A DNA stretch of 64,000 nucleotides, taken from contig JAFTGH010000054.1 of NCBI GenBank assembly GCA_017458005.1, positions 1 through 64,000 of the forward strand. Reading direction: 5' to 3'. This document shows, one piece after another, positions 1-64,000 of this stretch; position 1 is the stretch's first letter; each line of letters begins with the position of its first letter. Below the pieces are notes generated by a model that had not been told where the DNA came from, ran no database searches, and saw only the letters and a list, made by a program, of their open reading frames with translations. Position numbers and translations under genes: made by a program. This DNA comes from Prevotella sp. GTDB taxonomy: Bacteria > Bacteroidota > Bacteroidia > Bacteroidales > Bacteroidaceae.

Positions 1-141
1 GGTGGTGGTGACTCCGTTGCCTGTGTCAACAAGTTCGGTCTTGCTGATCAAGTTAGTTACATTTCCACTGGTGGTGGTGCACTGCTCGAGGCTATCGAGG
101 GCAAGGTACTCCCAGGTGTTGCAGCCATCAAGGGTGAATAA
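1..141 (+). CDS. pgk: Phosphoglycerate kinase, C-terminal end (partial)
   Basis: Frame 1 is open from the window edge to a TAA at 139-141. The 46 visible residues contain the family's C-terminal signature: [13 protein letters not shown], then [14 protein letters not shown] and a VLPGVAAI ending. This glycine-rich block binds the nucleotide in phosphoglycerate kinase, which makes ATP from 1,3-bisphosphoglycerate in glycolysis in the cytoplasm. Everything upstream lies outside the window, so only the identity and the stop can be judged. A strong hairpin follows 25 bases later. Confidence 0.9.
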
Positions 142-166
142 CGAAATAAAACGTTTACGTATAAAA

Positions 167-201
167 AATCCCGATAGGCTTGTACAGCGTATCGGGATTT
201 T
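167..201 (+). terminator. Intrinsic terminator after pgk
   Basis: Perfect 10-bp stem (AATCCCGATA at 167-176 with TATCGGGATT at 190-199) running into a short T run. It separates pgk from the next promoter. Confidence 0.8.
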
Positions 202-204
202 GCT

Positions 205-212
205 TATCTTTG
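205..212 (+). promoter_or_regulatory. -7 box of the 241 gene (TATCTTTG)
   Basis: Match to the Bacteroidota TAnnTTTG element, with a TTG at 180-182 as possible upstream element. The predicted leader is about 20 bases. Confidence 0.65.
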
Positions 213-240
213 CAGCAACAAACAATTTAAACAATCGAAT

Positions 241-495
241 ATGAAGAAAAAATTCGTTATTGGAGACCGTACAAAGGATGAGTACATCTCTGTTCTCGAC
301 ATCGAGAAGAAGAAGTTAGAGTTTACCAACCATATTGGTTCCGCCAAGGAGTTCATGGGCTTTGAGGAAACCAAAGCAACCCTGAAGAAGTTGCAGGATG
401 AGACAGGTGGTTACTTGGATGACCTGCAGGTATATATTAAAGACGAGGATGGCAAGGCTCATCGTCCAGACGAGCGTGACATGATGCCTTTGTAA
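241..495 (+). CDS. Small conserved-looking cytoplasmic protein, function unknown
   Basis: An 84-residue highly charged protein without signal peptide or membrane segment. It has its own promoter (205-212) and a strong terminator (511-543), so it is a monocistronic unit. Visible features are an N-terminal KKKFVIGDRTKDEY segment, a lysine/glutamate-rich middle (LKKLQDETGG) and an acidic end (DERDMMPL). I recognise no domain. The start is the first ATG after the promoter, and codon use resembles its neighbours. I am confident it is a gene and make no claim about function. Confidence 0.75.
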   Translation: MKKKFVIGDRTKDEYISVLDIEKKKLEFTNHIGSAKEFMGFEETKATLKKLQDETGGYLDDLQVYIKDEDGKAHRPDERDMMPL

Positions 496-510
496 TCAAA
501 CATTACCATA

Positions 511-543
511 AAAAATCCCCAGCCGTTTGGTTGGGGATTTTTT
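511..543. terminator. Bidirectional terminator
   Basis: Stem AAAAATCCCCA (511-521) with TGGGGATTTTT (532-542). It gives a T run on both strands, serving the 241 gene and the convergent fusA2. Confidence 0.85.
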
Positions 544-559
544 ATGGATAGGAAACAGA

Positions 560-2719
560 TTAGTCCTCTTCCTTGAGTTCTGCCTCATGCTCCTTGATAA
601 GCGTCTGCTGGATATCGTTCGGAACAAGTTCATAACTAGAGAAACTTGTGGTGAACGATGCGCGACCACCCGTCAGAGAACTGAGGGCAATAGAGTAACT
701 TGCCAGTTCCTTGAGAGGAATCTTAGCCGTCAACTTCTGATAACCAGCCTCGCTGTCCATACCCATGATGATGGCACGACGACCCTGCAGGTCACTCATC
801 ACATCACCCATATAGTCAGCAGGAACCAGCACCTCCAGGTCATAGATAGGCTCCAACACCTTTGGACCTGCCTCCTTGAAGGCTGCAGAGAAGGCGTTAC
901 GAGCAGCAAGCATGAACGAGAGTTCGTTGGAGTCTACCGGGTGCATCTTACCATCATAGACGATGACGCGGACATCACGAGCATAAGAACCTGTCAATGG
1001 TCCCTGCTCCATGCGCTCCATCACACCCTTCAGGATAGCAGGCATGAAGCGCATATCGATAGCACCACCTACCACACTGTTGATGAAGACGAGTTTGCCG
1101 CCCCACTCCAAGTCTTTCTCCTCTTTCGACTTGATGTTCATCTTGAACTCCTGACCGTTGATGGTGAAGGAGGTAGGATCAGGCATGCCGTCAGTATAAG
1201 GCTCCACAATCAGGTGAACCTCACCGAACTGTCCGGCACCACCCGACTGCTTCTTATGACGATAGTCGGCACGTGCCATCTTGGTAATGGTCTCACGATA
1301 AGGAATCTTTGGCTCCTGATACTCAATCTGAATCTTCTCGTTGTTTTCCATGCGCCACTTCAAAGTACGCAAATGGAATTCACCCTGTCCGTGAACAATG
1401 ATTTGGCGGAGTTCCTTAGACTGCTCGACAACCCATGTGGGATCTTCCTGGCGCATGCGCTGCAGGGCTGCCATCATCTTCTCGGTCTCTGCCTCGTTGA
1501 CTGCCTTAATGGCACGGGAGAACTTAGAATTTGGATATTTGATAAAGTCGAATTTGTTTTCAATGTCCTTGCCGTTGAGGGTATTACCCGTCTTCACGTC
1601 CTTCAGTTTCACTGTACAGCCGATGTCACCTGCCACGAGTTGATCGACCTGAATACGGTTGGCACCTGCGCAGGCATATAAGGTACCGATGCGCTCCTTA
1701 GAGCCACGGTCGGCATTCGTCAGGTCGTCGCCACTCTTAACGACACCACTCATCACCTTAAAATACTGTACCTCACCAATATGGGGCTCTACACCCGTCT
1801 TGAAGAAATACAGAGAGGTGGGAGCACTTGCGTCGGCAGGAACCTCCTTACCAGCGGCGTTCTTGACAACAGGCATCTCGCTCACGAAAGGAACGACATT
1901 ACCCAAGAACTCCATCAGACGGCGAACACCCATGTCCTTACCTGCACATACGCAGAAGACTGGATAGATACTGCGTGTCACGAGTCCTTTGCGGATACCC
2001 TCACGCATCTCGTCCTCGGTCAGGTCCTCGCTCTCGAAGAATTTCTCCATCAAGGTGTCGTCACCAGCAGCGGCAGCCTCCACGAGCGCAGCCTTCATCT
2101 CCTTCGCCTTGTCGAGTTGGTCGGCAGGGATATCCTCGATGATAGGAGCACCACCCTCCGGCTTCCAAGAGTATTTCTTCATCAGCAGCACGTCGATGAC
2201 ACTGTTGAAGCCAGGACCTGTGGCGATAGGATACTGAACGGGAACGCAGTTATTACCATAGACATCCCTCAACTGTGAAAGGATCTGGTCGAAGTCACAA
2301 TTATCGCGGTCGAGTTGGTTGACGAGGAAGATAACGGGTTTCTTCAACTTCTCCGTATTACGGAAAGCATTCATCGTACCCACCTCTGGTCCATACTGTC
2401 CGTTAATGAGCAACACAGCCTGATCGGTCACGTTCAATGCTGTAATAGCACCACCTACGAAGTCATCAGAACCTGGGCAGTCGATGATGTTAAGTTTCTT
2501 ATTATTCCACTCTACATGAAAAACAGTAGAGAACACCGAGTAGCCATATTCCTGCTCAACAGGGAAATAATCGCTCATGGTGTTCTTACCCTCTACGGTA
2601 CCGCGGCGTTTGATGATGCCAGCCTCGTAGACCATTGCTTCGGCAAGAGTAGTCTTGCCGCTACCCGCACTGCCAAGCAGCGCGATGTTTTTGATTTCGT
2701 TTGTTTGATAAACTTTCAT
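560..2719 (-). CDS. fusA2: Elongation factor G paralogue (EF-G2-like)
   Basis: A 719-residue EF-G-family protein with the full G-II-III-IV-V layout: P-loop GSAGSGKT at 16-23 and an EF-G domain IV/V C-terminal half (for example SGGAGQFGEV and YDLEVLVPADYMGDVMSDLQGRR). The GTPase motifs are not canonical. G3 reads DCPGSDDF (80-87) where EF-G has DTPGHVDF, so the catalytic-type histidine is a serine. G4 reads NQLD (134-137) instead of NKxD. A second EF-G (EF-G2, fusA2) lacking GTPase activity is known from Bacteroides thetaiotaomicron, where it supports translation during carbon limitation; by family and motif this looks like its counterpart. It is transcribed alone, from a TAATTTTG box at 2759-2766. 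The housekeeping fusA is not in the window. Confidence 0.85.
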   Translation of the reverse strand: MKVYQTNEIKNIALLGSAGSGKTTLAEAMVYEAGIIKRRGTVEGKNTMSDYFPVEQEYGYSVFSTVFHVEWNNKKLNIIDCPGSDDFVGGAITALNVTDQAVLLINGQYGPEVGTMNAFRNTEKLKKPVIFLVNQLDRDNCDFDQILSQLRDVYGNNCVPVQYPIATGPGFNSVIDVLLMKKYSWKPEGGAPIIEDIPADQLDKAKEMKAALVEAAAAGDDTLMEKFFESEDLTEDEMREGIRKGLVTRSIYPVFCVCAGKDMGVRRLMEFLGNVVPFVSEMPVVKNAAGKEVPADASAPTSLYFFKTGVEPHIGEVQYFKVMSGVVKSGDDLTNADRGSKERIGTLYACAGANRIQVDQLVAGDIGCTVKLKDVKTGNTLNGKDIENKFDFIKYPNSKFSRAIKAVNEAETEKMMAALQRMRQEDPTWVVEQSKELRQIIVHGQGEFHLRTLKWRMENNEKIQIEYQEPKIPYRETITKMARADYRHKKQSGGAGQFGEVHLIVEPYTDGMPDPTSFTINGQEFKMNIKSKEEKDLEWGGKLVFINSVVGGAIDMRFMPAILKGVMERMEQGPLTGSYARDVRVIVYDGKMHPVDSNELSFMLAARNAFSAAFKEAGPKVLEPIYDLEVLVPADYMGDVMSDLQGRRAIIMGMDSEAGYQKLTAKIPLKELASYSIALSSLTGGRASFTTSFSSYELVPNDIQQTLIKEHEAELKEED

Positions 2720-2758
2720 ATCGGTTATGTTTTAGGTTTAACTTTTCGATAGTGAAGC

Positions 2759-2766
2759 CAAAATTA
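2759..2766 (-). promoter_or_regulatory. -7 box of fusA2 (TAATTTTG)
   Basis: Reads TAATTTTG on the minus strand, 40 bases before the fusA2 ATG. The divergent hemW promoter lies in the same 135-bp gap. Confidence 0.6.
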
Positions 2767-2819
2767 GTCATTTTCATGCGAAAAACCTAAGAAAACTTTC
2801 AAATATTAAACTTTATTAG

Positions 2820-2827
2820 TAATTTTG
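2820..2827 (+). promoter_or_regulatory. -7 box of hemW (TAATTTTG)
   Basis: Lies 27 bases before the ATG at 2855. This supports ATG 2855 over the in-frame TTG at 2849 as the start. Confidence 0.55.
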
Positions 2828-2854
2828 GGGTGCATTTGATAGTATCCCTTGAAA

Positions 2855-3955
2855 ATGGCTGGTCTATATATCCATATTCCGTTTTGCAAAAGTCGCTGTA
2901 TCTACTGCGGTTTCTATTCCACCACCAACATGGAATGGATACAGCGGTATGTAGATGCGGTATGCAAGGAAATGGAGATGAGATTGACAGGCGACTGCGA
3001 GACCATCTACCTCGGAGGTGGCACCCCCTCGCAACTGACTCCCGACCAACTGCGCCAACTCTTTATATATATAAATAAGGTATATGGAGACGGAGAGCGG
3101 GAAGTCACCATCGAAGTCAACCCTGACGATGTCACGCTGGAGTATGCTGCGACCTTGTCGCAGCAAGGCGTCAACAGGGTAAGCATGGGCGCGCAGACCT
3201 TCGATGACGAGCGCCTGCACTTCCTACATCGCCGACATACCTCAGCCCAAATCCCTCTTGCCATCCAACGACTCCGTGACGCAGGTATCCAGAACATCAG
3301 TGTCGACCTGATGTATGGATTTCCTGACGAGACCCTCGCTGACTGGGAGCGGGATATTGACACAGCCCTCGCCCTTCACGTAGAACACCTCTCCGCCTAT
3401 TGCTTGATGATAGAGGAAGGAACGCCACTCTACCAATGGGCAATGGTCAACGGTCAACGGTCCATAGACGAAGAACTGGAGCGACAGATGTACGAACTGC
3501 TGATTGACAAACTGACTGCGGCAGGCTACGAACACTATGAGATCAGCAACTTCGCCAAACCAGGATTCCGCTCCCGCCATAACAGCAGTTACTGGCAGGA
3601 CACCCCTTATATCGGACTGGGTGCCGCAGCCCACTCTTACGATCTCAAGAGCCGACAGTGGAACGTAGCCGACCTCCAAGCGTATGTGGAGGCGATAGAG
3701 CGCGGGGAGATTCCTTCGGAACGGGAGGAGATAGACGAGGACACCCACTACAACGACCGCATCACCGTGGCACTCCGCACCTGCGAGGGACTCGACCTCG
3801 ATACGCTCTCCGACAGGCATCGCACCTATTGCGAGCAAGAGGCGCAACGGTATATCGACCAAGGACTGCTGCGACGAGAGGGCTCCCATCTGCTACTGAC
3901 CCGTAAAGGACTTTTCGTCAGCGACGACATCATGAGTTCATTAATATTTGTATAA
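2855..3955 (+). CDS. hemW: Radical SAM heme chaperone HemW
   Basis: A 366-residue radical-SAM protein. The iron-sulfur motif is CKSRCIYC (C11, C15, C18) after IHIPF, followed by YLGGGTPS, which matches the HemW/HemN family. HemW-type proteins bind heme and are thought to deliver it to acceptor proteins; true HemN enzymes are longer. An in-frame TTG at 2849 would add two residues, but the ATG is preferred. The stop is 3 bases before the start of the secreted peptidase, so the two are probably co-transcribed. The gene name may be wrong in strict function (HemN-like oxidase), but length and the short N-terminus favour HemW. Confidence 0.85.
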   Translation: MAGLYIHIPFCKSRCIYCGFYSTTNMEWIQRYVDAVCKEMEMRLTGDCETIYLGGGTPSQLTPDQLRQLFIYINKVYGDGEREVTIEVNPDDVTLEYAATLSQQGVNRVSMGAQTFDDERLHFLHRRHTSAQIPLAIQRLRDAGIQNISVDLMYGFPDETLADWERDIDTALALHVEHLSAYCLMIEEGTPLYQWAMVNGQRSIDEELERQMYELLIDKLTAAGYEHYEISNFAKPGFRSRHNSSYWQDTPYIGLGAAAHSYDLKSRQWNVADLQAYVEAIERGEIPSEREEIDEDTHYNDRITVALRTCEGLDLDTLSDRHRTYCEQEAQRYIDQGLLRREGSHLLLTRKGLFVSDDIMSSLIFV

Positions 3956-3958
3956 GAT

Positions 3959-6067
3959 ATGAGAAAAATCGTTCTAATGACAATGGCAACATTAGCAACC
4001 GCATCAGCATCGGCACAAGGCATCCAATACCCTAAAGCCGACAAAGACGGTACCGTCGACAACTATTTCGGCACACAGGTCGCCGACCCTTATCGCTGGC
4101 TGGAGGATGACACCAGTGCCAAGACTGCGGCTTGGGTAGAGGCAGAGAACAAGGTGACCAATGACTACTTGAGTAAGATACCCTTCCGCCAGCAACTGCT
4201 CAAGCGACTCACGGAGGTATCGAACTACGAGAAGATCGGAGCCCCACGGAAACGGCATGGCAAATGGTATTTCTACAAGAACAACGGACTACAGAACCAG
4301 TCGGTGATGTATGTCATGGACGAACTGGGCTGTGAGCCTCGTGTCTTCCTCGACCCCAACAAACTCAGCAACGACGGTACGGTGGCACTCAAAGGAGTCT
4401 ACTTCTCCCATAATGGGAAGTATGCCGCCTACTCGGTCTCGCGCAGTGGCAGCGACTGGCAGGAGTTCTATGTCATCGACCTCGCCACAGGGCAACTGAC
4501 TAGCGACCATATCGAATGGGCTAAGTTCTCTGGGGCGGCATGGCAAGGTGACGGTTTTTACTATAGTGCCTACGATGCTCCCACGAAGGGCAAGGAATTC
4601 TCGAATGTCAATGCGGGACATAAGATTTACTATCATCGGATAGGGACACCGCAGTCGGCTGACGTGCTGTTCTATCAGAACGCCGCCTATCCCATGCGGT
4701 TCTATACCGTCTCCACCAATGACGAGGAGACGATGATGTTTCTCTATGAGGACGGTGCCGGTGCCGGCAACCATCTCTACGTGAGGGATTTGCGTGTGCC
4801 AGACTCACAGTTCACGCAGATGACGGCAGACATGGAGTTTCGCTATGGTCCTATCCATACTGAAGGAGATAAGATATTCCTCTTCACCAACTATGGGGCT
4901 CCCAAGAACCGTATCATGACGGCAGACATCCGTCACCCTGGCGTTCAGGATTGGCAGGAACTGGTCGCAGAACAACAAAACGTACTCAGCGACGTGAATG
5001 TCATCAATGGCAAGATGATTCTTACCTATAGCAAGGATGCCTCTGACCATGCCTATGTCTACGACCTCGATGGGAAACAAGTGCGAGAGGTTACCCTTCC
5101 CTCTGTCGGCAGCGTCGGCTTCACGGGTGACGAGAAAGAGCCTGAGTGTTTCTATACCTTCACCTCGTTTACCGTGCCAGGCACCATCTACCGCTATGAT
5201 ATCGCCACAGGGGAGAGCACCCTCTATGCGAAGCCAAATGTCAAATTCCGTCAGGATGACTACACCAGCGAACAGGTGTTCTTCCAGAGCAAGGACGGCA
5301 CACGCATCCCCATGTTCCTGACCTATAAGAAAGGGATGAAGCGCAATGGTAGGAATCCCGTCTACCTCTATGGCTATGGCGGTTTCAACATCTCTCTGGG
5401 TCCGAGTTTCTCCGCCACCCGTATTCCTTTCTTGGAGCATGGAGGCATCTATGCACAGGTCACCCTTCGTGGCGGTGGCGAGTATGGAGAGGAATGGCAC
5501 CAAGCAGGTACCAAGATGCGGAAACAGAATGTTTTCGACGACTTCATCGGTGCCGCCGAGTGGCTCATCAAGGAGAACTATACCAACAAAGACAAGATTG
5601 CCATCGTTGGCGGCTCTAATGGTGGACTGCTCGTCGGAGCCTGTATGACACAGCGTCCTGACCTCTTCCGTGTCGCCATCCCACAAGTCGGGGTGATGGA
5701 TATGCTACGCTATCATAAGTTCACCATTGGCTGGAACTGGGCTCCTGACTACGGCACCAGCGAGGACTCCAAGGAGATGTTCGAGTACCTGCGTGGCTAC
5801 TCTCCGCTCCACAACCTCAAGCCAGGTACTTCCTACCCCGCCACCCTCGTCACGACGGCAGACCATGACGACCGTGTGGTACCTGCCCACTCGTTTAAGT
5901 TCGCCGCTACCTTGCAGGAATGTCATCAGGGCAGCAATCCCGTCCTCATCCGCATTGACACGAAAGCGGGACATGGCGGTGGCAAGCCCCTCGCTAAAGT
6001 CTTAGAGGAGCAGGCGGATATCTACGGCTTCATCATGCAGAACATGGATATGAAATTCAAAAAGTAA
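3959..6067 (+). CDS. Secreted prolyl oligopeptidase (S9A family)
   Basis: A 702-residue protein with a cleavable signal peptide (MRKIVLMTMATLATASASAQ). The N-terminal half is the beta-propeller that limits access to short peptides, starting at the conserved DPYRWLE. The C-terminal half is an alpha/beta hydrolase with the catalytic serine in GGSNGGLL (S553), the aspartate in ADHDDRVV (about 637) and the histidine in AGHGGG (H672). The family cleaves short peptides after proline, and the signal peptide puts it in the periplasm. It starts 3 bases after hemW, and the AraC regulator follows after 8 bases, suggesting one transcript. All catalytic residues are present and the length is normal. Confidence 0.92.
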   Translation: MRKIVLMTMATLATASASAQGIQYPKADKDGTVDNYFGTQVADPYRWLEDDTSAKTAAWVEAENKVTNDYLSKIPFRQQLLKRLTEVSNYEKIGAPRKRHGKWYFYKNNGLQNQSVMYVMDELGCEPRVFLDPNKLSNDGTVALKGVYFSHNGKYAAYSVSRSGSDWQEFYVIDLATGQLTSDHIEWAKFSGAAWQGDGFYYSAYDAPTKGKEFSNVNAGHKIYYHRIGTPQSADVLFYQNAAYPMRFYTVSTNDEETMMFLYEDGAGAGNHLYVRDLRVPDSQFTQMTADMEFRYGPIHTEGDKIFLFTNYGAPKNRIMTADIRHPGVQDWQELVAEQQNVLSDVNVINGKMILTYSKDASDHAYVYDLDGKQVREVTLPSVGSVGFTGDEKEPECFYTFTSFTVPGTIYRYDIATGESTLYAKPNVKFRQDDYTSEQVFFQSKDGTRIPMFLTYKKGMKRNGRNPVYLYGYGGFNISLGPSFSATRIPFLEHGGIYAQVTLRGGGEYGEEWHQAGTKMRKQNVFDDFIGAAEWLIKENYTNKDKIAIVGGSNGGLLVGACMTQRPDLFRVAIPQVGVMDMLRYHKFTIGWNWAPDYGTSEDSKEMFEYLRGYSPLHNLKPGTSYPATLVTTADHDDRVVPAHSFKFAATLQECHQGSNPVLIRIDTKAGHGGGKPLAKVLEEQADIYGFIMQNMDMKFKK

Positions 6068-6075
6068 CAAGCAAT

Positions 6076-6873
6076 ATGGGGTCACATATCATCATTGAAG
6101 ACAAACTGACAAATATCTCAAAGTATCCCAATTACCTCTGTCATGCCTATTGCCATCAAGGCTTTTGCGAGTTTCATTTCAACAACAATACATATATGAT
6201 TGTCGCTGGCAATTGTATGATTGTCCGTCGTACGGATCTCATGGACACAATACGGCAGAGTGAGGATTTCCGTGTAGATGTCATCTATGTGACTCCTGAG
6301 TTCATCGAGATATCCACTCCACAAAGTAATTACGGGATGAAGGGGGCGTTGGCTTTGTTTAATAATCCCATCATGCCACTGACACCAGAACAGCAAAAAG
6401 TATGTGCCCTTGATTTCGACTATATCAAGCGCAGACTTGCCCTCGGGTCACAGCATAACTTCCATCGTGACGCGATGATTAATGCCATACAGTGTATGAT
6501 TATTGACTTCTTTGACTTCCATGTCAGCCTCTATGGCGGAGAGAAAGTATCCTCACAATACGCCAGTCTGATGGAACAATTCCTCGCCTTACTGGAACGT
6601 GGTGATTTCCGCAAGCACCGTGAGATTAGTTACTATGCCGACAAACTCTTCGTTACGTCGAAATATCTCTCTGAGGTCTCGAAGAAGGTGAGCGGTTTCC
6701 CTGCCAACTACTGGATTAATCGCTTTACGGCACTTGACATCAGTCGCCAGTTGCGTGACCGCCATAAATCACTCACAGAACTGACGGATCTCTATGATTT
6801 CTCCTCTCCCTCCTATTTCAGCCGCTATGTGCAGAAATACCTCGGTGTGTCGCCCAGTCAACTGAGGGAGTAA
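6076..6873 (+). CDS. AraC-family transcriptional regulator
   Basis: A 265-residue protein. The C-terminal third (about 165-265) is an AraC-type double helix-turn-helix: helix YADKLFVTSKYLSEVSKK, then LTELTDLYDFSSPSYFSRYVQKYLG and the family ending GVSPSQLRE. The N-terminal part resembles the cupin-like sensing region of Bacteroidota AraC proteins, but no ligand can be inferred. It starts 8 bases after the prolyl oligopeptidase and ends just before a terminator, so it closes the hemW-peptidase transcript. Its targets may be the following oxidoreductase genes, which is inference from adjacency only. Confidence 0.88.
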   Translation: MGSHIIIEDKLTNISKYPNYLCHAYCHQGFCEFHFNNNTYMIVAGNCMIVRRTDLMDTIRQSEDFRVDVIYVTPEFIEISTPQSNYGMKGALALFNNPIMPLTPEQQKVCALDFDYIKRRLALGSQHNFHRDAMINAIQCMIIDFFDFHVSLYGGEKVSSQYASLMEQFLALLERGDFRKHREISYYADKLFVTSKYLSEVSKKVSGFPANYWINRFTALDISRQLRDRHKSLTELTDLYDFSSPSYFSRYVQKYLGVSPSQLRE

Positions 6874-6900
6874 ATACTATTTAAAGCAAAAAGTGAAAGA

Positions 6901-6938
6901 ATCCCCGCATTTTGTATTATCAAGATGCGGGGATTTCT
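6901..6938 (+). terminator. Intrinsic terminator after the AraC gene
   Basis: Perfect stem ATCCCCGCAT (6901-6910) with ATGCGGGGAT (6925-6934), followed by TTTC. Confidence 0.75.
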
Positions 6939-6941
6939 CCG

Positions 6942-6949
6942 TACCTTTG
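6942..6949 (+). promoter_or_regulatory. -7 box of the oxidoreductase pair (TACCTTTG)
   Basis: Sits directly after the AraC terminator and 23 bases before the ATG at 6973. Confidence 0.7.
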
Positions 6950-6972
6950 CCATCAGTTAAACAGGTAAAGTT

Positions 6973-8280
6973 ATGAAGAAATTTATAGTATCAGCCATGC
7001 TTGTTCTCGCAAGCATAACAGCATTGGCACAAGTCAGTAAGGAACAGCAAGAGTTAATCAATCTGTCGAACCAGAAATGGGCATGGATGGCAGAGAAGAA
7101 TGCCGACCGTCTTGCCGAACTGTTTCTCGATAGTGCGATGTTCGTCCACATGGGAGGCTCATGGGGAGCCAAGCAGGAGGTGGATATCATTCGTGGAGGT
7201 ATGATCTGGTATAAGCATGCCGACATCCATTCACAGGAAGTAAAGTTCACCGATAAGAATGTCGGTACCGTGTATAGTAACATCCACCTGACCTCAGAGG
7301 TGGGCGGTCATCAAGTACGCTTCCCGTTTATGGTTAGTGAGGTGTATATCCGTCAGACTAACAAGGAATGGAAACTCTCTTCCCTCATTTTCACGAAACT
7401 GGCAGAACCAGACCCACGTTTCCAACCGAGTCTGATACTGAACAACGGTTTACGGATGCCACAGTTTGGTATCGGCACTTACCAGCAGACCAACGAACAG
7501 GCTAAGAACGGTGTACTGACGGCTCTGCGCATGGGCTATCGGCACATCGACACGGCTCACGCCTATCAGGACGAGCGCGGCGTAGGTGAGGCCATCAAGG
7601 AGAGCGGTGTGCTGCGTCAGGACATCTGGCTGACGAGTAAACTGTGGCCCAGTGAATATGGAGAGGGCAAAACCGCCGAGGCCATCGACAAGATGTTGGA
7701 GCGTCTGCAGGTAGACTATATCGACCTCCTCTACGTACATCAGCCCATGGGCGATTTCGTCGGAGCGTGGAAGGATATGGAGAAGGCGGTGCGGGCTGGT
7801 AAGGTTCGTGCGTTAGGCATCTCGAACTTCGATGCCAATGACTCTGTGTTTACCCGCATCATGGAGAACTGTGAGATCAAACCTGTTGCTCTCCAAATCG
7901 AATGCCACCCTTACGCCCAACGTCTCGACATCCGCAAGAAGGCGGCAGCGTATGGATTGCAGGTGGAGTGCTGGTTCCCATTAGGCGGCTCCATGTCGCA
8001 AGGTGCACTACTGAAAGACCCCGTCATTGTCAGCATTGCCGAGCGGCTGAAGAAGACACCCGCACAGGTCATCCTCCGCTGGCACTTGCAGGAAGGTCTC
8101 TCCGTCATCCCTGGCTCGAAGACTCCCGCACACATTCAGGAGAACATTAGCATCTTCGACTTCGCCCTCTCTTCTGGCGACATGGATGCCATCCGCGCCC
8201 TGAACAAGGAGCAGCGTTTCTTCAATATGGACTACAAGCAAGCCGAACAATTCATGCTGAACTGGCGGATCGAGGATTGA
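6973..8280 (+). CDS. Exported fusion: NTF2-like domain plus aldo/keto reductase
   Basis: A 435-residue two-domain protein. Residues 1-20 are a signal peptide (MKKFIVSAMLVLASITALAQ). Residues about 21-135 form an NTF2-like/DUF4440-type domain (LNLSNQKWAWMAEKN-like start, HMGGSWGAKQE, VGTVYSNIHLTSEV). Residues about 140-435 are a complete aldo/keto reductase with the catalytic tetrad D193, Y198, K223, H256 and the LGISNF and IPGSKTPAHI motifs for NADPH binding. Such reductases reduce carbonyls with NADPH, normally in the cytoplasm, so the export signal is odd. An iron alcohol dehydrogenase follows after 16 bases, suggesting a paired carbonyl/alcohol pathway. The substrate is unknown. Confidence 0.88.
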   Translation: MKKFIVSAMLVLASITALAQVSKEQQELINLSNQKWAWMAEKNADRLAELFLDSAMFVHMGGSWGAKQEVDIIRGGMIWYKHADIHSQEVKFTDKNVGTVYSNIHLTSEVGGHQVRFPFMVSEVYIRQTNKEWKLSSLIFTKLAEPDPRFQPSLILNNGLRMPQFGIGTYQQTNEQAKNGVLTALRMGYRHIDTAHAYQDERGVGEAIKESGVLRQDIWLTSKLWPSEYGEGKTAEAIDKMLERLQVDYIDLLYVHQPMGDFVGAWKDMEKAVRAGKVRALGISNFDANDSVFTRIMENCEIKPVALQIECHPYAQRLDIRKKAAAYGLQVECWFPLGGSMSQGALLKDPVIVSIAERLKKTPAQVILRWHLQEGLSVIPGSKTPAHIQENISIFDFALSSGDMDAIRALNKEQRFFNMDYKQAEQFMLNWRIED

Positions 8281-8296
8281 TTAAAGCAATTAGAAG

Positions 8297-9379
8297 ATGA
8301 ACAAGTTTGATTATGAATTCCCTGTACGCATACACTTCGGACAGGGATGCTTCGAGGAGAGTTTGAAGAAGGAGTTGCCGAGTTATGGCGGGACGGTGAT
8401 GCTCGCCTACGGTGGCGGTTCACTAAAGCGTACGGGAATGTACGACCGCATTGTAGAGATATTGAAAGAATCAGGTAAGAAGATTGTCGACTTCTCTGGC
8501 ATCATGCCGAACCCTACCCTGCGCAAGGTGCAGGAAGGGACGGCATTAGCCCGCGAACGAAAGGTAGACCTGATCCTCGCTGTAGGCGGTGGAAGTGTGA
8601 GCGACTGCTGCAAGATCGTGTCGAGTGAGTCAGAGGCGGCACTCGGAGTCGTCGTAACGGCAAGTGGCACTGGCTCAGAACAGAACAATGGCGCCGTCAT
8701 CACCGATGAGGAGAAAAAGATCAAGGGTGCCATGTGGGGCAGTTTCGCCGACTTCGCTATCCTCGACCCTGACCTGACGAAGACCGTGCCGATGCGGCAG
8801 GTCATCAGCGGAGCCTTCGATACACTCTCCCATTGTATGGAGACTTATTTCGGACGACCTGACGAGATCAATGTATCTGACGAAATCAACGAGGCTGTAC
8901 AACGTAATACCATCCGTAATATCAAGCGGCTGATACAGGATCCCAACGACGACCATGCCCGCTCGGAACTGATGTGGGCTTCGGCGATGGGCGAGAACGG
9001 CATCCTGAAACTTGGCAAGCAGACCGACTTCCAGTGTCACATGCTGGAACACCAACTGGGTGCTTACACGGACTGTAATCACGGACAGGGACTTGCCGTC
9101 CTCCACCCCACCCTCTACCGCCATATCTATAAGGATGCGGAGAGGAAGTTCAGACGATGGGCTGAGGAGGTATGGCTGGTGCAACTTCCTGAGGACGGTA
9201 TCGATGCCCTTGAAGACTTCATCCGGGAGATAGGACTTCCCACCAGACTCTCCGAGATGGGTATCACCTTGGATGAGGCGACCACAGAGGCTATCGCCGC
9301 ATCGACCATTATCACCCCGGGCTGCTGCAAGCAACTAACCAAGGATGAGTTGATAGAGATTTTAAACGAATGCAAATAA
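8297..9379 (+). CDS. Iron-containing alcohol dehydrogenase (YqhD/butanol dehydrogenase type), internally shortened
   Basis: A 360-residue group III alcohol dehydrogenase. The NADP-binding motifs YGGGS and GGGSVSDCCK and the metal ligands D175, H179, H252 and H262 are present, so the catalytic core is intact. Compared with E. coli YqhD from memory, the stretch between GGGSV and the following TGSE is about 21 residues too short: the usual tryptophan-containing loop and the PxGxVLT lead-in are gone, without a frameshift. The family reduces aldehydes with NADPH. It is the last gene of the unit begun by the NTF2-AKR fusion and ends at a strong terminator. Whether the deletion inactivates it cannot be told from sequence. 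Confidence 0.85.
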   Translation: MNKFDYEFPVRIHFGQGCFEESLKKELPSYGGTVMLAYGGGSLKRTGMYDRIVEILKESGKKIVDFSGIMPNPTLRKVQEGTALARERKVDLILAVGGGSVSDCCKIVSSESEAALGVVVTASGTGSEQNNGAVITDEEKKIKGAMWGSFADFAILDPDLTKTVPMRQVISGAFDTLSHCMETYFGRPDEINVSDEINEAVQRNTIRNIKRLIQDPNDDHARSELMWASAMGENGILKLGKQTDFQCHMLEHQLGAYTDCNHGQGLAVLHPTLYRHIYKDAERKFRRWAEEVWLVQLPEDGIDALEDFIREIGLPTRLSEMGITLDEATTEAIAASTIITPGCCKQLTKDELIEILNECK

Positions 9380-9382
9380 ACA

Positions 9383-9420
9383 AAAAAGAATCCCCAACCG
9401 TTTGGCTGGGGATTCTTTTT
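9383..9420. terminator. Bidirectional terminator
   Basis: A/T-flanked stem around AATCCCCAACC and GGCTGGGGATT. It serves the alcohol dehydrogenase and the convergent 9419 gene, whose stop codon overlaps its T run. Confidence 0.85.
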
Positions 9421-10516
9421 AGTCGGTGGTGTTCATCACCAGGTTAAATATCTTCAGATACTGTTGCGCCATCCGTTTCTCTGGGGAGCCCTCCGACTCG
9501 CCCTCTTCCTGACCGATGACTTCGATGCAACGGTTGTTCTCATCGAAATAGTGGCGTGACTCAACCTTCTCCCCCTCCTCATGGCTCACGTCATAGGCGA
9601 ACATCAGGTTCACCCGCTTGGTGTCGAAGAGGAACTCACGATAGATGTCCATTCCCATCATGTTATTATGACGGTGCTCTGAGATGAAGTAGCAGTGGTT
9701 CTTCGTCTCATCACCCTGTCGCAGTTGGGTGAAGTTGTAATTCATCTCAATGGTATAGGGGGGACCCATCGTCTGGTCGTGGACAACGACTTTCATATAG
9801 CGAGGCTCCTCCATCTTCTCGTCAGCCGCCATCTGCTGTCTTGCCTGGGCGTAGGCACTGCGGATGGTCTTCATGCGGTCCGCCTTGGGAGTCGCCTTCG
9901 TATTACCTGCGAACAGGTTTACCACAGCATTGCCACTGTTCATCAAAGCGTCGAAGATGGCAAGGTAGTTCTTTGCTGTCGCCTTCTCACTGTCCCCATC
10001 ATTCCAAGTATGGGCACCAGGAGCGGCATCCTGCCCTCCCACCTTGTGTTTCTGGTCGACGAGTTTGCCGTCCTCCCCATAGTAGTAGCGGGTCTCCACC
10101 TCAAAACCGGCATCCGTCACGCCCTTCATATAGCAGAAGAGCAACGTGCCCTCATTGGGGTCGAAGAGTATCTCCCGATAACGGGTGTGTCCGTGTGATT
10201 CGAAGTTCTCGATGACGAGATAGCAACTGGAGGCATTGCCATAGTCAAGACTAGGGTCTGTGCGGTTCTTATTGAAATAGAACTTCAACTCCGTCCAGTC
10301 ATCCAAAATAAAATCCTCGTCAATCTGCTCGGGATTGCTCAGCGTGATGGTCGCGTCGAGCGGCGCCATACCGTTCTGACCATTGGCGGCAACCTGCGCT
10401 TTCGCCTCGGCATATTTCTCACGGATATACTTCACTCGCTCTTTACTGGCGGTCTGTGCCACTGCCGAGCCCACCATCGTGAGCAGGAGGGTCGTTACTA
10501 CTATAACTTTTCGCAT
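9419..10516 (-). CDS. Secreted protein with two related repeats, function unknown
   Basis: A 365-residue protein starting at the ATG at 10516, chosen because a signal peptide follows at once (MRKVIVVTTLLLTMVGSAVAQ); an upstream GTG/ATG extension would put ten residues before it. The mature part is two related halves. Each opens with an alpha-helical segment (KERVKYIREKYAEAKAQVAANG; ADRMKTIRSAYAQARQQMAAD), followed by a beta-rich part with a CYFISE/CYLVIE strand, a YREILFD/YREFLFD strand, an ESRHYFDE/ETRYYYGE strand, and a closing helix (KNYLAIFDALMN; QQYLKIFNLVMN). I do not recognise a named family. Transcription starts from one of the two copies of a 67-bp repeated promoter (10533-10599). 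Confidence 0.8.
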   Translation of the reverse strand: MRKVIVVTTLLLTMVGSAVAQTASKERVKYIREKYAEAKAQVAANGQNGMAPLDATITLSNPEQIDEDFILDDWTELKFYFNKNRTDPSLDYGNASSCYLVIENFESHGHTRYREILFDPNEGTLLFCYMKGVTDAGFEVETRYYYGEDGKLVDQKHKVGGQDAAPGAHTWNDGDSEKATAKNYLAIFDALMNSGNAVVNLFAGNTKATPKADRMKTIRSAYAQARQQMAADEKMEEPRYMKVVVHDQTMGPPYTIEMNYNFTQLRQGDETKNHCYFISEHRHNNMMGMDIYREFLFDTKRVNLMFAYDVSHEEGEKVESRHYFDENNRCIEVIGQEEGESEGSPEKRMAQQYLKIFNLVMNTTD

Positions 10517-10532
10517 TGATACACTGTTTATG

Positions 10533-10599
10533 ATTTCACGCCACAAAGATACACTTTATCCTTTAAAATTCCAAATTTATTTGGTATTTTGCTCACTTA
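10533..10599 (-). repeat. 67-bp direct repeat, copy 1, carrying a promoter
   Basis: Identical over 67 bases to 11414-11480. On the minus strand it holds TTTGG, 19 bases, then TATCTTTG, which is a full Bacteroidota promoter, plus the start of the transcript. Here it drives the secreted protein at 9419-10516. Confidence 0.9.
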
Positions 10600-10624
10600 A
10601 TCACAATCACTGAGCCAAAGGCTC

Positions 10625-10669
10625 GAACTCGTTCACGCTCGATCAAGCATGAACGAGTTCTTGCTTGAT
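10625..10669. repeat. Two overlapping inverted repeats
   Basis: An 11-bp perfect inverted repeat (GAACTCGTTCA at 10625-10635, TGAACGAGTTC at 10650-10660) interlocks with a second one (ATCAAGCA near 10642-10649, TGCTTGAT at 10662-10669). Only one stem can form at a time. There is no T run, so it is not an ordinary terminator. Confidence 0.7.
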
Positions 10670-10671
10670 GC

Positions 10672-11028
10672 TCACTTAATCACGACTTTACGACCATTGA
10701 TGATAAACAGACCCTTGACAGGCGAGGTGATACGCTGACCCTGCAGGTTATATACCTCATACTTGCCCGTCTCGGCATTGATCTCATAGATCGCCGTACT
10801 TCACCTCGTAACTGCTCTGTGGGAAACTTACAGTTGGATTCTGCTTCGGAGGATTCTGAACGGTCAAAGTGTACTCAGCAGAGCCGCCCTCCCAGTCAGA
10901 ATTACCTGCCCATGTGGCGGTGATAGTAGTCTCGCCGGCTGCATGGGCTGTCACCGTTCCGTCGTTGGATACCGTTGCCACATTGGGATTAGAAGAGGTG
11001 TAGGTAATTTACGTAAAACTTGTTTCAT
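10672..11028 (-). pseudogene. Decayed gene for a secreted protein (Ig-like domain plus YNLxGQR tail)
   Basis: On the minus strand an ATG at 11028 follows a -7 box (TAATTTTG near 11074-11081) and encodes only MKQVLRKLP in its own frame. From about 11007 another frame reads a bacterial Ig-like (Big_2) module: TYTSSNPNVATVSNDGTVTA, then AAGETTITATW and SAEYTLTV, ending at a TGA at 10784-10786. From about 10797 a third frame gives the C-terminal tail with YNLQGQRITSPVKG and INGRKVVIK, stopping at 10672. The pieces belong to one secreted protein whose middle was deleted and whose frame broke twice. The same tail type ends the pectate lyase at 61556-63457. Confidence 0.75.
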
Positions 11029-11163
11029 AATTGTTAATGTTTAATTGTTTATAATGTGATAATGATTAATTCTGTTTACAAAATTACGACATTAATCGCA
11101 AACAAGCATTGTCTATTCTTTCCAAAATATTGTCTAATTTAAGCAAAACACCATAAAAACAGT

Positions 11164-11193
11164 AAAAAAAACCGAGACTCATAGGAGCCTCGG
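11164..11193 (-). terminator. Intrinsic terminator after the 51-residue gene
   Basis: On the minus strand a CCGAG-g-CTC / GAG-t-CTCGG stem (11172-11193) is followed by eight T residues. Confidence 0.75.
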
Positions 11194-11241
11194 CGGAAAA
11201 GGGGTATATTAGGGAACTTTAATACTCGATGAGAAGAAGTC

Positions 11242-11397
11242 TCATGGGTTGATGATTTTCTTACCATCCTTGTAACTCTTGCACTGTGCCTGCAGTTCTG
11301 GATCCACCAACTCTATCATCCACTTATTGGCGACCGCTGTTCTCCATGTTTTGGAGAGTCTTCTCCTCGTTGTAACGTTAGTTGTTCTTGCTTCCAT
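11242..11397 (-). CDS. Small basic protein (51 residues), function unknown
   Basis: Start at the ATG at 11397, downstream of the second copy of the 67-bp promoter repeat (11414-11480); the stop at 11242 is followed by a clear terminator. The peptide is strongly basic at the front (TTNVTTRRRLSKTWRTAV) and ends in KKIINP, with no signal peptide or membrane segment. An upstream in-frame start would add ten residues encoded partly by the repeated leader. I do not recognise it. The dedicated promoter and terminator argue that it is transcribed, but the coding call rests on this context alone; it may instead be an RNA or the stump of a larger gene. Confidence 0.45.
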   Translation of the reverse strand: MEARTTNVTTRRRLSKTWRTAVANKWMIELVDPELQAQCKSYKDGKKIINP

Positions 11398-11413
11398 ATT
11401 TCTCTGTTTTTTT

Positions 11414-11480
11414 ATTTCACGCCACAAAGATACACTTTATCCTTTAAAATTCCAAATTTATTTGGTATTTTGCTCACTTA
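11414..11480 (-). repeat. 67-bp direct repeat, copy 2, carrying a promoter
   Basis: Second copy of the promoter-bearing repeat, 881 bases from copy 1 and without a single mismatch. It drives the 51-residue gene. Confidence 0.9.
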
Positions 11481-11565
11481 GTCGTACCTTTTGCACCAAT
11501 CCCTCACCGTTAAAACATCACAACTGCCATCCTAAGCAGTTGGAAGTGCCGTTATATTCAATGTA

Positions 11566-11600
11566 AAGTGCCGTTGTAATCAATCGTTACAACGGCACTT
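11566..11600. repeat. 14-bp perfect inverted repeat
   Basis: AAGTGCCGTTGTAA (11566-11579) and TTACAACGGCACTT (11587-11600) with a 7-base loop. A partial direct copy of AAGTGCCGTT lies at 11543-11552. The 11398-11699 gap otherwise holds only the promoter repeat and the palindromic array. Confidence 0.8.
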
Positions 11601-11606
11601 TTCACT

Positions 11607-11692
11607 TGTCGACTCCAGTCGACAGACCTGCTGACTCCAGTCGACAACCTTGTTGACTCCAGTCAGCAGGTCTGTTGACTCCATGTCGGCAA
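11607..11692. repeat. Array of four 18-bp palindromes, 22-bp period
   Basis: Units begin at 11607, 11629, 11651 and 11673. The first, TGTCGACTCCAGTCGACA, is a near-perfect palindrome; the others vary by compensating or single changes (TGCTGACT..., TGTTGACTCCAGTCAGCA). A 15-bp inverted repeat, ACAGACCTGCTGACT with AGTCAGCAGGTCTGT, also links units 1-2 to units 3-4. It lies immediately downstream of the minus-strand gene ending at 11700. Confidence 0.85.
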
Positions 11693-11699
11693 CCACTTA

Positions 11700-12374
11700 T
11701 TACTTCAGTCCCTTCCACGTACCACGAATGGGCTTGCACTGGGTATAGAGAGCGGGACAGTTGAATACCTGATGCAGTTCCGAGTCCTCAGGCTTAATAA
11801 TCTCGACACTGCGTTGACGGGTGTCCCAGCCATTGCCGAGCATATAGAGGTAGACGACTCGCCCCGACCCCATAAACTGCATGTCACGATGCTGGTTCAC
11901 ACTTGCCTTCATCTCTACCGTATAGGGCTGCTGAGGGCTGTATCCGTTCTCCGGCGTGGCTCCCTTCAGCACAGCGGCAGGCAGGTAGCGCAGGTGATAG
12001 GTATCGTTCTTGGGCGCATACTGCGACTGCCCGTACTTGTTGTTCAACTGCGAGATGACACTTTTCACGTTCGAGGGCCAGCAGATGAGTTCAATGCATT
12101 TGCGACCTTCCTCACGGTTGCGTCCATAGATTTCCATTGCCATCGGCATCATGGCAGCAGTGCCATGAGGTGTCTTGCCGAGGAACTGACGATAGAGTGC
12201 CTCAAACTCCTTGAAGTCCTTTGGCACATTGGTAAAAGATACAGTGCCTGTAGCCTTCGCCTGATACTTCGAGGCTGTCAGCGTACCCTCCATCGTATAG
12301 ACATGCTCACCGTATGTCCATCTCTCTTGGGCGTTTGCCACTAATCCTGTCATTGCCAGCAGTGCCGCAAGCAA
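11700..12374 (-). CDS. Secreted protein of unknown function, start uncertain
   Basis: About 224 residues ending GTWKGLK, with the second half of a signal peptide (LLAALLAMTGLVANAQ) and then a mostly beta-strand mature part (WTYGEHVYTMEGTLTASKYQ, ATGTVSFTNVPKDFKEFEALYRQF). The only usable start in frame is the TTG at 12374; upstream the frame continues through LDNRFFST to a TAA with no ATG. Either a TTG start is used or a small indel has destroyed an original upstream ATG. I recognise no named domain. Downstream lies the palindromic array, and upstream a divergent small secreted protein. Confidence 0.6.
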   Translation of the reverse strand: MLAALLAMTGLVANAQERWTYGEHVYTMEGTLTASKYQAKATGTVSFTNVPKDFKEFEALYRQFLGKTPHGTAAMMPMAMEIYGRNREEGRKCIELICWPSNVKSVISQLNNKYGQSQYAPKNDTYHLRYLPAAVLKGATPENGYSPQQPYTVEMKASVNQHRDMQFMGSGRVVYLYMLGNGWDTRQRSVEIIKPEDSELHQVFNCPALYTQCKPIRGTWKGLK

Positions 12375-12471
12375 TGTTGAGAAAAATCTATTGTCTAATC
12401 TTTACAAAAAGGCTTTATTCGGCAATAAAATACACAATTTACGTCCTTTTGGTAAAGCAAGGAAAAATGCG

Positions 12472-12479
12472 TACTTTTG
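12472..12479 (+). promoter_or_regulatory. -7 box of the 12533 gene (TACTTTTG)
   Basis: Preceded about 20 bases upstream by TTTTG and followed by a 53-base leader. Confidence 0.65.
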
Positions 12480-12532
12480 TATATAATTTATATGTAACGT
12501 GGGAACCATTCATAATTTAAAACATAGAGACA

Positions 12533-12778
12533 ATGAGAAAATTATTACTGATGATGACCATTCTGCTCACCGTGGTGGGCTGTGGCGTCTATGGCGCCAA
12601 CTTCGAGTATGACGCCAAGGCATTTGTGGAGCGCGGTACGCTCTATGTCACCGCCGATGGCTTCAACGGCAACTTCAAGTTGAACGACAAGGACCAGTTG
12701 GAGGGTCACTACAAACTCACCGTACCGCATGGCGGCGAGACCTATGAGGGTGACATCACCATGAAACGCGGGTGGTAA
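12533..12778 (+). CDS. Small secreted or lipid-anchored protein, function unknown
   Basis: An 81-residue protein with an N-terminal hydrophobic segment (MRKLLLMMTILLTVVGCGVYGA). The VVGC could be a lipobox (C17), or cleavage could occur after GVYGA; the sequence does not decide. The mature part is short and beta-like (FEYDAKAFVERGTLYVTADGFNGNFK) and ends MKRGW. It stands alone between its own promoter and a terminator. No family is recognised. Confidence 0.7.
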   Translation: MRKLLLMMTILLTVVGCGVYGANFEYDAKAFVERGTLYVTADGFNGNFKLNDKDQLEGHYKLTVPHGGETYEGDITMKRGW

Positions 12779-12792
12779 GAGAGACTTTTTAA

Positions 12793-12831
12793 AAAGAGAA
12801 TCCCCAGCCAAGACGGTTGGGGATTCTCTTT
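12793..12831. terminator. Bidirectional terminator
   Basis: Stem AAGAGAATCCCCAGCC with GGTTGGGGATTCTCTT. It serves the 12533 gene and the convergent mutB. Confidence 0.85.
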
Positions 12832-12848
12832 ATATATAATAAGGTGTA

Positions 12849-15014
12849 TTACTCTTCGCCAAGTAATATCTTCATCATCTCAACGGCAGCCTTTGCCACT
12901 GAGGTACCAGGACCGAAGATGGCTGCAACACCAGCCTTATAGAGGAAGTCGTAGTCCTGGGCGGGGATGACACCACCAGCGATGACCATGATGTCCTCAC
13001 GACCGAGTTTCTTCAACTCCTCAATCAGTTGTGGTATCAAGGTCTTGTGACCAGCGGCAAGAGACGAGGCACCTACTACATGCACGTCGTTCTCCACTGC
13101 CTCACGGGCTGCCTCAGCAGGAGTCTGGAACAACGGTCCCATATCCACATCGAAGCCGCAGTCGGCATAACCTGTAGCCACTACCTTTGCACCACGGTCG
13201 TGACCGTCCTGTCCCATCTTAGCGATGAAGATACGGGGACGACGACCTTCCTTCTTCGCGAACTCATCGGTCAACTGGCAAGCCAACTCGAAGTCGCTGT
13301 CGTTCTTTGACTCTGAACTATACACGCCTGAAATTGTTCTGATTACTGCTTTATAACGACCTACGATCTCCTCGCAGGCATCTGAAATCTCACCAAGGGT
13401 ACAACGCAACTGGGCTGCCTTTACGGCGAGGTCGAGGAGGTTGTTCTCACTCTTGCGACCATCCTTGAAGTCACGCACACACTCCGTAATCGCCTTGAGG
13501 GCAGCCTGACAGGCAGCCTCGTCACGAGAGCCGCGAACCTGTGCCAGACTCTCCTCCTGCTGCTTGCGCACAGCGGTATTGTCGACCTCAAGGATGTCGA
13601 TAGGATCCTCGTGCTCCAAGCGATACTTATTGGTTCCTACGATGGTCTGTACACCAGAGTCGATACGAGCCTGGGTACGGGCGGCAGCCTCCTCGATACG
13701 CATCTTGGGCAGACCCGTCTCGATAGCCTTAGCCATACCACCCAGTTTCTCGATCTCCTGGATATGCTCCCAAGCCTTATGCACCAGTTCATTGGTCAGC
13801 GTCTCCACATAGTAGGAGCCTGCCCATGGGTCGATCTGCTTGCAGACCTTCGTCTCGTTCTGGATATAGATCTGGGTGTTACGGGCAATACGTGCCGAGA
13901 AATCGGTAGGCAGTGCTATCGCCTCGTCAAGGGCATTGGTATGCAGTGACTGGGTATGTCCCAGCACGGCAGCCATCGCCTCGATACACGTACGACCTAC
14001 GTTATTGAAAGGATCCTGTTCGGTCAGACTCCAACCAGAGGTCTGTGAGTGGGTACGCAGGGCGAGTGACTTCGGATTCTTGGCACCGAAACTCTTCACG
14101 ATCTTCGCCCACAACAGACGACCGGCGCGCATCTTGGCAATCTCCATGAAGTGGTTCATACCTATCGCCCAGAAGAATGACAGACGGGGAGCGAAGGCAT
14201 CCACGTCGATACCGGCGTTGACACCCGTACGCAGATAGTCCATACCATCGGCAAGGGTGTAGGCAAGTTCGATGTCTGCGGTAGCACCAGCCTCCTGCAT
14301 GTGATAGCCGGAGATAGAGATGCTGTTGAACTTCGGCATCTTCTGAGAGGTATACTCGAAGATATCTGCGATGATCTTCATCGAGAAGGCAGGTGGATAG
14401 ATATAGGTGTTACGCACCATGAACTCCTTCAGGATATCGTTCTGGATCGTACCAGCCATCTCCTCCAACTGGGCACCCTGCTCCAGACCTGCCACAATAT
14501 AGAAGGCAAGGATAGGCAGCACGGCACCGTTCATCGTCATAGAGACAGACATCTTGTTCAAGGGGATGCCCGAGAACAGCACCTTCATGTTCTCCTCGTT
14601 ACAGATACTTACACCAGCCTTACCCACGTCACCTACCACACGGACATTGTCGGGGTCGTAGCCACGGTGTGTCGGCAGGTCGAAGGCGACAGAGAGTCCC
14701 TTCTGACCACTGGCGAGGTTACGACGATAGAACGCATTCGACTCCTCAGCGGTGGAGAATCCGGCATACTGACGGATGGTCCACGGACGGAACGGATACA
14801 TCATCGAGTATGGACCACGGAGATAAGGGGGAATACCTGCTGTGAAGTCGAGGTGCTCCATATCCTCCAAGTCCTCTTTTGTATATACAGGACGAACCTC
14901 GATATGCTCTGGCGTCTTCCAGTCGGCTACGATGTTATTGTCCTTGATCCACTTGGCACCGTCTTGAGCCTTGATGCCTGCATAGATATCAATATCTTTA
15001 AATTGTTTACGCAT
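12849..15014 (-). CDS. mutB: Methylmalonyl-CoA mutase, large catalytic subunit
   Basis: A 721-residue protein with the TIM-barrel substrate domain ([32 protein letters not shown]) and a C-terminal cobalamin-binding domain with the histidine motif DGHDRG (D603, H605, G608) and GGVIP/GPGTS for the lower axial pocket. It interconverts succinyl-CoA and (R)-methylmalonyl-CoA, the adenosylcobalamin step of the succinate-propionate route. It is the second gene of a mutA-mutB operon with a 20-base gap, the usual arrangement. No B12 riboswitch is visible upstream of mutA. Length and motifs are normal. Confidence 0.97.
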
Positions 15015-15034
15015 AATTCAAGTCCTCCTTACGA

Positions 15035-16882
15035 TTAAATACCAAGTTTCTGATTATACTCTTTCAAAGTCTCCAGCACATTGCAACGAACATGGATGAA
15101 ATTCTCGATGCCGGCAGCCTTCAGGTCCTCCATACAAGCAGGAGCGCCAGCCACAACGAACATCGCACGACCATTCAAATACTTGAAGGCGGGGATGGCA
15201 TACTCTGCATACTCGTCATCAGAAGAACAGATCACCACGATATCGGCATGAGCCTCCAAAGCAGCGTCAACACCCTCCTCTACTGTCTTGAAGCCAAGGT
15301 TGTCGATCACCTTATAGCCCGCACAAGCGAGGAAGTTACAGGAGAACTGGGCACGAGCCTGACGCATGGCGAGATTACCAATGGTCAGCATGAAGGCGGT
15401 AGGTACCTTGCTCTCCTCTGTATGGATGCGCAGGTCCTCGAAGTCAGCGGCAAGACGGGTGGTCTCCAGTTTCTTGAAGGGAGCCTCCTCTGCTGCGCCA
15501 CAGCAACAGGCAGCGCCCACGGGGCGTTTGCCATCGCTCTTCTCCGTGAAGTTCGGGAACTGGTTGGTACCCAGCAGGAACTCCTTGCGCTTGGCGGCAT
15601 CACCATGACGCTTCACGTTGGTAGCGTTGATATCATCCTGTACGATACCCTTCTTCACTGCCTCCAAGAAACCACCCTCGTCCTCCATCTTGAGGAAGAT
15701 CTTCCATGCCTCCTGGGCAAGGGCATCGGTCAGATGCTCGATATAATAAGAACCAGCGGATGGGTCAACGATACGGTCGAAATGACTCTCCTCCTTGATT
15801 AGCAACTGCTGGTTGCGGGCGATACGCTCTGAGAAATCAGTTGGTTTCTCGTAAGTCACATCGAATGGAGTAACGACCATCGAGTGGACACCACCCAAGG
15901 CGGCACTCATCGCCTCTGTCTGAGAGCGGAGCAGGTTAACGTAAGAGTCGAACACCGTCTGGTTATAGGTAGAGGTCGTTGCGTTGATGCACATCTTCGC
16001 ACTGTTCTCATCCTTCGGCTCATACTGCTTCACGATCTGAGCCCACAACAGACGGGCGGCACGGAACTTCGCGATCTCCATAAAGTAATTCTCCGAGACA
16101 CCCATATAGAACTTCATCTGACGAGCGGCAAGGTCGACATCCACGCCAGCGTCCACCAACTGCTGCAGGTACTCATTACCCCAAGCGAGGGCGTAGCCCA
16201 GTTCCTGGACGATATAGGCACCCGCATTGTTCAGCGTCTCGGTATGAACGGTCATCACATGTGCCTTCGGATAGTCCTTCAACAGTTCCACGATCTTCGG
16301 ACCATCGGCAAGGCGTGGAGTCACGTCCTTACCCTTCTGCAGCATCTTCTCGATAGGATCAAAGCCTACAGTGAACGACAGTTTCTCCTTGTCAAAGCCC
16401 TTCTTCGTGAAGTAAGCGTCCACCAGTTCGGCGAGTTTCAAGGCATGACATGGACAGGTGCGGAAGTTCAGGTCTACGATCTCACAGTAGATATCCTTCA
16501 GCAGTGCCTCAATTGTCTCCGCAGTCACCAAGTCCTTGGGGATGCGGAAACCCAGCGAGTCGATACCCTTGTTCAGGATATCGAGTGCTTTCTTGTTAGC
16601 CTCTACAGGGTCATTTACTGCGATGTTCTGCCTTACATACCATTCATTGGAGTTCTTCTTGTTACCACGTACGAACGGGAACTCGCCCGGCAGGGCATCA
16701 GGTGTTTTCAGGTTCGCCAAATCCTCACGGCGATAGAAAGGCTGTACGTTAAAGCCTTCATTGGTTCTCCACACGAGTCGCTTCTGGAAGTCGGCACCTT
16801 TCAGGTCCACTTCAATCTTGTCCAACCACTCTTGGGTAGTAGGAGCCTGGAACTCGGTGAAGAGTTTCTCTTTGTTTGCCAT
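15035..16882 (-). CDS. mutA: Methylmalonyl-CoA mutase, small subunit
   Basis: A 615-residue homologue of the large subunit. It keeps the barrel fold, but its C-terminal cobalamin-like domain has no DxHxxG, as expected for the non-catalytic partner. A short spacer (GAACCCGAAEEAPF-like, cysteine-rich) precedes that domain. It forms the heterodimer with MutB. Transcription probably starts at a TATCTTTG box (16922-16929), divergent from the transporter at 17057. The start at 16882 gives a conventional MANKEKLFTEF N-terminus. Confidence 0.95.
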   Translation of the reverse strand: MANKEKLFTEFQAPTTQEWLDKIEVDLKGADFQKRLVWRTNEGFNVQPFYRREDLANLKTPDALPGEFPFVRGNKKNSNEWYVRQNIAVNDPVEANKKALDILNKGIDSLGFRIPKDLVTAETIEALLKDIYCEIVDLNFRTCPCHALKLAELVDAYFTKKGFDKEKLSFTVGFDPIEKMLQKGKDVTPRLADGPKIVELLKDYPKAHVMTVHTETLNNAGAYIVQELGYALAWGNEYLQQLVDAGVDVDLAARQMKFYMGVSENYFMEIAKFRAARLLWAQIVKQYEPKDENSAKMCINATTSTYNQTVFDSYVNLLRSQTEAMSAALGGVHSMVVTPFDVTYEKPTDFSERIARNQQLLIKEESHFDRIVDPSAGSYYIEHLTDALAQEAWKIFLKMEDEGGFLEAVKKGIVQDDINATNVKRHGDAAKRKEFLLGTNQFPNFTEKSDGKRPVGAACCCGAAEEAPFKKLETTRLAADFEDLRIHTEESKVPTAFMLTIGNLAMRQARAQFSCNFLACAGYKVIDNLGFKTVEEGVDAALEAHADIVVICSSDDEYAEYAIPAFKYLNGRAMFVVAGAPACMEDLKAAGIENFIHVRCNVLETLKEYNQKLGI

Positions 16883-16921
16883 AAATGTATTATTATATAA
16901 GTTGTTTTACGTTATTGACTG

Positions 16922-16929
16922 CAAAGATA
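16922..16929 (-). promoter_or_regulatory. -7 box of mutAB (TATCTTTG)
   Basis: Minus-strand match, 39 bases before the mutA ATG. It is within 100 bases of the divergent transporter promoter, so the two could be co-regulated. Confidence 0.6.
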
Positions 16930-17022
16930 ACAATAATTTCTCAACCACCGAAGTTTTTAATAATATTTTCATAAATATGAAAAATAGTTGCACAAAATTG
17001 CTTGTATTGCGCAATTTCTTTG

Positions 17023-17030
17023 TACCTTTG
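17023..17030 (+). promoter_or_regulatory. -7 box of the AspT-type transporter unit (TACCTTTG)
   Basis: Followed by a 26-base leader to ATG 17057. This argues against the longer in-frame ORF start at 16988, which would lie upstream of the promoter. Confidence 0.7.
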
Positions 17031-17056
17031 CAGACGTTTTGAACACAGAGTATGTT

Positions 17057-18748
17057 ATGGAATCATTGCAATGGTTAAAAGATTTGTTTACGGCAAATGA
17101 CTCAGTGGCACATATAGCCTTGCTATATGCCATTGTCATCGCTGTTGGCGTGTATTTGGGAAAGATTAAGTTCTGGGGCATCTCCTTGGGCGTTACCTTT
17201 GTGCTGTTTGCTGGTATTGTGGCAGGTCACATCGGCTTTACAGCCCCACTCCCTATCCTGACATTCGTCCAAGACTTCGGACTGATATTGTTCGTCTTTA
17301 TGATCGGTATGCAGGTGGGACCTGGTTTCTTCGAGAGTTTCGGCAAGGCGGGTATCAAGTTAAATGCCCTTGCCACCATTGGCATTCTGCTGAATATCCT
17401 CGTGATGTTCGCCTGTTATTTCATCTTCTTTGACACCTCTAACGTCATCAACCTGCCCATGATGGTCGGTACGTTGTATGGTGCCGTCACCAACACTCCT
17501 GGTCTTGGTGCCGCCAACGAGGCTTTACAAGCAGTATTCCCTAACGGTGCCCCGCAGATAGCATCCGCTTATGCCTGTGCCTATCCCCTTGGTGTGTTAG
17601 GTATCATCGGCGCTACTATATTAATAAGGTATATATGTAAGATTAGGCTGGAGAAGGAAGAGGAGGAGTTGACCGCTATGGACGAGACCAACGCCAACAA
17701 GAAACCCTATAAGATGCACCTGGAGGTGACAAACAAATACTTAGAGGGCAAGACATTGCTACAGGTGCATGACTTCCTGAACCGCGACTTCGTGGTGTCA
17801 CGCCTTGTCCACCAAGGTGAGTTGTGCATTCCCAACCGTGATACCGTCTTCCATTTGGGCGACCAGATGCTGATTGTCTGCGCAGAGGCAGACCAGGAGG
17901 CTATCATGGCATTTATCGGTCCTAAACTCGACATCGACTTCGAGCAACAGGACCAGCCACTGGTATCCAAGCGTATTCTGATCACGAATCCAAGCGTTAA
18001 CGGTAAGACACTCGCCTCCTTGCACTTCTCCAGTGTCCATGGTGTCAACGTGACTCGTGTCACCCGTCATGGCATGGACCTTTTCGCCTCTGCAAGTCTG
18101 CCTCTACAAGTCGGTGACCGCATTATGGTGGTAGGTCCTGAGGATGCCGTTGACCGTGTAGCCAACAAGATGGGCAACTCCATCCGTCGTTTGAATGCGC
18201 CAAACATCGCTACTATCTTCGTAGGTATCATCATTGGTATTATCTTCGGCTCCCTGCCTATTGCCATTCCTGGCATGCCCGTTCCTATGCGACTGGGTAT
18301 CGCTGGTGGTCCGCTGATCATTGCTATTCTCATCGGACGCTATGGCTACAAGATACATCTTGTGACTTATACGACGACCTCCGCCAATATGATGCTGCGT
18401 GAGATTGGTCTGGTGCTCTTCCTTGCCAGTGTGGGCATTAAGGCTGGTGCCAACTTCTTCGAGACGGTGGTACAGGGTGACGGACTGCTCTATGTGCTGA
18501 CTGGTTTCCTCATCACGATCATTCCTATTCTGATTGTCGGACCGATTGCCCGCATACGATACAAGTTCAATTACTTCACCATCATGGGTATGATAGCAGG
18601 TACATATACCGACCCCCCTGCCCTTGCCTATGCCAACAGCGTATGCTCGAAAGAGGCTCCCGCACTAGGATACTCCACGGTCTATCCGCTCTCAATGTTC
18701 CTACGTATCTTCACGGCACAGATTATCGTGTTGTTCTTCTGCGGATGA
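17057..18748 (+). CDS. AspT/YidE-type antiporter with two RCK_C domains
   Basis: A 563-residue membrane protein in two hydrophobic halves of about five helices each, separated by a cytoplasmic segment (roughly residues 205-370) holding two TrkA-C (RCK_C) domains: [23 protein letters not shown] and [27 protein letters not shown]...[11 protein letters not shown]. Each half carries the family repeat ([38 protein letters not shown]). AspT relatives exchange aspartate, succinate or similar anions. It heads a row leading straight into the sodium-pumping decarboxylase subunits, so dicarboxylate transport is likely. The substrate is inferred, not shown. Confidence 0.85.
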
Positions 18749-18793
18749 TTAAACACTAAGAAACGATAATTATATAATAATACACAAAAGTAA

Positions 18794-19828
18794 ATGAAAA
18801 GAATCCCATTCCTGTTAGGCTTACTCACTGTCATCTGCCTCCCGATGCATGCCCAGATGGATGCCAGCATCAAACTCAACGAGGTACTGACAGATAACCA
18901 GTCAAGCCTGATTGACGAATACGGAACACGACATGCCTGGGTGGAGATTGCCAACATCTCACATTCCACCTATAATATTCGGGGCATGTACCTGACTACT
19001 GACCGTTCCGTACTTGACAAGTCGATGAGTGTGCCAGAGCGTGTCAAGCGTATGAGCATCATTCCCAACGGGGAGAGCCGTACCAATTTGAGCGGTCGCC
19101 AACTCATCGTGTTCCAATTAAACAGTCAACCCGCTAAAGGGGCGTTGCATCTTGCGGTCAAAGTTGACCCTACTAAACCTACGTGGATAGCCTTGTATAA
19201 CGGCAATGCCACACAACTCATCGACTCCGTGACAGTTCCCGTATTACAGGCAGACCAGTCGTTTGCCCGTATTGCCAATAACGGCACCCCAGCAGACTGG
19301 GAGGTGAAGTCTGGAGACCGTGTGACACTGGGAATCCAGAACATGACGACTGTCAGCGAGTCAAAGGTCGAGAAGTTCAAGCGTGAGGATCCGTATGGTA
19401 TCGCAATGGCTATCATGGCGATGGGTATCGTCTTCCTCTGTCTTGCCCTGCTATGGATATTCTTCACCCTCTTCGGCATGTTCATGCGCCATCAGGAGAC
19501 TGCGAAGAAAGTCATCAACAAGCAACCTATCAAGCCTATCACCAAGACGGTTGAGAAGACGATGGAGGTTGGCCACAAGACTGGCGTCATCCTGCAAGAG
19601 GGATTGAAAACCAAAGGTATTGACAAGGAGGTATATCTTGCCGTTATTGGCATGGCACTCCAACAGTATCAAGACGATGTGCATGACATGGAGAGCGGTA
19701 TCATCACCATCAAGCACCGTGATACCGGCTGGGACGACGAGTATTCACAGATGACTCATTTCCATGACCCTGTGGTGCCAACCAGTCATCAAGCCCCCAA
19801 AATTCCAACAGGACCAGAGTTAAAATAA
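18794..19828 (+). CDS. OadG-type decarboxylase gamma subunit fused to a lamin-tail domain
   Basis: A 344-residue protein. After a signal peptide (MKRIPFLLGLLTVICLPMHA) residues about 24-170 form a lamin-tail domain (IKLNEVLTDNQSSLIDEYG, WVEIANIS, IDSVTVP, SFARIANNG) facing the periplasm. One membrane helix follows (about 200-228), then a cytoplasmic tail with a helical region and a conserved segment (VYLAVIGMALQQYQ). The gamma subunit holds the decarboxylase complex together at the membrane. The order gamma, biotin carrier, beta downstream supports the assignment. The lamin-tail extension is absent from the classical enteric OadG, which is under 100 residues. Confidence 0.82.
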   Translation: MKRIPFLLGLLTVICLPMHAQMDASIKLNEVLTDNQSSLIDEYGTRHAWVEIANISHSTYNIRGMYLTTDRSVLDKSMSVPERVKRMSIIPNGESRTNLSGRQLIVFQLNSQPAKGALHLAVKVDPTKPTWIALYNGNATQLIDSVTVPVLQADQSFARIANNGTPADWEVKSGDRVTLGIQNMTTVSESKVEKFKREDPYGIAMAIMAMGIVFLCLALLWIFFTLFGMFMRHQETAKKVINKQPIKPITKTVEKTMEVGHKTGVILQEGLKTKGIDKEVYLAVIGMALQQYQDDVHDMESGIITIKHRDTGWDDEYSQMTHFHDPVVPTSHQAPKIPTGPELK

Positions 19829-19853
19829 TGTTTAGAGTTTAAAGTTTAGAGAT

Positions 19854-20309
19854 ATGAACAAGTATCAATATAAAGTACAAGGTGTTGACTACGAAGTTGA
19901 GATTGAGGAAGTAGAAGGCAACATCGCCAAAGTGAATGTCAACGGTATTCCTTTTGAGGTAGAACTGCAACAGCCCATCAATGCGGCAAAGCACCCCTCC
20001 ATCGTGAAACCGAAAGTAGAGGCTCCCAAGCCCGTAGCCACAAGTGCTCCTGCCAAACCAGCCGCTCCCGCACAACCTGCGGTTTCTGCTGGTGCCGGCA
20101 ATGCCCAGAAGGCTCCACTGCCTGGTACGATTACCAGTGTCAATGTCAAAGTGGGCGATACCGTCAATGTCGGTGATACCGTCATCGTACTAGAGGCTAT
20201 GAAGATGCAGAATAACATCGAGGCAGAATACGCAGGTACGGTCACCTCTATCACCGTCAACCCAGGAGACTCTGTCTTGGAAGGCTCTGTCATGCTGACT
20301 ATTGGATAA
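19854..20309 (+). CDS. Biotin carboxyl carrier subunit of a sodium-pumping decarboxylase
   Basis: A 151-residue protein with an N-terminal globular part (YKVQGVDYEVEIEEVEGN), a proline/alanine linker (residues about 53-85) and a C-terminal biotinyl domain with the modification site EAMKM (K117). Biotin carries CO2 from the carboxyltransferase to the membrane beta subunit, where decarboxylation drives sodium export. It sits between the gamma and beta genes. The carboxyltransferase (alpha) gene that normally goes with this set is not in the window. Linker and length match methylmalonyl-CoA decarboxylase carriers (MmdC) better than oxaloacetate decarboxylase. Confidence 0.9.
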   Translation: MNKYQYKVQGVDYEVEIEEVEGNIAKVNVNGIPFEVELQQPINAAKHPSIVKPKVEAPKPVATSAPAKPAAPAQPAVSAGAGNAQKAPLPGTITSVNVKVGDTVNVGDTVIVLEAMKMQNNIEAEYAGTVTSITVNPGDSVLEGSVMLTIG

Positions 20310-20346
20310 TATCGAGATATCGAAATAACGAAATCACAACAATATT

Positions 20347-21498
20347 ATGTGGCAATTTATCATCGAAAACTTCAATGAGTTCCTGACCTATACGGGCTTT
20401 GCCAATGCCACGGCGGGAAACCTCATCATGATAGCAGTGGGGGCGCTCTTCATCTGGCTTGCCATCAAGAAAGACTTCGAACCACTGTTGCTGGTACCCA
20501 TTGGTCTGGGTATCATTCTTGGAAACATCCCTTTCCGTGCGGATGCCGGTCTTGAAATTGGACTCTATGAAGACAACTCAGTACTGAATATTTTTTATCA
20601 GGGAGTGCGTCAGGGATGGTATCCTCCTTTGATCTTCTTAGGCATCGGCGCGATGACGGACTTCTCCGCCTTGCTTGCCAATCCGAAACTGATGCTTATT
20701 GGTGCTGCTGCACAGTTTGGCATCTTCGGAGCCTATATGTTCGCCCTTGCTTTGGGTTTTGAGCCTAATCAGGCAGCAGGTATCGCCATCATCGGAGGAG
20801 CCGACGGTCCTACCGCCATCTTCCTCTCCAGCAAACTCTCCCCTAACCTGATGGGAGCCATTGCCGTCTGTGCCTATAGTTATATGGCATTGGTACCCCT
20901 GATTCAGCCACCATTGATGCGCCTGCTCACCACTAAGAAAGAGCGAGTCATCAAGATGAAACCAGCCCGTCAGGTATCACAGACAGAACGTATCCTGTTC
21001 CCCATCATCGGTTTGTTGCTCACGACATTCATCGTGCCTTCAGGTCTGCCCTTGCTGGGTATGCTCTTCTTCGGTAACCTGCTGAAGGAATCAGGAAAGA
21101 CAACCCGCCTTGCCAAGACGGCAGGTGCTGCGCTGAACGATATCGTCGTGATGCTGTTAGGTTTAACCGTCGGTTGCTCTACACAGGCCTCGGAGTTCCT
21201 AACCATCAATACCATCTACATTTTCGCTATCGGTGCTGGCGCCTTCATCATTGCCACCATGAGTGGTGTGCTATTCGTCAAAGTAATGAACCTCTTCCTG
21301 CCGAAAGACAAGAAACTGAACCCGCTGATTGGTAATGCCGGTGTGAGTGCCGTACCTATGGCTGCCCGCATCTCTAATAATCTCGGACTGGAATATGACC
21401 GCCATAACTTCCTGCTGATGCACGCCATGGGACCTAATGTGGCCGGCGTGATTGGCTCCGCGGTGGCAGCAGGAGCACTACTGGGATTCCTATCATAG
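20347..21498 (+). CDS. Sodium-translocating decarboxylase beta subunit
   Basis: A 383-residue integral membrane protein with about nine helices. It carries the conserved segments IIGGADGPTAIF (ligand-binding aspartate) and GNAGVSAVPMAARISN, both typical of OadB/MmdB. It decarboxylates carboxybiotin and exports sodium. The last gene of the unit, it ends at a strong terminator (21512-21549). With mutAB next door the natural substrate of the complex is methylmalonyl-CoA, giving propionyl-CoA and a sodium gradient; that link is inference from context. Confidence 0.93.
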   Translation: MWQFIIENFNEFLTYTGFANATAGNLIMIAVGALFIWLAIKKDFEPLLLVPIGLGIILGNIPFRADAGLEIGLYEDNSVLNIFYQGVRQGWYPPLIFLGIGAMTDFSALLANPKLMLIGAAAQFGIFGAYMFALALGFEPNQAAGIAIIGGADGPTAIFLSSKLSPNLMGAIAVCAYSYMALVPLIQPPLMRLLTTKKERVIKMKPARQVSQTERILFPIIGLLLTTFIVPSGLPLLGMLFFGNLLKESGKTTRLAKTAGAALNDIVVMLLGLTVGCSTQASEFLTINTIYIFAIGAGAFIIATMSGVLFVKVMNLFLPKDKKLNPLIGNAGVSAVPMAARISNNLGLEYDRHNFLLMHAMGPNVAGVIGSAVAAGALLGFLS

Positions 21499-21511
21499 AA
21501 TTACAATGATA

Positions 21512-21549
21512 AAAAAAGTGGCGATTCATGACGGAATTGCCACTTTTTT
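21512..21549 (+). terminator. Intrinsic terminator after the decarboxylase unit
   Basis: AAAAAAGTGGC (21512-21522) pairs with GCCACTTTTTT (21539-21549). Confidence 0.85.
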
Positions 21550-21551
21550 CG

Positions 21552-21559
21552 TATCTTTG
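21552..21559 (+). promoter_or_regulatory. -7 box of the signalling operon (TATCTTTG)
   Basis: Immediately downstream of the terminator and only 8 bases before the ATG at 21568, so the leader is extremely short or the mRNA nearly leaderless. Confidence 0.65.
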
Positions 21560-21567
21560 CAATCGTT

Positions 21568-21996
21568 ATGGATGCAAAGACACGACAATTAACCATCAAG
21601 AACGAAGTTGAGGAACTGACCAAACTTCCAGCGTTTGTCGATACCGTCTGCGAGGAAGCAGGAGTTGAAATGGCACTCATCGCCAGTCTGAACCTTGCCT
21701 TAGAGGAAGCGGTCACAAACGTGGTTCTGTATGCCTATCCTGACAGCGAGGGAACGGTGAGCATTGATGCCGTCTACACAAATGAGTATCTGAAATTCGT
21801 CATCACTGACAGCGGTATCGCCTTCGACCCTACGAAGAAAGAGGACGCAGACACCACGCTGAGTGCGGAGGAGCGTCCTATTGGCGGATTGGGCATCTTC
21901 CTCGTGCGACAGATCATGGACTCCGTCAACTACGAACGTATAGACGGACATAACATCCTGACAATTATCAAGAAAATAGAATCCACAAAGGAATAA
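21568..21996 (+). CDS. RsbW-like ATP-binding anti-sigma/kinase protein
   Basis: A 142-residue GHKL ATPase of the RsbW/SpoIIAB type: N box NLALEEAVTNVVLYAY (E46/E47, N51), G1 box ITDSGIAFDP and G2 box IGGLGIFLVRQIMD. Proteins of this class phosphorylate a serine on a STAS partner and release or bind a target accordingly. Two STAS proteins lie downstream in the same operon (23819, 24139), so a partner-switching module is well supported. No sigma factor is encoded in the operon, so the regulated target is unknown. It overlaps nothing and is 2 bases from the next gene. Confidence 0.88.
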   Translation: MDAKTRQLTIKNEVEELTKLPAFVDTVCEEAGVEMALIASLNLALEEAVTNVVLYAYPDSEGTVSIDAVYTNEYLKFVITDSGIAFDPTKKEDADTTLSAEERPIGGLGIFLVRQIMDSVNYERIDGHNILTIIKKIESTKE

Positions 21997-21998
21997 AC

Positions 21999-23792
21999 AT
22001 GGAGCATATCGCCATCTTCGGACTTAGCCTACAGGCATGGATTACCATCATCACGGTGATTGGTATCTTCGTGGTGATGGCTAAGACACGTATCCCTGCG
22101 GTAGTGGCTTTCCTCGGAGCAATGACGGTATTACTCGTTACAGGCATCGTAACGGAGTCGGAGGGAATGGCAGGCTTCGGCAGTGAGCCTGTAGTGGTAC
22201 ATGCGGCCTTCTTCGTCGTCATGGCTGGTCTGATGCAGACTGGTGTACTTTATTGGTTAACGAAGCACCTGTTGGGCAATCCCTCGAATCTCAAACAGGC
22301 TATCATTAAACTCACCATACCCATTGCCTCATTAGCAGCACTCCTCAACTCTGTCAACGTCGTCGCTCTATTCATTGATGTTGTGAAAATATGGGCAAAG
22401 AAATTAGGCACAGAGCCCTCACGCCTACTGGTTCCCCTCAGTTATGCCGCAACTTTAGGTGGTACTTGTACATTGATTGGCAACTCATCTAATCTGGTAA
22501 TTTCCGGACTCTATGCTGACCAGACAGGTACAGCCTTGGGACTCTTTACCCCATTCTTCCCCGGACTGTTTATCACGGTTATTGGATGTGTCCTTCTCCT
22601 CCTTTTCCGTAACATGATTCCCCGTCGTCAGTCACCAGAGACCTCATTCGAGATGACTAGTGATTATACGGTAGAATTGTTAGTGCCGACAGAAAACGAG
22701 GCTGTTGGCATGACTATCAATGAGGCAGGACTGCGCAACGTACGAGGCGGATCACTGATTGAGATTGTACGTTTTGACAAAGAGATTATCGCACCAGTGC
22801 CCAAGGATGAGTTTATTTTAGGTGGTGACCGCCTGATATACTCTGGACAGATTAATGAGATCCTCGAACTGAAACGCTCTCATGGTCTGGTGGCAGCCGA
22901 CCATCATGTATATAGCATCAGTGAGATTGACAACAACCGCAAGATGCGTACCGCCTATATCGGCTTTGGCAGCGACCTGATAGGTTCTCGCATGAGTGAC
23001 AATGAGTTTGAGCGCCGCACCGACTTGGTGCTAGTGGCTGTTGCACGTCAGGGAAAACGTGTAAACATACAGCCCCGTGAGGTTGAACTGGAGGCTGGCG
23101 ACACACTGCTGTTGGAATGTCCACCCAAGGACGACCGAGAGATTGACGAACTGACGAAGGGTAGTCTGACGTTCTTCGACTCTCATTTCGTACCCCAGTT
23201 AGGCAAGAAGACCATCTACTCTTCCTTAATCCTTGTGACAATGTTCATTTTGTCATCATTACATATCATGCCACTGATGGCTACGACGATGCTTGCCGCT
23301 GGTGCCATGATAGCATTGAAATGCTGTCGTGCCCAGAATGTGACGAAATACATTGAATGGGATCTCTTACTCATATTAGGCGCTACCGTTGTATTCAGTA
23401 CCGCCATCACCAAGACAGGCATTGCCAATGTCGTCGCGAGTCAGGTGTTACAGATTTGCGGGCATAACCCTCTTATCATCATGATTGTGTTGTGTGTTCT
23501 CGCCTCCCTGGTCAGTGAGTTTGTCAGTGATGTCGGAGCAAGTGGCATCTTCTTTCCTATCGCCTATCAGGCAGCGATAGATTTGGGCTGTAACCCTATG
23601 CCCTTTGTCGTTTCCTTGATGCTTGCCGTAACGACGAGTTTCTCGTCACCTATCGGCTCCAGCACCCATATGCTCATCTATGGTCCTGGTGGTTTCAAAT
23701 TCACCGACTTCATGAAGATCGGTCTGTTGATGCATGTGATCCTTTTGGCAGCCAACCTGCTGATTGTAAATATCGTATATCCGTTGTATTAA
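21999..23792 (+). CDS. SLC13-family permease with two RCK_C domains
   Basis: A 597-residue transporter of the ArsB/CitT/SLC13 superfamily. The two membrane halves (residues 1-205 and about 400-597) carry the paired motifs TCTLIGNSSNLVISG and SSPIGSSTHMLIYGPGG. Between them lie two RCK_C domains (LVPTENEAVGMTINEAGLRN; SRMSDNEFERRTDLVLVAV...EAGDTLLLECPP), which bind regulatory ligands in related channels. The family moves dicarboxylates, citrate or sulfate with sodium. It starts 2 bases after the RsbW-like gene, so the transporter and the partner switch are made together, which is unusual. The substrate is not determinable. Confidence 0.87.
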   Translation: MEHIAIFGLSLQAWITIITVIGIFVVMAKTRIPAVVAFLGAMTVLLVTGIVTESEGMAGFGSEPVVVHAAFFVVMAGLMQTGVLYWLTKHLLGNPSNLKQAIIKLTIPIASLAALLNSVNVVALFIDVVKIWAKKLGTEPSRLLVPLSYAATLGGTCTLIGNSSNLVISGLYADQTGTALGLFTPFFPGLFITVIGCVLLLLFRNMIPRRQSPETSFEMTSDYTVELLVPTENEAVGMTINEAGLRNVRGGSLIEIVRFDKEIIAPVPKDEFILGGDRLIYSGQINEILELKRSHGLVAADHHVYSISEIDNNRKMRTAYIGFGSDLIGSRMSDNEFERRTDLVLVAVARQGKRVNIQPREVELEAGDTLLLECPPKDDREIDELTKGSLTFFDSHFVPQLGKKTIYSSLILVTMFILSSLHIMPLMATTMLAAGAMIALKCCRAQNVTKYIEWDLLLILGATVVFSTAITKTGIANVVASQVLQICGHNPLIIMIVLCVLASLVSEFVSDVGASGIFFPIAYQAAIDLGCNPMPFVVSLMLAVTTSFSSPIGSSTHMLIYGPGGFKFTDFMKIGLLMHVILLAANLLIVNIVYPLY

Positions 23793-23818
23793 ATATAAAA
23801 CATTAAATATTTAGGCTT

Positions 23819-24127
23819 ATGAAGACTACATTCCGAGAAGAGAACGGCAAATACATTGCCACATTGGAAGGACGACTCGACACGGTTGCCTCAGAGCAGA
23901 CCGCAAAAGATTTGGCCCCCCTGAATGACTGTACTGGTCATGACATTATCATCGACTGCACTAACTTAGAGTATATCAGCAGTTCTGGTTTACGTATTCT
24001 GCTGAATATCCGAAAGAATGCCGCAGCCGTGGGCAGTAAGGTAACAATACTGAATATCAACGATGAGATTCAGAAAGTATTCATGATGACAGGATTCAGT
24101 AGTTTGTTTGACGTACAAAACCAATAA
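23819..24127 (+). CDS. STAS-domain anti-sigma-factor antagonist (first of two)
   Basis: A 102-residue single STAS domain with the RsbV/SpoIIAA core: EGRLDTVASEQ, IIIDCTNLEYISSSGLRILL. The serine stretch at 54-56 holds the expected phosphorylation site (S55 by alignment to DSxG). It ends MMTGFSSLFDVQNQ. In partner switching the unphosphorylated form captures the RsbW-like kinase. It and the next gene are tandem paralogues separated by 11 bases. The DSSG of Bacillus proteins is SSSG here. Confidence 0.9.
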   Translation: MKTTFREENGKYIATLEGRLDTVASEQTAKDLAPLNDCTGHDIIIDCTNLEYISSSGLRILLNIRKNAAAVGSKVTILNINDEIQKVFMMTGFSSLFDVQNQ

Positions 24128-24138
24128 AGATATAAATT

Positions 24139-24441
24139 ATGACTATCGAGATTAAAGAACAAAACGGTGGTTACACCGCACAGTTAATTGGCAGACTTGA
24201 CACTCCTGCCGCTGTACAGGCAACAAAAGACATGCAACCCCTGATGGAGCATGCCGACAAAGAGATCACACTGGACTGCGAGCAACTCGATTACATCAGC
24301 AGTTCTGGACTGCGCCTATTCCTGACACTTCGCAAAGAGACTGCTGCAAAAGGCGGTAAGGTTGTCATCGAGAAAATCAATGATGAGATCAAGAAGGTGT
24401 TCATGATGACAGGTTTCTATAACCTCTTCGAGATCAAATAA
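24139..24441 (+). CDS. STAS-domain anti-sigma-factor antagonist (second of two)
   Basis: A 100-residue paralogue of the preceding STAS protein with the same landmarks (IGRLDTPAAVQ, LDYISSSGLRLFL, KKVFMMTGFYNLFEIK) and its candidate phosphoserine at S55. The pair most likely arose by tandem duplication. Two antagonists for one kinase could give graded or two-input control; that is inference. It is followed after 2 bases by the RelA/SpoT gene. Confidence 0.9.
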   Translation: MTIEIKEQNGGYTAQLIGRLDTPAAVQATKDMQPLMEHADKEITLDCEQLDYISSSGLRLFLTLRKETAAKGGKVVIEKINDEIKKVFMMTGFYNLFEIK

Positions 24442-24443
24442 GG

Positions 24444-25538
24444 ATGAAGGACTACGGACTGGATCTGCACTGTACGATGCTGTTGGAAGACTATCGGGAG
24501 AGGCTCCCGATATATCAGCAACTTCAGCAGGTGGTGATGGGCAAACTGAGTGAGTTGGTCAAGCGTGCAGGTATTGAACTGAACGCTATGGAGTCACGTA
24601 TTAAAGCAGAAGACTCCCTGGCAGGAAAACTGGAGCGCAAAGGATCGAAATACCGCACCCTTGACGACATCACAGACATCTTCGGGGCACGTATCATCAC
24701 GTTCTACAATGAAGATGTAGACCGCATCGCATCCATGGCAGAGACGTTGTTTGACATAGACTGGTCGAACTCCATCGACAAGCGGAAGATGCACCAGTTT
24801 GACAGTTTTGGCTATAACTCTCTACATTACATCTGCAAACTTCCTAAACAACTGTACTATGATGAGAAGAATCCTCAACTGAACGAGATTCCCTTCGAGT
24901 TACAGATGCGAACAGCATTACAGCATGTATGGTCAGCCATCCAGCATGACATCGGCTACAAGAGCGATATTGAGATGCCTGTGGAGTATCATCGCAACCT
25001 AAGTCGTCTCGCAGGTTTGCTGGAGTTAGCCGATAACGAGTTCAGCCGTATCCGCAGCGACATCAGTGATTACCGCAGACGCATCGAAAGTCTGGTGAAA
25101 GACGGAAAACTGGAAGAGGTTCTCCTCGACGGTGACACTTTCCGTACGTATGTCGACATGCAGCCTTTCGACAAGTTGAACAAACAGATTGCGGCAATCA
25201 CACAAGCAGAATTACATCCAGCCTCACCCATGCCTTATCTCCCACTCCTACGTGCTTTGGGGATGAACACATTGGGAGACATTGAGCGCATGATCAATGA
25301 GAACTATGAGGATGCCTATCAGTTAGCGCTATTCCAATTGGGCTCCACTGATATTGATATCCTCTCTTCAAATATCGGCTTGCAAAATCTCTGCATTGTC
25401 CATATTCTGAAGGCAGACGGAGGAAAACAAGGTATTCGCTGGATGTTTGACATCATCAATGGCAAATCTGAGAACAACGGCGACATGGCTCAGATGATTA
25501 TGGAACAAGCGTCCAAACTCGCTTTCATGAACAAATAA
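24444..25538 (+). CDS. RelA/SpoT-type nucleotide synthetase without hydrolase domain
   Basis: A 364-residue protein with a (p)ppGpp synthetase fold in its first half: SRIKAEDSLAGKLERKG, DDITDIFGARIITFY, FGYNSLHYI and the catalytic-type FELQMRTALQHVWSAIQHD. There is no HD hydrolase, TGS or ACT domain. The second half (about 180-364) is a helical extension of unknown role. Small alarmone synthetases make (p)ppGpp or pppApp-like nucleotides independently of the ribosome. The start is 2 bases after the second STAS gene, implying coupled expression. Which nucleotide it makes, or whether the synthetase is only a regulated domain, cannot be told. Confidence 0.85.
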   Translation: MKDYGLDLHCTMLLEDYRERLPIYQQLQQVVMGKLSELVKRAGIELNAMESRIKAEDSLAGKLERKGSKYRTLDDITDIFGARIITFYNEDVDRIASMAETLFDIDWSNSIDKRKMHQFDSFGYNSLHYICKLPKQLYYDEKNPQLNEIPFELQMRTALQHVWSAIQHDIGYKSDIEMPVEYHRNLSRLAGLLELADNEFSRIRSDISDYRRRIESLVKDGKLEEVLLDGDTFRTYVDMQPFDKLNKQIAAITQAELHPASPMPYLPLLRALGMNTLGDIERMINENYEDAYQLALFQLGSTDIDILSSNIGLQNLCIVHILKADGGKQGIRWMFDIINGKSENNGDMAQMIMEQASKLAFMNK

Positions 25539-25548
25539 ACGAGACTCT

Positions 25549-26154
25549 ATGGAACATATGCCACAAGGAAGACCGCTCGTCGCTGTTATTGATACGAACA
25601 CATTGGCAGCACTCGGTCTCAAGCAAATTCTACAGAACGTCATGCCTATCATGACGGTAGATACGTATGGCTCTTTCGCCGAACTGGAAGCCAATCATCC
25701 AGATAAGTATATCCATTATTTTGTGGCTATGAATATTGTCTTGCAAGAAAGACAATTCTTTCAGGAAAGACAACGAAAGACCATTGTCCTGACCCTCCAG
25801 TTAGAAGAAACCGCACAACTGTCGGAGTTCCATAGTTTATGTATCAACCAACCTGAGCCACAACTGATTCGCCAACTATTGATGTTGGAGCAGCATGCGC
25901 ATGGAGGGGGAAAGAATCTGCCCCCGTTACCCAAAGTACTGCAACAGAAGATACTGACCGACCGTGAGATTGAGGTGATGTCCCTCATCGTCCAAGGATA
26001 TATCAACAAAGAGATAGCCGACAAGTTGAATATCGGACTTGCAACCGTCATCACCCATCGCAAGAATATCATGGATAAGTTGGGAATGAAAAGCGTATCC
26101 GCACTCACTATATATGCAGTGATGCACGGATACGTAGATATCAATAATATTTAG
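25549..26154 (+). CDS. LuxR-type regulator with a degenerate receiver-like domain
   Basis: A 201-residue protein. Residues about 8-115 look like a receiver fold (PLVAVIDTNTLAALGLKQIL), but the strand that should hold the phosphoacceptor aspartate reads YIHYFVAMNIVL, with no acidic residue. Residues about 135-197 are a LuxR/GerE helix-turn-helix: LTDREIEVMSLIVQG, NKEIADKLNI, TVITHRKNIMDKLG. It is the last gene of the partner-switch operon, 10 bases after the RelA/SpoT gene. Its DNA-binding domain matches 36 of 64 positions in that of the hemerythrin-LuxR protein facing it across a 5-base gap. Confidence 0.85.
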   Translation: MEHMPQGRPLVAVIDTNTLAALGLKQILQNVMPIMTVDTYGSFAELEANHPDKYIHYFVAMNIVLQERQFFQERQRKTIVLTLQLEETAQLSEFHSLCINQPEPQLIRQLLMLEQHAHGGGKNLPPLPKVLQQKILTDREIEVMSLIVQGYINKEIADKLNIGLATVITHRKNIMDKLGMKSVSALTIYAVMHGYVDINNI

Positions 26155-26159
26155 TAACC

Positions 26160-27119
26160 TTACAACTTAACGGCGGAAATATCGACAAGTCCGTTGACAA
26201 TAGCATAGATGGTCAGTCCCGCCGGGGAATGAATCTGTAACTTTCGGGCAATATTCCTACGATGCGTAATAACTGTGTTTGTTGAGATACAGAGATGGTC
26301 GGCTATCTCCTTATTAGACATACCCTGCACCAAGGATATGATCACATCCCTCTCACGGTCAGACAAAGCGTCACTATTATCCTGTCCGCTCTTAAAGACC
26401 ATTGAGGAGATATTCTTCGTCACATCATTCTGCTTCTGCTGGGCTTCCAAACGACGGACGGCAGGCACGAATATCTGATCCTCCACCTCCGCATGCAACT
26501 TCAGCCACTCCTCATTATTATAAATATCATAAAGGGTCGCCGTCAACTTATTGTTGCTATGGGGATCGGAAGGCAGGTATTTGATAATCATCAACTTCAA
26601 CTCACGCAATGCCTTATCCGTCGACTCATGGTGCTTTGAGAAAGTCTCCACGTTATAGTCATTCATCGCACGTCCCTCCAACAAGGCTGTCACATAAGGG
26701 AAGAGAGTCTTCTCCTCATACTTCATGTGACGCTGTATCTCACGGGCATAGCCGTCATAGAACTTCATGATCAGGTGACCCAAAGAGTCTTTCTCATCAA
26801 AACTCTCGGCAAGTTGCCTACGGATTGACGGTAATTGGAAGTCCAGGAAGTAAGCGTGGCTGGCATCTAGGTAATGAAGCAAGGTATGGACATCTATCTG
26901 CTCATCCTCATTATAATTAGAATACCCATTAATAATGAAGTTCACCACAGCAAGGAAAGTATAGGTATCCACTTGGTTCATCTCACACGTCTCCTGTACG
27001 GTCTTATCTCCAAATCCGAGATTGATACCAAAACTACCTAAAGCCTGCAACAGGTTATAGTCGTCCTTGATAAGCGTTATCATCTTATCACTAGGTTCAT
27101 ACATCTTCAAATTCTTCAT
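26160..27119 (-). CDS. Hemerythrin/RIC di-iron domain fused to a LuxR DNA-binding domain
   Basis: A 319-residue protein starting at ATG 27119; a longer in-frame start at 27155 would overlap the promoter. Residues 15-70 resemble the RIC (YtfE/ScdA) N-terminal domain, but the usual CCGG is LGFG. Residues about 75-225 are a hemerythrin-like bundle with candidate iron ligands H88, H131, E135, H163/H164, H209 and E213 (SHAYFLDFQLP, HMKYEEKTLFP, LHAEVEDQIFVP). Residues 250-319 are a LuxR helix-turn-helix (LSDRERDVIISLVQG, TVITHRRNI). It would act as a one-component sensor of oxygen, nitric oxide or iron status. It diverges from the porin-imelysin-cytochrome operon, its probable target. Confidence 0.9.
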   Translation of the reverse strand: MKNLKMYEPSDKMITLIKDDYNLLQALGSFGINLGFGDKTVQETCEMNQVDTYTFLAVVNFIINGYSNYNEDEQIDVHTLLHYLDASHAYFLDFQLPSIRRQLAESFDEKDSLGHLIMKFYDGYAREIQRHMKYEEKTLFPYVTALLEGRAMNDYNVETFSKHHESTDKALRELKLMIIKYLPSDPHSNNKLTATLYDIYNNEEWLKLHAEVEDQIFVPAVRRLEAQQKQNDVTKNISSMVFKSGQDNSDALSDRERDVIISLVQGMSNKEIADHLCISTNTVITHRRNIARKLQIHSPAGLTIYAIVNGLVDISAVKL

Positions 27120-27151
27120 ATCTATATACCTTATTAATATATATTGATGAT

Positions 27152-27170
27152 GCAAAAGTACTGCTTTTGC
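27152..27170. promoter_or_regulatory. Palindrome over the -7 box of the RIC-LuxR gene
   Basis: GCAAAAG (27152-27158) and CTTTTGC (27164-27170) form a 7-bp inverted repeat. It contains the minus-strand -7 box TACTTTTG (27153-27160). The placement suits an autoregulatory operator. Confidence 0.5.
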
Positions 27171-27210
27171 GGGATATTTGCAATACTTTTACACAATTTC
27201 ATCATTTTTA

Positions 27211-27228
27211 GGTATTGTCAGAAATACC
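27211..27228. promoter_or_regulatory. Inverted repeat upstream of the porin operon
   Basis: GGTATTGTCAGAAATACC: 6-bp arms around the -33 region of the promoter whose -7 box is at 27238-27245. A candidate operator for the adjacent LuxR-type regulator. Confidence 0.5.
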
Positions 27229-27237
27229 GAAACAACC

Positions 27238-27245
27238 TACCTTTG
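27238..27245 (+). promoter_or_regulatory. -7 box of the iron/heme operon (TACCTTTG)
   Basis: TTG at 27215-27217 lies 20 bases upstream. No other consensus -7 box was noticed before 36614, which supports one long transcript. Confidence 0.7.
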
Positions 27246-27273
27246 CATGCGGAAAAGAGAAAGGAAATAAAGT

Positions 27274-28647
27274 ATGATGAAAAGATTAATATCAGTAACT
27301 TTTGCCTTCTTGGCAATATCTACAGTTAGCGCTGCTGAACCAGAAGAACTTCTGAGTCCCAAGACAGATGGGGTTAATAACGTTCAGGCAAAAGCGTCTA
27401 ACAATAATGACTATGAGAAATGGCGCATCGGTAGTTATGGTGAGATGCTGGCTGCATTTAAGGACTATGGATTGAATCGTTTCTATGGTAATAGTGCTGG
27501 TAATACCAAAAAGAATCATAACGAGATATCCATTCCACGTTTTATCTTACAAGGAGAGTATAAGATTACCTCTAAATGGATTCTCAGTGCAGAAATAGAA
27601 TTTGAGGCTGGCGGTACAGGTTCTGCCATAGAAATGGAAGCCCAGTCTGGTAGTGAGAATGGTGAGTATGAGACTGAAACGGAGAAAGGTGGAGAGGTTG
27701 CTTTGGAGCAATTCCATATCACCCGACTGATTATTCCTGAGTTTAATGTCCGTGTTGGTCATCTGATTTTACCCGTAGGCTTAACCAACTCCCACCACGA
27801 GCCATTGAATTTCTTCACAGCCGCTCGCCCTGAGGGTGCCACTACCCTACTCGCCTCGACATGGCATGAGACGGGTTTGGAGTTTTTTGGAACTTTCGGT
27901 AAGGGTGCCGCCACTTTCGATTATCAGGCTATGGTTACCACGGGACTTAATCCAAATGGCTTTGACTGCTACAATTGGATCAAGAAGGCAAAACAGGGTT
28001 TCTTGGAAGTAGATAATTTCTCTGCTCCTGCCTATACCGTCCGTTTAGACTGGAGAGGTGTTCCCGGTCTCCGTATTGGCGCGTCCATGCTCTTTAACCC
28101 CAATGCAGGAAAGAACGCCGACAAGTTAATCACTTATGATGACTTAGACAAAATCAATGTCTTCGTTTATTCTTTCGATGCCCAATACATCAATAAATAT
28201 GTGACTGCGCGTGCCAACTATCTGTCAGGTAACATTACAGAGACTGTCGGCATCACGGCAACCAATCGCCGTTACTCCAATAAATCTCCCTACAGCCGTA
28301 TGGGACCTGTCGCCAAACGTGCAGTGGACTGGAGCGCAGAAGTAGGTGTCAATTTGAAGTCGTTCTTCCCTGGTGTGAAAGGCTTCCCCGTTGTCTATCC
28401 TTTTGTACATTATAACTATTATAATCCACAGGAGGAATGTGAGCAAGGACTGATTGGTGACAAGCGTTGTCAAGTTAGCCTCTGGAGTATGGGACTGAAC
28501 TGGCGACCACTTCCCAACCTTGTTGTAAAAGCCGACTACACGACCCGCCAGATTGGTACCAGCAAGATGTTTGGAAGTAGTGATTACAACAGTGAGAATG
28601 AGTTCCGTATTGGGGTCGCCTACCAATTATGGTTTGCCAAGAAATAA
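27274..28647 (+). CDS. Outer-membrane porin-like beta-barrel (first)
   Basis: A 457-residue protein with a signal peptide (MMKRLISVTFAFLAISTVSA) and many alternating aromatic beta-strands ending in the outer-membrane signature YQLWFAKK. The strand pattern ISIPRFILQGEYKITSKWILSAEIEFE and the HLILPVGLTNSHHEPLNFF segment are like Bacteroidota OprO/OprP-type porins. It probably lets a substrate or iron complex through the outer membrane. The first gene of the operon driven from 27238, it is followed after 36 bases by imelysin. The ligand is unknown. An acidic, glutamate-rich loop (residues about 110-150) may bind cations. Confidence 0.8.
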   Translation: MMKRLISVTFAFLAISTVSAAEPEELLSPKTDGVNNVQAKASNNNDYEKWRIGSYGEMLAAFKDYGLNRFYGNSAGNTKKNHNEISIPRFILQGEYKITSKWILSAEIEFEAGGTGSAIEMEAQSGSENGEYETETEKGGEVALEQFHITRLIIPEFNVRVGHLILPVGLTNSHHEPLNFFTAARPEGATTLLASTWHETGLEFFGTFGKGAATFDYQAMVTTGLNPNGFDCYNWIKKAKQGFLEVDNFSAPAYTVRLDWRGVPGLRIGASMLFNPNAGKNADKLITYDDLDKINVFVYSFDAQYINKYVTARANYLSGNITETVGITATNRRYSNKSPYSRMGPVAKRAVDWSAEVGVNLKSFFPGVKGFPVVYPFVHYNYYNPQEECEQGLIGDKRCQVSLWSMGLNWRPLPNLVVKADYTTRQIGTSKMFGSSDYNSENEFRIGVAYQLWFAKK

Positions 28648-28683
28648 ATAACAACAAATTAACAATATTAAATAATTAAACAC

Positions 28684-29841
28684 ATGAAAAAGATTTTTAA
28701 GTATGCCCTGCTGTTTATTGCGGCATGTACCCTTTCTTTCAGTTTAGTTGCTTGTGGTGACGACAAGAACGACAACCCAAATCCCAATCCAGAGGAGATT
28801 GACATCTCAGATGCAGCAAATCTGGACTACAATGAGACAAATGCTACTGCATGGGGAAATTATATGGTTGCAGTCTCAAAACTGCTAAAGAATGACGCTC
28901 AGACTCTTTATGATGAGTGGAATAATGGATATGCTGAGACTTTCAAAAATCACAATTCAACAGAATATGGCTCTGCTATGGACTGCGTAAGCCAGATTTT
29001 TGATGGTTGTGTCGATATTGCTGGTGAGGTCGGTGACACTAAGATTGGTGACCCCTATAATAAATATGTAGCAGGTAAAACCACTGAGGCTCTCTATGCA
29101 GTTGAATCTTGGTACAGTTGGCACTCACGTGACGACTATCGTAACAATATCTATTCTATCCGTAATGCTTACTATGGTTCTCGTGATGGTAGCATCAACG
29201 CAAACTCTTTGTCTGCACTTCTTGCTGCTAAAAACGCTGACTTGGACACACGAGCAAAAGCACTGATTAAGGCTGCAGCCGATGCCATCTATGCTATCCC
29301 ACAGCCATTCCGTAACAACATCAACTCCAAGGAGACTGTTGCCGCCATGGAGGCCTGCGCTGACCTTGGTGACTTCATCGATACAGAATTGAAGCCTTAT
29401 TTCCAAGACAACATCAATGATGATGCTACTCTTGACCCTGTTATCAAGCAGTATGTTGATGGTGTTGTTCTCCCTACTTATAAAGAACTTGCTGAAAAGA
29501 ACGCTGCCTTGGATAACGCAGTCAATGCTTTCAAGAGCAATCCTTCTAATAATACCTTTGCTGCCTGCGCAGAGGCATGGCTTTCAGCCCGTGAGCCATG
29601 GGAGTCCAGCGAGGCTTTCCTCTTCGGTCCTGTTGACGAACTGGGTCTCGATCCCAATATGGACTCATGGCCTCTCGACCAAGACATTATTGCACAAATT
29701 CTGAAATCTGGTGATTTCAGCAGTCTTGAGTGGAAAGAAGGTGACTCTGATAAGAAAGTTGAGGATGCACAAAGTATACGTGGCTTCCACACACTAGAGT
29801 TCTTCATCTTCAAAGACGGTAAGGCTCGTACTGTAAAATAA
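28684..29841 (+). CDS. Imelysin-family (M75-like) lipoprotein
   Basis: A 385-residue lipoprotein with lipobox LVAC (C24), an acidic linker and a helical body. The family's GxHxxE motif appears near the end as GFHTLE (G367-E372). Imelysin-like proteins such as EfeO and IrpA are induced by low iron and are thought to bind iron or heme at the envelope; peptidase activity is doubtful. Its place between a porin and a di-heme oxidoreductase matches the imelysin/di-heme oxidoreductase pairing seen in iron-regulated operons of other bacteria. Followed by an intercistronic hairpin at 29867-29898. Confidence 0.9.
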   Translation: MKKIFKYALLFIAACTLSFSLVACGDDKNDNPNPNPEEIDISDAANLDYNETNATAWGNYMVAVSKLLKNDAQTLYDEWNNGYAETFKNHNSTEYGSAMDCVSQIFDGCVDIAGEVGDTKIGDPYNKYVAGKTTEALYAVESWYSWHSRDDYRNNIYSIRNAYYGSRDGSINANSLSALLAAKNADLDTRAKALIKAAADAIYAIPQPFRNNINSKETVAAMEACADLGDFIDTELKPYFQDNINDDATLDPVIKQYVDGVVLPTYKELAEKNAALDNAVNAFKSNPSNNTFAACAEAWLSAREPWESSEAFLFGPVDELGLDPNMDSWPLDQDIIAQILKSGDFSSLEWKEGDSDKKVEDAQSIRGFHTLEFFIFKDGKARTVK

Positions 29842-29866
29842 GGCAATACTCTTAACGCCATACTAG

Positions 29867-29898
29867 AGCGGAGGTGGAATGAAAATTCCATCTTCGCT
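29867..29898 (+). other. Intercistronic hairpin without T run
   Basis: AGCGGAGGTGGAAT pairs with ATTCCATCTTCGCT over 14 bp (two G-U pairs) with a GAAA tetraloop. It may protect or mark an mRNA cleavage point between imelysin and the oxidoreductase gene. Confidence 0.6.
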
Positions 29899-29940
29899 AT
29901 TGTGGTTAAAAAGAAATATAATGAAAAAACAGATACATTT

Positions 29941-31395
29941 ATGAACAAATTCCTGAAATATTCCTTCTTATTGCCAGGATTTTTTGCATTGTTGTCTTGT
30001 AGTGATGATGACAAGTTGGATGTCACCGACATAGAGGTGCCTACAGGCTATGCGCTCTCCGCAGGAACGGCAACAGGTTTCTACAATTCCTCTGTTGCCT
30101 ATGACCAAGGAGCCAGATGGCTATCGGGCACCTATAATGCCCGTTTTAACTCGGGAGACCAACTCTATGACAATGCTAAGAGTTCCAATGAGAATGGTCA
30201 CGGCGGTGGTCTTGGTCCTGTCTATGCCGGTTACAGTTGTGGTAGTTGTCACCGTAATGCCGGTCGTACAGAGCCAACCTACTGGACTAGTTACAAAAAT
30301 GGTGGCGATGATGGCTCAGGTCCCTATGGCTTTACCGCATCACTTATCTATATCACCCGTAAGAACGGAACATTCTTCCCCAATTATGGACGCGTGATTC
30401 ACGACCAGGCAATATACGGAGTCCAACCAGAAGGAAAACTGAAAGTTAATATCAGGAAACAATCTTTCCAATTCCCTGACGGTGAGGAATATGAACTATG
30501 TGTACCCCAATGGACAATTACTGATTGGTACGCAGAGGAAATCGCGCCTGAGGACCTTTTCTGCACAGTACGTATTCCTTTGCGCCACGTAGGTATGGGA
30601 CAAATGATGGCTTTAGACCCTCATGAGATAGAAGAACTTGCCCGTCGCAGTAATTATCCTGAATGGGGCATCAGTGGACGGTGCAACTATATCAAAGAGC
30701 GTGGTAAACTACAATTGGGACTTTCTGGCAATAAGGCACAACATGCAGATCTGACGGTCGAACTCGGATTCTCCAGTGATATGGGTATGACCAATAGCCG
30801 TTACCCAGAGGAGATTTGTGAGGGACAATTGCAGATGGAGGAAGGTTCCATGATGGGACTTGCCTATGATTTGCTGGATGTCTCCACAGAGAACATGGAG
30901 GATGTTGACCTCTATATGCAGTCTCTTGCTGTTCCCGCCCGTCGTAATGTCAATGATCCTGATGTCATTGCCGGTGAGCAACTGTTCTATCAGGCAGGCT
31001 GCCATCTCTGCCATGTCACAACCCTGCACACTAAGCCCCGTGGCTCCGTACTGCTTGCAGGTACAGAACTGCCATGGCTTGGTAGCCAGACCATTCATCC
31101 CTATTCTGACTACCTGCTTCATGACATGGGCTCAGAGATCATGGGTGTCGGTCTGAACGATAATTTCGTCAGCGGACTTGCCCGTGGTAACGAGTGGCGA
31201 ACCACTCCCCTCTGGGGTATTGGACTGCAGAAGAAAGTCAACGGACACACTTACTTCCTGCATGATGGTCGTGCCCGCAACTTCGTTGAGGCGATTATGT
31301 GGCACGGCGGTGAGGGAGAAGCCTCCAAGAACAAATTCAAGAACATGACTAAGGAACAACGTGACCAATTGATACAATTCCTATGGTCATTGTAA
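29941..31395 (+). CDS. Di-heme oxidoreductase-like lipoprotein
   Basis: A 484-residue protein. The ATG at 29941 is chosen because it starts a lipoprotein signal (LLPGFFALLSC, C20). It has two CxxCH heme-binding motifs, CGSCH (100-104) and CHLCH (354-358), in the contexts of the DHOR/DUF1111 family (LGPVYAGYSCGSCHRNAGR; AGCHLCHVTTLHTKPR). The tail has HDGRARNFVEAIMWHGGEGEAS, also typical. Such proteins are distant di-heme peroxidase/thiol-oxidoreductase relatives found beside imelysins. Heme attachment would need the CcsBA machinery encoded at the end of the operon. Confidence 0.9.
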   Translation: MNKFLKYSFLLPGFFALLSCSDDDKLDVTDIEVPTGYALSAGTATGFYNSSVAYDQGARWLSGTYNARFNSGDQLYDNAKSSNENGHGGGLGPVYAGYSCGSCHRNAGRTEPTYWTSYKNGGDDGSGPYGFTASLIYITRKNGTFFPNYGRVIHDQAIYGVQPEGKLKVNIRKQSFQFPDGEEYELCVPQWTITDWYAEEIAPEDLFCTVRIPLRHVGMGQMMALDPHEIEELARRSNYPEWGISGRCNYIKERGKLQLGLSGNKAQHADLTVELGFSSDMGMTNSRYPEEICEGQLQMEEGSMMGLAYDLLDVSTENMEDVDLYMQSLAVPARRNVNDPDVIAGEQLFYQAGCHLCHVTTLHTKPRGSVLLAGTELPWLGSQTIHPYSDYLLHDMGSEIMGVGLNDNFVSGLARGNEWRTTPLWGIGLQKKVNGHTYFLHDGRARNFVEAIMWHGGEGEASKNKFKNMTKEQRDQLIQFLWSL

Positions 31396-31429
31396 AAATG
31401 ATAGAATAAAACGGTAAAAAAATAAAACG

Positions 31430-32695
31430 ATGAAATACAACAGAATCTTTGCCATTGCAATGGCAGCCATGCTTTCAGTAAGTACCTTTGCTGAGAACGA
31501 GAAGAACGAGAACACAGAGACTCCAAACAATGAGGAAATCCTTTCTAAAATGGATATGGAGAACGGTGTGATTCCTATTGCTGATGACCGTGGTTTTACC
31601 CTCCAGTCAAAGGATGGTAACTTCGTATTCAAGCCTTACATGTACTTGCAGGGAACCCTCAACTATCGTTACTATGACGATGAGGGACTGGATAAGGCTT
31701 ACAATCAGGACAATGTGGCAAACTCTGGTTTTGCCATGCCATATGCCATCATTGGTTTCACAGGTAAGGCTTTTGGTAAGATTGACTATAATATCAGCAT
31801 CAATGCGGCAGGTTCAGGTGGCAATATCTTGCAGCAGGCCTGGATTGACTATGCCGTTAGCCCTGCCTTGCGTTTCCGTGCTGGTAAGTTTAAGACACCA
31901 TTTACCCATGCGTATCTGACAACCTTAGGCGAGACGTTGTTTCCCCAAGTTCCCACGTCACTGACGGCAAGCAGCATCATGCCCTACTCGCTGAATGCTG
32001 TTACTCCAACCATCGGTACAGGTTTCGACCTTGGTTTTGAGGTGCATGGTATCATCAAAAACAAATTCGGCTATGAGGTTGGTATTTTCAACGGCACAGG
32101 CTCTTCCGTCAACACTGCCACGAAAGGATTCAGCGATGACAATCATCTGCCCTCACTTCTTTATGCCGGGCGTCTGACCTACATGCCTAATGGTCCGATG
32201 CCACTGACACAGGGTAATGCCAAGATGCAGAACCTCAATAAGATGCTGATTGGCATCAGCGCTAACTACAACAACGAGGCTGAGAGTGAGTCGACGAATG
32301 ATTTCCGTGCCGGATTAGAGTTTGCATGGCTTTACAATAAATGGTATTTTGCCGCTGAGGGCTACTATATGCATGTAGGCTTTACCGACCGACAGAAGAT
32401 TGACGAGACTCTCAACTATTGGGGAGCATACGCACAAGTTGGATACTTTGTGGCACCACAATGGCAACTGGGTGTTCGCTACGATTTCATGGATCGTAAC
32501 GGCTCTGGAAAAGATGGTGTGCTGAACATGCCTGCTGCTGTCGTCAACTATTTTGTGCCTAAGACGAACATCAAGTTATCAGCAATGTATCAGTACATTG
32601 GTCGCACCGGTCATGCCACCCAACTCGACCGTGACATGGACGACCTTGGAGTCTCCAAACATACCGCATGTGTGATGATGCAATTTGCTTTCTAA
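31430..32695 (+). CDS. Outer-membrane porin, OprO/OprP type (second)
   Basis: A 421-residue protein with a signal peptide (MKYNRIFAIAMAAMLSVSTFA), a short acidic coiled stretch (ENEKNENTE) and a porin barrel: RGFTLQSKDGNFVFKPYMYL opening strands, AWIDYAVSPALRFRAGKFKTPF, and final VMMQFAF. The GKFKTPF motif and layout match phosphate-selective porins O/P, though ligand specificity in Bacteroidota is unproven. It is the second porin of this operon, lying between two cytochrome-type lipoproteins. Confidence 0.88.
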   Translation: MKYNRIFAIAMAAMLSVSTFAENEKNENTETPNNEEILSKMDMENGVIPIADDRGFTLQSKDGNFVFKPYMYLQGTLNYRYYDDEGLDKAYNQDNVANSGFAMPYAIIGFTGKAFGKIDYNISINAAGSGGNILQQAWIDYAVSPALRFRAGKFKTPFTHAYLTTLGETLFPQVPTSLTASSIMPYSLNAVTPTIGTGFDLGFEVHGIIKNKFGYEVGIFNGTGSSVNTATKGFSDDNHLPSLLYAGRLTYMPNGPMPLTQGNAKMQNLNKMLIGISANYNNEAESESTNDFRAGLEFAWLYNKWYFAAEGYYMHVGFTDRQKIDETLNYWGAYAQVGYFVAPQWQLGVRYDFMDRNGSGKDGVLNMPAAVVNYFVPKTNIKLSAMYQYIGRTGHATQLDRDMDDLGVSKHTACVMMQFAF

Positions 32696-32716
32696 CCAAA
32701 TAATTTGGATATTTCA

Positions 32717-33433
32717 ATGAAAAGAATTATCTTTGCATCCCTATCACTCCTGACACTTTGGCTGACTTCCTGTGACGATGGACTCATCTATAAAGAAGTA
32801 GCCTACGACACCGTAGGTCGATCAGCGAAGTTGGAAGGAAAGATTACGGGTATAGGAAACTGGGCAGAGGGATATACAATTGCCATTGCCGGATTCACGG
32901 AAGACGATGATTACGCAAGTATCTCGAAAGCCATTCAGGTAGACAATGAAGGCAATGCATCTGTCATCATGACGAATATTCCAGATGAGGTGACGAGCGT
33001 TCAATTATGCGTGCTTGACCGCCTTCGCCGACATGTGATGACTTTTTATGAAGCAGACATAGAGGGTATCCGTGACACGATACGTATGGAAGTTGGAACC
33101 ATCAATGCCAGCATGTTCAATGCGATACAGCAGAGTTACTTAAGTACCACTTGTGCCAACTGTCATGGTGCCTCCAACCGCACAGCGGCAGGACTCAACC
33201 TCACAGAGGGAAATGCCTATCAGGCAATGGTGGGCGTAGACTCTAAAAAGGTAGAGGGCAAGAAGATTGTTGACCCGAACGATGCCGAGAACAGCGTTCT
33301 GCACATGGTACTCAACCAAGAGACCGTCGAGGGTATCAGTATGAACCACTTCGACCTTGTATCAGAAAAGAACGCACAGAGTATCCTTCCCTTGATTGAT
33401 AATTGGATCAACAACGGGGCAAAAGAAGAATAA
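32717..33433 (+). CDS. Lipoprotein with one c-type heme motif
   Basis: A 238-residue lipoprotein (WLTSC, C19). The first half is a beta-sandwich-like segment (AKLEGKITGIGNWAEGYTIAIAGF). The second half contains one CxxCH, CANCH (146-150), followed by GASNRTAAGLNLTEGNAYQAMVG, which is the pattern of planctomycete-type/cytochrome C domains with a distal methionine (ISMNHF). A start at 32705 is also open but would misplace the lipobox. The protein could pass electrons to or from the di-heme oxidoreductase upstream. It is anchored in the periplasmic space or the outer membrane. Confidence 0.85.
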   Translation: MKRIIFASLSLLTLWLTSCDDGLIYKEVAYDTVGRSAKLEGKITGIGNWAEGYTIAIAGFTEDDDYASISKAIQVDNEGNASVIMTNIPDEVTSVQLCVLDRLRRHVMTFYEADIEGIRDTIRMEVGTINASMFNAIQQSYLSTTCANCHGASNRTAAGLNLTEGNAYQAMVGVDSKKVEGKKIVDPNDAENSVLHMVLNQETVEGISMNHFDLVSEKNAQSILPLIDNWINNGAKEE

Positions 33434-33452
33434 ATAGAAAAGAGTAAATAAT

Positions 33453-34598
33453 ATGGAGCAAAAACAACAAACCTTTCAATTTGAGAACGCGTTTGCTGAG
33501 GTATTCAAGTTTGACAACGGAACGGAGGTCAAGGAGTATCATGCAATGATACATGTCAGCGTCCCCCGATTACCTTTCGCCAAGCAATTGGAGGCAGTGC
33601 TCAACGCCTATACAGTGCTGATAGAGGAGAAACTTCCTGGTGCACAGGCAGTCTTCAAACGCTACTTCCTCAGTGATGCTTCGAACCAACAGGACGAAGT
33701 GATTGTTGCCGATATGACCGATTGTGCCAAGAGTTATATCCAACAGGCACCCCTTGATGGTACGAAGATTGCCTTGTGGGTCTATTTCATGACAGGTGTC
33801 AGGACATCCATCACTCATGGCGGTCTCTACGCTGTTGAGCACAATGGATTCAAACACCTTTGGAATGGAAGTGCCCATAACATGGCGGCAAACTCGGAGT
33901 ATCAGACACGCCTGCTCTTCAATGAGTATAACATGCAACTATTAGAAGAGGGTTGCACCTTGAAAGATAACTGCATCCGCACGTGGTTCTTTGTCAATGA
34001 TGTTGACCTGAACTATGGAGGCGTGGTACGTGCCCGCAACCAGTTTTTCTTCACACAGGGACTGACCGTCAACACCCATTTCATTGCCTCAACAGGTATT
34101 GGTGGCAGACAGGCTGACCCCAATGTGCTGGCACAGATGGACAACTATGCCATCGCAGGCATTGACCAGGAGCAAATCCACTATCTCTATGCCTCCACCC
34201 ACCTCAACCGCACCAGCGACTATGGGGTGAGTTTCGAGCGTGGCACCCGTGTCGACTATCAGGACCGCCGCCACGTATTCATCTCTGGTACGGCAAGTAT
34301 CAACAACAAGGGTGAGATTATGCATCCAAAGGATATTGTCAAGCAGACCGAGCGCATGTGGGAAAACGTGGAGGCTTTGTTGAAAGAGGCAGAGTGCACT
34401 TTTGAGGACGTAGGCGAGATTGTCGTCTATCTCCGTGATACGGCAGATTATCTCTTGGTAAAGGAAATGTTTGAGGAACGCTTCCATGGCAAACCATATG
34501 TGATTGTCCATGCTCCTGTATGTCGTCCTGGATGGCTCGTCGAGATGGAGTGTATGGCTGTCCGTCAGGTTGACAATCCTACATTAAAGGCTTTCTAA
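33453..34598 (+). CDS. Rid-superfamily protein, chorismatase-like architecture
   Basis: A 381-residue protein. The last 130 residues or so fit the RidA/YjgF fold: HVFISGTASINNKGEI, DIVKQTERMWENVEALLKEA, PGWLVEMECMAV. The N-terminal 240 residues have a second, divergent Rid-like segment (KRYFLSDASNQQDEV, TGVRTSITHGG). This size and the FISGTAS...QTERMWENVEALL pattern recall chorismatases (FkbO/Hyg5) more than single-domain RidA, but catalytic residues cannot be assigned. It sits inside the cytochrome operon, 19 bases after the heme lipoprotein and 9 bases before ccsBA. It has no signal peptide, so it is cytoplasmic. Confidence 0.7.
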   Translation: MEQKQQTFQFENAFAEVFKFDNGTEVKEYHAMIHVSVPRLPFAKQLEAVLNAYTVLIEEKLPGAQAVFKRYFLSDASNQQDEVIVADMTDCAKSYIQQAPLDGTKIALWVYFMTGVRTSITHGGLYAVEHNGFKHLWNGSAHNMAANSEYQTRLLFNEYNMQLLEEGCTLKDNCIRTWFFVNDVDLNYGGVVRARNQFFFTQGLTVNTHFIASTGIGGRQADPNVLAQMDNYAIAGIDQEQIHYLYASTHLNRTSDYGVSFERGTRVDYQDRRHVFISGTASINNKGEIMHPKDIVKQTERMWENVEALLKEAECTFEDVGEIVVYLRDTADYLLVKEMFEERFHGKPYVIVHAPVCRPGWLVEMECMAVRQVDNPTLKAF

Positions 34599-34607
34599 TG
34601 ATGAATA

Positions 34608-36614
34608 ATGAGATATATTAATACTATATTTGTCATTTTATTTGTCGGATTAATAGGACTATTGGGCTATGCCACCTTCGTGGAGCAAGCCCATGGTCCT
34701 CTTTTTGTAGCAGAGACCATCTACCACACCTGGTGGTTCTTTGGTCTATGGGCATTTCTTGCCCTATTATCCCTTATTATCATCTGTCATCAAAAACTAT
34801 GGCGACGCACCGCCATCTTCATGTTGCATCTCTCTTTCCTCGTCATTCTTGCTGGGGCAGCAACGACCTTTATTACCAGTCATGAGGGAGAGATACACCT
34901 CCGCAGGGAATATCCCACTACAGAATATATTATTAAAGGTACAGGAGAGATCAAGGCAATTCCCTTTGAGAGAATGGAACTTGACAGTTTCCGTATAGAC
35001 TATTACCCTGGGACACAGGCACCGCAGGACTTCATCAGTTATATTAGTTACTCAGACGGACAGAAGAAAGAGGCTGCTAAGATTTCCATGAATAATATCT
35101 TCCAGTATAACGGATACAGATTCTACCAGTCATCCTTCGATCCTGACCAGAAAGGAACAGTGCTTAGTATCAGTTATGATCCGTGGGGAACTCCCCTCAC
35201 CTATCTGGGCTATTGCATGCTTGCCTTTTCCATGATATTGGTTCTATTTGGCAAAAACGAGGAGTTCCGAAGCCTGTTACGCCATCCCTTACTCAGAAAA
35301 GGGACATTAATCCTCACTTTATTCGTCATGGGTACACCGCTCTCCACCCTCTCCGCACGAAGTATACCTACTATCAACAAGGAGAAGGCAGAGAGAATGG
35401 CACGAATGCCCATTATCTATAACGACCGTGTCGCCCCCCTCAGCACCCTTGCTCACGACTTCACCCAGAAACTCTATGGCAAGAGCAGTTACAAGGGACT
35501 CTGCGCCGAACAGGTTCTGTATGGATGGCTACAACGTCCTGACGTATGGAAAGACGAGCCAATGTTGAAAATCAAGGACGCAAAACTCCGCCAACAACTG
35601 GGTATAGAGAGCAAATACGCCAAACTATCTGAACTCTTTGATGGTGAGGAGTATAAGTTACAACACTTGATAGAACGTGGACAAGAGTCTAAGGCAGTCC
35701 GGGAGTTAGATGAGAAAGTCGGCATTATCCTGATGCTGACCAATGGTTCCCTCATCCGTCCTGCAAAAGGGGTAGAACTTTCCGAGCGCAAGGTCAGTGC
35801 GGAGATTCTGTACAACAACCTGCCGTTTGCCAAGATTCTCTTCATGGTAAACCTAACATTAGGGCTATTGACATTCCTATTGTTGATGATGCCACGTAAC
35901 ACTGTCTTCTTTGTCCTGCTACGTTTTGCCAAAGCACTTTTATGGGCATCTTTCCTCTTTCTGCTATTCGGCTATGCGTTACGCTGGTATATCGGAGGAC
36001 GTATTCCTTTAGGCAATGGCTATGAGACGATGCTATTCCTTGCCTTAAGCATCATACTGCTCACGATACTACTCTATCGTCGCTTTGTCTATTTGATTCC
36101 TTTTGGTTTCCTACTCTCTGGGTTCACCCTGTTAGTGGCATGGCTAGGAGAGATGAATCCGCAGATCACCCCTTTGATGCCTGTCCTGAAATCACCATTG
36201 CTGTCAACCCATGTCAGTGTTATCATGATGGCATACGCCTTGCTCGCATTCATGATCCTTAATGGTATCTTTGCCTTAATACAACTCAAAAGAGGTCATC
36301 ATGAACAGGTTGAGCAATCAACGCTGCTTTCAAGATTGATGCTCTATCCTGCCGTATTCCTCCTTGCCACAGGAATCTTCCTAGGTGCAGTCTGGGCAAA
36401 TGTGTCATGGGGGAAATACTGGAGTTGGGACCCGAAAGAGGTGTGGGCATTAATTACTCTGTTGATCTATGCCGTTCCTTTCCATCAGCAGAGCCTTCCC
36501 TTCCTACGTCAACCAAAATGGTTCCATACTTATCTGATTGTCGCTTTCCTGACAGTCCTCATGACCTATTTTGGAGTGAACTATTTCCTAGGCGGCATGC
36601 ATAGTTATGCGTAG
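34608..36614 (+). CDS. ccsBA: Cytochrome c biogenesis fusion protein CcsBA (System II)
   Basis: A 668-residue membrane protein. The N-terminal part (about 1-230) resembles ResB/CcsB with three helices and a periplasmic loop. A large periplasmic segment (about 240-410) follows, then a C-terminal CcsA part of about eight helices with the tryptophan-rich heme-handling motif WGKYWSWDPKEVW. System II proteins move heme across the membrane and attach it to CxxCH motifs. Being last in the operon, it supplies the machinery for the two cytochrome-like lipoproteins upstream. A strong terminator follows. Confidence 0.92.
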   Translation: MRYINTIFVILFVGLIGLLGYATFVEQAHGPLFVAETIYHTWWFFGLWAFLALLSLIIICHQKLWRRTAIFMLHLSFLVILAGAATTFITSHEGEIHLRREYPTTEYIIKGTGEIKAIPFERMELDSFRIDYYPGTQAPQDFISYISYSDGQKKEAAKISMNNIFQYNGYRFYQSSFDPDQKGTVLSISYDPWGTPLTYLGYCMLAFSMILVLFGKNEEFRSLLRHPLLRKGTLILTLFVMGTPLSTLSARSIPTINKEKAERMARMPIIYNDRVAPLSTLAHDFTQKLYGKSSYKGLCAEQVLYGWLQRPDVWKDEPMLKIKDAKLRQQLGIESKYAKLSELFDGEEYKLQHLIERGQESKAVRELDEKVGIILMLTNGSLIRPAKGVELSERKVSAEILYNNLPFAKILFMVNLTLGLLTFLLLMMPRNTVFFVLLRFAKALLWASFLFLLFGYALRWYIGGRIPLGNGYETMLFLALSIILLTILLYRRFVYLIPFGFLLSGFTLLVAWLGEMNPQITPLMPVLKSPLLSTHVSVIMMAYALLAFMILNGIFALIQLKRGHHEQVEQSTLLSRLMLYPAVFLLATGIFLGAVWANVSWGKYWSWDPKEVWALITLLIYAVPFHQQSLPFLRQPKWFHTYLIVAFLTVLMTYFGVNYFLGGMHSYA

Positions 36615-36632
36615 CGTAGGATTCTAGAAAAT

Positions 36633-36664
36633 AAAAAAGGCTTGGAGATCTCCAAGCCTTTTTT
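36633..36664. terminator. Bidirectional terminator
   Basis: AAAAAAGGCTTGGA and TCCAAGCCTTTTTT form a perfect stem. It ends the heme operon and the convergent rny. Confidence 0.9.
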
Positions 36665-36678
36665 ATTTATCTCGCACT

Positions 36679-38220
36679 TTATTTGGCGTAGGCAACAGAA
36701 CGGGTCTCTCGGATGACGGTGATCTTCACCTGTCCCGGATACGTCATCTCGTTCTGGATCTTCGTAGCGATCTCACCGCTGAGTGCCTCCGTCTCGGCAT
36801 CGTCCATCTTGTCGGCACCGACGATGACACGCAACTCACGACCAGCCTGGATGGCATAGGTCTTGGTGACCCCAGGATAACTCATGGCGATAGCCTCCAA
36901 GTCGTTCAGACGCTTGATGTATGCCTCGACAATCTCACGACGTGCACCAGGACGGGCACCACTGATAGCGTCACAAATCTGTACGATAGGAGCCAGCAGA
37001 GTCTGCATCTCCATCTCGTCATGGTGAGCACCGATAGCATTGCAGATATCGGGTTTCTCCTTGTATTTCTCTGCGATCTTCGCGCCATAGATTGCGTGTG
37101 GATCCTCCGTGTCCTCATCGGGCACCTTACCAATATCGTGCAACAGTCCTGCACGCTTTGCCTTCTTCGGGTTCAGTCCTAACTCCGCTGCCATCACAGC
37201 ACAGAGGTTAGCAGTCTCACGGGCATGCTGCAACAGGTTCTGACCATAAGAGGAGCGGTATTTCATCTTACCGATGATACGAATCAACTCGGGATGCAAG
37301 CCATGGATACCCAAGTCGATGGCAGTACGCTTACCCGTCTCGATGACCTCGTTCTCCAACTGCTTCTTCACCTTTGCCACCACCTCTTCAATACGTGCGG
37401 GGTGGATACGTCCGTCGCTCACCAACTGGTGGAGGGCAAGACGACAGGTCTCACGACGAATGGGGTCGAAAGCCGAGATGACGATAGCCTCGGGCGTGTC
37501 GTCAACGACGATCTCCACGCCACAGGCAGCCTCCAAGGCACGGATGTTACGACCCTCACGACCGATGATACGTCCCTTCACGTCGTCATTGTCGATATGG
37601 AACACGCTCACGGAGTTCTCGATAGCGGTCTCCGTGGCGACACGCTGGATGGTCTGGATGACAATCTTCTTAGCCTGGGCGTTGGCGTTGAGTTTCGCCT
37701 CGTCCATGATCTCATTGATGTAACTGGCAGCATCGGTCTTCGCCTCGTCTTTCATCGCCTCTACCAAGCGAGCCTTCGCCTCCTCGGCACTCAGTCCGGA
37801 GAGTTCTTCCAGTTTCGTGCGCTCCTGCATCTGCATCTTCTCCAGTTCCTCGTTCTTGATGACCAGCAGTTTCTTCTCGTTGTCGATACGTGTCTGCTGG
37901 TTGTCCAACTCATTCTTACGACGACCGAGTTCCTCCTGACGCTGGTTCAACGAGATCTCACGCTGTTTCAGGCGGTTCTCGTTCTGCTGGATATGCTGGT
38001 TGCGCTGCTGCACCTCCTTCTCCAGTTCACTCTTCTTGTTGAGGAATTTCTCCTTGACCTCAAGGAGTTTCTTCTCTTTGATGACTTCCGCCTCTTTCTG
38101 GGCGGCACTAATCATCTCGTTATATTTTCCCTTAACGACATAACGGAAAATCATAAAGCCGCAGAAGCCGCCCACGATGAGGGCTGCTGCGATTAGAATA
38201 ATACCAACAATAATGTTCAT
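36679..38220 (-). CDS. rny: Ribonuclease Y
   Basis: A 513-residue protein: one N-terminal membrane helix ([23 protein letters not shown]), a long coiled coil rich in K/E/Q (residues about 35-200), a KH domain ([15 protein letters not shown]) and an HD domain ([16 protein letters not shown]). RNase Y starts mRNA decay from the membrane. It is the last gene of a minus-strand set that begins with the coiled-coil gene at 38878, then zapA. Length and all domains are normal. Confidence 0.96.
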
Positions 38221-38258
38221 ACAAAAATAATATATATAGAGTTAATGTTCTCTTACCA

Positions 38259-38561
38259 TCAGCGTGACGGACCCAGTGCCTCCTCAATCTCTTTCGTCAG
38301 GCGGGCAAGAACATTATCATAGGGGGCAGTATCATTATGCGCACGCTCTTTCTCATACAACAGCGCGATATCGACGAGCGTCATCAGCGATATTGTATGC
38401 TCACCCTTGCGCCCCTTGTATGCCTGAGCATAGGCATTATAGCGCTCGGTGATGAGTTTGGCTGCGGAGCGGTAGTATTCCTCCTCCTCACGGTCTACCA
38501 TGACTTCGATTTCCTCGTCATAGACATGCAGCCTGATATGTAGTTTGCTTTGATCTGCCAT
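38259..38561 (-). CDS. zapA: Cell division protein ZapA
   Basis: A 100-residue protein fitting ZapA: an N-terminal beta part (LHIRLHVYDEEIEVMVDREEEEYYRSAAKLI) and a C-terminal helical part (ISLMTLVDIALLYEKERAHND). ZapA bundles FtsZ filaments at the division site. It lies 14 bases after the coiled-coil gene and 38 bases before rny, the order usual in Bacteroidota. Confidence 0.88.
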   Translation of the reverse strand: MADQSKLHIRLHVYDEEIEVMVDREEEEYYRSAAKLITERYNAYAQAYKGRKGEHTISLMTLVDIALLYEKERAHNDTAPYDNVLARLTKEIEEALGPSR

Positions 38562-38575
38562 GTTGCTTGTTTTCC

Positions 38576-38878
38576 CTAATCTTGTTCTGCGTCACTGAGG
38601 ATTGCAATGCACTTATTGACATCACGTATTAACTTCGACAACCGCTCTTTGGCGCCATCCAGGTCGCCGTCTGTAATCTCGATCATCTTAGCCATCTTGA
38701 GTGAATCGTAGTCATGCTGCCCCTGTTCCAACTTATCCCGCAATTCTTGGATAGCCTGCTCGTTCTTGGACATCTCGGCATAGAGGTCCTCATTCTCCTT
38801 TTTCAGTTCTTGAAAACGGAGAATCATCTGCCTCAAACGGGTCTCAAAAGCGGTTATCGTTTTCTCATTAGGCGACAT
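38576..38878 (-). CDS. Coiled-coil protein upstream of zapA (possible division protein)
   Basis: A 100-residue, almost wholly alpha-helical protein (heptad-like stretch TRLRQMILRFQELKKENEDLYAEMSKN, then QELRDKLEQGQHDY). It has its own -7 box at 38898-38905 and leads the zapA-rny unit. Size and coiled coil recall ZapB, the ZapA partner in Gammaproteobacteria, but homology cannot be shown by eye. Cytoplasmic, with no signal peptide. Confidence 0.75.
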   Translation of the reverse strand: MSPNEKTITAFETRLRQMILRFQELKKENEDLYAEMSKNEQAIQELRDKLEQGQHDYDSLKMAKMIEITDGDLDGAKERLSKLIRDVNKCIAILSDAEQD

Positions 38879-38897
38879 AACATCTCACTTTATTTGA

Positions 38898-38905
38898 CAA
38901 AGGTA
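38898..38905 (-). promoter_or_regulatory. -7 box of the zapA-rny unit (TACCTTTG)
   Basis: Minus-strand match with a 19-base leader to ATG 38878. AGCATAT/ATATGCT arms flank the spacer. Confidence 0.6.
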
Positions 38906-38954
38906 GCATATTTTTATGTTATATGCTTTCCTTTAAGTAAAGATTTAACGTTTT

Positions 38955-39581
38955 TTATTTCGTATCCGCATCTGCGGGACGCTTCTCCTTCTTGGCGAGC
39001 ATCACCACACGATAGACGAAATCCGTTACCCACTGCTGTGAGAAGCCCAGTTTTTGGTCATACTGACGGATGGCGACCACCGTCTTCATGACACCAGCAT
39101 CTGAGAAGTCATTCTTGTTAAAGATATCATTGACCGTCTTCTCTGTCATCGTACGTATCGCACTCTTAAAGATGCTAGGAACACGGAGTTTGAACTTCAT
39201 GAGGTTACCCGTCAGCATCATTAGGTCTTGTGAGAAAGCGGAGAACTGGATCATGTAGGTCTGGATGTCCTGCGGCTTCTTGCAACGCTTGCGGATGCTC
39301 ATGTCTATCTCCTTCGTGAAGTCGTCGCCCATGCCGTAGATCTCCTTCAGCATCTTCTTGCAGCGTGCTTTCTCCGCCAGTCCCAGTTTGTTATTCTGGG
39401 TAGGCACATGCAGTGTTGCCTTGAACACCCTGAGGTCGGGCAATGCCGCCATATTGGTGATACCCAGGTCAGATGCCATCACTGCCTGAAAATATACACG
39501 GATCAAGGTCATGAAGTCTTCCATGCCTCCCGTTTTCTGTTCCTCTCCCTTCTTTCCAAAAAGTTTATTCCAAAATGCCAT
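38955..39581 (-). CDS. Conserved-looking cytoplasmic protein, function unknown
   Basis: A 208-residue, mainly helical protein. Starts MAFWNKLFGKKGEE and is basic in the middle (SIRKRCKKPQDIQTYMIQF), with a hydrophobic stretch LTGNLMKFKLRVPS and a lysine-rich end (AKKEKRPADADTK). No signal peptide, no recognised domain. It is transcribed from TAATTTTG at 39609-39616, which has a TTTG 19 bases upstream, a textbook match. It ends 76 bases before the coiled-coil gene, which has its own promoter. Confidence 0.72.
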   Translation of the reverse strand: MAFWNKLFGKKGEEQKTGGMEDFMTLIRVYFQAVMASDLGITNMAALPDLRVFKATLHVPTQNNKLGLAEKARCKKMLKEIYGMGDDFTKEIDMSIRKRCKKPQDIQTYMIQFSAFSQDLMMLTGNLMKFKLRVPSIFKSAIRTMTEKTVNDIFNKNDFSDAGVMKTVVAIRQYDQKLGFSQQWVTDFVYRVVMLAKKEKRPADADTK

Positions 39582-39608
39582 AATTCACTTGTTTTATCAA
39601 ATTGTGTG

Positions 39609-39616
39609 CAAAATTA
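39609..39616 (-). promoter_or_regulatory. -7 box of the 38955 gene (TAATTTTG)
   Basis: Complete promoter: TTTG, 19 bases, TAATTTTG. The upstream plus-strand text TAAGTGAGCACAAAAC... resembles the upstream edge of the 67-bp promoter repeat (TAAGTGAGCAAAAT...). Confidence 0.7.
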
Positions 39617-39753
39617 CGAATAAGTGAGCACAAAACAAAATAAATATGTTTTTTTGTTTTGTCGAACGGTAGTAATTTCGGCATTTTATGCCAAAGTTAC
39701 AAATAAATACAGAGTTTTCTATCTGTTATCGTTCAATATTCGAAAAAAATGCT

Positions 39754-39761
39754 TATCTTTG
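39754..39761 (+). promoter_or_regulatory. -7 box of the DUF4160-DUF2442 pair (TATCTTTG)
   Basis: Twenty-six bases before ATG 39788. Confidence 0.6.
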
Positions 39762-39787
39762 CCGTCAGAATATAAAACAAAATAAGT

Positions 39788-40045
39788 ATGCCACAAATTA
39801 GTTTCTTTTATGGAATCTACATCTGGATGAACTTTTCCGATCATCAGCCTCCACACTTCCATGCATGGTATGGGGACTATAAAGCCATCGTGAACATTAA
39901 AGACGGAATAGTGAAAGGTGAGATGCCAGGAAGAGCACTGCGAATGATACTGGAGTGGCTTGAAGATCATCGTGCCGAACTGATGAGCAATTGGGAAAAG
40001 GCACAGAAGGGCGAGCCGCTCGATAAAATCGAACCCTTAAAATAA
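39788..40045 (+). CDS. DUF4160 family protein
   Basis: An 85-residue protein with the DUF4160 hallmark: IYIWMNFSDHQPPHFHAWYGDYKAIV, where the HxPPHFHA block is the family core, followed by LEWLEDHRAELMSNW. DUF4160 genes are usually paired with DUF2442, as here, 7 bases downstream; such pairs have been suggested to be toxin-antitoxin-like, but the function is not settled. It is cytoplasmic and has its own promoter. Confidence 0.9.
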   Translation: MPQISFFYGIYIWMNFSDHQPPHFHAWYGDYKAIVNIKDGIVKGEMPGRALRMILEWLEDHRAELMSNWEKAQKGEPLDKIEPLK

Positions 40046-40052
40046 TGACGCT

Positions 40053-40289
40053 ATGTTTATAGAAGTAATCAAAGCAGAATATGTAGACGGCTACAGACTG
40101 CTGTTGCTGTTTAACAATGGGGAGCAGAGAATTGTCGATCTAAGCAATTCGCTGAAGGGCACGGTTTACATCCCTTTGAAAGACATCGATTATTTCAAGC
40201 GTTTCTCCATCAAGTTCAACACCGTTGAATGGGAGAACGGAGCCGACTTTGCACCAGAATATCTCTATGAGATAGGTACGGCTGCATAA
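40053..40289 (+). CDS. DUF2442 family protein
   Basis: A 78-residue partner of the preceding gene: YRLLLLFNNGEQRIVDLSNSLKGTVYIPLKD and FNTVEWENGADFAPEYLYEIG are the usual DUF2442 blocks. A small beta-rich protein, translated right after DUF4160. The reading frame is complete and ends before a 400-base non-coding, palindrome-rich stretch. Confidence 0.88.
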   Translation: MFIEVIKAEYVDGYRLLLLFNNGEQRIVDLSNSLKGTVYIPLKDIDYFKRFSIKFNTVEWENGADFAPEYLYEIGTAA

Positions 40290-40338
40290 TTAATTTAATA
40301 TTTCACTTACACAAACCAAATGAAGCCTTCAAACGAGT

Positions 40339-40379
40339 CGTTTGTGGCTTACATTTGACCCGTTTGTAAGCCACAAACG
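40339..40379. repeat. 15-bp perfect inverted repeat
   Basis: CGTTTGTGGCTTACA (40339-40353) and TGTAAGCCACAAACG (40365-40379), 11-base loop. No T run, so not an evident terminator for DUF2442. It is part of the 403-base gene-free gap 40290-40692. Confidence 0.85.
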
Positions 40380-40453
40380 CCTTGAAAGTAAGCCTCAAAT
40401 TATTTCCATGCCTGGAAAGAGCATTCCGACTGATTTTAGTTAACGTCGAAAAA

Positions 40454-40606
40454 CACCTACCCTCCTACCCCAACATGGCTCAACCCCCGATAAATAGAGG
40501 TTTTTTTGAAGGGGTACCTGTTGGGGTAGGTGTTGCCAAACACCTACCCCACTTCAATCCCTTTATACATGGGCGCTTGAGGGCTGCAGGGGTAGGAGGA
40601 TAGGTG
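40454..40606. repeat. Nested palindromic element of about 150 bases
   Basis: Outer inverted repeat: CACCTACCCTCCTACCCC (40454-40471) against GGGGTAGGAGGATAGGTG (40589-40606), one mismatch. Inner perfect hairpin: GGGGTAGGTGTT (40523-40534) and AACACCTACCCC (40539-40550), 4-base loop. The CACCTACCC word therefore occurs three times exactly and once with a change, in both orientations. An ORF across it (40382-40603) has no coding character. Confidence 0.85.
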
Positions 40607-40656
40607 TCTCACGAAAATAAATAGATTCCTTTTGTTCACGTTTAATAGAAATTTTG

Positions 40657-40664
40657 TACCTTTG
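40657..40664 (+). promoter_or_regulatory. -7 box of rfbA (TACCTTTG)
   Basis: Lies 28 bases before the ATG at 40693, downstream of the palindromic element. Confidence 0.7.
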
Positions 40665-40692
40665 CCCACAAATAACATAAAGAGATATTATT

Positions 40693-41565
40693 ATGAAAGG
40701 AATCGTATTGGCTGGCGGCAGTGGAACCCGCCTCTACCCCATCACCAAAGGAATCAGCAAACAGTTGATTCCCATCTTCGACAAGCCGATGATCTACTAC
40801 CCTATCTCCGCACTGATGCTCGCTGGCATCCGTGAGATACTGATTATCTCGACCCCACATGACCTGCCAGGTTTCAAGCGACTGCTGGGCGACGGCACAG
40901 AACTGGGTGTGCGCTTCGAATATGCGGAGCAGCCCTCGCCCGACGGTCTTGCCCAGGCTTTCATCATCGGCGAGGAGTTTATCGGCGACGACTGTGCCTG
41001 CTTGGTACTGGGCGACAACATCTTCTATGGTAGTGGATTCTCTGGACTGCTGAGACAGAGTGTGGAGAATGCCGAGAAGTACGGACAGGCGACTGTGTTT
41101 GGCTATTACGTCAACGACCCTGAGCGTTACGGTGTCGCCGAGTTTGACGCGGACGGCAACTGTCTGAGCATCGAGGAGAAGCCCGCCAAGCCGAAGTCCA
41201 ACTATGCGGTGGTAGGTCTGTATTTCTATCCGAACAGTGTGGTGGAGATCGCCAAGAACATCAAGCCCAGTGCACGTGGTGAGTTAGAGATCACCACCGT
41301 CAACCAGGAATACCTGAGGCAGAAGAACCTGAAGGTGCAGACCCTGCAACGTGGCTTCGCCTGGCTCGACACAGGTACACACGACTCCCTCTCAGAAGCC
41401 TCCACCTTTATCGAGGTGATCGAGAAGCGACAAGGACTGAAGGTGGCATGTCTGGAGGAGATTGCTTTCAAGCGTGGCTGGATCACCAAGGAGCAACTCC
41501 AGAAGATCGCGGAGCCGATGGCAAAGAACGACTACGGAAAGTACCTGTTACAGTTAGCAAAATAA
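40693..41565 (+). CDS. rfbA: Glucose-1-phosphate thymidylyltransferase
   Basis: A 290-residue nucleotidyltransferase with the N-terminal signature [20 protein letters not shown], then [17 protein letters not shown] and the metal-binding LGDNIFYG. It makes dTDP-glucose from glucose-1-phosphate and dTTP, the first step to dTDP-rhamnose for surface polysaccharide. It stands alone here; the last enzyme of that pathway, RfbD, is encoded 7.5 kb away on the other strand, and rfbB and rfbC are not in the window. Length is standard. Confidence 0.95.
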
Positions 41566-41567
41566 GG

Positions 41568-41595
41568 AAAAAGGCAGCGTTTTGCTGCCTTTTTT
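41568..41595 (+). terminator. Intrinsic terminator after rfbA
   Basis: AAAAAGGCAGC pairs with GCTGCCTTTTT, 5-base loop, then further T residues. Confidence 0.85.
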
Positions 41596-41659
41596 CGTTT
41601 AAAACCGCCTTTTCTGTCACTTTTTCACCTTTTTTTTTGGTGAAAAGAATTTATTTACC

Positions 41660-41667
41660 TATTTTTG
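41660..41667 (+). promoter_or_regulatory. -7 box of the sigma factor gene (TATTTTTG)
   Basis: An 8-bp inverted repeat (TTTTCACC at 41622-41629, GGTGAAAA at 41639-41646) lies just upstream, around the -33 position. The leader of about 80 bases is longer than usual here. Confidence 0.5.
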
Positions 41668-41747
41668 CAGTCGAAATAATAATTGTTAATAACACAAAAC
41701 TGATTGCCTATCGAGAAAACTTCTACTTCAATTTAAAACGTTAAAGT

Positions 41748-42347
41748 ATGAAGACATTTGCAAACCGCACTGACGAGGAGTTAGCCCTTCTCTATACTGC
41801 GGGAGATAATAAGGCTTTTGATGAGTTATTAGCAAGAAACCAGCAGAAGTTGTTTAATTATATCCTCTTCGTGGTCCGCGACCAAGAGGTTGCCAATGAC
41901 ATTTTCCAAGACACCTTCATCAAGGCGATTGTGAAACTGCAAGAGGGGAAATACGCCGACTCCGGCAAGTTCTCGTTCTGGCTGACCCGTATTGCCCATA
42001 ACATCATCATCGACAAGTTCCGTCGCACGAAGAGTGAGCATATCGTAGAACCGAATGCCGACAACGACCTGAGCCATCTGAGCAACGACGCCCTGACAGA
42101 AGGAAGCAGGGAGAGTGAGTATGTCAACGACCAGATCATGGATGACGTACGCCACCTGATGGACACCCTGCCTGCCGCACAGCGTGAGGTGGTGTACATG
42201 CGCTACTACCAAGAACTGTCGTTCAAGGAGATCGCGGAACTGACAGGTGTCAGCATCAACACGTCATTGGGACGTATGCGCTATGCCCTCATCAACATGC
42301 GACGCATGGCAAAGCAGCACCAGATCTTCTTGGATATGGAGATGTAA
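41748..42347 (+). CDS. ECF-type RNA polymerase sigma factor
   Basis: A 199-residue sigma-70 family protein with region 2 (NYILFVVRDQEVANDIFQDTFIKAI, FWLTRIAHNIIIDKFRR) and region 4 (LPAAQREVVYMRYYQELSFKEIAELTGVSINTSLGRMRYALINMRR). No anti-sigma gene is adjacent: the next gene, rpe, is convergent. It therefore looks like a stand-alone ECF or housekeeping-like small sigma factor of Bacteroidota, whose targets cannot be read here. Cytoplasmic. Confidence 0.93.
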   Translation: MKTFANRTDEELALLYTAGDNKAFDELLARNQQKLFNYILFVVRDQEVANDIFQDTFIKAIVKLQEGKYADSGKFSFWLTRIAHNIIIDKFRRTKSEHIVEPNADNDLSHLSNDALTEGSRESEYVNDQIMDDVRHLMDTLPAAQREVVYMRYYQELSFKEIAELTGVSINTSLGRMRYALINMRRMAKQHQIFLDMEM

Positions 42348-42359
42348 TCGAGATTCCGA

Positions 42360-43013
42360 TTATCGGGAAAGTCCCTTGAGGTCTTTGATAGTTTGTTCGG
42401 GATCAGCAGCCTTGAACACATAACTGCCACTGACCAGGACATCGACACCAGCCTTCACCAGACGTGGAGCCGTCTCGCCCTGTACGCCACCGTCCACCTC
42501 TATCAAGGTCTGACAACCTTTCTCGTCAATCATCTGACGAAGGCGTTGCACCTTCTGGATGGTGTTCTCAATGAACTTCTGTCCGCCAAAACCCGGGTTG
42601 ACGCTCATCAGCAGCACCATCTCCACATCGCCAAGGATATCCTCCAGCATCGAGACAGGCGTAGAGGGATTCAGTGTCACACCAGCCTTCATGCCTGCGT
42701 CGTGAATCTCCTGCACGGTACGATGCAGATGGTCGCAAGCCTCGAAGTGCACGTTCATCATCATAGCCCCCAACTTCGCCGTCTGCTTGATATACCGCTC
42801 GGGATGCACTATCATATAATGCACATCCAACGGTTTCTTACACAAGGAGGCAACAGCCTCCAACACGGGGAAGCCGAAAGAGATATTTGGCACAAACACG
42901 CCATCCATCACGTCAAGGTGAAGCCAGTCGGCATCACTACGGTTAATCATGTCGATGTCGCGGTCGAGATGAAGGAAGTCGGCAGCGAGCAATGAAGGAG
43001 ATACTTTCGTCAT
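42360..43013 (-). CDS. rpe: Ribulose-phosphate 3-epimerase
   Basis: A 217-residue TIM barrel with the family landmarks SPSLLAADFLHLDRD, LHLDVMDGVFVPN (metal-binding H/D), VHFEACDHL and MSVNPGFGGQKFIE. It interconverts ribulose-5-phosphate and xylulose-5-phosphate in the pentose phosphate pathway. Last gene of the long minus-strand operon, 10 bases after a possible 43-residue ORF and about 210 bases after fmt. All active-site blocks are present. Confidence 0.96.
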   Translation of the reverse strand: MTKVSPSLLAADFLHLDRDIDMINRSDADWLHLDVMDGVFVPNISFGFPVLEAVASLCKKPLDVHYMIVHPERYIKQTAKLGAMMMNVHFEACDHLHRTVQEIHDAGMKAGVTLNPSTPVSMLEDILGDVEMVLLMSVNPGFGGQKFIENTIQKVQRLRQMIDEKGCQTLIEVDGGVQGETAPRLVKAGVDVLVSGSYVFKAADPEQTIKDLKGLSR

Positions 43014-43023
43014 TTTCTTTATT

Positions 43024-43155
43024 CTAATTCAAACCTACTACCACACGGGTATTGTCATATTGTTTCACTGTTCTGTACATTCGTGCCACCTGTTTGATAA
43101 ACAGGATGGTTGACTCATGAGGCTGAATTAAGTTTTCTTGAGTAGAAATTTGCAT
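43024..43155 (-). CDS. Possible small protein (43 residues) between fmt and rpe
   Basis: An ORF on the minus strand from ATG 43155 to TAG 43024, ending 10 bases before rpe and in line with the operon. The peptide is mixed and plausible: an N-terminal QISTQENLIQPHEST, a hydrophobic-basic middle ILFIKQVARMYRTVKQY and an end VVVGLN. Codon choice looks like that of the neighbours, and it fills an otherwise unexplained 213-base gap in a tight operon. No domain recognised. A chance ORF remains possible. Confidence 0.4.
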   Translation of the reverse strand: MQISTQENLIQPHESTILFIKQVARMYRTVKQYDNTRVVVGLN

Positions 43156-43226
43156 AGGCAATATATTTAAATGTTCCTACTCTTGAAACGGACAGCCTTC
43201 ACGGTTTATTTTGTTATTAACATTAT

Positions 43227-44195
43227 TTATTTTATATGATACGACTCGATGTCTTTCACCCCGTTGAGGAAGTCACGAGCCGACATGCGTTTCTTACCGG
43301 CAAGTTGCAGTTCCACGATCTCAAGCCACTCGTCATGGGCTGCCACCCAGAGCGATTTCTGCTCGACTCTCAACTGCCCCTGCATCGAGGCGGCATGCCC
43401 CGTCTTACGGGTCTTATAGATTTTCAATACCGTCTCTTTCCCGTCAGGAGCCACCAGTGACGTCCATGCGCCAGGATAGGGACTCAGTCCACGAATGAAG
43501 TCATACACCTGCTTCGCTGTCTTCGACCAGTCGATCTCACAGGTCTCCTTGAAAATCTTGGGGGCAGCGCGCAAAGGACTGTCGGCGACATCCTCCTGTG
43601 CCATACTGGCAGGATGACCGTCAGCGGCAATGATCGCCTCAAGCGTCTTCAGGCAGATGTCGGCGCCAAGATGCATCAGTCCGTCGTAGACATACTCCAC
43701 ATCGGCATCGTCAGGGATATCGAAAGGCTGTTGCATGATGATACGTCCCGTGTCGATGTCATGGTCCAGGAAGAAAGTGGTCACTCCCGTCTGTGTCTCA
43801 CCATTGATCACTGCCCAGTTGATGGGAGCCGCCCCACGGTATTGTGGCAGCAATGCCGCATGGACATTGAAGGTACCATATTCCGGCATCGCCCACACCA
43901 CCTCGGGCAACATACGGAATGCCACCACGACCTGCAGGTTTGCCTGATAGGAGCGCAACTGCTCCACAAAGACCGGGTCTTTCATCTTCTCGGGTTGCAG
44001 GACGGGAAGTCCCTGCGACAAGGCATACTGCTTGACGGCAGACGGCTGCATCTCGGTCTGATGGCGACCTACAGGCTTATCGGGTTGCGTCACCACAGCC
44101 ACCACGTTATAGTCATTCTCCACCAAAGCCTGCAATGTCTCTACCGCAAACTCCGGTGTTCCCATGAAAACAATGCGCAAATCTTCTTTCTTCAT
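43227..44195 (-). CDS. fmt: Methionyl-tRNA formyltransferase
   Basis: A 322-residue enzyme: VFMGTPEFAV start, catalytic region FNVHAALLPQYRGAAPINWAV with the HxSLLPxYRG-type motif, and the Formyl_trans_C domain (LRVEQKSLWVAAHDEWLEI). It formylates initiator Met-tRNA using 10-formyl-tetrahydrofolate. Three bases after clcA, inside the minus-strand operon that also carries the translation factor prfC and tRNA-modifying tsaC. Normal length. Confidence 0.96.
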   Translation of the reverse strand: MKKEDLRIVFMGTPEFAVETLQALVENDYNVVAVVTQPDKPVGRHQTEMQPSAVKQYALSQGLPVLQPEKMKDPVFVEQLRSYQANLQVVVAFRMLPEVVWAMPEYGTFNVHAALLPQYRGAAPINWAVINGETQTGVTTFFLDHDIDTGRIIMQQPFDIPDDADVEYVYDGLMHLGADICLKTLEAIIAADGHPASMAQEDVADSPLRAAPKIFKETCEIDWSKTAKQVYDFIRGLSPYPGAWTSLVAPDGKETVLKIYKTRKTGHAASMQGQLRVEQKSLWVAAHDEWLEIVELQLAGKKRMSARDFLNGVKDIESYHIK

Positions 44196-44198
44196 ACT

Positions 44199-46004
44199 TT
44201 ACTCCTGACTAAAATCATGCACCATCTTACGATACATGCTATATAACCGTTTCCTGGAGACATAGCCCTTCAGATGACGGTCAACATCCAACACTGGGAG
44301 CCAGTCTGCCTGTGTTCGCTCAAAGGTACGCATCACCTCTGTCATCGAGGTATCCTCGTCGAGTACCGCCGCTGGCTCTGTCATCAACTGACTTGCCTTG
44401 AAGTGATGGTACAACTCTGTGCGGAACACCACATGACGTATCTTGACAATATTAATCTCACCTAACAATGCACCCGCGGCATCAGTCACTGGCAGCATAC
44501 TTTGACGGGAGCGACTGATCTTATGCACCATCTGTCCCAGTTCCATGTCCGGGTCTACCGCCTGATAGTCACGGTCTATCACAGAGTCCATACTCATCAG
44601 TGTCAACACGGCATGGTCGGTATGGTGGGTGATGAGTTTCCCCTGGCGGGCAAGTCGCATACCATAGATACTATGTGGCTCGAAGATAATAATCGTCAGA
44701 TAAGCGAACACCGACACTATCATCAAAGGCATGAACAGGTTATAGCCGCTCGTAATCTCGGCAATGAGGAAAATTCCAGTCAATGGGGCGTGCATCACAC
44801 CTGACATCACACCCGCCATCCCCAACAAGGCAAAATTCTTCTCAGGGACATAGACACCTATCTGATTGATATTCCACAGACGAGAGAAAAGGAAGCCTGT
44901 GAAGCAACCAATAAACAAAGACGGGGCGAAAGTACCGCCACAGCCCCCACCGCCATTGGTGGCGCTCGTGGCAAACACCTTTGTGAAGAGCACCAAGGCA
45001 AGGTATCCTATCAGGAACTCATGATGTCCATAGAAGAGGGAGTTGTCCAGTATCTGGTTCCAGTCTGCCTCCGTCTTGCCGTTCAACAATAAGTTGATGG
45101 CATGATAGCCCTCTCCGTACAGCGAGGGGAAGAGGAAGATGAGTGTACTCAGGATGACACCACCTATCAGCAGACGGACATAGGGCTTGTCCTTGAACTT
45201 GGCGAACATATCCTCACAGACATTCATCGTACGGATGAAATAGAGACTGATAAGTCCGCATGTCACACCCAGCAGAATGGTGGCAGGAACACGCTGCACC
45301 GTCCAGTCAGAATCCAGATGGAAGGAGAACAACACGGCATTACCACTAAATATATAGGTAAAGCATGTCGCCGTCACACAGGATATCAAGATAGGCAGCA
45401 ATGACGCCATCGTCAAGTCGATCATCAGCACCTCCAGAGTAAACACCAGTCCTGCTATCGGAGCCTTGAAGATACCAGCGATAGCACCTGCCGCGCCACA
45501 GCCCACAAGGGTCATCAGCGTCTTATTGTCCAACTTAAACAACTGTCCCAGATTACTGCCGATGGCAGAGCCTGTCAAGACAATTGGAGCCTCGGCTCCC
45601 ACAGAGCCGCCAAAGCCGATGGTGATGGCGGAGGCAATAACCGACGACCAACAGTTATGCGATTTCAACCTACTGCGGTTGGAGGAAATCGCATAGAGAA
45701 TACGGGTGATACCATGAGAGATATTATCCTTGACGATATAACGGACAAACAAGGAGGTCAGGTAGATACCGATGACAGGGTAGACCAGATACAGCCAGTT
45801 ATAACTCGTCACCGAGAACTGTCCAGTCAGCAGGGCTACAATCTGGTTGATCATGCCATGCAGCACGAAAGCGGCGACGGCGGAGAACACACCCACAAAG
45901 AAGGCGAGGACAAGTAAGAACATCTTGTCACTTACATGTTCCACCCGCCACTCATGCAGTCGCTGCACCCATGTCGGTCTGCTGATTTCCGTTGACTGGT
46001 CCAT
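44199..46004 (-). CDS. ClC-family chloride channel/transporter with CBS pair
   Basis: A 601-residue membrane protein: ClC core (residues about 25-440) with GGSVGAEAPIVLTG (gating glutamate) and GGGGCGGTFAPSLFIGC (GxFxP motif), followed by two CBS domains (about 460-600: MSMDSVIDRDYQAVDPDM; QLMTEPAAVLDEDTSMTEVMRTF) ending in KMVHDFSQE. ClC proteins move chloride, often exchanging it for protons; the CBS domains bind adenine nucleotides. The loop reads EAP rather than EGP, which I believe is usual in Bacteroidota. It sits between tsaC and fmt. Confidence 0.92.
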   Translation of the reverse strand: MDQSTEISRPTWVQRLHEWRVEHVSDKMFLLVLAFFVGVFSAVAAFVLHGMINQIVALLTGQFSVTSYNWLYLVYPVIGIYLTSLFVRYIVKDNISHGITRILYAISSNRSRLKSHNCWSSVIASAITIGFGGSVGAEAPIVLTGSAIGSNLGQLFKLDNKTLMTLVGCGAAGAIAGIFKAPIAGLVFTLEVLMIDLTMASLLPILISCVTATCFTYIFSGNAVLFSFHLDSDWTVQRVPATILLGVTCGLISLYFIRTMNVCEDMFAKFKDKPYVRLLIGGVILSTLIFLFPSLYGEGYHAINLLLNGKTEADWNQILDNSLFYGHHEFLIGYLALVLFTKVFATSATNGGGGCGGTFAPSLFIGCFTGFLFSRLWNINQIGVYVPEKNFALLGMAGVMSGVMHAPLTGIFLIAEITSGYNLFMPLMIVSVFAYLTIIIFEPHSIYGMRLARQGKLITHHTDHAVLTLMSMDSVIDRDYQAVDPDMELGQMVHKISRSRQSMLPVTDAAGALLGEINIVKIRHVVFRTELYHHFKASQLMTEPAAVLDEDTSMTEVMRTFERTQADWLPVLDVDRHLKGYVSRKRLYSMYRKMVHDFSQE

Positions 46005-46024
46005 CTGCCGTTATAACATTACTT

Positions 46025-46606
46025 TTATTTTCTGATAATAGCGACCTCGCCATTCTCCTTGAGTCGGATAATACTCGACGGGGTATGAGGCTTATGCTCC
46101 TGACGGCGGCTCCAACATACATAGTCGACAGCCTCCAGTAACTGCGGGTCAATGTCCTGATAGTTCTGAGCAGCAGGCTCTCCACTGATATTGGCGGAAG
46201 TGGAGACGAGTGCTTTCTGGAAACGGTAACAGAGTTCCTTGGAGAAAGGCTCTTGGGTGATACGGATGCCGATGCTGCCATCCTCCGCTATCAGGTTCTC
46301 GGCAAGGTTGATGGCACCATCCAATATCAATGTAGTGGGTTTGCTGCCACTCTCCTGCAAACTATCTATCAACTGCCAGGCGACTTCAGGCACTTTCCTG
46401 ACATAACGCTGCAAACGGGCATCACTGTCAACCAAGCAGATGAGTGCCTTAGAGTCATCACGCTGCTTGATAGCATATACACGTCTCACTGCCTCGGCAT
46501 TGGTCGCATCACATCCGATGCCCCATACCGTATCTGTAGGATAGAGGATCACCCCACCCTTCCGTAATACCTCAACGGCATTCTTGATATCTTCTTCGCG
46601 TGTCAT
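46025..46606 (-). CDS. tsaC: L-threonylcarbamoyladenylate synthase
   Basis: A 193-residue YrdC-domain protein: VLRKGGVILYPTDTVWGIGCDA, KQRDDSKALICLV, SIGIRITQEPFSKELC and TSANISGEPAAQNY. It makes threonylcarbamoyl-AMP for the t6A modification of ANN-decoding tRNAs. It has only the YrdC domain, not the longer Sua5 form. Its ATG overlaps the prfC stop by one base (TAATG), so translation is coupled. Confidence 0.94.
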   Translation of the reverse strand: MTREEDIKNAVEVLRKGGVILYPTDTVWGIGCDATNAEAVRRVYAIKQRDDSKALICLVDSDARLQRYVRKVPEVAWQLIDSLQESGSKPTTLILDGAINLAENLIAEDGSIGIRITQEPFSKELCYRFQKALVSTSANISGEPAAQNYQDIDPQLLEAVDYVCWSRRQEHKPHTPSSIIRLKENGEVAIIRK

Positions 46607-48192
46607 TAGAACTCACTGGTAAAATGGAACTTGATGTGTTTGAAATCCTCTTGCGCCATGGAGAGCACGTAACCAGAATCGGCAAGGAACACGTCACGTC
46701 CCTCCTTGTCTTTCGCCATATACTGGTACTTGCGCTTCTTGAAATTCTCCAACTCTTTGTCATCGTCACTCTCTATCCAGCATGCCTTATACAGATGGAC
46801 GGGCTCCCAACGACATTTCGCATTGTACTCATTCTCCAAACGGTATTGGATAACCTCAAACTGCAGTTGCCCCACCGTTCCGATGATCTTACGACCGTTG
46901 AACTGGTTGACGAACAACTGGGCGACACCCTCGTCCATCAACTGGTCGATACCTTTCTGGAGTTGCTTCGACTTCATGGGGTCGTCATTCTCTATATACT
47001 TAAAGAGTTCTGGCGAGAAAGAGGGCAAGCCACGGAAATGCAACTGTTCTCCCTCTGTCAAAGTATCTCCTATCTTAAAGATTCCATTATCGGGTAAGCC
47101 GACGATATCGCCTGGCCAAGCCTCATCAATGGTGCTCTTACGCTGTGCCATGAACTGAGTGGGTGAAGAGAAACGAAGCGTCTTACCCTGACGCACATGC
47201 AGATAGGGCTGATTACGCTGGAACTTACCACTACAAACCTTACAGAAGGCGATGCACGAACGATGGTTAGGGTCGATATTGGCGGTAATCTTAAAGATAA
47301 AGCCTGTGAATTTTGGCTCCTCAGGTTTCACCATACGCTCCTCCGCCTTCGTGTCACGAGGACTGGGGGCAATCTCTACAAAACAGTTCAGTAGTTCCTG
47401 TACACCGAAGTTATTCAATGCCGAGCCAAAGAAGACAGGAGCCACCTCGGCAGAACGATAGGTATTCACATCGAAGGCAGGGTACACACCATCCACCAAC
47501 TCCAAATCCTCACGGAGTTTAGCGGCATCCTGCTCCCCTACCCTTGCATCCAGTTCACTGCTGGCAATATCCACCTCCACTTTCTCTGTCACACGCTGTT
47601 TGTCAGGCGTGAACAGATCCAGTTTCTGCTCATAGATATTATAGACGCCCTTGAACTTGGCACCTTGGTTGATAGGCCATGACAGAGGGCGCACCTTGAT
47701 CTCCAACTCCTGCTCCAACTCGTCCAACAAGTCGAAGGGATCACGCCCCTCACGGTCCATCTTATTGATAAAGATGATGACTGGCGTGTTGCGCATACGG
47801 CACACATTCATCAACTTACGGGTCTGTGCCTCCACACCCTTGGCACCATCCACCACGATGATGGCAGAGTCGACAGCCGTCAGGGTACGGTAGGTATCCT
47901 CGGCAAAATCCTGGTGACCAGGCGTGTCGAGGATATTCACCTTATACTCTATATCTGAGCCACTGGGCGTATAGTCGAACTCCATCACTGAGGTAGACAC
48001 AGAGATACCACGTTGTTTCTCGATGTCCATCCAGTCGGAGGTCGCTGTCTTCTTGATCTTATTATTCTTGACAGCGCCAGCCACCTGTATCTGTCCTCCG
48101 AACAGCAGGAACTTCTCCGTCAGTGTTGTCTTACCCGCATCGGGGTGCGATATAATCGCAAATGTTCTTCTTCTCTCTATCTCCTGATTCAT
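46606..48192 (-). CDS. prfC: Peptide chain release factor 3
   Basis: A 528-residue GTPase close to the standard RF3 length. Motifs: SHPDAGKTT (G1), [10 protein letters not shown] (switch), DTPGHQDF (G3), NKMDREG (G4), all canonical, unlike the EF-G paralogue at 560-2719. The C-terminal half has the RF3-specific domain ([20 protein letters not shown]). RF3 recycles RF1/RF2 after termination. The ATG at 48192 is chosen because it overlaps the rfbD stop (ATGA); a start at 48228 would add 12 residues within rfbD. Confidence 0.96.
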
Positions 48193-49037
48193 AATCTCTC
48201 TATACAATCTCTCAAACTCTCCTCCCAATAAGGGATCTCGATACCATAAGTCTTTTTTATCTTTGTCTTATCCAATACTGAATAATGGGGACGATTTGCT
48301 GGTGTAGGATACTCTGCCGTATGGAGGGGCTTCACATGGCAAGTGGTTATCCCCGCAATGCGATGAATCGCCTTGGTGAAATCATACCATGAGATCACGC
48401 CCTCATTGGAGAAGTGATATACCCCAGGTACTATTCCTTTATTAACGGCAGTCATGATAGCGACAGCAAGGTCATGTGCATAGGTCGGCGTACCGATCTG
48501 GTCGAAGATAACACCCAGTTCCGGTTTCTCTTTTCCCAGGCGAATCATCGTCTTCACGAAGTTATTGCCAAAAGTGGAATACAGCCATGCCGTGCGAATG
48601 ACCATCGATTTCTCACAGAACTTCTGGACATTCAACTCACCAACCAGTTTGGTGCGACCATAAACACTGTTGGGACAAGTATCGTCGTCCTCCACATAAG
48701 GAGTGTGATGGGTTCCGTCAAACACATAATCAGTGGATATCTGTATCATCCAACCGCCACGACTGCCCACCGCCGAGGCGAGATAGGCTGGAGCCTCCGC
48801 GTTCAACTTGGTGCAGAGTTCCTCGTTCTCCTCTGCCTTGTCGACTGCGGTATAGGCGGCACAGTTGACAATACCGTCAATCTGATGCTCCTGCACAAAC
48901 TGTCTGATAGCGTCCACATTGGTGATATCCAACTCCTGTACGTCGGTATTAAACCAATGATGCTGGGGATTGTCCTTCTCCAGCAACTGCATCTCATTCC
49001 CCAACTGTCCGTTACAGCCCGTTATCAATATATTCAT
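48189..49037 (-). CDS. rfbD: dTDP-4-dehydrorhamnose reductase
   Basis: A 282-residue short-chain reductase: NAD(P)-binding [47 protein letters not shown] (catalytic Y and K) and [17 protein letters not shown]. It carries out the last step of dTDP-L-rhamnose synthesis. ATG 49037 is preferred over a TTG at 49046 that would overlap the previous gene. It sits in a mixed operon rather than beside rfbA; its stop overlaps prfC by 4 bases. Confidence 0.95.
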
Positions 49038-49038
49038 C

Positions 49039-49584
49039 CTATTCAAATTCTAAGGGTTCTTGCTTATCTTTCAGGTAATAGTCATTCAGCATCCCGATAA
49101 AGGTGGATATCTCTTTCACAGCATGCTGGGTCTCCAAGGATATCTCTTTCTTCTGCAAGCGTAGCATCATCACACCATACAGGGAGTTGAAACAGGTCTC
49201 TATCTCGTTCTCCTCCTTGTTGGCACCATGATTGCGCAGTTCCACAATATAGGGTAATACCTTATAATACTCCGCATTATAGAAAGGAAACTTAGAACTG
49301 CCCAACAACTGGACATGCAACTCCTCCAACTGTTGCAGGACCACCTTATTAATCTGTATATGACCTTTCTCACGACATCCCTCCTCATTCATCATACGGA
49401 TGAGGTTGCCATACCAGTCAGCCTCATCCTCTTTCTGCTCGTCCGTATAGTCGAAACGGTCGATATACTCCCGACGGATACGGCTCAGCGAACAACCGAA
49501 GGCGCGGATGGTATCCTCCACCTGCCACATATACAGCAGATACTCCGCTATGTTCTTACGTCTTAACTCTTGTGCTATTAACAT
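49039..49584 (-). CDS. DUF4924 family protein
   Basis: A 181-residue, mostly helical protein starting MLIAQELRRKNIAEYLLYMWQVEDTIRAF, the opening I associate with the Bacteroidota DUF4924 family; function unknown. It lies 1 base before rfbD and 2 bases after the LysE-type gene, so the whole set is translated as a unit. A GTG at 49587 would add one residue and overlap the previous stop. No signal peptide. Confidence 0.8.
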   Translation of the reverse strand: MLIAQELRRKNIAEYLLYMWQVEDTIRAFGCSLSRIRREYIDRFDYTDEQKEDEADWYGNLIRMMNEEGCREKGHIQINKVVLQQLEELHVQLLGSSKFPFYNAEYYKVLPYIVELRNHGANKEENEIETCFNSLYGVMMLRLQKKEISLETQHAVKEISTFIGMLNDYYLKDKQEPLEFE

Positions 49585-49586
49585 CA

Positions 49587-50249
49587 CTAAAATCTCAACA
49601 GGTTTGTTGTCGTACCTAATAACATAATGATTGAGCCGATAATCACCGCGACACCAATAATCTGGTTGATGATGCGAATACCAAACTCATCAAACTTCGT
49701 CCGAATCTTATCCACCAACCACGTCAGCCCCCACCACCAAAGCAAGGCACCACCCACGATACTCATAAAGCCCACCAGCATCTCAAAGGGATGGTTAGGC
49801 AGGACAAAAGCAAACTGAGCGTACATCGCCAGAAAGAGGAAGACGATAAGCGGGTTAGAGAATGTCACCAGAAAGGCTGTCCATATATTGTACCACAGTG
49901 TGCCTTTCTGCTGTCCCGATTGGTGCATCTTTCGAGTTGGATCGGTATGATAGGTATAAAGACCGAAACACAACAACATGACGCTACCCACTATCTGCAA
50001 GTAGAAACGATTCTGGTCGTTCGTAATGAAATCCATGACGAACGACATACCGAAACCGGCAAAGCCCGCGTAAATGATATCACTCACGGCTGCCCCCAGT
50101 CCGGTGGCAAAACCATACCAGCGTCCTTTGTTCAGCGTTCGCTGCACACAAAGGATGCCCACAGGACCCATCGGGGCAGAGGCTATCATACCTATCAGCA
50201 TGCCCTTGAAGATGAAATCCAATATATTTATAGGTACGTGAAACGGCAT
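49587..50249 (-). CDS. LysE/RhtB-family amino-acid exporter
   Basis: A 220-residue protein with six predicted membrane helices and the LysE signature near the start: MLIGMIASAPMGPVGILCVQRTLNKGRWYGFATGLGAAVSD. The family exports amino acids or similar small metabolites; the substrate is unknown. It is the first gene of the long minus-strand operon and has a TAATTTTG box at 50258-50265, only a few bases upstream. Confidence 0.88.
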   Translation of the reverse strand: MPFHVPINILDFIFKGMLIGMIASAPMGPVGILCVQRTLNKGRWYGFATGLGAAVSDIIYAGFAGFGMSFVMDFITNDQNRFYLQIVGSVMLLCFGLYTYHTDPTRKMHQSGQQKGTLWYNIWTAFLVTFSNPLIVFLFLAMYAQFAFVLPNHPFEMLVGFMSIVGGALLWWWGLTWLVDKIRTKFDEFGIRIINQIIGVAVIIGSIIMLLGTTTNLLRF

Positions 50250-50257
50250 ATCGACTG

Positions 50258-50265
50258 CAAAATTA
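50258..50265 (-). promoter_or_regulatory. -7 box of the lysE-rpe operon (TAATTTTG)
   Basis: Minus-strand match 8 bases before the ATG at 50249, implying an almost leaderless mRNA if this is the promoter. Confidence 0.5.
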
Positions 50266-50328
50266 ATAAAATTACACGAAAAGCATCAGTTTTTTGACAT
50301 AAAACTTTGCTTTATCATGCTTTTTTCA

Positions 50329-50336
50329 TATCTTTG
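50329..50336 (+). promoter_or_regulatory. -7 box of the ROK kinase gene (TATCTTTG)
   Basis: Clear match with a 44-base leader to ATG 50381. Confidence 0.65.
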
Positions 50337-50380
50337 TGCCTGCTAAAAGTCTAACATTCAAAAATAATAAACTATAAATT

Positions 50381-51364
50381 ATGAACGACCAAGCAAACAT
50401 CAAGCCCTATGTAATCGGCTTAGACTTAGGAGGAACAAACTCCGTTTTCGGTATTGTAGATGCACGTGGCGACATCAAGGCAACAACGGCAATCAAGACC
50501 GGAGGTTATGAGAAAGTGGAGGATTATGTGAAAGCATCCGTGGAGGCACTGCAACCTATCATCGAAGAGGTCGGTGGTATTGAGAAGATCAAGGCAATGG
50601 GTATCGGAGCCCCTAATGGCAACTATTATAACGGAACCATTGAGTATGCCCCTAACCTTCCTTGGGCTCATGATGGTATTGTGCCTTTGGCAAAACTCTT
50701 CAGTGATTCTCTGGGTATTCCTGTCGCATTGACCAACGATGCCAATGCTGCCGCTATCGGTGAGATGGTATATGGTGTGGCACGTGGCATGAAGAACTTC
50801 ATCGTGATTACTTTGGGAACTGGAGTCGGCTCTGGTATCGTGGTCAACGGTCAGTTACTTTACGGTCATGACGGTTTTGCAGGTGAGTTGGGACATGTCA
50901 CGATGGTACGTGGCGCAGAAGGACGCAGTTGCGGCTGTGGACGTACTGGTTGCTTGGAGGCATACTGCTCTGCCACTGGTGTGGCACGTACAGCCCGTGA
51001 GTTGCTGAGTAAGACGGAACGTCCCTCTCTGCTCCGCGAGATGAATCCTGAGGAGATCACCTCTTTGGATGTCAGCATCGCAGCAGGAAAAGGCGATGAA
51101 CTTGCCAAGGAGATTTATGAGTTCACTGGCAAGATGCTGGGCGAGGCATGTGCTGACTTTGCCGCCTTCTCTTCTCCTGAGGCCTTTATTTTCTTCGGAG
51201 GCATGGTGAAGGCTGGCGATCTGATCATGGAGCCTATCAAGAGAGCGTATAATGAGCATGTGCTCCCTATCTTCCGCAACAAGGCTCAGTTCTTAGTGAG
51301 CGGTCTTGATGGCGCAGCCGCCGCAGTGCTGGGTGCCTCAGCCATCGGTTGGGAGATACAATAA
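50381..51364 (+). CDS. ROK-family sugar kinase (probable glucokinase)
   Basis: A 327-residue ROK protein: phosphate-binding GLDLGGTNSVFGIVD, the ROK signature with ELGHVTM and the zinc-binding CGCGRTGCLEAYCS, and the C-terminal FFGGMVKAGDLI. ROK kinases phosphorylate glucose or other hexoses with ATP; Bacteroidota copies are usually taken as glucokinase. There is no DNA-binding domain, so it is not a ROK repressor. Monocistronic, with a long imperfect hairpin downstream. Confidence 0.9.
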   Translation: MNDQANIKPYVIGLDLGGTNSVFGIVDARGDIKATTAIKTGGYEKVEDYVKASVEALQPIIEEVGGIEKIKAMGIGAPNGNYYNGTIEYAPNLPWAHDGIVPLAKLFSDSLGIPVALTNDANAAAIGEMVYGVARGMKNFIVITLGTGVGSGIVVNGQLLYGHDGFAGELGHVTMVRGAEGRSCGCGRTGCLEAYCSATGVARTARELLSKTERPSLLREMNPEEITSLDVSIAAGKGDELAKEIYEFTGKMLGEACADFAAFSSPEAFIFFGGMVKAGDLIMEPIKRAYNEHVLPIFRNKAQFLVSGLDGAAAAVLGASAIGWEIQ

Positions 51365-51374
51365 TAACACATCT

Positions 51375-51438
51375 ATCAAACAGAGATTATGAAAAGAGGT
51401 TGGTGCAGGACGCTACCAACCTCGCTTCATAATTTGAT
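51375..51438. repeat. Long imperfect hairpin
   Basis: Nested arms: ATCAAA/TTTGAT (51375-51380, 51433-51438), ATTATGAA/TTCATAAT (51386-51393, 51426-51433) and GAGGTTGGT/ACCAACCTC (51396-51404, 51415-51423). No T run follows, so it is a weak terminator at best. It sits between two convergent genes. Confidence 0.7.
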
Positions 51439-51547
51439 GTGATAAGTGAGTCTGGCAATTGCCGACAATGGCTTATCGAGGGCAAATATAGTACATAATC
51501 AGCAATATTGCAAATTTTTAACTATATTTTTTGCATTTTGCCACACT

Positions 51548-51949
51548 TTACTCCGACAAGGGAGCCTGTTTTCGGTAAGCAAGACCTGTCACATGACAAA
51601 GCAAGCGACCTTCTTGATTAGTGATACGCACCTCTACAGCAGGTATCTTATGATGGTCTGCGATCTCTACCGCCTCAGCAGTCAGCACGTCACCCTCATG
51701 GGCTGAGGCAAGATACATAATATTGTTCTGTATCCCAAAGGTTAACTGACCACGACTGTTCATCACTGCCGCCAAGGCTAAGTCCGCAAGGGTGAAAAGC
51801 GCACCTCCCTGACAAACCCCACCAGCGTTCAGATGCTCATGGGTTACTGTCATCGTTGCTATCGCTTTCCCTTCCGTCAATGCTACGATACGACATCCTG
51901 CCCCTGCGGCAAAACGGTCGTTAGTATTTAAAAACTGTTGAATACCCAT
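51548..51949 (-). CDS. PaaI-family hotdog thioesterase
   Basis: A 133-residue hotdog-fold protein with the PaaI pattern: HLNAGGVCQGGALFTLADLALAAVMN (the HxNxxGxxxGG region around the active site) and the typical beta-sheet sequence VLTAEAVEIADHHKIPAVEVRITNQEG. It hydrolyses acyl-CoA thioesters, possibly phenylacetyl-CoA-related ones, but the substrate is not readable. It is transcribed from TAATTTTG at 51974-51981, divergent from the trp leader. Confidence 0.88.
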   Translation of the reverse strand: MGIQQFLNTNDRFAAGAGCRIVALTEGKAIATMTVTHEHLNAGGVCQGGALFTLADLALAAVMNSRGQLTFGIQNNIMYLASAHEGDVLTAEAVEIADHHKIPAVEVRITNQEGRLLCHVTGLAYRKQAPLSE

Positions 51950-51973
51950 CCCTTTAATCTTTACATTTCGTCG

Positions 51974-51981
51974 GCAAAATT
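51974..51981 (-). promoter_or_regulatory. -7 box of the thioesterase gene (TAATTTTG)
   Basis: Lies 24 bases before the ATG at 51949. The divergent trp promoter is 65 bases away. Confidence 0.55.
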
Positions 51982-52045
51982 ACATTTTTTATTTCAATTA
52001 GTAAAAATAATGTGCAAAAAGTTTGCGGATTAAAAGAATTATATG

Positions 52046-52053
52046 TACTTTTG
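52046..52053 (+). promoter_or_regulatory. trp operon promoter, -7 box TACTTTTG
   Basis: TTTG at 52022-52025, a 20-base spacer and TACTTTTG. It gives a leader of about 180 bases before trpB that contains the attenuator. Confidence 0.75.
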
Positions 52054-52084
52054 CAGCGGAAACATAAAAACTCCAGAATATAAT

Positions 52085-52135
52085 ATGACAAGATTGATGA
52101 ATGCATGGTGGTGGCGTAACTCGAGATTGAAATAG
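52085..52135 (+). CDS. trpL: trp leader peptide with three consecutive Trp codons
   Basis: A 16-residue reading frame, MTRLMNAWWWRNSRLK, ending at TAG 52133-52135. The TGG TGG TGG run at 52106-52114 is the sensing site. It lies between the trp promoter and a terminator in front of trpB, exactly where an attenuation leader belongs. When charged tRNA-Trp is short, the ribosome would stall at the run. Confidence 0.88.
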   Translation: MTRLMNAWWWRNSRLK

Positions 52136-52205
52136 TCGCGGGGGTACGAAGCCATGTGTGTTCCACAGAGATAAGGGCTCGTCGTTTACGCGGCGAGCCT
52201 TTTTT
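52101..52205 (+). promoter_or_regulatory. trp attenuator (alternative leader RNA structures)
   Basis: Three exclusive pairings can be drawn. Stem 1:2 pairs 52101-52108 (covering the first Trp codon) with 52152-52159, 8 bp including two G-U. Antiterminator 2:3 pairs 52146-52153 with 52176-52182, 7 bp with one bulge. Terminator 3:4 pairs 52176-52184 with 52191-52199. Segments 2 and 3 are shared as in classical attenuators, so ribosome stalling would favour 2:3 and read-through. Confidence 0.8.
52176..52205 (+). terminator. trp attenuator terminator
   Basis: GGCTCGTCG with CGGCGAGCC (9 bp, one T-G wobble, 6-base loop), followed by six T residues, 34 bases before trpB. Confidence 0.88.
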
Positions 52206-52238
52206 AGTATCAAGGTTAAAAACTTAACAACAAAATAG

Positions 52239-53447
52239 ATGAAACAAACATTTTTAGTCGACGAGAAAGGATTCTATGGAGAATTTGGTGGAGCATACGT
52301 TCCTGAGATTCTCTATGCTACCGTCGAGAAACTAAGAGAGGAGTACCTGCCGATTATCGAGTCGGAGGAGTTTAAGAAGGAGTACATGCAACTGCTGCGT
52401 GATTACGTCGGTCGTCCGTCCCCACTCTACTATGCCAAGCGAATGAGTGAGAAGTACGGTTGTCAACTCTATCTGAAACGAGAGGACTTGAACCACACTG
52501 GTGCCCATAAGATCAACAACACCATCGGTCAGATCCTGTTGGCGAAGAAGATGGGTAAGAAACGAATCATCGCAGAGACGGGAGCGGGACAACATGGAGT
52601 GGCAACCGCTACGGTCTGTGCGCTGATGGACATGCCTTGCGTCGTGTATCAAGGAGCCTTAGACGTGGAGCGCCAGCATGTCAACGTGGAGCGTATGAAG
52701 ATGCTGGGGGCAGAGGTTCGTCCCGTCAAGACGGGCAACTGGACTTTGAAGGATGCCACCAATGAGGCTATCCGTGACTGGTGCTGTCATCCTGCCGACA
52801 CCTTTTATATAATAGGTAGTACTGTCGGTCCACACCCCTACCCTGACATGGTGGCTCGCCTGCAGAGTGTCATCTCCGCAGAGATAAAAGAGCAATTACA
52901 GGAGAAGATTGGCAGGGACTACCCCGATATTCTGATGGCATGCGTCGGAGGTGGCAGCAATGCGGCAGGCACCATCTATCATTATATTGACGACGAGCGA
53001 GTAAAGATCATCCTTGCCGAGGCAGGAGGACTGGGTGCTGACACTGGACATACCGCTGCCACGATACACGCAGGACGACTGGGCATCCTCCATGGCTCTA
53101 AGACCCTCGTCATGCAAACCCCTGACGGACAGATTATCGAGGCGGAGTCTATCTCGGCAGGACTTGACTATCCTGGCATCGGACCGATGCACGCCAACCT
53201 CGCTTCCCAACATCGTGCCACCGTTTACTCTATCAACGATGATGAGGCAGTGAAAGCGGCTTATGAGTTGACTCGCATGGAGGGTATCATCCCCGCTTTG
53301 GAGAGTGCCCATGCCATTGCCGCCCTCAGTAAGATCACCTTTAAGAAAGACGATGTCGTCGTCCTGACCGTCAGCGGACGTGGTGACAAAGATGTTGAGA
53401 CCTATCTATCACATAAAGAAATGGCTGGAGAATATGGAAACTTTTAA
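52239..53447 (+). CDS. trpB: Tryptophan synthase beta chain
   Basis: A 402-residue PLP enzyme. K91 in NHTGAHKINN binds the cofactor, ETGAGQHGVATA follows, and CVGGGSNAAGTIYHY binds the phosphate. It condenses indole and serine to tryptophan, working with TrpA, which is encoded at the far end of the operon. It is the first gene after the attenuator. Its last codons overlap trpE by 14 bases. Confidence 0.97.
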   Translation: MKQTFLVDEKGFYGEFGGAYVPEILYATVEKLREEYLPIIESEEFKKEYMQLLRDYVGRPSPLYYAKRMSEKYGCQLYLKREDLNHTGAHKINNTIGQILLAKKMGKKRIIAETGAGQHGVATATVCALMDMPCVVYQGALDVERQHVNVERMKMLGAEVRPVKTGNWTLKDATNEAIRDWCCHPADTFYIIGSTVGPHPYPDMVARLQSVISAEIKEQLQEKIGRDYPDILMACVGGGSNAAGTIYHYIDDERVKIILAEAGGLGADTGHTAATIHAGRLGILHGSKTLVMQTPDGQIIEAESISAGLDYPGIGPMHANLASQHRATVYSINDDEAVKAAYELTRMEGIIPALESAHAIAALSKITFKKDDVVVLTVSGRGDKDVETYLSHKEMAGEYGNF

Positions 53448-54834
53448 GTATACGACCACCTCACGCACCATCCTCGCCGACCTCTATACGCCCGTCGGTG
53501 TCTATATGCGGTTGCGTGACATCTACCCGCAGAGTGCCTTGATGGAGAGTTCTGACTATCATGACAAAGACAACTCCCGCTCATTTATCGGCATCAACCC
53601 CATTGCCTCCGTGGCAATCGGTCATGGCGAGGCTATTGTCAACTTCCCCGACGGCAGTCACGAGCAACACGCCATCACTGCGAACTATGGTACGGCAGAG
53701 GCTATCCATGCACTGATTGACCGTATTCAGGTGGAGGGTGAGTATGCAGACTTCTGTGGGCTCTATGGCTACACCTCATTTAATGCCGTGCGCTATTTTG
53801 AGAATATCGCCGTGAAAGACGAGACCCAAGAGAAGAACGATGCCCCTGACATGCTATACATCTTATATAAGGATATCATCGTCTTTGACCATTTCAATAA
53901 TCAGTTGACGATTGTCAGTCTCTCCGAGAACGCTGACAACTCCGAGATCACCGAGATTCTCCGGGCGATGAACAAGGCGAACATACAGGCCTATGACTTT
54001 CATCCTGTCGGAGAGACGACAAGTCCTTTGACCGACGAGGAGCATAAGGCAAACATCCGCCGTGGCATCAAGCACTGTCTGCGTGGTGATGTGTTCCAGA
54101 TCGTGCTCTCCCGACGCTTTATCCAGAAATACGAGGGGGACGACTTCAAACTCTATCGCGCCCTGAGAAGCATCAATCCCTCACCCTATCTTTTCTATTT
54201 CGACTTTGGCGGTTTCCGCATCTTCGGCTCTTCCCCTGAGACGCATTGTCGTATCGAGGGGCATAAAGCCTATATCGATCCGATTGCCGGAACGACCAAG
54301 AGGACTGGTGATGCGGAGAAAGACCGTGAGGGAGCGGAATATCTACGCAAAGACCCCAAGGAGAACGCTGAGCATGTCATGCTGGTTGACCTTGCTCGCA
54401 ACGACCTAAGCCGCAACTGCCATGGCGTGAAGGTCGACTTCTACAAGGATCTGCAATACTACTCCCATGTCATCCACCTCGTATCCCGTGTCTCTGGTGA
54501 GTTGGACGAAGGTGCAGACCCTATCAAGGCATTCATCGACACCTTCCCTGCCGGCACGCTGAGCGGTGCCCCCAAGGTAAGAGCCATGCAACTCATCAGT
54601 GAGTATGAGCCACACAACCGCGGTGCCTATGGTGGATGTATCGGTTATATCGGCTTAAACGGAAGCCTCAACCAAGCAATCACCATCCGCACTTTCGTGT
54701 CTCGCAACAATGAGTTATGGTTCCAGGCTGGTGGTGGTATCGTGGCTAAGAGCGATGAGGAATACGAACTACAGGAGGTGAACAACAAACTCGGTGCCTT
54801 GCGCCGTGCCATTCTCCTGGCAGAAAACATGTAA
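53434..54834 (+). CDS. trpE: Anthranilate synthase component I
   Basis: A 466-residue chorismate-binding enzyme. C-terminal motifs include RRFIQKYEGDDFKLYRALR, SPETHCRIEGHKAYIDPIAGTTKRTGDAEKDREGA and GCIGYIG. With TrpG it converts chorismate and glutamine to anthranilate, and it is normally feedback-inhibited by tryptophan. ATG 53434 is preferred; a longer in-frame start at 53380 lies deep in trpB and adds no conserved sequence. The overlap with trpB implies coupled translation. Confidence 0.95.
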   Translation: METFKYTTTSRTILADLYTPVGVYMRLRDIYPQSALMESSDYHDKDNSRSFIGINPIASVAIGHGEAIVNFPDGSHEQHAITANYGTAEAIHALIDRIQVEGEYADFCGLYGYTSFNAVRYFENIAVKDETQEKNDAPDMLYILYKDIIVFDHFNNQLTIVSLSENADNSEITEILRAMNKANIQAYDFHPVGETTSPLTDEEHKANIRRGIKHCLRGDVFQIVLSRRFIQKYEGDDFKLYRALRSINPSPYLFYFDFGGFRIFGSSPETHCRIEGHKAYIDPIAGTTKRTGDAEKDREGAEYLRKDPKENAEHVMLVDLARNDLSRNCHGVKVDFYKDLQYYSHVIHLVSRVSGELDEGADPIKAFIDTFPAGTLSGAPKVRAMQLISEYEPHNRGAYGGCIGYIGLNGSLNQAITIRTFVSRNNELWFQAGGGIVAKSDEEYELQEVNNKLGALRRAILLAENM

Positions 54835-54858
54835 CCCATTAAACCCAATAATCCCATT

Positions 54859-55422
54859 ATGAAAATAGTCATCATAGATAACTACGACTCTTTCACCTAT
54901 AACCTCGCCCATTTGGTGAAAGAATTAGGGGCAGAGGTCACCGTCTACAGGAACGACCAGTTTGAGTTATCTCAACTGGAGCCCTTTAGCAAGATTATCC
55001 TATCACCAGGACCTGGCATCCCCTCTGAGGCAGGACTACTGCTGGACGTTATCAAAACCTATGCCGGCAAGAAGCCTATCCTCGGCGTATGCCTCGGTCA
55101 TCAGGCTATCGGTGAGGTCTTTGGTGGTCAGTTGGAGAACCTCAGTGATGTCTTCCATGGAGTAGCCACAGAAGGAACCCAGTTGGGCAACGACGAGATT
55201 TTCTCTGGACTACCCTCCCGTATCACCATGGGACGCTACCACTCCTGGGTGGTCAGTAAGGAGCACTTCCCTGACTGTCTCGAAGTGACCGCCGAGAGTG
55301 ACGAGGGACAGATTATGGCACTCAAGCACAAGACCCTCAACATCCGAGGCATCCAGTTCCACCCCGAGAGTGTCCTGACTCCCGACGGACGCAAGATGCT
55401 CCAGAACTGGCTCTACCTCTAA
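54859..55422 (+). CDS. trpG: Anthranilate synthase component II (glutamine amidotransferase)
   Basis: A 187-residue class I amidotransferase: IIDNYDSFTYNLAHLV start, SPGPGIPSEAG oxyanion strand, nucleophile C78 in GVCLGHQAIGE and FHPESVLTP with the catalytic His-Glu. It supplies ammonia to TrpE. It is a stand-alone protein, not fused to TrpD. A 24-base CCCATT-rich spacer separates it from trpE. Confidence 0.96.
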   Translation: MKIVIIDNYDSFTYNLAHLVKELGAEVTVYRNDQFELSQLEPFSKIILSPGPGIPSEAGLLLDVIKTYAGKKPILGVCLGHQAIGEVFGGQLENLSDVFHGVATEGTQLGNDEIFSGLPSRITMGRYHSWVVSKEHFPDCLEVTAESDEGQIMALKHKTLNIRGIQFHPESVLTPDGRKMLQNWLYL

Positions 55423-55428
55423 TCGTAT

Positions 55429-55476
55429 ATCGCTATATCGCAATATCGTTATATCGCAACATCGCTATATCGCAAC
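55429..55476 (+). repeat. Three tandem 16-bp repeats between trpG and trpD
   Basis: ATCGCTATATCGCAAT, ATCGTTATATCGCAAC, ATCGCTATATCGCAAC in a row, filling most of the trpG-trpD gap. No promoter or terminator signal is visible inside. Confidence 0.9.
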
Positions 55477-55490
55477 AAAAATAATTAAAT

Positions 55491-56501
55491 ATGAAACAGA
55501 CAATGAAAGACATCCTCAATAGGATGCTCAACCACGAGGAACTCTCTCGTGAGGAAATGAAGAACATTCTGATTGGTATCACACAAAGTGAGTACCCCAC
55601 CGAACAAATCACCGCCCTCTTGACGGCACTGCAGATGCGTGGTGTGACTGTTGACGAACTGCTCGGTTTCCGTGACGGAATCTTAGAGACGGGTGTCCCC
55701 GCCATCCTCAACGCCGACCGCTATATCGACGTGGTAGGTACGGGAGGCGACCGCAAGAACACGTTTAATATCTCCACCACCTCTTGTTTCGTCATTGCAG
55801 GTGCAGGCTATAAGGTTGCCAAGCATGGTAACTATGCGGCAACCTCCGTATCGGGTGCCTCTAATGTCATCCAACACCATGGCATCAAATTCACTGACGA
55901 CATCGACAAACTGAACCGTAGTCTTGATGAGGCAGGAATTGTCTATCTCCATGCCCAACTCTTCGCCAAGGCGATGAAGTTCGTCGGTCCTATCCGTAAG
56001 GCACTGCAGTTCCCCACGATATTTAATTTACTAGGTCCGCTAGTCAATCCTAGTCAACCACAATGTCAGTTGTTAGGTGTTGCCAACCTCGACCAGATGC
56101 GCTTATATAATAATGTGTATCAGAAGATAGGTATCGACTATGGCATCGTGAACTCTATCGACGGTTATGATGAGATCTCGCTGACCAGCGACTTCAAGGT
56201 AACGACCAACACTTACGAGCGCATTTTCAAACCACAGGACTTAGGCTTCGATATCGCCAAGCCAGAGGAAGTGGTGGGAGGTGCCACCGAGGAAGAGGCT
56301 GCCGCAATCTTCGATGCTGTATTGGAGAACCGCGCCCTTCCTGCCCAGAAGAATATCGTCCTTGCCAATGCCGCTTTTGGTATTCAGGTGTTGGAGAAAG
56401 GACAGAAATCTATCGAGGAGTGTATTGAGACAGCACGTGAGTCTATCGACAGCGGTAAGGCACTCGCTACCTTCAAGAAGTTCGCCGAGTTAAATTCATA
56501 A
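55491..56501 (+). CDS. trpD: Anthranilate phosphoribosyltransferase
   Basis: A 336-residue enzyme with DVVGTGGDRKNTFNISTTSCFVIAGAG (PRPP binding), KHGNYAATSVSGASNVIQHHG and FNLLGPLVNPSQPQCQLLGV. It joins anthranilate to phosphoribosyl pyrophosphate. The N-terminal helices (MKDILNRMLNHEELSREEMKNILIGI) are typical. Length is normal and all motifs are present. Confidence 0.97.
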   Translation: MKQTMKDILNRMLNHEELSREEMKNILIGITQSEYPTEQITALLTALQMRGVTVDELLGFRDGILETGVPAILNADRYIDVVGTGGDRKNTFNISTTSCFVIAGAGYKVAKHGNYAATSVSGASNVIQHHGIKFTDDIDKLNRSLDEAGIVYLHAQLFAKAMKFVGPIRKALQFPTIFNLLGPLVNPSQPQCQLLGVANLDQMRLYNNVYQKIGIDYGIVNSIDGYDEISLTSDFKVTTNTYERIFKPQDLGFDIAKPEEVVGGATEEEAAAIFDAVLENRALPAQKNIVLANAAFGIQVLEKGQKSIEECIETARESIDSGKALATFKKFAELNS

Positions 56502-56516
56502 CCACCCATTAGCCCC

Positions 56517-57317
56517 ATGGACATCCTACAAGAAATCGTAGCCCACAAGCGCGTAGAGGTGGAACGCTTCAAGCAACAACTCTCCGAAAGGGACCTCCAC
56601 CGTCGAGTAGAGGCAATCCTCGACTTCAGCGTACCCTCCATGTCGAAGGCGTTGACAGAATCAGCGTCGGGCATCATCGCCGAGTTCAAGCGCCGCTCTC
56701 CTTCCAAAGGATGGATCAAAGAAGAGGGAAAGGCAGAGGAGATTCCCCTCTCCTATCAAAACAATGGTGCTACGGCACTCTCCATTCTCACAGACGAGAA
56801 ATATTTTGGAGGTAAGGATGAGTTCATCCGCACGGCACGCCATGCAGGAGTACAAATACCCATCCTCTATAAGAACTTCATCATTGATGAGTACCAACTC
56901 TTCCAGGCACGTCTCTGCGGAGCATCAGCAGCATTGCTGATTGCCGCCGACCTTACAAAGAAGGAGTGTCAGTCTCTCCTCCAGACCGCCCATGAACTGG
57001 GGTTGGAAGTCTTATTGGAGATGCACGGTGAGGAGGAACTGGAGTATGCCGAACTGGAACCCGACATGTGTGGTATCAACAACCGTAACCTCGGCTCTTT
57101 CATCACGGATGTCAACAATAGTTACCGACTTGCCGAACTCCTCCCGAGAGAAGCCGTCAAGGTCAGCGAGAGCGGTATCTCCAATCCTACCACGGTCCGT
57201 GAGTTGCGGGAGGCAGGCTTCCGTGGATTCCTGATTGGCGAGACTTTCATGAAGACTCCAGACCCTGGCAAGGCTCTAAGTGATTTCATCACTCAAATCC
57301 GCCCATCAAACCCATGA
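56517..57317 (+). CDS. trpC: Indole-3-glycerol-phosphate synthase
   Basis: A 266-residue TIM barrel: IIAEFKRRSPSKGWI (catalytic lysine region), ALSILTDEKYFGG, LYKNFIIDEYQLFQARLCGA, EVLLEMHGEEELEYA and GINNRNLGSF. It closes the indole ring of the pathway intermediate. It is single-function; TrpF is separate. Its TGA overlaps the trpF ATG (ATGA), so the two are translationally coupled. Confidence 0.97.
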   Translation: MDILQEIVAHKRVEVERFKQQLSERDLHRRVEAILDFSVPSMSKALTESASGIIAEFKRRSPSKGWIKEEGKAEEIPLSYQNNGATALSILTDEKYFGGKDEFIRTARHAGVQIPILYKNFIIDEYQLFQARLCGASAALLIAADLTKKECQSLLQTAHELGLEVLLEMHGEEELEYAELEPDMCGINNRNLGSFITDVNNSYRLAELLPREAVKVSESGISNPTTVRELREAGFRGFLIGETFMKTPDPGKALSDFITQIRPSNP

Positions 57318-57952
57318 TTATCAAGGTCTGTGGTATGCGCGACCCTGAGAACATACGCGCAGTCAGTGAACTCGACATCCAGTGGCTCGGAATGATCTTC
57401 TGGGAAAAATCCAGTCGCAATGTCAGTAAGAAGCCTTCTTACCTTCCCACCAAGCAGAAGCGTGTCGGTGTCTTCGTGGATGCCACGATTGAGGAAGTGA
57501 TGGGAAAGGTACAGGAATACACCCTTGACATCATCCAACTGCATGGCAAGGAAAGCCCCGCCTACATCCAGACGCTCCGTCCCCTATGCGGCGACCGTGT
57601 CGCCGCCATCATCAAGGCACTGAACATCGCCACCAAAGAGGACTTGGAGCAAACGAAGCCGTACATGGATGTCGTCGACTATTTCCTCTTCGATACTAAG
57701 GCGAAGATGGTAGGTGGCAACGGCACGAAATTCGACTGGTCGGTACTCACGGAATACAAAGGCACTACCCCCTTTATCCTCAGTGGCGGCATTGGACCTG
57801 ATGACGCTGACAAAGTGAAGGCATTCCACCACCCGCAGTTAGCAGGTATCGACCTCAACTCCCGCTTCGAGACTGCCCCTGCCCACAAGGATGTCAACGC
57901 CCTCCGAGACTTCCTCTCCTCATTAGCCCCACTAAACCCATTAAACCCATAA
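57314..57952 (+). CDS. trpF: Phosphoribosylanthranilate isomerase
   Basis: A 212-residue TIM barrel with KVCGMRDPENI (C6, catalytic cysteine), LGMIFWEKSSR, QLHGKESPAYIQTL, FLFDTKAKMVGGNGTKFDW and ILSGGIGPDD. It isomerises phosphoribosylanthranilate. The C-terminal residues PLNPLNP are encoded by a CCATTAAAC-type repeat that continues into the spacer to trpA, so the tail looks repeat-derived. Confidence 0.95.
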   Translation: MIIKVCGMRDPENIRAVSELDIQWLGMIFWEKSSRNVSKKPSYLPTKQKRVGVFVDATIEEVMGKVQEYTLDIIQLHGKESPAYIQTLRPLCGDRVAAIIKALNIATKEDLEQTKPYMDVVDYFLFDTKAKMVGGNGTKFDWSVLTEYKGTTPFILSGGIGPDDADKVKAFHHPQLAGIDLNSRFETAPAHKDVNALRDFLSSLAPLNPLNP

Positions 57953-57957
57953 TAATA

Positions 57958-58734
57958 ATGAACAAGATCAATAAACTCTTCTCAGAGAACAAAGACAAGA
58001 AATTACTTAGTCTCTATTTCTGTGCCGGTTGCCCTACCCTCGAAGGCACTGCCGATGTGATTAAGACCTTAGAGCGTCGTGGCATATCGATGATCGAGGT
58101 CGGCATTCCCTTCAGCGACCCGATGGCGGATGGTCCAGTCATTCAAGATGCCGCCACAACAGCCTTGAAGAACGGCATGAGCCTCCGTAAACTCTTTGCC
58201 CAACTGAAGGACATCAAGGAAGAGGTGAGTATTCCTTTAGTCCTGATGGGCTATCTGAATCCCATCATGCAGTATGGCATCGAAGCCTTCTGCCAGAGTT
58301 GTGTGGATAGTGGCGTGAGTGGTGTGATTATCCCCGACCTTCCGTTTAAGGACTATCAGGAGATCGTGAAACCTGTTGCCGACCGCTATGACATCCGTGT
58401 GATTATGCTTATCACGCCAGAGACCTCAGAGGAGCGCATCCGCTTCATCGACGAGCATACTGACGGCTTTATCTATATGGTATCCTCTGCCGCTATCACT
58501 GGCGCACAGAAGAGTTTCGACGAGGCGAAACAGGAGTATTTCCGTCGTATCAACGCCATGCAACTGCGCAATCCACGTATGATAGGTTTCGGTATCTCCA
58601 ACAAGCAGACACTGGAGGCGGCACAACAGAATGCCGCTGGTGCCATCATCGGATCGAAATTCGTCACCCTGCTCAGTGAGAGCAAAGATGCCGACGAGGC
58701 ATTAGATAAGTTGTTCGATGCCCTAGCACAATGA
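57958..58734 (+). CDS. trpA: Tryptophan synthase alpha chain
   Basis: A 258-residue TIM barrel with the catalytic glutamate E47 in MIEVGIPFSDPMADGP, the acidic IIPDLPFKDY and GFGISNKQTLEAAQQNAAGAIIGS. It splits indoleglycerol phosphate to indole for TrpB. Last gene of the trp operon, followed by an intrinsic terminator. Normal length. Confidence 0.97.
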   Translation: MNKINKLFSENKDKKLLSLYFCAGCPTLEGTADVIKTLERRGISMIEVGIPFSDPMADGPVIQDAATTALKNGMSLRKLFAQLKDIKEEVSIPLVLMGYLNPIMQYGIEAFCQSCVDSGVSGVIIPDLPFKDYQEIVKPVADRYDIRVIMLITPETSEERIRFIDEHTDGFIYMVSSAAITGAQKSFDEAKQEYFRRINAMQLRNPRMIGFGISNKQTLEAAQQNAAGAIIGSKFVTLLSESKDADEALDKLFDALAQ

Positions 58735-58759
58735 ACTTTATCTATAAATAATGTAAAAG

Positions 58760-58784
58760 AAGAGCGGTCATTCGCTCTTTTTTT
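58760..58784 (+). terminator. Intrinsic terminator after the trp operon
   Basis: AAGAGCG and CGCTCTT, 6-base loop, then seven T residues in all. Confidence 0.8.
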
Positions 58785-58785
58785 G

Positions 58786-58793
58786 TACCTTTG
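58786..58793 (+). promoter_or_regulatory. -7 box of the pectin gene pair (TACCTTTG)
   Basis: Directly behind the trp terminator, with a 28-base leader to ATG 58822. Confidence 0.7.
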
Positions 58794-58821
58794 TCCCCCG
58801 AAAACTACTAAAACAAAAGAT

Positions 58822-61503
58822 ATGAAGAGATTATTTTCGTTGCTGATGTTGTGTCTCATCGTTTTCTCGGTACAGGCAAAGGGCTGGGACGAGCAGCAGT
58901 ACAAGCAGATTGAGCAAAGCATCCGTGTACCGCAGTTTGCGGATAAAGTGTATAACATCACAAAATATGGTGCCAAGCCTGACGCTGCGGCGGCAAAGAA
59001 CCAAAAGGCTATCCAGAAGACTATCGACCAATGCTCCAAGAAGGGAGGCGGTAAGGTCGTCGTGCCTGCAGGCACCCGTTTCCTGACAGGAGCCATTCAA
59101 CTCAAGAGCGGTGTCAACCTCGTTATTGAGGAAGGTGCTGTCTTACAGTTCGTCTTCGACACCACACTCTACCCTATCGTCGAGACCTCTTGGGAGGGAC
59201 TGGAGTGCTTCAACCTCTCCCCATGTGTCTATGCCTTCAAGGCGAAGGACATTGCCATCACTGGTAAAGGCACCATTGACGGCGGTGGCAGCAACGAGAC
59301 TTGGTGGCCCTGGTGCGGCAACAAGCGTTTCGGCATGAAGGAGGGCGACACCGTCCACCAGTGGAACGGCAGCCGTGCCCGCCTGTTGAAGGATGGGGAA
59401 GACGGTATTCCGATGTATGACGAGAAGGGCAACAGAAATCCTGAGCGTGTCTTCACCGATAAAGACGGGCTGCGTCCCCAACTGGTGAATTTCAACAAGT
59501 GCGAGGGTATCCTGATGGAGGATGTCACCCTGCTGCGCTCTCCGTTCTGGGTCATCCATCCCCTCCATTCAACAGATATCACCGTACGCCGTGTGAAGAT
59601 GATCAACGACGGTCCTAACGGAGACGGTTGCGACCCTGAGTGTTGCGACCGTGTACTGATAGAGGACTGTTTCTTCAACACTGGTGACGACTGTATCGCC
59701 ATCAAGAGTGGTCGTAACCGTGACGGACGTGAGCGTAACATGCCCAGCAAGAACATCATCATCCGTAACTGTGAGATGAAGAACGGTCACGGTGGTGTGG
59801 TTATCGGCTCAGAGATCAGTGGCGGCTGCCAGAATGTCTATGCCGAGAACTGTGTGATGGACTCTCCCAACCTCGACCGTGTATTGCGTATCAAGACGAA
59901 CAGTTGCCGTGGTGGTGTGATAGAGAACATCAACGTACGTAACATCACCGTCGGACAGTGTGGCGAGGCAGTGCTCAAGATCAACACCGACTATGAGCCG
60001 AAGGAGGTCTGCTGTCGTGGCTACTACCCCACGGTGCGCAATGTCACGATGGAGAATGTCACCTGCCAGAAGTCTAAGTATGGCGTGATGATCGTGGGCT
60101 ACGAGGATCCTCAACTTGCCTATACGGTCAATAATATCACGGTACGCAACTGCCAGTTCGATGGTGTCTATAACAAGCCCGTCCACCAGATTGGTCTTGC
60201 CCAGGACATCACCTACGAGAATCTCATGATTAACGGGTCGTTGGTACTTCAGGAGATGCCCTATAAGCACTACTCAGAGTGGCTCACCTACTCGGAGATG
60301 AAGCGCGTGCCGGAGTCATACATGCTCGACTTCGCCACCAAGCCCAAATGGAGTTACGTCATGGGTATCGAACTGGAAGGCATGCTCGACACCTACCTGC
60401 GTTATGGTGGTGACGATATCCTGAAATATTGTAAGATGTATACCGACAAGATGATTGACCAGCAAGGCAACATCACAGGCTATAACATCCTTGACTATAA
60501 CCTCGACAATATCCGTACAGGACACTTCGTCACCCGCATGTACCAGAAATGGCCTGAGCCGAAGAACCTGCTAGCCATGCAACTCATGATGAAACAGTTG
60601 CAAGACCAGCCACGCACCATTGCCGATAAGGTGTTCTGGCACAAGGCGATCTACGCCTATCAGGTGTGGCTCGACGGTATCTTCATGGGACTACCCTTCC
60701 GTGTACTGACAGCACCGATTACGGAAAAAGTAAAAGGGTTAAAAGGTAAAAAAGTAAAAAACGATCCCGTCACGGCAATCTACGACGATGCTGTCAACCA
60801 GTTGAAGATCACCTACCAACGCACTCTCGATCCTAAGACGGGACTCAACCGCCATGCCTATGACGAGACACGCAACACGTTCTGGGCTGATAAGGAGACG
60901 GGACTCTCCCAGCATTGTTGGGGACGTGCCCAAGGCTGGTATACCATGGCACTCATCGAAGTGCTTGACGCACTGCCCGAGGACTATGCCCGCCGCTCAG
61001 AGGTTATCGACCTGCTGGTGAAGGACTTAGACGCTATCCTCAAGTGGCAGGACGGGAAGAGCGGTGTGTGGTATCAGGTGATGGACAGTCCTGACCGACA
61101 GGGCAACTACTTGGAAAGCACCTGCTCCGCCATGTTCACCTATGCCCTGCTGAAGGCTTACCGTAAAGGATATGTCGACGGCAAATACCGTGACGCAGGC
61201 ATCAAAGCATACAAGGGAATGATCCAGAACTTCATCAAGATACATCCTGACAAGACGATTTCCCTGACCAACTGCTGCTCTGTAGCAGGACTTGGTCCTG
61301 CCGCTACTCCAGAGGTAGAGGCTGCCATGAAGAAGGTGAACCCCAAGGGAACGGTCAAAGAGAACAGAAAGCGTGACGGCAGTTACGACTACTATCTCAG
61401 TGAGCCCATCCGTGACAACGACGCCAAGGGTGTAGGTCCCTTCATCTGGGCTTCCCTGGAGATGGAGATGCTGGGATATACTACGGAGAATATAGAAAGG
61501 TAA
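58822..61503 (+). CDS. Secreted GH28 polygalacturonase fused to a GH105 unsaturated galacturonyl hydrolase
   Basis: An 893-residue protein with a signal peptide (MKRLFSLLMLCLIVFSVQA). Residues about 35-470 are a GH28 right-handed helix with all signature residues: D268 in NGDGCDP, D289/D290 in GDDCIAIKSG, H323 in NGHGG, R356/K358 in RIK. Residues about 520-893 are an alpha/alpha barrel of the GH105 type (WLDGIFMGLPF, CWGRAQGWYTMALIEVLDALPEDY). GH28 cuts galacturonan, and GH105 removes the unsaturated end sugar left by lyases. Expression with the pectate lyase downstream makes a consistent set. Residues about 635-647 are encoded by a simple repeat (60724-60761). Confidence 0.92.
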   Translation: MKRLFSLLMLCLIVFSVQAKGWDEQQYKQIEQSIRVPQFADKVYNITKYGAKPDAAAAKNQKAIQKTIDQCSKKGGGKVVVPAGTRFLTGAIQLKSGVNLVIEEGAVLQFVFDTTLYPIVETSWEGLECFNLSPCVYAFKAKDIAITGKGTIDGGGSNETWWPWCGNKRFGMKEGDTVHQWNGSRARLLKDGEDGIPMYDEKGNRNPERVFTDKDGLRPQLVNFNKCEGILMEDVTLLRSPFWVIHPLHSTDITVRRVKMINDGPNGDGCDPECCDRVLIEDCFFNTGDDCIAIKSGRNRDGRERNMPSKNIIIRNCEMKNGHGGVVIGSEISGGCQNVYAENCVMDSPNLDRVLRIKTNSCRGGVIENINVRNITVGQCGEAVLKINTDYEPKEVCCRGYYPTVRNVTMENVTCQKSKYGVMIVGYEDPQLAYTVNNITVRNCQFDGVYNKPVHQIGLAQDITYENLMINGSLVLQEMPYKHYSEWLTYSEMKRVPESYMLDFATKPKWSYVMGIELEGMLDTYLRYGGDDILKYCKMYTDKMIDQQGNITGYNILDYNLDNIRTGHFVTRMYQKWPEPKNLLAMQLMMKQLQDQPRTIADKVFWHKAIYAYQVWLDGIFMGLPFRVLTAPITEKVKGLKGKKVKNDPVTAIYDDAVNQLKITYQRTLDPKTGLNRHAYDETRNTFWADKETGLSQHCWGRAQGWYTMALIEVLDALPEDYARRSEVIDLLVKDLDAILKWQDGKSGVWYQVMDSPDRQGNYLESTCSAMFTYALLKAYRKGYVDGKYRDAGIKAYKGMIQNFIKIHPDKTISLTNCCSVAGLGPAATPEVEAAMKKVNPKGTVKENRKRDGSYDYYLSEPIRDNDAKGVGPFIWASLEMEMLGYTTENIER
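60724..60761 (+). repeat. In-frame simple repeat inside the GH105 half
   Basis: GAAAAAGTAAAAGGG, then TTAAAAGGTAAAAAAGTAAA. The same GGTAAAAAAGTAAAA words form the spacer at 61498-61553. It encodes a lysine/valine/glycine-rich EKVKGLKGKKVKN stretch. Confidence 0.85.
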
Positions 61504-61553
61504 AAAAGTAAAAAGGTAAAAAAGTAAAAAGGTAAAAAGGTAAAAAAGAAAAG
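61498..61553 (+). repeat. GGTAAAAA/AGTAAAAA tandem repeat at the gene junction
   Basis: About seven units of AGGTAAAAA or AGTAAAAA. The last sense codon (AGG) and the stop codon (TAA) of the GH28-GH105 gene lie in the first unit. The array fills the 52-base spacer before the pectate lyase. Confidence 0.9.
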
Positions 61554-61555
61554 AT

Positions 61556-63457
61556 ATGAAGAAAAATCTATTGACTACTTTGTTTTTAGCAGTATCACTG
61601 TCAGCATTCGCTACTGACTATGACTTAAATGAGCCCTTCGGCTTCTGTACTGTATCCTCACGTACAGATGCTACAAGTAAATATAGCATCACAGGCGGTG
61701 GTTGCTACACCTATCCTGTCCCTGATGGATTTACAGGTAAAGTGATCACCCTAAAGTCTAATGGACAGGACATGAAAAGCACCATCCAGAATGCCATCAA
61801 GAATTACGATGTCGTTATTCTCGATGGCACCGACGGGGACTTTATCGTGTCGGAAAGCATTGGTTTTGAAAGAGGTGGCAAGACTATTATTGGTATTAAC
61901 AACGCTCGTTTATGCACTAAATGGTATGTAACCGATGAGATCAAGGCGGCACTTGACGAAGCCGGAGTTCCTAGCATGAGTACCAGTGGTGGAGGAGGTA
62001 AACTTCCCAATGGCACAAATGTGAGTGAAGAGGCAGAGTATAATACACGCAGAATCATCATCGAAATGACTGGTGATAATAACGAGAGTTACCGCAAATC
62101 GGGTATTTTCTCCTTGAACAAGGAAAATGTTATTATTCGTAATATCACCTTCGTAGGACCTGGCTCTATCGACGTAGGAGGCTATGACCTTATCTCCGCA
62201 ACGGGTGCCAAGCATTGTTGGATAGACCACTGTGTCTTTATGGATGGTATGGATGGCAATTTCGATATTACGCAGAGTGCCGACTTCAACACTGTAAGTT
62301 GGTGTATCTTCCGCTATACAAGTCGTTCCTACATGCACCAGAACACCAATCTGATCGGTAGCAGCGACAGTGAGGCAAAAGGTTATCTGAACACCACGTT
62401 CGCCTTTAACTGGTGGTCTACTGGGTGTAAACAGCGTATGCCAATGGGACGCGTGGGCAAGATCCACATGCTAAACAACTACTATAGTTGTAGTGGTGCC
62501 AGCCTTTGCATGAACCCTCGCATAAACTCTGAGTTCCTTGTAGAAGGCAACAATTTCGCTACTGGTGTAAAGAATTATTATAGAAGTAATGATGCCACAG
62601 CGGTAACATGGGCTGACGATAATATCGTGAAAGAAGCCAGTACACAACCTTCCTCCTTTGGAACAACGGTCACCGTTCCCTATACTTACACCGTGGCTCC
62701 CGCTACCGACGTACCCGATGCGGTACAGAATGGTGCTGGCGCTACCCTTCCCTATGGTGAGAATAGTGGCAGCGAAGAGACGACAGGTAAGACTGGGAGT
62801 ATATTATGGGCAATGTCATCAAATACCGATGCTGAGGTAAGCAGTGCTATCAACGATTTTATAACCTCAACGACCATGACTTTGGGTAGTGAACTTGAAC
62901 TGGATGGCACACAAAATATATCTGGAGTTGGAACAGAAACCAAGATTAAACAGAAGAATGTAAATGCGACATCCGCCACTAACGACAATGCCATTACTTT
63001 CACACTGACAACAAAAAGCGGTTTTAAATTCAAAGCCACAGAACTTTCCTTTTATGCTACTCGCATGGGAACAGACAGAGGGAAACTAGATGTTAAATGG
63101 GTAGACGGAAATGGAGAACTGCCGCTTGCCAATGGGGTTACTCCTGCCAGGAACAACGCCTCAACACCATACACCACATATACCTATAATGTGGAAAACG
63201 AATCCAAAGCGACAGAAGGCACCTGCTCTTTAGTCATCAACATCTACGAATTAAGTTTCAATAACGGAGACGACAATTTTAAAGATATAGGCTTTGCCAA
63301 TATCCTTATCAAAGGCTCCATTACTGATGCTACTGGCATCACCACCCCTGTCGTCGTTAAAGGTGATGGTAACATCTACAACCTTAGAGGTCAACGAGTC
63401 ACCGAGAGTTACAAAGGTATTGTCATTAAAAACGGAAAGAAAATGATTCAAAAATAA
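61556..63457 (+). CDS. Secreted pectate lyase-like protein (polysaccharide lyase family 1 type)
   Basis: A 633-residue protein with a signal peptide (MKKNLLTTLFLAVSLSAFA). Residues about 30-390 are a right-handed beta-helix of the pectate lyase superfamily, with the calcium-binding run HCWIDHCVFMDGMDGNFDI and the downstream RMPMGRVGKIHMLNNYY holding the catalytic-type arginine. Residues about 410-590 look like an extra beta-sandwich, probably carbohydrate binding, with low-complexity linkers. The last 30 residues form the YNLRGQRVTESYKGIVIKNG tail, shared with the pseudogene at 10672. It would cleave pectate by elimination, giving ends for GH105. Confidence 0.88.
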   Translation: MKKNLLTTLFLAVSLSAFATDYDLNEPFGFCTVSSRTDATSKYSITGGGCYTYPVPDGFTGKVITLKSNGQDMKSTIQNAIKNYDVVILDGTDGDFIVSESIGFERGGKTIIGINNARLCTKWYVTDEIKAALDEAGVPSMSTSGGGGKLPNGTNVSEEAEYNTRRIIIEMTGDNNESYRKSGIFSLNKENVIIRNITFVGPGSIDVGGYDLISATGAKHCWIDHCVFMDGMDGNFDITQSADFNTVSWCIFRYTSRSYMHQNTNLIGSSDSEAKGYLNTTFAFNWWSTGCKQRMPMGRVGKIHMLNNYYSCSGASLCMNPRINSEFLVEGNNFATGVKNYYRSNDATAVTWADDNIVKEASTQPSSFGTTVTVPYTYTVAPATDVPDAVQNGAGATLPYGENSGSEETTGKTGSILWAMSSNTDAEVSSAINDFITSTTMTLGSELELDGTQNISGVGTETKIKQKNVNATSATNDNAITFTLTTKSGFKFKATELSFYATRMGTDRGKLDVKWVDGNGELPLANGVTPARNNASTPYTTYTYNVENESKATEGTCSLVINIYELSFNNGDDNFKDIGFANILIKGSITDATGITTPVVVKGDGNIYNLRGQRVTESYKGIVIKNGKKMIQK

Positions 63458-63460
63458 GGA

Positions 63461-63486
63461 AAGAGGCTCGCAGGAGCCTCTTTTTT
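63461..63486 (+). terminator. Intrinsic terminator after the pectate lyase
   Basis: GAGGCTC, GCAG loop, GAGCCTC, then T6. Confidence 0.85.
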
Positions 63487-63519
63487 ATGAATTCTCTTGG
63501 CTTTTTACTCGCTTCTTCG

Positions 63520-63527
63520 TACCTTTG
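63520..63527 (+). promoter_or_regulatory. -7 box of the transposase gene (TACCTTTG)
   Basis: TTGG lies about 20 bases upstream at 63498-63501, and the ATG follows 7 bases after the box. Confidence 0.6.
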
Positions 63528-63534
63528 CAAGGTT

Positions 63535-64000
63535 ATGGAGTGGGAGCAATATCAGAAGCACAAACCCTTTGCTGGAGAGAAGAAGCCATCCATGCTAAGG
63601 CGGCGCATAGGTCATGACTATAGCGCAAGATGCATCTATCTCATTACCATAACCGTTGAGGGGCGACACCAACTATTGGGCAGACTCGTTGGAGACGCTG
63701 ATGCCCCTATAGACAGCGATGATGCACCAAGGGTAGAACTGACACCATTAGGCGAGAAAGTCAAAGAAAGATGGATGGCAACAGAGCAGTTATACCCACA
63801 AATTAAGGTAATAGGACTTCAGATAATGCCAGATCATCTGCATGGCATCCTCTTTGTAAAAGAACAACTGGACTGCCATCTAGGACAGGTAATCAAAGGC
63901 TTTAAGACGGGCTGTAACAAGGCGTACAGGGAAATGGGGCTTGCCGTCCCCTCTGCTATCGTCCCCTCTGCTGCGACCGGGTCGCAGCAAAGAAAACAAG
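63535..64000 (+). CDS. REP-associated tyrosine (Y1/HUH) transposase, partial
   Basis: The frame is open from ATG 63535 to the window edge (155 codons). It carries the HUH metal motif PDHLHG (H101, H103) in the context IGLQIMPDHLHGILFV, and upstream SARCIYLITITVEGRHQLLGRL, both typical of RAYT/TnpA_REP proteins related to IS200 transposases. The catalytic tyrosine helix would come shortly after (GQVIKGFKTGCNKAYREMG is the start of that region). Such proteins are usually single-copy and act on palindromic REP sequences. Near the edge the coding sequence contains a repeated GTCCCCTCTGCT and a 10-bp palindrome (63969-63989). Confidence 0.88.
   Translation, partial: MEWEQYQKHKPFAGEKKPSMLRRRIGHDYSARCIYLITITVEGRHQLLGRLVGDADAPIDSDDAPRVELTPLGEKVKERWMATEQLYPQIKVIGLQIMPDHLHGILFVKEQLDCHLGQVIKGFKTGCNKAYREMGLAVPSAIVPSAATGSQQRKQ
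63969..63989. repeat. Palindrome inside the transposase gene
   Basis: TGCTGCGACC, one base, GGTCGCAGCA: perfect 10-bp arms. It directly follows two copies of GTCCCCTCTGCT (63943-63972). Confidence 0.8.

What the first reader, a model, noticed from the sequence alone, without database searches (positions are those of the whole stretch)
21568..26154. Partner-switch kinase, RCK-gated transporter, two STAS proteins, an alarmone synthetase and a pseudo-receiver regulator in one operon
Six genes read the same way with gaps of 2, 26, 11, 2 and 10 bases behind one TATCTTTG promoter. Domain calls are firm (GHKL N and G boxes; STAS ISSSGL; RelA/SpoT synthetase without HD; SLC13 with two RCK_C). Established: RsbW-type kinases and STAS antagonists switch partners, and RelA/SpoT synthetases make (p)ppGpp-type messengers. 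What appears undescribed is the combination. There is no sigma factor to control, so the switch may control the synthetase, the transporter, or the LuxR protein. A sodium-dicarboxylate transporter gated by nucleotides and tied to alarmone production would link carbon supply to a starvation signal.
Basis: partly seen in the sequence, partly recalled or inferred. Interest (0 to 1): 0.72.

Follow-up and report, generated by a model that had tools for sequence, protein, structure and literature searches.

The report
Protein-switch cassette beside a stress-signal enzyme
A gut bacterium carries a protein on/off switch right next to an enzyme that should make a starvation signal, and many related gut bacteria keep the two side by side with changing sensors and transporters around them, which suggests that outside cues set the signal through this switch.

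The parts
21512..21549 (+). terminator-like hairpin (16 pairs) between oadB and the operon
21552..21559 (+). TATCTTTG, Bacteroidales-type -7 promoter box; no match to the two-box pattern here
   Evidence: promoter type recalled
21568..21996 (+). GHKL serine kinase of RsbW/SpoIIAB type (142 aa); N box EEAVTN, G boxes DSG and GGLG
   Evidence: N-box E and N in 138 of 138 aligned homologues
21999..23792 (+). SLC13/DASS-type transporter with two cytoplasmic TrkA_C (RCK_C) domains (597 aa)
23819..24127 (+). STAS1 (102 aa), S55 phospho-acceptor position; type found beside the SLC13 gene
24139..24441 (+). STAS2 (100 aa), S55; type found next to the LuxR gene in synthetase-free loci
24444..25538 (+). 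small alarmone synthetase (364 aa): RelP/RelQ-like domain (about residues 1-212) plus a mostly helical C-terminal domain (about 216-364)
25549..26154 (+). LuxR/NarL-type HTH regulator (201 aa); core gene of the genus, probably older at this place than the cassette
26160..27119 (-). hemerythrin-HTH (HHE-LuxR) regulator, convergent neighbour that often pairs with the LuxR gene; not part of the cassette
20347..21498 (+). oadB-type Na+-transporting decarboxylase beta subunit; frequent upstream neighbour, not part of the cassette

Best explanation
A partner-switching phosphorelay whose output is an enzyme rather than a sigma factor. The GHKL kinase phosphorylates the STAS proteins on S55; a Cache-PP2C sensor phosphatase (inside the locus in many relatives, in trans here) removes the phosphate when it senses an extracytoplasmic ligand. 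The phosphorylation state of STAS2 (and STAS1) decides whether it binds the small alarmone synthetase, and so whether (p)ppGpp-type alarmone is made. In relatives an alarmone-hydrolase-like gene at the same locus would reset the signal. Shown: gene content, conserved kinase and phospho-site residues, recurrent STAS-synthetase adjacency, RelP/RelQ-like fold (predicted). Inferred: STAS-synthetase binding, the direction of control, the phosphatase acting in trans, the product, and the role of the SLC13/RCK transporter.
Against: No binding or phosphorylation data. 27 of 82 full-flank genus loci, 4 of 9 order loci (two of them weak homologues) and 7 of 61 named loci have the synthetase without same-strand STAS near. 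The C-terminal domain is no less conserved in those than in linked ones (mean entropy 1.32 in 32 against 1.52 in 123, sizes not corrected), so it shows no STAS-docking signature. STAS stands before LuxR without a synthetase in 5 of 40 chosen LuxR loci. The window operon lacks the phosphatase. Shared descent explains part of the counts: STAS adjacency needs at least 16 changes on a FastTree tree of 173 (no shuffle control, no support check), so loci are not independent.
Confidence: 0.55

Rival explanations
1. The switch controls the LuxR-type regulator (or both LuxR and the synthetase); the synthetase is a passenger gene between STAS2 and LuxR and is regulated only by co-transcription.
For: Kinase or sensor, with or without transporter genes, then STAS, then LuxR, without a synthetase in L334, L335, L353, L355, L358: 5 of 40 chosen loci. 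The STAS next to LuxR is nearer STAS2 in all five. LuxR is in 247 of 298 genomes.
Against: LuxR lies near the synthetase in only 31 of 173 loci, 3 changes on the tree, while STAS is adjacent in 107 of 173. In 35 of the 40 chosen LuxR loci no STAS was found in the stretch fetched (four of those stretches are short, under 6.2 kb).
Confidence: 0.2
2. The switch controls the transporter: STAS1 acts on the SLC13/RCK protein, and STAS2-synthetase is a second, loosely linked unit.
For: The STAS next to SLC13 scores nearer STAS1 than STAS2 in 12 of 12 SLC13-STAS-SAS loci including the window, some by a small margin and some probably the same species in two sets. SLC13 presence needs at least 13 changes for 16 loci on the tree. 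STAS domains are part of SLC26/SulP anion transporters (PMC8256260, abstract seen).
Against: In L203/L141, L209, L229, L230 and L289 a single STAS1-like gene stands between SLC13 and the synthetase and would have to serve both. Only 7 of 22 genomes with a full-length SLC13 hit of at least 60% identity have it within about 5 kb of a synthetase (compared by eye; G597, in two pieces, left out).
Confidence: 0.12
3. The synthetase is a toxSAS/CapRel-like toxin or defence effector and the neighbours are its antidote or trigger.
For: An HD_4 gene near the synthetase in 19 of 82, 7 of 9 and 26 of 61 full-flank loci; weak PADLOC hit to candidate PDC-S33, E=1e-14.
Confidence: 0.07
4. Positional clustering without functional coupling.
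For: Gene order around the core is fluid.
Against: Adjacency in more than half of the genus and named loci read, although this genome holds only 4 STAS matches.
Confidence: 0.06

Closest known systems
SiaABCD of Pseudomonas aeruginosa (phosphatase SiaA, kinase SiaB, STAS-like SiaC, diguanylate cyclase SiaD)
   Same: sensor phosphatase + kinase + small phosphoprotein + second-messenger synthase (PMC8457831, passages); the sensor of relative L077 has the SiaA model as its best NCBIfam hit, E=1e-18, 67 bits against a cut-off of 700
   Different: output here is an alarmone synthetase; SiaC is DUF1987, only structurally related to STAS; the window operon lacks the phosphatase
HsbR-HsbA-HsbD (P. aeruginosa) and BgrV-BgrR (Sinorhizobium meliloti)
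   Same: a STAS protein controls a nucleotide-messenger synthase by its phosphorylation state (PMC8457831, PMC5085249, passages)
   Different: diguanylate cyclase instead of RelA/SpoT-type synthetase
RsbU-RsbW-RsbV / SpoIIE-SpoIIAB-SpoIIAA
   Same: GHKL kinase, STAS with S55, PP2C phosphatase in relatives
   Different: no sigma factor among the ten neighbours scanned; RsbW and SpoIIAB equivalog cut-offs not reached (58.7 against 145; 40.8 against 135 bits)
RelP/RelQ small alarmone synthetases (YwaC/YjbM)
   Different: extra C-terminal domain of about 150 residues; NCBIfam YjbM cut-off not met (64.6 against 320 bits)

Membership tests
RsbU/V/W-type partner switch | GHKL kinase with intact N and G boxes | tested here: met
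RsbU/V/W-type partner switch | STAS antagonist with phosphorylatable Ser | tested here: met
   153 of 153 aligned STAS, (site assigned from recalled SpoIIAA/RsbV)
RsbU/V/W-type partner switch | PP2C phosphatase in the locus | tested here: not met
   none in the 20 kb around the window operon; present in many relatives and elsewhere in this genome
RsbU/V/W-type partner switch | sigma factor as target | tested here: not met
   no sigma-factor family above cut-off among the ten neighbouring proteins scanned; rest of the window and genome not scanned for sigma factors
RsbU/V/W-type partner switch | phosphorylation-dependent partner exchange | not testable with these tools
   needs biochemistry
Small alarmone synthetase (RelP/RelQ type) | RelA_SpoT synthetase domain, no HD domain | tested here: met
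Small alarmone synthetase (RelP/RelQ type) | conserved catalytic residues | tested here: met
   16 columns kept in 155 of 155; choice of columns partly by construction and from recalled motifs
Small alarmone synthetase (RelP/RelQ type) | RelQ equivalog score (NF053588) | tested here: not met
   64.6 against 320 bits
Small alarmone synthetase (RelP/RelQ type) | makes (p)ppGpp | not testable with these tools
   needs an enzyme assay
toxSAS / CapRel | fold nearer to tRNA-pyrophosphorylating toxins than to RelP/RelQ | tested here: inconclusive
SLC13/DASS transporter with RCK_C domains | CitMHS/Na_sulph_symp membrane domain plus TrkA_C pair | tested here: met
   TIGR00785 cut-off not reached (77.1 against 198.6 bits)
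NarL-type response regulator with pseudo-receiver | receiver fold at the N-terminus | tested here: inconclusive
   only the HTH half matches; structure job never accepted

The most novel reading that the evidence does not exclude
A widespread, modular Bacteroidales signalling system in which an extracytoplasmic Cache-PP2C/GHKL partner switch drives alarmone synthesis (and, through a linked hydrolase, its removal) by direct STAS control of a small alarmone synthetase, with plug-in modules (SLC13-RCK transporter, ABC-2 transporter, NMT1-type binding protein) for the ligand side. It would be the first phosphoswitch-controlled alarmone synthetase known to me.
Probability: 0.45. Interest if true: 0.75.

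Novelty: new variant of a known kind. Interest (0 to 1): 0.6.

Why it matters
How small alarmone synthetases are switched on post-translationally is poorly known, and Bacteroidales partner switches have few known targets (both from general knowledge). If true, ligands sensed outside the cell would set an alarmone level by a reversible serine phosphorylation in gut and rumen bacteria, and four small soluble proteins would suffice to test it. A 2011 survey lists only Rel and RshB, no small synthetase, for its 8 Bacteroidia (PMC3153485, passages). I found no paper that links a partner switch to an alarmone synthetase in the searches (listings seen; of the papers listed there only passages of PMC3153485 and PMC8256260 were read); the library holds open-licence PMC papers only.

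Tried and rejected
LuxR as a member of the cassette: rejected, because it is far more widespread than the synthetase and in 9 of 40 chosen loci directly follows oadB without a cassette. Exact six-gene order as the conserved unit: rejected. C-terminal domain as a STAS-specific dock: no signature found; columns Q314, N315 and A196 differ between linked and unlinked, weakly. STAS-synthetase fusion: the long L117 protein shows only RelA_SpoT. Fold of the C-terminal domain: the whole-model search is filled by the synthetase half; the separate prediction failed and could not be repeated, so it is untested. Presence beyond the order: 4 of 198 phylum genomes match at E<=1e-30, own included, the other three only within about residues 8-242.

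Limits of the counts. Genus loci are the 115 places other than the window in 108 genomes; some genomes have two copies and G405 two fragments. The genus set and the 80 named loci share species, so their counts must not be added, and the 153 STAS and 138 GHKL hold such repeats. Context HMMs were built from the named loci themselves (SpoIIE from three sequences, Cache from two); gene calls are simple ORF calls; the PP2C-GHKL pattern does not require a Cache part. Only same-strand neighbours were counted. The tree left out L186, L187, L302, L117, rows under 300 aa or with under 500 bases upstream, and 27 near-identical rows (200 to 173). One search left out 18 rows without STAS and without full flanks. 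The 40 LuxR loci were chosen (20 genomes without a synthetase, 20 with one elsewhere), not random.
Full report
WHAT IS THERE. A 16-pair terminator-like hairpin separates them from oadB and a TATCTTTG box ends 8 bases before the first ATG. The two-box promoter pattern has no match here, and weaker terminator-like matches lie inside the SLC13 gene, so a single transcript is likely but unproven. The genome is 3.05 Mb in 66 contigs; the best named relative has a 91% identical synthetase and is titled Prevotella sp. UBA2755.

THE CORE IS STAS + SYNTHETASE. Homologues of the synthetase (E<=1e-20, own genome included) are in 108 of 299 genomes of the genus, 71 of 399 of the family and 11 of 393 of the order. 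I read the context of all 115 other genus places, of 10 order places and of the 80 named loci. A STAS gene lies within 320 bases upstream in 70 of 113, 5 of 10 and 54 of 79 of those with at least 500 bases upstream. With 5 kb on both sides, same-strand GHKL is near in 46 of 82, 5 of 9 and 49 of 61; SpoIIE-type PP2C in 27, 5 and 36; HD_4 in 19, 7 and 26. On a FastTree tree of 173 synthetases STAS adjacency (107 loci) needs at least 16 changes, LuxR (31) 3, HD_4 (62) 18 and SLC13 (16) 13. I ran no shuffles and the method cannot tell gain from loss. I read it as a STAS link that mostly follows descent, LuxR as nearly confined to one part of the tree, and SLC13 as joining or leaving repeatedly.

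WHAT THE NEIGHBOURS ARE. Pfam on representatives shows the large upstream protein to be a Cache-(HAMP)-SpoIIE-GHKL sensor (L077, L151), that is, phosphatase and kinase in one chain, or Cache-HAMP-SpoIIE with a separate kinase (L097). Other neighbours are an HD_4 protein related to small alarmone hydrolases, an APH-type kinase, a tyrosine-phosphatase-like protein, an NMT1-type binding protein, and an ABC-2 transporter with a 267-aa gene whose only NCBIfam hit is a sub-cut-off lipoprotein model. The direct order PP2C-GHKL, STAS, synthetase occurs in 20 of 115, 1 of 10 and 23 of 80; ABC-C9-(GHKL)-STAS-synthetase in 21, 0 and 16; SLC13-STAS-synthetase in 6, 0 and 5 besides the window; the exact six genes in 1, 0 and 2.

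THE LUXR GENE. It is in 247 of 298 genus genomes. In the 40 loci that I chose it directly follows oadB in 9 and is fused in frame to it in one (L370); it follows a STAS without any synthetase in 5. I read the window as a cassette placed between oadB and an older LuxR/HHE-LuxR pair. Whether the switch also acts on LuxR is open.

TWO STAS PROTEINS. STAS1 and STAS2 are 54% identical. In 12 of 12 SLC13-STAS-synthetase loci, window included, the STAS beside SLC13 scores closer to STAS1, in some by a small margin; the STAS beside LuxR in the five synthetase-free loci is closer to STAS2. The window therefore looks like two cassettes merged: GHKL-SLC13-STAS1 and STAS2-synthetase(-LuxR). This is inference.

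THE MISSING PHOSPHATASE. This genome has seven SpoIIE-family matches, five of them strong. One (L173 7258-9255, minus strand) is a Cache-HAMP-PP2C without kinase, beside an NMT1-type protein, 62% identical to a sensor in the STAS-synthetase locus L098. A separate PP2C-GHKL-STAS set lies on contig 51, with no synthetase in the 18 kb read. Either could serve in trans; this is inference.

MECHANISM. Kinase and PP2C set the S55 phosphorylation of STAS; STAS contacts the synthetase directly. Precedent for the last step is the control of diguanylate cyclases by HsbA, BgrV and SiaC (PMC8457831 and PMC5085249, passages read). Which form of STAS activates is unknown: HsbD contacts phosphorylated HsbA, SiaD is activated by unphosphorylated SiaC. 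The link to carbon supply (SLC13, oadB) is suggestive only.

AGAINST. No biochemical evidence; 27 of 82, 4 of 9 and 7 of 61 full-flank loci have no same-strand STAS near the synthetase, and some of those sit in other settings such as next to FAD-oxidase and lactate-permease-like genes. The C-terminal domain shows no STAS-linked signature; STAS-LuxR pairs exist without a synthetase. Hence 0.55.

Noticed in passing
L200, L202, L207, L208, L127: A synthetase without STAS overlaps a large FAD-oxidase-like gene next to a lactate-permease-like gene (names by eye from sequence), a different setting for the same enzyme. L200 and L127 look like the same species.
   Followed up: partly
L120, L133: Two loci come from MAGs titled Fibrobacter sp. 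(horse faeces), with a close synthetase and HD_4-type genes; transfer between phyla or mis-binning.
   Followed up: partly
L370: oadB and the LuxR gene are in one 581-aa open frame.
   Followed up: no
window 21552-21568: The -7 box ends 8 bases before the ATG of the kinase gene; the transcript may be leaderless.
   Followed up: no
window 10527-10602 and 11408-11483: A 76-base stretch with a promoter-like match is repeated 881 bases apart, 96% identical; a 375-aa secreted-looking ORF follows one copy.
   Followed up: partly
L172 5702-9553 (own genome, contig 51): A second switch set: TPR-PP2C, GHKL, STAS, then a HATPase protein, with no synthetase in the stretch read.
   Followed up: partly
L151 10527-11363: The APH-type kinase next to many of these synthetases is close to TIGR02172, just under its cut-off (221.2 against 228.2 bits), and is fused to the HD_4 domain in some loci such as L097.
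   Followed up: no
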